From: Candidatus Omnitrophota bacterium
Lineage (GTDB): Bacteria; Omnitrophota; Gorgyraeia; Zapsychrales; Zapsychraceae
Assembly: GCA_016217585.1 (NCBI GenBank)
Contig: JACRHQ010000100.1
Coordinates: 1 to 8,914, forward strand
Direction of reading: 5' to 3'
Length of the DNA stretch: 8,914 nucleotides
The notes under the pieces are model-generated. The model was not told the origin of the DNA and ran no database searches. It saw only the letters and a list, made by a program, of their open reading frames with translations. Of this stretch, positions 1 to 8,914 are shown in pieces. Every line of letters starts with the position of its first letter. The stretch's first letter is position 1. Both the position numbers and the translations under genes were made by a program.

Positions 1-104
1 CGGCCGACGCCGACCAAAACCAGAACACCCCGGTCAATTTGACCGACCACTTTACCGTCGACCTCGACCTGGGCGCGGCTCACTCTTTGAATAACAACCA
101 GCAC
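1..104 (-). CDS. dtd: D-aminoacyl-tRNA deacylase, 5' part (runs off the left edge)
   Basis: Dtd hydrolyses D-amino acids wrongly attached to tRNA and is a cytoplasmic quality-control enzyme of translation. Reading the minus strand from GTG at 104-102 gives 34 codons up to the window edge. They contain the family's N-terminal signature IQRVSRAQVEVDGKVVGQI followed by a hydrophobic strand VLVLVGVG, which matches the usual start of Dtd (VIQRVSRASVTVDGEVVGEI, from memory). The GTG start is supported by a run of five G (115-111, minus strand) six bases upstream, a good Shine-Dalgarno match, and by the near-consensus promoter beyond it. The remaining three quarters of the protein, including the catalytic Thr region, lies outside the window. 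The gene is divergent from the helicase and is easy to miss because only 104 bases are present. Confidence 0.88.
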   Translation of the reverse strand, partial: MLVVIQRVSRAQVEVDGKVVGQIDRGVLVLVGVG

Positions 105-119
105 GGCTATCCCCCTATG

Positions 120-146
120 AATAATATTTTGATTATAAATATTATT
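120..146. repeat. 9-bp inverted repeat bracketing the dtd -10 box
   Basis: AATAATATT (120-128) and AATATTATT (138-146) are perfect reverse complements separated by nine bases that contain most of the -10 hexamer of the dtd promoter. Its place over the promoter would suit an operator. The arms are pure A/T in an AT-rich gap, so chance is a real alternative. Confidence 0.4.
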
Positions 147-160
147 AATACAACGGTCAA
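132..160 (-). promoter_or_regulatory. Sigma-70-like promoter of dtd
   Basis: On the minus strand a -35 box TTGACC (160-155) is separated by 17 bases from a perfect -10 box TATAAT (137-132). This places the transcription start near 125, about 20 bases before the dtd GTG and upstream of its G-rich ribosome binding site. Confidence 0.75.
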
Positions 161-167
161 CCACACA

Positions 168-196
168 TTGACATTAATTCAAATCTGTGTTAGAAC
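168..196 (+). promoter_or_regulatory. Promoter of the helicase gene, implying a leaderless or near-leaderless mRNA
   Basis: A consensus -35 TTGACA (168-173) is followed after 17 bases by TAGAAC (191-196). The -10 is preceded by TG at 188-189, the extended -10 pattern. Transcription would start around 202-204, right at the ATG at 205. No Shine-Dalgarno sequence precedes that ATG, which fits a leaderless transcript. The -35 box lies only seven bases from that of dtd, so the two promoters are back to back. Confidence 0.6.
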
Positions 197-204
197 TCAA
201 AGCT

Positions 205-2448
205 ATGAATTTGAAGAATCTTCTGGAAGAACACGGCTTCCCCTCCCCGGCGATCGAACGGATTACCTCAAGCGGCATCAAAGAGCTTTACCCGCCCCAG
301 GCCGAGGCCGTGCGCAAAGGCCTCCTGGCGAAAAAAAATCTCTTGATGGCCGTCCCCACCGCCGCGGGCAAGACGCTGATGGCCGAATTGTGCATGGTCA
401 AATCGATCCTGATGGACAACGGCCGTTGTCTTTATATCGCGCCGCTCAAGGCCCTGGCCAGCGAAAAATACAACGACTTCAAGGAAAAGTACGCCCCCCT
501 GGGGATCGAGGTCGGCCTGGCCATCGGCGACGCGGACAGCCCCGCGGCGCGTCTGGACCGCTACAAGATCCTGGTGGCGACCGCCGAGAAAGTGGATTCG
601 CTCCTGCGTTCGCGCGCCCAGGGGCTGGTCAATTCCCTGTCGGTGGCGGTCCTCGACGAGATCCATTTCATCAACGACGGCTCGCGCGGGCCAACGCTGG
701 AAATCCTGACCGCCCGCCTGCGGCAGTTAAACCCGCAAATCCAAGTCCTCGCCTTAAGCGCGACCATCAGTAACGCCGACGACCTCGCCGACTGGCTTCA
801 AGCCGGGCTTGTTGCCAGCAGCTGGCGGCCGATCCCTTTGAAAGAAGGCGTCTATTTCGACGAGCGGATCCAGTTCCACCGTTACGGCACCAGGATCATC
901 CGGGAAGAATCGCCCGACGACTTGAGCAAGCTCACGCTCGACACGCTGCGCGGCAAGGGGCAGGTCCTGATCTTCGTCAACTCCCGGCGCTCGACCCAGG
1001 CTGTCGCCAGACAGATCGGTCCCGACGTCGCCGGGATATTGAGCGCCGAGGAACGAAAACATCTCCTCGACCTCTCCAAAAAAATCGCCGGCAGCCAGGC
1101 CGACGCGACCAACATCTGCCGCAAACTCGCCGATTCCGTCGTCCAGGGCGTGGCCTTCCACCACGCCGGGCTTAGACCGGACCAGCGGGAGCTTGTTGAA
1201 AAAAATTTCAAGGGCAACCTGATCAAGGTGATCGCCTGCACGCCGACGCTGGCCGCGGGCGTGAACCTGCCGGCCCGAAGAGCCATCGTGCGCGACTGCA
1301 AACGCTACGAGAACGGGATCGGACAGGCCTACATTCCTGTTTCAGAATATAAACAATGTGCTGGTCGGGCAGGCCGCCCGCAATACGACGATTTCGGCGA
1401 GGCGGTCCTGGTGGCCAAGTCCCATTCCGAGGCCTTGACGCTTTTAGAACGCTACGTCCAGGCCTCGCCCGAGCCGATCATCTCGAAGCTGGGCAAGGAA
1501 ACGGCCCTGCGCATCCACGTCCTGTCCTCCATCGCCGGCGGCTACGTCCACGACGTCAAGAGCATGCTGGAGTTTATCCAGCACACCTTCCTCTACCACC
1601 AGAAACTGACGCCCAACCTCCTGGGGTTGATCGGCGAGATCTTCGATTTCCTGCACAAGGAACAGTTCATCGAAAAAAGCAGTTCGACTGCGCTCACTAC
1701 AGGCGGCTACCGGTTTTTCGCCACTCCGCTGGGGAGCCTGACCAGCCGGCTGTACATCGACCCGGCCTCCGCGATCACGCTGCGCTCGGGGTTAACCGCC
1801 GCGCAGAAGAAAGGGACGTTCTCCGCCGTCGGTATTTTGCACCTGGTGACCTGCTGTCCGGACGGTCCCGTGCTCTCCACGGGCAAAAAGGATGCCGAGG
1901 ACCTGGAGAACTTCGCGTCGCGGTTCCGGGAAGAATTCATCCTCACGCCGGAGAACTGGCCGGACCTGCCGATAGGCTCCCGAAGGGAGGACGACTATTA
2001 CGCGTATGCCTCGACGCTCAAGACGACGTCCTGCATCCTGCGGTGGATCGAGGAGGAAAAAGAAGAGCTCATCTGCGAGCAGTTCGGGATCGGCCCGGGG
2101 GACATCTACCGGCACATGGAAGGCGTCCAGTGGCTTTTATACGCGGCGGGGAATATCGCGCACCTGTTTCACCAAAAAAGCCTGACGTCCCAGCTGCAGA
2201 ATTTGCGCACCCGCGTGCGCTACGGCATCAAGGAAGAACTTCTGGAGCTGACGCAGCTCAAAGGCGTGGGCCGCGTGCGCGCGCGCATCCTCTTCGAAAA
2301 AGGGTTCAAACGCCTGAGCGATTTCAGGTCCGCCTCCGTTGATCAGTTGAGCCAGATCAAGCCGATCGGCAGGACCCTCGCCCAGGACATCCTCGCCCAG
2401 ATTGCATCAACCTCAAGCCACAGAACGACCGCTACGCTTCAAAATTGA
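205..2448 (+). CDS. Hel308/Ski2-like superfamily 2 DNA helicase
   Basis: This is an ATP-dependent 3'-5' helicase of the Ski2/Hel308 type; family members act on stalled or damaged replication forks. Starting at ATG 205 it has 747 residues, close to archaeal Hel308 (about 700). Visible motifs, in order: Q-motif region YPPQ (29-32), Walker A AVPTAAGKT (49-57), motif Ia APLKALASEKY (79-89), Walker B as DEIH (151-154), SAT (185-187), motif IV LIFVNSRRS (255-263), HHAGL (319-323), motif V TPTLAAGVNLPAR (346-358) and motif VI QCAGRAGRPQYD (384-395). Near the C-terminus GVGRVRARIL and KPIGRTLAQDI form helix-hairpin-helix-like elements, with the RxRAR signature of Hel308 domain 5. The in-frame GTG at 187 was not chosen because it lies inside the promoter. 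The last dozen residues (SSHRTTATLQN) are low complexity and may come from sequence joined at the AT-rich island. Hel308 is unusual in bacteria; the subfamily call rests on motifs only. Confidence 0.9.
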   Translation: MNLKNLLEEHGFPSPAIERITSSGIKELYPPQAEAVRKGLLAKKNLLMAVPTAAGKTLMAELCMVKSILMDNGRCLYIAPLKALASEKYNDFKEKYAPLGIEVGLAIGDADSPAARLDRYKILVATAEKVDSLLRSRAQGLVNSLSVAVLDEIHFINDGSRGPTLEILTARLRQLNPQIQVLALSATISNADDLADWLQAGLVASSWRPIPLKEGVYFDERIQFHRYGTRIIREESPDDLSKLTLDTLRGKGQVLIFVNSRRSTQAVARQIGPDVAGILSAEERKHLLDLSKKIAGSQADATNICRKLADSVVQGVAFHHAGLRPDQRELVEKNFKGNLIKVIACTPTLAAGVNLPARRAIVRDCKRYENGIGQAYIPVSEYKQCAGRAGRPQYDDFGEAVLVAKSHSEALTLLERYVQASPEPIISKLGKETALRIHVLSSIAGGYVHDVKSMLEFIQHTFLYHQKLTPNLLGLIGEIFDFLHKEQFIEKSSSTALTTGGYRFFATPLGSLTSRLYIDPASAITLRSGLTAAQKKGTFSAVGILHLVTCCPDGPVLSTGKKDAEDLENFASRFREEFILTPENWPDLPIGSRREDDYYAYASTLKTTSCILRWIEEEKEELICEQFGIGPGDIYRHMEGVQWLLYAAGNIAHLFHQKSLTSQLQNLRTRVRYGIKEELLELTQLKGVGRVRARILFEKGFKRLSDFRSASVDQLSQIKPIGRTLAQDILAQIASTSSHRTTATLQN

Positions 2449-2557
2449 TCTGACATTTTTCCGTTGCGACACAGTTAAGCTTTTTAGGTTTCTTTTTAAT
2501 GGCTTTAAGCAATTTTTCCACTTCTTTTCTGATCTTTTCTGTTTTGGTTTTCTTCAT
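2432..2557 (-). CDS. Small lysine-rich ORF coupled to the antitoxin
   Basis: A 41-residue ORF starts at ATG 2557-2555, which overlaps the antitoxin stop codon in an ATGA arrangement, and ends at TAG 2434-2432 inside the 3' end of the opposing helicase gene. The N-terminal two thirds is highly basic (MKKTKTEKIRKEVEKLLKAI, then KKKPKK), likely helical. The tail CVATEKCQINFEA looks unrelated. It may be a third gene of the toxin-antitoxin operon or the start of a longer gene cut at the island border. I do not recognise a family. Confidence 0.4.
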   Translation of the reverse strand: MKKTKTEKIRKEVEKLLKAIKKKPKKLNCVATEKCQINFEA

Positions 2558-2874
2558 GATTGGGCAGGACGTAATTGATAATGAATATGTTCTTTCTTTT
2601 CCAAAGCATAGATCACATCGAACAAATTGGAGGCTGTTGGATTGCCATCGGCGCTGAACATCCGCATCAAACTTTTGGGATCTTTTTTCGTCAATTTACC
2701 TAATTTTTCAAAACCCACAATGGCGTTAATATAATCCCTAAGAAGCGCTTTGCCTGTTTTCAAGTCCCCGGCAAGCATGCATTCAATGCTTTCGCGAAGC
2801 ATCCCCTCTCGAAATTCGGGGTCCTGCAAAGCCCGTGCCTGTACGGTTTCTTTAAAGTCGCGTGTGATCGCCAT
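2554..2874 (-). CDS. HigA-like antitoxin / Cro-type HTH regulator
   Basis: This 106-residue protein resembles the antitoxins paired with HigB/RelE-like toxins, which neutralise the toxin and repress their own operon. The family-typical stretch is INAIVGFEKLGKLTKKDPKS followed by LMRMFSADGNPTASNLFDVI (about residues 49-88), a Cro/Xre-type helix-turn-helix. It lies two bases after the stop of the toxin remnant, giving the toxin-first order of HigBA loci. The start ATG (2874-2872) sits directly behind the toxin. The frame is open and full length for the family (about 100 residues). A 16-bp palindrome at the toxin start is the obvious binding site. With the toxin broken, this gene may survive as a solitary regulator or immunity gene. 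Confidence 0.75.
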   Translation of the reverse strand: MAITRDFKETVQARALQDPEFREGMLRESIECMLAGDLKTGKALLRDYINAIVGFEKLGKLTKKDPKSLMRMFSADGNPTASNLFDVIYALEKKEHIHYQLRPAQS

Positions 2875-2876
2875 CG

Positions 2877-3111
2877 CTATTGCCCCTGATTGCGTTTTTT
2901 ATATTCTTCCCAAAGTTCCGCCGCTTTATCAATATCCCTTTGTCAAAGCGCCCTTAATGGGTTTGAGGCTCGAGGTGTTCCCTTGCGCTATCCGGGTCAA
3001 ATAAGTGTTTACTTTGTTTGCCGCGTGGGCGTCCAGACTTTCAAACCAATCGGCAAAAGGGCTGCCCCCCTCTTCTGTAATGTACTCTTCAACCCTGATA
3101 TAAGGTAACAT
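2877..3111 (-). pseudogene. HigB/RelE-like toxin, broken by an internal deletion
   Basis: Toxins of this family are small ribosome-dependent mRNA interferases. The first frame, from ATG 3111, reads the typical N-terminus YIRVEEYITEEGGSPFADWF and SLDAHAANKVNTYLTRIAQG, then stops after 60 residues. From 2942 down to TAG 2879-2877 another frame encodes the family's C-terminal helix QRDIDKAAELWEEYKKRNQG. Between the two, the middle strands normally holding residues like GPGYRIYFG and LLGGGTKKR (from memory) are absent, about 40 residues. This is a net loss of bases equal to 2 modulo 3, so neither frame gives a whole toxin. The intact ends and the two-base spacing to the antitoxin show a real HigBA operon whose toxin is inactive as assembled. 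Confidence 0.75.
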
Positions 3112-3120
3112 ATATGTTAC
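3105..3120. promoter_or_regulatory. 16-bp perfect palindrome, probable antitoxin operator
   Basis: GTAACATATATGTTAC is its own reverse complement and overlaps the toxin start codon (3111-3109). HigA-type antitoxins commonly repress by binding palindromes at the promoter or start of their own operon, so this is the likely autoregulatory operator. That is inference from position and symmetry. Confidence 0.7.
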
Positions 3121-3295
3121 TTGGATGCAAATTTTATTTCAAATTTTGCTTTATCCAATTGGTTAGATAAAACCTCTGCTATATTTCTGCTTAAAGGGGG
3201 AAATCAAGCGGCAATGGAAGCTGAAAAGGTATCGCAGGGGGAACTACCGTCAACAACAATACATTATCGGCGCGGAAAAGGCAATGAATTCCTTG
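3121..3295. other. AT-rich spacer between the toxin-antitoxin operon and the truncated DUF3175 gene
   Basis: About 170 bases with no recognisable gene. Base composition is lower in G+C than the flanking operon, and the DUF3175 reading frame loses its family similarity near 3296, so this looks like one edge of inserted or rearranged DNA. A short open stretch on the minus strand ends in LSNQLDKAKFEIKFASK just before the palindrome; it could be the decayed end of a lost gene. I see no terminal inverted repeats or target-site duplication. Confidence 0.4.
3131..3158 (-). promoter_or_regulatory. Probable promoter of the toxin-antitoxin operon
   Basis: On the minus strand TTGGAT (3158-3153) and TAAAAT (3136-3131) are 16 bases apart, which puts the transcription start just upstream of the palindrome at 3120-3105. 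An alternative TTGAAA/TAACAT pair with 17-base spacing would have its -10 inside the palindrome but would start transcription beyond the ATG, so it is less likely. Confidence 0.45.
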
Positions 3296-3455
3296 AGACC
3301 TTGCGCCGGCCGCTTGCTTCGGCGGACTCTTTCAGAGAGCGCGCGATGGCCCGCGGGTCGTCCCAGGTAAAAACGCCGGAGTCGAGATCCAGGGCGTTAC
3401 TTTCCCGCGTCACCCGGCCCGACCAATACTTATTTTCTGAACTCGCGCGTGCCAT
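3264..3455 (-). pseudogene. DUF3175 family gene, 3' end lost
   Basis: From ATG 3455 the frame reads MARASSENKYWSGRVTRESN then ALDLDSGVFTWDDPRAIARS and LKESAEASGRRK, the conserved N-terminal half of DUF3175, small proteins of unknown function often of about 90-100 residues. After RRK the sequence (VSRNSLPFPRR, stop at 3266-3264) no longer resembles the family. Its usual second half, around SAMSMLTFYINRAGKNL from memory, is not found in any frame downstream. The start overlaps the hydrolase 3' end by 26 bases, so it was the last gene of that operon. The break coincides with the AT-rich island. Whether the 63-residue product is made is unknown. Confidence 0.7.
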
Positions 3456-4137
3456 TGTCGTCTTTGGCGAAATGCCGCTCGAACCATCGGGACGCGGCGG
3501 CCGCGACCTCTTCCAGGGCGCCGGGCTCTTCAAAAAGATGCGTGGCGTGGGGGACGATGTGAATGTCTTTTTCCACGCGCAGCTCCCGGCAAGCGTCCTG
3601 GTTAAGCTTGATCACCACTGTGTCGTTGCCGCCGACGATCAACAGCGTCGGCGCCCGGACCTTCGCCAGGGCGGCCGCGGCCAAATCCGGCCGCCCGCCG
3701 CGCGAGACAACGGCCCGGATCAACTCCGGTTTTGCGGCCGCCGCCATGAGCGCGGCCGCCGCGCCGGTCGAGGCCCCGAAATATCCAAGGGGGAGTTCGC
3801 GCTTTTGCGCCTGGAGCCGGGCGGTGAGCCAATCCGTCGCCGCGGTCAAACGCCGCGTCAAAAAAGGGATATTAAAACGAAACGCCCCGGTCAGCGCGTC
3901 CCGGGCTTCCTCTTCTTCCGTCAAAAGGTCAAACAGTAAAGAGCCGATTTTCTTCTTAAAAAGACACTCGGCGACAAAACGGTTGCGCGGGCTCAACCGG
4001 CTGCTGCCGCTGCCGTGGGCGAAGATCACGAGGCCGCTCGCCCCGGCCGGCACGCGCAGGTCCCCGCGCAGGCGCGCGTCCTTGAGCGCGATGACCACCG
4101 TCTCTTCCCGGGCCTCCTGGCCGGAAGCTGTTTTCAT
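3430..4137 (-). CDS. Alpha/beta hydrolase, dienelactone hydrolase-like
   Basis: A cytoplasmic hydrolase of 235 residues with no signal peptide. The fold's landmarks are all present: LVIFAHGSGSSRLSPRN with the HGSGSS oxyanion region (about 40-45), nucleophile elbow GYFGASTGAAAAL with Ser in GASTG (about 122), the acid in LLIVGGNDTVV (about 175) and the catalytic His in PHATHLFEE (about 200). The substrate cannot be told. Proteins of this type are often found next to phosphoribosyltransferases and annotated as dienelactone hydrolases. ATG 4137 has a GGAG ribosome binding site eight bases upstream and is 18 bases after the flavin-protein gene, so the two are co-transcribed. Its 3' end overlaps the DUF3175 start. 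Confidence 0.85.
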   Translation of the reverse strand: MKTASGQEAREETVVIALKDARLRGDLRVPAGASGLVIFAHGSGSSRLSPRNRFVAECLFKKKIGSLLFDLLTEEEEARDALTGAFRFNIPFLTRRLTAATDWLTARLQAQKRELPLGYFGASTGAAAALMAAAAKPELIRAVVSRGGRPDLAAAALAKVRAPTLLIVGGNDTVVIKLNQDACRELRVEKDIHIVPHATHLFEEPGALEEVAAAASRWFERHFAKDDNGTREFRK

Positions 4138-4155
4138 TTCTTGTCTCCGCGATAA

Positions 4156-4557
4156 CTACATCCTGACGTCGAGATGAGGCGCCTGCTGGAAATTGAGGAC
4201 CTTTTGGACCCGCACGCGGACTTTGATCTCCTCCTGCGGATAATGCTTTTTGTTCTCCAGCCCCGGCAGGTAACCGTTGAGGACCGCCACGCTTTCAATG
4301 TCCTCGAGCCGGCCGACTAGCTGGTAACCCGTGTCCCTGGCCGGCTGCCAGACAACGAGCGACACGTTCGGGTTCTTTTCGAGGTTGGCAAAGGTGGACT
4401 GGCAGGGCCACATCGTCAGGAGAACCGAGTCGCCGGGGCCCGCCGCGATATCCTTGACGACCGCGATATGCGGCGTCCCCGCGGCGTCCGCCGTCGCCAG
4501 AAACAGATGCCCCACCTCTTTAGCCATCGCGACGGCGCGTTTGATCTGCGGCTGCAT
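4156..4557 (-). CDS. Pyridoxamine 5'-phosphate oxidase-like FMN-binding protein
   Basis: A single-domain split-barrel flavin protein of 133 residues. The N-terminal pattern VGHLFLATADAAGTPHIAVV and the following STFANLEKNPNVSLVVW (about residues 65-80) are typical of the small PNPOx-like family, whose members bind FMN, F420 or haem; the physiological substrate is unclear. Two starts are possible: ATG 4557, used here, or TTG 4566, which overlaps the preceding stop codon and has GAGG five bases upstream. Either way translation is coupled to the upstream gene. It ends with TAG at 4158-4156. Confidence 0.82.
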   Translation of the reverse strand: MQPQIKRAVAMAKEVGHLFLATADAAGTPHIAVVKDIAAGPGDSVLLTMWPCQSTFANLEKNPNVSLVVWQPARDTGYQLVGRLEDIESVAVLNGYLPGLENKKHYPQEEIKVRVRVQKVLNFQQAPHLDVRM

Positions 4558-4562
4558 CTTTC

Positions 4563-5111
4563 TCAATGAGCCCTCAAGGGGACACTATACTTATTTCCGG
4601 GAGGAATTAAGTATCGTGTCCCTCTATTTCCTTTATCGGACTTCGACACAAATATAAGCTCCAAATCACTCGTCATCAAACATGTGCCGTCCTTATTGTT
4701 TTCTAGTTTTATTGTCAGAATCGTCTTGTTTCGCAATCGAAAAAATCTCCGCGCCGCGACGCGAGTGACAGCAGACACCATCTGGAACGTCCCGCCATTC
4801 TCGTCAAATTGCGTCACAGTATACAAGTGCTTTAAATATTGCCCTTGCGACTCTTCTTCATTTGCGATTTCAGTCCCGACGCCGAGCTCTTTGGAGTTTA
4901 ACAAGACGAACTTCTTATGGTCAGGAGTCAACTGAAGATACCAGCGATCCAGGTGTTTCAAGAAATAGAAAACGCAGCCGGGGTCTTTCTTTACAATTGT
5001 CGAGAAGCCAAGACGTATTGTCTTTTCAGGATCCGGAATATTCTCGGCTTTGCCGGGGCTTGCCATATACCCCCAAAAGAAGAGTAAGAATAAACAAATG
5101 AATCTTCTCAT
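4563..5111 (-). CDS. Exported SRPBCC-like protein
   Basis: A 182-residue protein starting at ATG 5111 with a clear secretion signal: MRRFICLFLLFFWGYMASPG followed by KAEN, which would be cut after the Ala. There is no lipobox cysteine. The mature part (IRLGFSTIVKKDPGCVFYFL, then HLDRWYLQLTPDHKKFVLLN) and the later GGTFQMVSAVTRVAARRFFR region resemble START/SRPBCC-type ligand-binding domains (polyketide cyclase-like), a fold call of moderate confidence. An in-frame TTG at 5144 would add 11 residues ahead of the signal and is less likely. It is the first gene of the operon; no convincing promoter or ribosome binding site was seen. It ends in TGA overlapping the possible TTG start of the next gene. 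Confidence 0.65.
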   Translation of the reverse strand: MRRFICLFLLFFWGYMASPGKAENIPDPEKTIRLGFSTIVKKDPGCVFYFLKHLDRWYLQLTPDHKKFVLLNSKELGVGTEIANEEESQGQYLKHLYTVTQFDENGGTFQMVSAVTRVAARRFFRLRNKTILTIKLENNKDGTCLMTSDLELIFVSKSDKGNRGTRYLIPPGNKYSVPLRAH

Positions 5112-5150
5112 TGGTCGAACACTTAGCAATTCCTTCCGTATCAAGAGCCC

Positions 5151-5179
5151 CCTGCCTTTGTGACGCCTGCCTTTAGGCG
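5151..5179. repeat. Short GC-rich repeat with a small hairpin
   Basis: CCTGCCTTT occurs at 5151-5159 and again at 5166-5174, and CGCCT (5164-5168) can pair with AGGCG (5175-5179) around a six-base loop. There is no T-tract on either side, so it is a poor intrinsic terminator. The style recalls the interspersed GC-rich repeats found between genes in many genomes; copies elsewhere cannot be checked here. Confidence 0.4.
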
Positions 5180-5189
5180 AGGCCCGCCC

Positions 5190-5222
5190 CTACGCATGAT
5201 ACCTTACCGCTGACCCTTCGTC
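5190..5222 (-). pseudogene. Orphan second copy of the nuclease gene's last 11 codons
   Basis: These 33 bases read DEGSAVRYHA and a TAG stop on the minus strand. The last 11 codons of the DUF1016N-SNase fusion (6172-6140) read DEGLAVRYEG and TAG; 27 of the 33 bases are identical. Most of the differences in the first eight codons are at third positions, as expected if both once evolved as coding sequence. No further similarity continues upstream, where the HEPN remnant ends at 5234. It looks like the ghost of a second nuclease gene. Confidence 0.5.
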
Positions 5223-5233
5223 CCCGCCGGAAA

Positions 5234-5511
5234 TCACAGCTCGAATTTCAATTCGATCTGCGGGTTGCGCTTTTTGACTTCTTTCAGGACTTCCTTGACC
5301 AGGAGGATCGCGTCGTCAAAGCCCGCCCGGCCTTGAGCATCGCGTTGTAGGCCAGCAAATACGTCGCGCGCTCGGCGATGTCCTTGATCTTTTTGGCTTC
5401 GGCCAGATCGCGCGCGGCCTCCCGCAGAAGTTCTTCCACCTGCGTGACGCCCGCGGGTTGTTTGCGCAACTTGCCGGACTTTTCCAGATCTTTGATGATC
5501 CCTTCAGACAT
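5234..5511 (-). pseudogene. HEPN-domain toxin (HepT-like), broken by an internal deletion
   Basis: HEPN proteins of MNT-HEPN pairs are RNase toxins silenced by their nucleotidyltransferase partner. From ATG 5511 the frame gives MSEGIIKDLEKSGKLRKQPA, then VEELLREAARDLAEAKKIKD and ERATYLLAYNAMLKAGRA, a typical HEPN N-terminal half, and then runs out of frame to a stop at 5286-5284. From about 5320 another frame encodes FDDAILLVKEVLKEVKKRNP and QIELKFEL to TGA 5236-5234, the family's last helix and tail. The middle, which should hold the catalytic R-x4-6-H motif, is missing, a net loss equal to 1 modulo 3. The 8-base overlap with the restored MNT frame is typical of these operons. Confidence 0.72.
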
Positions 5512-6067
5512 CGAGCCGGCCTTTCAGCATAAAGGGGCGTTCTTTGAGGACCGTGTTGAGAAATCCCCCCGCCTTTTTCTTTTCCATCTGGAACTCTTCT
5601 TCCGTGTACGCGGTGAAATTTATCTACCGCCGGAGTCTGGATTCCAGGCCGCGGACCTGGCGGGTGAATTTATCCCGGGGGAACTGGCCCACCACGACCA
5701 GATCGACGTCGGAAGCCGCGTTCTCCTGTTCTTTGGCGTAAGAGCCGTAGATAAACGCGCGGTTGATCCCCGGATAAGCGTCAATGACGCCCTTTAACGA
5801 CCCGGCAACGCCCGTAGTCTTAAAAACGATCCTTTTGAGTTCATCAAACAAAGAATATTGGGAGTTCAGCACGTAAAACTTCGAATTCCCCCGGACACGG
5901 GACGTGAACAGGCCTTCCCTTTCCAGTTTTCTTAATTCGCGCGACAAGTTGCCGGCGTCTTCCTGGATGAGGCCGGCCAATTCCCGGACATAGAAGTTCT
6001 CGCCCGCGTGGCTGAAGGTGAAGGCCAGGAGCCTTCTTCTTAATCTGGTGTTCAGGAAAGGGAGCAT
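5504..6067 (-). pseudogene. Winged-helix/MNT nucleotidyltransferase (MntA-like antitoxin) with an in-frame TAG
   Basis: A two-domain protein. Residues 1-80 form an ArsR-like winged helix (NFYVRELAGLIQEDAGNLSR, then LRKLEREGLF). Residues 100-130 form a minimal nucleotidyltransferase with GSYAKEQENAASDVDLVVVG: the GS pair at 108-109 and the metal-binding D120 and D122. In known MntA-HepT pairs the MNT enzyme AMPylates and inactivates the HEPN toxin. The frame is interrupted by TAG (5626-5624) after residue 147. The same frame continues INFTAYTEEEFQMEKKKAGG and on to TGA 5506-5504, reading exactly like the expected family C-terminus, with TAG where Glu (GAG) is common. Restored length is about 187 residues. 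ATG 6067 has AGGA six bases upstream. A single base change or error explains the break; otherwise a 147-residue product is made. Confidence 0.75.
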
Positions 6068-6078
6068 GATTAGTCCTA

Positions 6079-6117
6079 TGTTGTATATATTACATCAATC
6101 GTTGTATATCATACAAC
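6079..6117. promoter_or_regulatory. Tandem operators for the winged-helix MNT protein
   Basis: A perfect 7-bp inverted repeat, GTTGTAT (6101-6107) with ATACAAC (6111-6117), covers the -10 box. A second, imperfect copy, TGTTGTA (6079-6085) with TACATCA (6091-6097), has six of seven bases paired and lies downstream in the leader. The centres are 21 bp apart, two helical turns, so two repressor dimers could bind the same face. The winged helix of the first gene is the likely ligand, giving autorepression. Confidence 0.65.
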
Positions 6118-6135
6118 AGTACTTCTTCTTGTCAA
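6108..6135 (-). promoter_or_regulatory. Strong sigma-70-like promoter of the MNT-HEPN operon
   Basis: On the minus strand, consensus TTGACA (6135-6130) and TATGAT (6113-6108) are 16 bases apart. Transcription would start near 6101, about 35 bases before ATG 6067. The -35 box begins five bases after the stop codon of the upstream nuclease gene, so the module carries its own promoter. Confidence 0.75.
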
Positions 6136-6139
6136 GGCC

Positions 6140-7252
6140 CTACCCCTCATACCTCACCGCTAACCCTTCATCTAACAACCTCTGATTCAAGTACTCGCCT
6201 TCTGCCGTGACTTTGGCCGGGTCTTGTTCGGCCGGTGAGAAAAATATGTCCGCCAGATAGCGGCCGTGCAAATCCGACCAGTAGCTTTTAACGATAATAA
6301 AATCGCAGGGTTGAAGGGCGGCTTCCACAAACGCTTTGGCCTCCCTGCCTTTGGCCGTGTTGAGTTCGGGGCAATCGATCCCGCGCAGGCGCAGTTTCTG
6401 GCGGGTAACGGCTTTAAGGCCCAGGTCGATCTCGGCGCGCAGGGTGTCGCCGTCAATGACTTTCACGACGAGCGCTTTGTAGACGTACAGATCTTTAGGC
6501 GTGCGCCGGCTGGCTGTAATGTCAAAGCCGCCGCCGGCCGGCACGGTTTCAACCACGGGACTTTTAAGCGCGGCGGGGGAAGAAACCCTCGCCGGACGCC
6601 ACATGCTGAACCCGCAGTCGACAAACACCTCTCCTTGATCCGCCGGGATGAGCGCCTGCGCCAGCTTGTAGCTATAGAGCGTGCCGCGGGTGACATTAAG
6701 TTTAGGTGATAGGTGATTGGTGTCAGGTGATAGTTGGCGGCGGTGGCCGTTGAAGAAAACGCGTTTAATGCCGTCGGCGCGCAGGTGTTCAACCAAGTCA
6801 CGCGAGCTCCAGTCTTCCTTAATGGTTTTACGTTCGTAAGCCTGCCGCTCTTGTTTATCCTCAATCGTAGAAAGGACCTGGTAGCGTGTCCAGTCCAATT
6901 CAGCAGGCGCCTGCTGAATTGGGTAGGCGATGTAGAACCGGCGCATATAGCGTAAATTCGTCGCGGAAAACCCGTCGCCGTATTTTTGGGTGAGGTGCTG
7001 GGAGATCTGTGCCAGGAGCGCTTCGCCGTACTGGGCGCGGAGATTGTTCTTCTGCTCGACGGTGACGATCCGCTTGCCGATTTCCCAGTAGGCGCGGGTG
7101 ACAATGAGGTTCAGCGCGCGGCTGCTTTCCTTTTGGGCCCGGGTGTAAATGGCGTCGATCTGCTCCAGGAGGGTCTGGTATTCCGAGGCTTTCAGCGCGC
7201 CGGGCATAAGGGTTTTATAATCCAAACCGCGGGAAGTGTCAATGTGTTTCAC
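6140..7252 (-). CDS. DUF1016-N / staphylococcal nuclease-like fusion protein
   Basis: A 370-residue protein, intact. Residues about 22-165 match the DUF1016 (YhcG) N-terminal domain (YWEIGKRIVTVEQ, then LRAQYGEALLAQISQHLTQK and TNLRYMRRFY), which normally precedes a PD-(D/E)XK nuclease. Here a small linker domain (RGTLYSYKLA to VFVDCGF, about 189-215) and a thermonuclease domain (about 256-370) follow instead. The nuclease residues are kept: VIDGDT (D267, D269), LRLRGIDCPE (R288, D293, E296, the equivalents of R35, D40 and E43 of the S. aureus enzyme) and LHGRYLADI (R331, as R87). It should therefore be an active Ca2+-dependent-type nuclease with a DNA- or protein-binding N-terminus; no signal peptide, so intracellular. 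GTG 7252 is used; ATG 7207 (residue 16) is possible and neither has a good ribosome binding site. Residues 172-184 come from a heptamer repeat. Role unknown; defence is an inference. Confidence 0.85.
   Translation of the reverse strand: MKHIDTSRGLDYKTLMPGALKASEYQTLLEQIDAIYTRAQKESSRALNLIVTRAYWEIGKRIVTVEQKNNLRAQYGEALLAQISQHLTQKYGDGFSATNLRYMRRFYIAYPIQQAPAELDWTRYQVLSTIEDKQERQAYERKTIKEDWSSRDLVEHLRADGIKRVFFNGHRRQLSPDTNHLSPKLNVTRGTLYSYKLAQALIPADQGEVFVDCGFSMWRPARVSSPAALKSPVVETVPAGGGFDITASRRTPKDLYVYKALVVKVIDGDTLRAEIDLGLKAVTRQKLRLRGIDCPELNTAKGREAKAFVEAALQPCDFIIVKSYWSDLHGRYLADIFFSPAEQDPAKVTAEGEYLNQRLLDEGLAVRYEG
6704..6738. repeat. Five imperfect 7-bp repeats inside the nuclease fusion gene
   Basis: Units AGGTGAT, AGGTGAT, TGGTGTC, AGGTGAT and AGTTGGC lie end to end at 6704-6738. 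On the coding strand they give ATCACCT repeats and encode the linker stretch QLSPDTNHLSPKL between the DUF1016 and nuclease parts. Tracts of this kind recur within genes of some bacteria and expand or shrink by slippage. Confidence 0.7.
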
Positions 7253-7282
7253 AAAGGCGGGCGAAAGGCCGGGAGGCCCGGG

Positions 7283-7567
7283 TCAAGCCAACTTTGCCCG
7301 GTGGGTCAGGATATTCGCCCAGGTGAACATCTCTTCGGCCCAGGTTTCATTGAAATCAGAAACGTCCCTGGACCCGGCAAATGTCTTTTGAAAGGCGTCA
7401 AAAGTTTTTTGAAAACGCGCGGTTTTCGGCGCCCGCTCCAGGGCATTGACGTACTCTTCGGTCTCGGCCATAAACTGCCTGAGGCGATTATGCCGGCCTT
7501 CCAGCGCCCAGCGCCCCAGCCGTCCCAGATTCACCGCGATATTCAAGGTCAATTCCCGGGCGTCCAT
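7283..7567 (-). CDS. Conserved-looking small helical protein of unknown function
   Basis: A 94-residue protein I cannot assign. It appears all alpha: MDARELTLNIAVNLGRLGRW, then HNRLRQFMAETEEYVNALER, a pair of FQKTFDAFQKTF helices and a C-terminal AEEMFTWANILTHRAKLA, suggesting a four-helix bundle. It has no signal peptide or membrane segment. ATG 7567 follows three bases after the stop of the DUF5674 remnant, with AGG six bases ahead. The nuclease fusion begins 30 bases after its TGA (7285-7283). It therefore sits between the two in one operon and could be a regulator or partner of the nuclease. Confidence 0.65.
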   Translation of the reverse strand: MDARELTLNIAVNLGRLGRWALEGRHNRLRQFMAETEEYVNALERAPKTARFQKTFDAFQKTFAGSRDVSDFNETWAEEMFTWANILTHRAKLA

Positions 7568-7570
7568 AAT

Positions 7571-7848
7571 TTACCTGATCAGGCCTCGGATGATCTTCTC
7601 CATTTTCTGGCGTATCGTTCGATCGAGGACCTCACGGCTTGTATTGCCCTGTCGCGGCCGTATGTTGATCATCGAATCAAAGTCGACTTCCCCCGTCTCC
7701 AGATCGATGCCGCCGCCCCAAAGGTCTTCCCGCCGGCCGCAAGGATCTCTTTGGGGACATCCACGACCACTTTCACGTAGCCCTGGAAATCTTCCGCGAT
7801 TTTCTTCAATGTTTGCCCGTCTGCCTTTGCCCGGATAATAACGATCAT
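7571..7848 (-). pseudogene. DUF5674 family gene, broken by an internal deletion
   Basis: DUF5674 proteins are small (roughly 110 residues) and of unknown function. From ATG 7848 the frame reads MIVIIRAKADGQTLKKIAED then FQGYVKVVVDVPKEILAAGG, the normal family N-terminus, and then runs on to a stop at 7671-7669 (59 residues in all). From 7729 another frame reads EDLWGGGIDLETGEVDFDSM and INIRPRQGNTSREVLD to TAA 7573-7571, the normal C-terminal half. About 16 residues around the expected LHADGE...LLEDGSKQE segment are missing, a net loss equal to 1 modulo 3. Apart from this the two halves look well conserved, so the break is recent or is an assembly error. Confidence 0.72.
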
Positions 7849-7857
7849 GACACGGCT

Positions 7858-7886
7858 ATTCTAACTTCGCTCCACCAGGGACACAA
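7858..7886 (-). promoter_or_regulatory. Possible promoter upstream of the DUF5674-nuclease operon
   Basis: On the minus strand TTGTGT (7886-7881) and TAGAAT (7863-7858) are 17 bases apart, in the 65-base gap after recO and just upstream of ATG 7848. Each box has four or five consensus bases, and the position is right for the three downstream genes. Confidence 0.45.
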
Positions 7887-7913
7887 GATAATTCTTCCGG
7901 CAACCACGCGGAA

Positions 7914-8654
7914 TCACAGGTAAGCGGCCGTGCGGATACGTCTCTCCAAGTGATACACGAGGAACTTGTTGAGGATGTACTTTAAGTCCCCGCGCACCGT
8001 TTTGGTGAGGCCCAGCCGCAGGCTTTTTTCCCACGGGCTGGCCTCGATATGGAGCATCGTCGCGACCGTCCCCCGGGCGATCGGGGTGAGGTTCGACTCC
8101 CTCGCCTCCCTCGTCGGACAACGGCCGCAGACCAGCCCCCCGGCCTTGAGGCTGAAATACGCCTTCCCTTCCACTTTTTTCCGGCACTTCACGCACGCGT
8201 CGATGTGGGGACGGAACCCGGAGAACAGCAAAATCTTGATCTGGAAAATGTGCACCAGCCGGTCGATGTCGGGGAAGGATTCCAGGCCCTTGAGATAGTC
8301 CAGCAAAAGCTGGTAAATCTTCACGTTGGGCTCTTCGGCCGGGACGATGGTGTCGACCAGTTCCAGCGCGTAGTGGGCGGCGAGCGTGCGGCGGTAATCT
8401 TCCCGGACCGGGAAAAAGAACTGTTTGAGGTCGCACTGGCTGATCAGGTGCAGGTCCGAACGCCGGTACTGGTAATAGACGATGTCGTTGACGGAGAATT
8501 TGTCGACGTGGCTGCCGAACTTCCGGCGGTCCTTGCGGATGCCTTTCATGACCCCTTTGACCTTGCCGTACTCTTTGGTGAAAAATACGGCGATACGGCT
8601 GGTCTCGCGCAAGTCGAATGTCTTGAGGACAATGCCTTCAGTTTTGAGGATCAT
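7914..8654 (-). CDS. recO: DNA repair protein RecO
   Basis: RecO works with RecR (and RecF) to load RecA on SSB-coated single-stranded DNA during recombinational repair. At 246 residues it has normal length. The N-terminus MILKTEGIVLKTFDLRETSR followed by FTKEYGKVKGVMKGIR is the typical OB-fold start. The helical core is followed by a zinc-binding motif with Cys 154, 157, 176 and 179 (ACVKC ... VCGRC), which some RecO proteins retain and others lose. The start ATG (8654-8652) overlaps the ybeY stop in an ATGA arrangement, so the two are translationally coupled, a common neighbourhood in bacteria. Confidence 0.93.
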   Translation of the reverse strand: MILKTEGIVLKTFDLRETSRIAVFFTKEYGKVKGVMKGIRKDRRKFGSHVDKFSVNDIVYYQYRRSDLHLISQCDLKQFFFPVREDYRRTLAAHYALELVDTIVPAEEPNVKIYQLLLDYLKGLESFPDIDRLVHIFQIKILLFSGFRPHIDACVKCRKKVEGKAYFSLKAGGLVCGRCPTREARESNLTPIARGTVATMLHIEASPWEKSLRLGLTKTVRGDLKYILNKFLVYHLERRIRTAAYL

Positions 8655-8914
8655 ATTTTACAGGTTATCCGGATACCCTTAAACTTTCCCAAATACTCCA
8701 AAATTTCCTGCTCCTTGGCGCGCATGGCGCGAATGTCCGCCGGAGCATGGTCGTCAAAGCCCAAGAGATGCAGGATCCCGTGCGCGACGTACAAGACGAG
8801 TTCTTGGGCCAACGAAGTGTCGCAGCTTTTGGCGTTACGGACGGCGGCGTCGACGCAGATCGCGATGTCGCCGTTCACCCGGCCGGGGCGCTTGTCGTCG
8901 CTCAAGTCAAAGGC
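8651..8914 (-). CDS. ybeY: Endoribonuclease/rRNA maturation factor YbeY, 3' part (runs off the right edge)
   Basis: YbeY is a metal-dependent RNase for 16S rRNA 3'-end maturation and ribosome quality control. The visible 87 residues begin inside the protein (AFDLSDD at the window edge; the TTG at 8905 is the internal Leu, not a start). GDIAICVDAA is followed by the metal motif HGILHLLGFDDH and the C-terminal helix ADIRAMRAKEQEILEYLGKF. In most homologues the motif is HGxLHLxGYDH. Here an Asp sits where the third His is usual, and a His follows it, a variant I have seen in other GC-rich lineages. The last four bases overlap recO. Confidence 0.92.
   Translation of the reverse strand, partial: AFDLSDDKRPGRVNGDIAICVDAAVRNAKSCDTSLAQELVLYVAHGILHLLGFDDHAPADIRAMRAKEQEILEYLGKFKGIRITCKI

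Follow-up and report, generated by a model that had tools for sequence, protein, structure and literature searches.

In this study, we found that three genes in the accessory pocket of a metagenomic contig have each lost an internal segment, and the best explanation appears to be that illegitimate recombination removed an out-of-frame middle from each gene and thereby inactivated recently acquired toxin-antitoxin cargo, a reading that we consider probable. The window, which here means the whole stretch of DNA analyzed, is the entire contig C48 (8,914 bases) of a metagenome-assembled genome (0.999 Mb, 198 contigs, 61% complete). A relative of the same genus (G005) carries full-length HigB-like (108 aa), HEPN (155 aa), MNT (187 aa), DUF5674 (109 aa) and DUF3175 (121 aa) proteins. 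Comparison with these intact orthologues confirmed the initial annotation in its central claim, namely that the HigB-like, HEPN and DUF5674 genes retain both ends in two frames with the centre missing; the losses amount to 101, 190 and 52 nt, respectively, none of which is a multiple of three.

The accessory genes lie within a convergent pair of core genes: a Ski2-like DEAD-box helicase gene on the left (187-2448, + strand; Pfam DEAD, Helicase_C and Helicase_dom4_arc) faces recO-ybeY on the right (7914-8914, - strand), with recO itself at 7914-8654 (- strand; Pfam RecO_N and RecO_C). That the core genes beside the lesions are intact, as had been stated, was borne out for the helicase and RecO, which are open and keep their frame when compared with G005; ybeY is open as well, but the contig end cuts the gene. 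Both helicase and recO were found in 15 of the 28 RecO loci examined, were convergent in all 15, and were separated by gaps ranging from 32 to 5,915 bp.

The HigB/RelE-like toxin gene (2880-3111, - strand) is broken by the absence of 101 nt at about 2942-2945. Residues 2-53 and 88-108 of the 108-aa G005 relative remain, in two frames, and residues 54-87 are gone, which amounts to roughly a third of its length; the missing centre was thus correctly recognized at the outset, with 34 residues measured instead of the about 40 first estimated. The junction shares 0-2 bases, and the one or two bases that are ambiguous in comparison with G005, G001 and G030 may be shared or filler bases. The intact G005 protein scores 94.8 bits against TIGR02683, above the cutoff of 62.85, and falls slightly under the cutoff for Pfam Gp49 (22.1 vs 23.9). 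In the window, the 101-nt loss and the two frames leave no complete HigB-like open reading frame, and no RelE-type Pfam model matched the N-terminal piece. Adjoining this gene is an intact putative antitoxin gene (2554-2874, - strand), which is assigned this role by conserved adjacency: it neighbours the HigB-like gene in eight of nine HigB-bearing loci examined, the exception being a distant copy in G060. The putative antitoxin has no Pfam or NCBIfam match above cutoff and is 95% identical to its G005 counterpart over 106 residues (dN/dS 0.02-0.07). The HigB-like gene also keeps a palindrome at its start (3105-3120), which was read in both the window and G005 and is likely the operator of that gene.

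Positions 2342-3139 of the window, which comprise the HigBA cassette and the final ~100 bases of the gene for the helicase, are 90-91% identical to a copy in G001 (L055). This copy sits ~1.7 kb beyond the helicase match of G001, and the helicase itself is 74% identical, which suggests that HigBA could be a mobile cassette carrying a copy of the helicase tail.

The HEPN toxin gene (5237-5511, - strand) lacks 190 nt after 5320/5321, and 61 of 61 bases at the junction match G005 on one side or the other, with a single shared base. Residues 1-65 and 122-155 of 155 remain; here, too, the missing centre had been recognized, and its size is 56 residues (66-121) in place of the roughly 50 that had been claimed. 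The lost residues include conserved positions (QH at 79 and RRKRH at 105-109). When the Rx4-6H motif was looked for, the RRKRH stretch and QH were found in G005, that H being N in G010, G023 and G015. Taken at the level of sequence, the missing parts of both HEPN and the HigB-like protein look functional. The neighbouring gene for the MNT nucleotidyltransferase antitoxin (5507-6067, - strand; identified by Pfam and by PADLOC as PDC-M05A) does contain the one nonsense codon noticed initially, an in-frame stop at 5624-5626; apart from this stop, the 187-residue protein can be aligned from end to end (tblastn, 91% identity across residues 1-187). Neither frame of the HEPN-MNT operon in the window is therefore complete, 190 nt being gone from HEPN and MNT being interrupted by the stop. 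The HEPN and MNT genes are adjacent in both the window and G005 and overlap in the latter, where the two domains score above their cutoffs (PF05168, 23.1 vs 22; NTP_transf_2, 31.7 vs 21). Since G005 MNT scores 23.1 against the MntA model NF047752, under the cutoff of 60, we refer to it as an MNT-domain partner and do not file it as MntA.

Some additional features of this part of the pocket were observed. First, the cargo block that holds HEPN-MNT also contains an intact gene (6140-7252, - strand) for a 370-aa protein in which a DUF1016 N-terminal domain is joined to a staphylococcal-nuclease domain, an arrangement common to the window and G005 (L053 3462-4529, + strand). The usual nuclease half of DUF1016 proteins differs from the staphylococcal-nuclease domain, and the fusion may represent a domain swap. 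Second, a 45-base palindromic element (GGGACAC...GTGTCCC) occurs at 4578-4622 of the window, at about 7945-7988 of L053, and also in L071 and L070; its copies are found in G005, G001 and one further contig of the window's genome, and it resembles a small mobile element or REP-type repeat. Third, G005 has an intact pair of MazE-type antitoxin and PIN-domain toxin after HEPN (L053 5812-6446), and a different 193-aa protein without a Pfam family occupies this position in the window (4563-5144).

The third internal loss affects the DUF5674 gene (7571-7848, - strand), in which 52 nt (about 17 codons) are missing at about 7726-7735, compared with the 16 residues proposed initially. An approximate CCGGC direct repeat of ~5 bases can be seen by eye at this junction, where the reference is only ~70% identical. 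The G005 copy scores 99.5 against the Pfam model (cutoff 27), and the N-terminal piece of the window alone scores 21.2, below the cutoff. The DUF3175 remnant (3294-3428, - strand) has indeed lost its end: the profile is covered at positions 1-45 of 86 in the window vs 2-86 in G005. The cut falls near 3292-3299, at the join between the HigBA-type sequence and the block that follows, where ~3 bases appear to be shared on visual inspection. Two further stretches are missing from the window, 23 nt after 3432 and 16 nt after 3465, near the end of the hydrolase gene and the start of DUF3175. The initial description of the damaged genes as unrelated needs qualifying: the blocks that contain them are spread over three different contigs in G005, and DUF5674 is not a known toxin. 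DUF5674 weakens the deletion reading, since besides not being known as a toxin it belongs to a block that is not young (dS of 1.39 for a neighbouring 96-aa protein). The unstable pocket that holds the toxin genes also contains DUF5674 and DUF3175, which are probably bystanders.

Considered together, the overlaps at the HigB-like, HEPN and DUF5674 junctions (0-2, 1 and about 5 bases, respectively) fit the expectation for illegitimate recombination. Site-specific or repeat-driven excision was rejected, because the overlaps differ among the three sites. The 8-base word GTCAAAGC occurs at 2942, 5315, 6521 and 8753 of the window, that is, at two of the three junctions and in two other places; as it also turns up 12 times in 250 kb from other contigs, its presence at the junctions is likely due to chance.

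It might be argued that the split genes are still used, either through programmed frameshifting or as short functional proteins, given that both ends are conserved and open. However, the lost parts hold conserved positions, such as HEPN residues 66-121 with QH and RRKRH, and the missing residues could not be restored by frameshifting. The comparison with family members, proposed initially as a check for normal short forms, was also carried out: near full-length proteins accounted for 120 of 120 relatives in each family, i.e. HigB-like (105-126 aa; best 120 of 1791 matches), HEPN (153-163 aa; best 120 of 499) and DUF5674 (107-163 aa; best 120 of 832), in a search where proteins shorter than 0.55 of the query length were not candidates. 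On these matches listed, the idea that the short forms are normal family members was rejected, and no relatives carrying the same short forms under constraint were seen. We thus find it hardly credible that the split genes remain in use.

A more serious alternative is that the losses arose in the assembly, an assembler having bridged low-coverage or strain-variable stretches and dropped the middles, possibly as a fault local to this contig. The genome is fragmented, the three losses are unlike in size and overlap, and apart from the one break the pieces are free of decay; a low dN/dS would also be expected from assembly error. To evaluate this alternative, the open frames of G005 were compared with 305 kb of this assembly in 61 contigs (the window among them; 18 masked). 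A strict overlap filter against antisense shadow frames then left 23 contigs besides the window with 120 orthologous frames (30,416 residues), mostly conserved genes that say little about accessory genes elsewhere. Outside the window, no coding loss of more than 2 nt was present in these 120 frames, as against ~35 losses expected at the window's own rate, a rate that is inflated by the choice of the window for its damaged look. Eight differences outside the window were still flagged under the strict filter (L173 ~3719, L174 ~3165, L081 ~5648, L090 ~6813, L079 ~8933, L143 ~2389 and ~3615, and L134 ~3960). In each, either 1-2 nt are apparently missing or 4-264 nt are added, and the frame changes in several; most involve a few nt, and in one case the extra 264 nt are in frame. 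Some of them could be small frameshifts, which would speak for assembly error. A looser count covered 128 frames (31,693 residues) and included some antisense shadow frames; its apparent 89-nt loss outside the window was discarded, as it corresponds to palindromic sequence between two genes in G005 and is not coding. Under the strict filter, a 13-nt difference on L175 disappears as well, and so does the window's own HEPN frame.

Other observations also argue against a general assembly fault. The window contains no N run, and the helicase and RecO on the same contig keep their frame. The operon with the HEPN loss also carries a lesion of another kind, the nonsense codon in MNT, and overlaps of 0-5 bases would not be long enough for a k-mer join unless reads supported it. 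General assembly damage is thus disfavoured by the clean control frames, the MNT nonsense codon and the toxin breakage seen in other genomes (G046, G015 and G022; see below), and we consider an artefact as the source of the losses unlikely. The two possibilities raised by the initial annotation, deletion of toxin-like cargo and assembler collapse, can therefore be separated to this extent: the former is better supported, and the latter is disfavoured as a general fault, the arguments bearing less on a fault confined to this contig. The losses are probably real in the organism, and the toxins of the window, as predicted from their sequences, are probably now non-functional. More generally, comparing a suspect region with the remaining contigs of its assembly is a way of telling true deletions from assembly faults.

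Synonymous divergence from G005 differed between the core genes and the toxin-bearing blocks. The dS values were 0.88 for the helicase and 1.10 for RecO, in contrast with 0.31 for the putative antitoxin and 0.24 for the HigB ends, 0.30 for MNT and 0.13 for the HEPN ends, and 0.19, 0.18 and 0.39 for the hydrolase, PNPOx and DUF1016-staphylococcal-nuclease genes, respectively. The divergence of the toxin-bearing blocks is thus lower by a factor of two to eight than that of the genes flanking the pocket, and these values (0.13-0.39 vs 0.88-1.10) suggest that the HigBA and HEPN-MNT blocks were likely transferred between lineages after the core genes had split. No comparable indication was obtained for the DUF5674 block. 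Carriage of the cargo by phage or plasmid was rejected, since megablast, which detects near matches only, gave no plasmid match to the window, and the viral contigs contained no close relative of the HigB-like or HEPN queries.

The retained toxin ends have dN/dS values of 0.07-0.23, similar to the 0.18 of the intact HigB pair of G005 and G001, so the damage to the toxin genes looks recent. This recent appearance would also be compatible with a population polymorphism, in which intact and deleted alleles coexist and the assembly displays the deleted one, and close intact proteins do exist in public data (P0001 and P0330). For example, P0330, the nearest intact DUF5674 protein among the matches listed, shows 95% identity to one piece in the window and 94% to the other. 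However, an exact match over a whole retained piece was seen for none of the 360 intact proteins listed, the best reaching about 95%, which indicates that the intact proteins found come from other strains or species. A polymorphism of this kind appears quite improbable.

We also surveyed 81 genomes of the order for toxin matches at E up to 1e-10, with the window's own genome included as G000. HEPN was broken in 3 of 14 loci (G000, G015 and G046) and the HigB-like gene in 2 of 18 (G000 and G022). A full MNT gene lies beside the HEPN remnant in G046, and a full putative antitoxin gene beside the HigB-like remnant in G022, both genomes belonging to genera other than that of the window; no MNT was found in the 1.5 kb upstream of the broken HEPN in G015. 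RecO was internally broken in none of the 48 genomes with a match (55 searched; the seven without a match were left out). The difference in breakage between toxins and RecO gave p = 0.008 in a Fisher test and a borderline 0.056 without the window's genome, for loci that are not independent. Several cases were decided individually. A HEPN match in G013 with a flagged TAA aligns over residues 2-153 without a stop and was counted as intact, as was a HigB match in G060 whose flagged TAA is a stop at the very end. A HEPN fragment at a contig end in G027 fell below the survey threshold and was not counted, and a DUF5674 fragment in G003 sits at a contig start. The RecO match of G018, which lacks the first eight residues and, provided that its record is L031, lies at a contig edge, was counted as unbroken. 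The HigB-like break falls within about two codons of residue 53/54 both in the window (2942) and in G022 (L216, G022:C68). That toxin genes are the preferred targets of internal deletion throughout the order, with antitoxins kept as standing anti-addiction factors and breakpoints recurring at the same place, seems doubtful to us.

Under the preferred reading, inactivation of acquired cargo by deletion, HigBA and HEPN-MNT blocks would recently have entered a variable pocket, and the middles would have been lost by illegitimate recombination, through end-joining or slippage between sites with few or no bases in common. Such deletions may have been favoured or tolerated, the cargo being selfish. 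The toxin would be knocked out first and the antitoxin afterwards. The HigB-like operon might represent the earlier stage, with the toxin broken and the putative antitoxin and operator retained, and the HEPN-MNT operon would be one step on, its antitoxin gene carrying a stop as well; such a stop in MNT would be tolerable only once the HEPN toxin is dead. The window would thus capture an early phase in the decay of toxin-antitoxin cargo, the damage being confined to the toxin in one operon and extending to the antitoxin in the other. If the deletions are true, the toxin-first order of loss could be examined across the whole uncultured group.

Truncation of toxins and orphan antitoxins have both been reported before, so the process of toxin decay is already known and the window is another case of it. 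Parts of one report on Pseudomonas and E. coli (PMC7280312) describe chromosomal toxin-antitoxin loci whose toxin genes are truncated or absent, with reduced toxicity and spread by horizontal transfer, and mention quick inactivation of a burdensome toxin as an unpublished observation. Those degenerate loci, as far as that report describes them, involve many strains and toxicity tests, whereas the present case is a single metagenome assembly in which three losses share a pocket, as seen at the sequence level. Orphan antitoxins are abundant in E. coli lineages according to portions of another report (PMC10790755), with anti-addiction as one suggested role. The likeness to them is that the antitoxin outlasts the toxin, and the difference is that the toxin remnant of the window still adjoins the putative antitoxin. 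As for families, the HigB-like gene resembles TIGR02683 of the HigB/RelE type in that the intact G005 copy passes the NCBIfam cutoff, whereas the window copy lacks its middle and its partner passes no family cutoff. Finally, the HEPN-MNT operon shares with the type VII systems, in what the relevant sections of two reports describe (PMC7641770, PMC3710099), the neighbouring MNT and HEPN genes, which overlap in G005. It differs in that QH lies upstream of an R-rich stretch with no clear Rx4-6H, and in that both operon genes are broken in the window; HEPN variants without the motif histidine, in which an upstream histidine may serve instead, are described in part of the latter report (PMC3710099).
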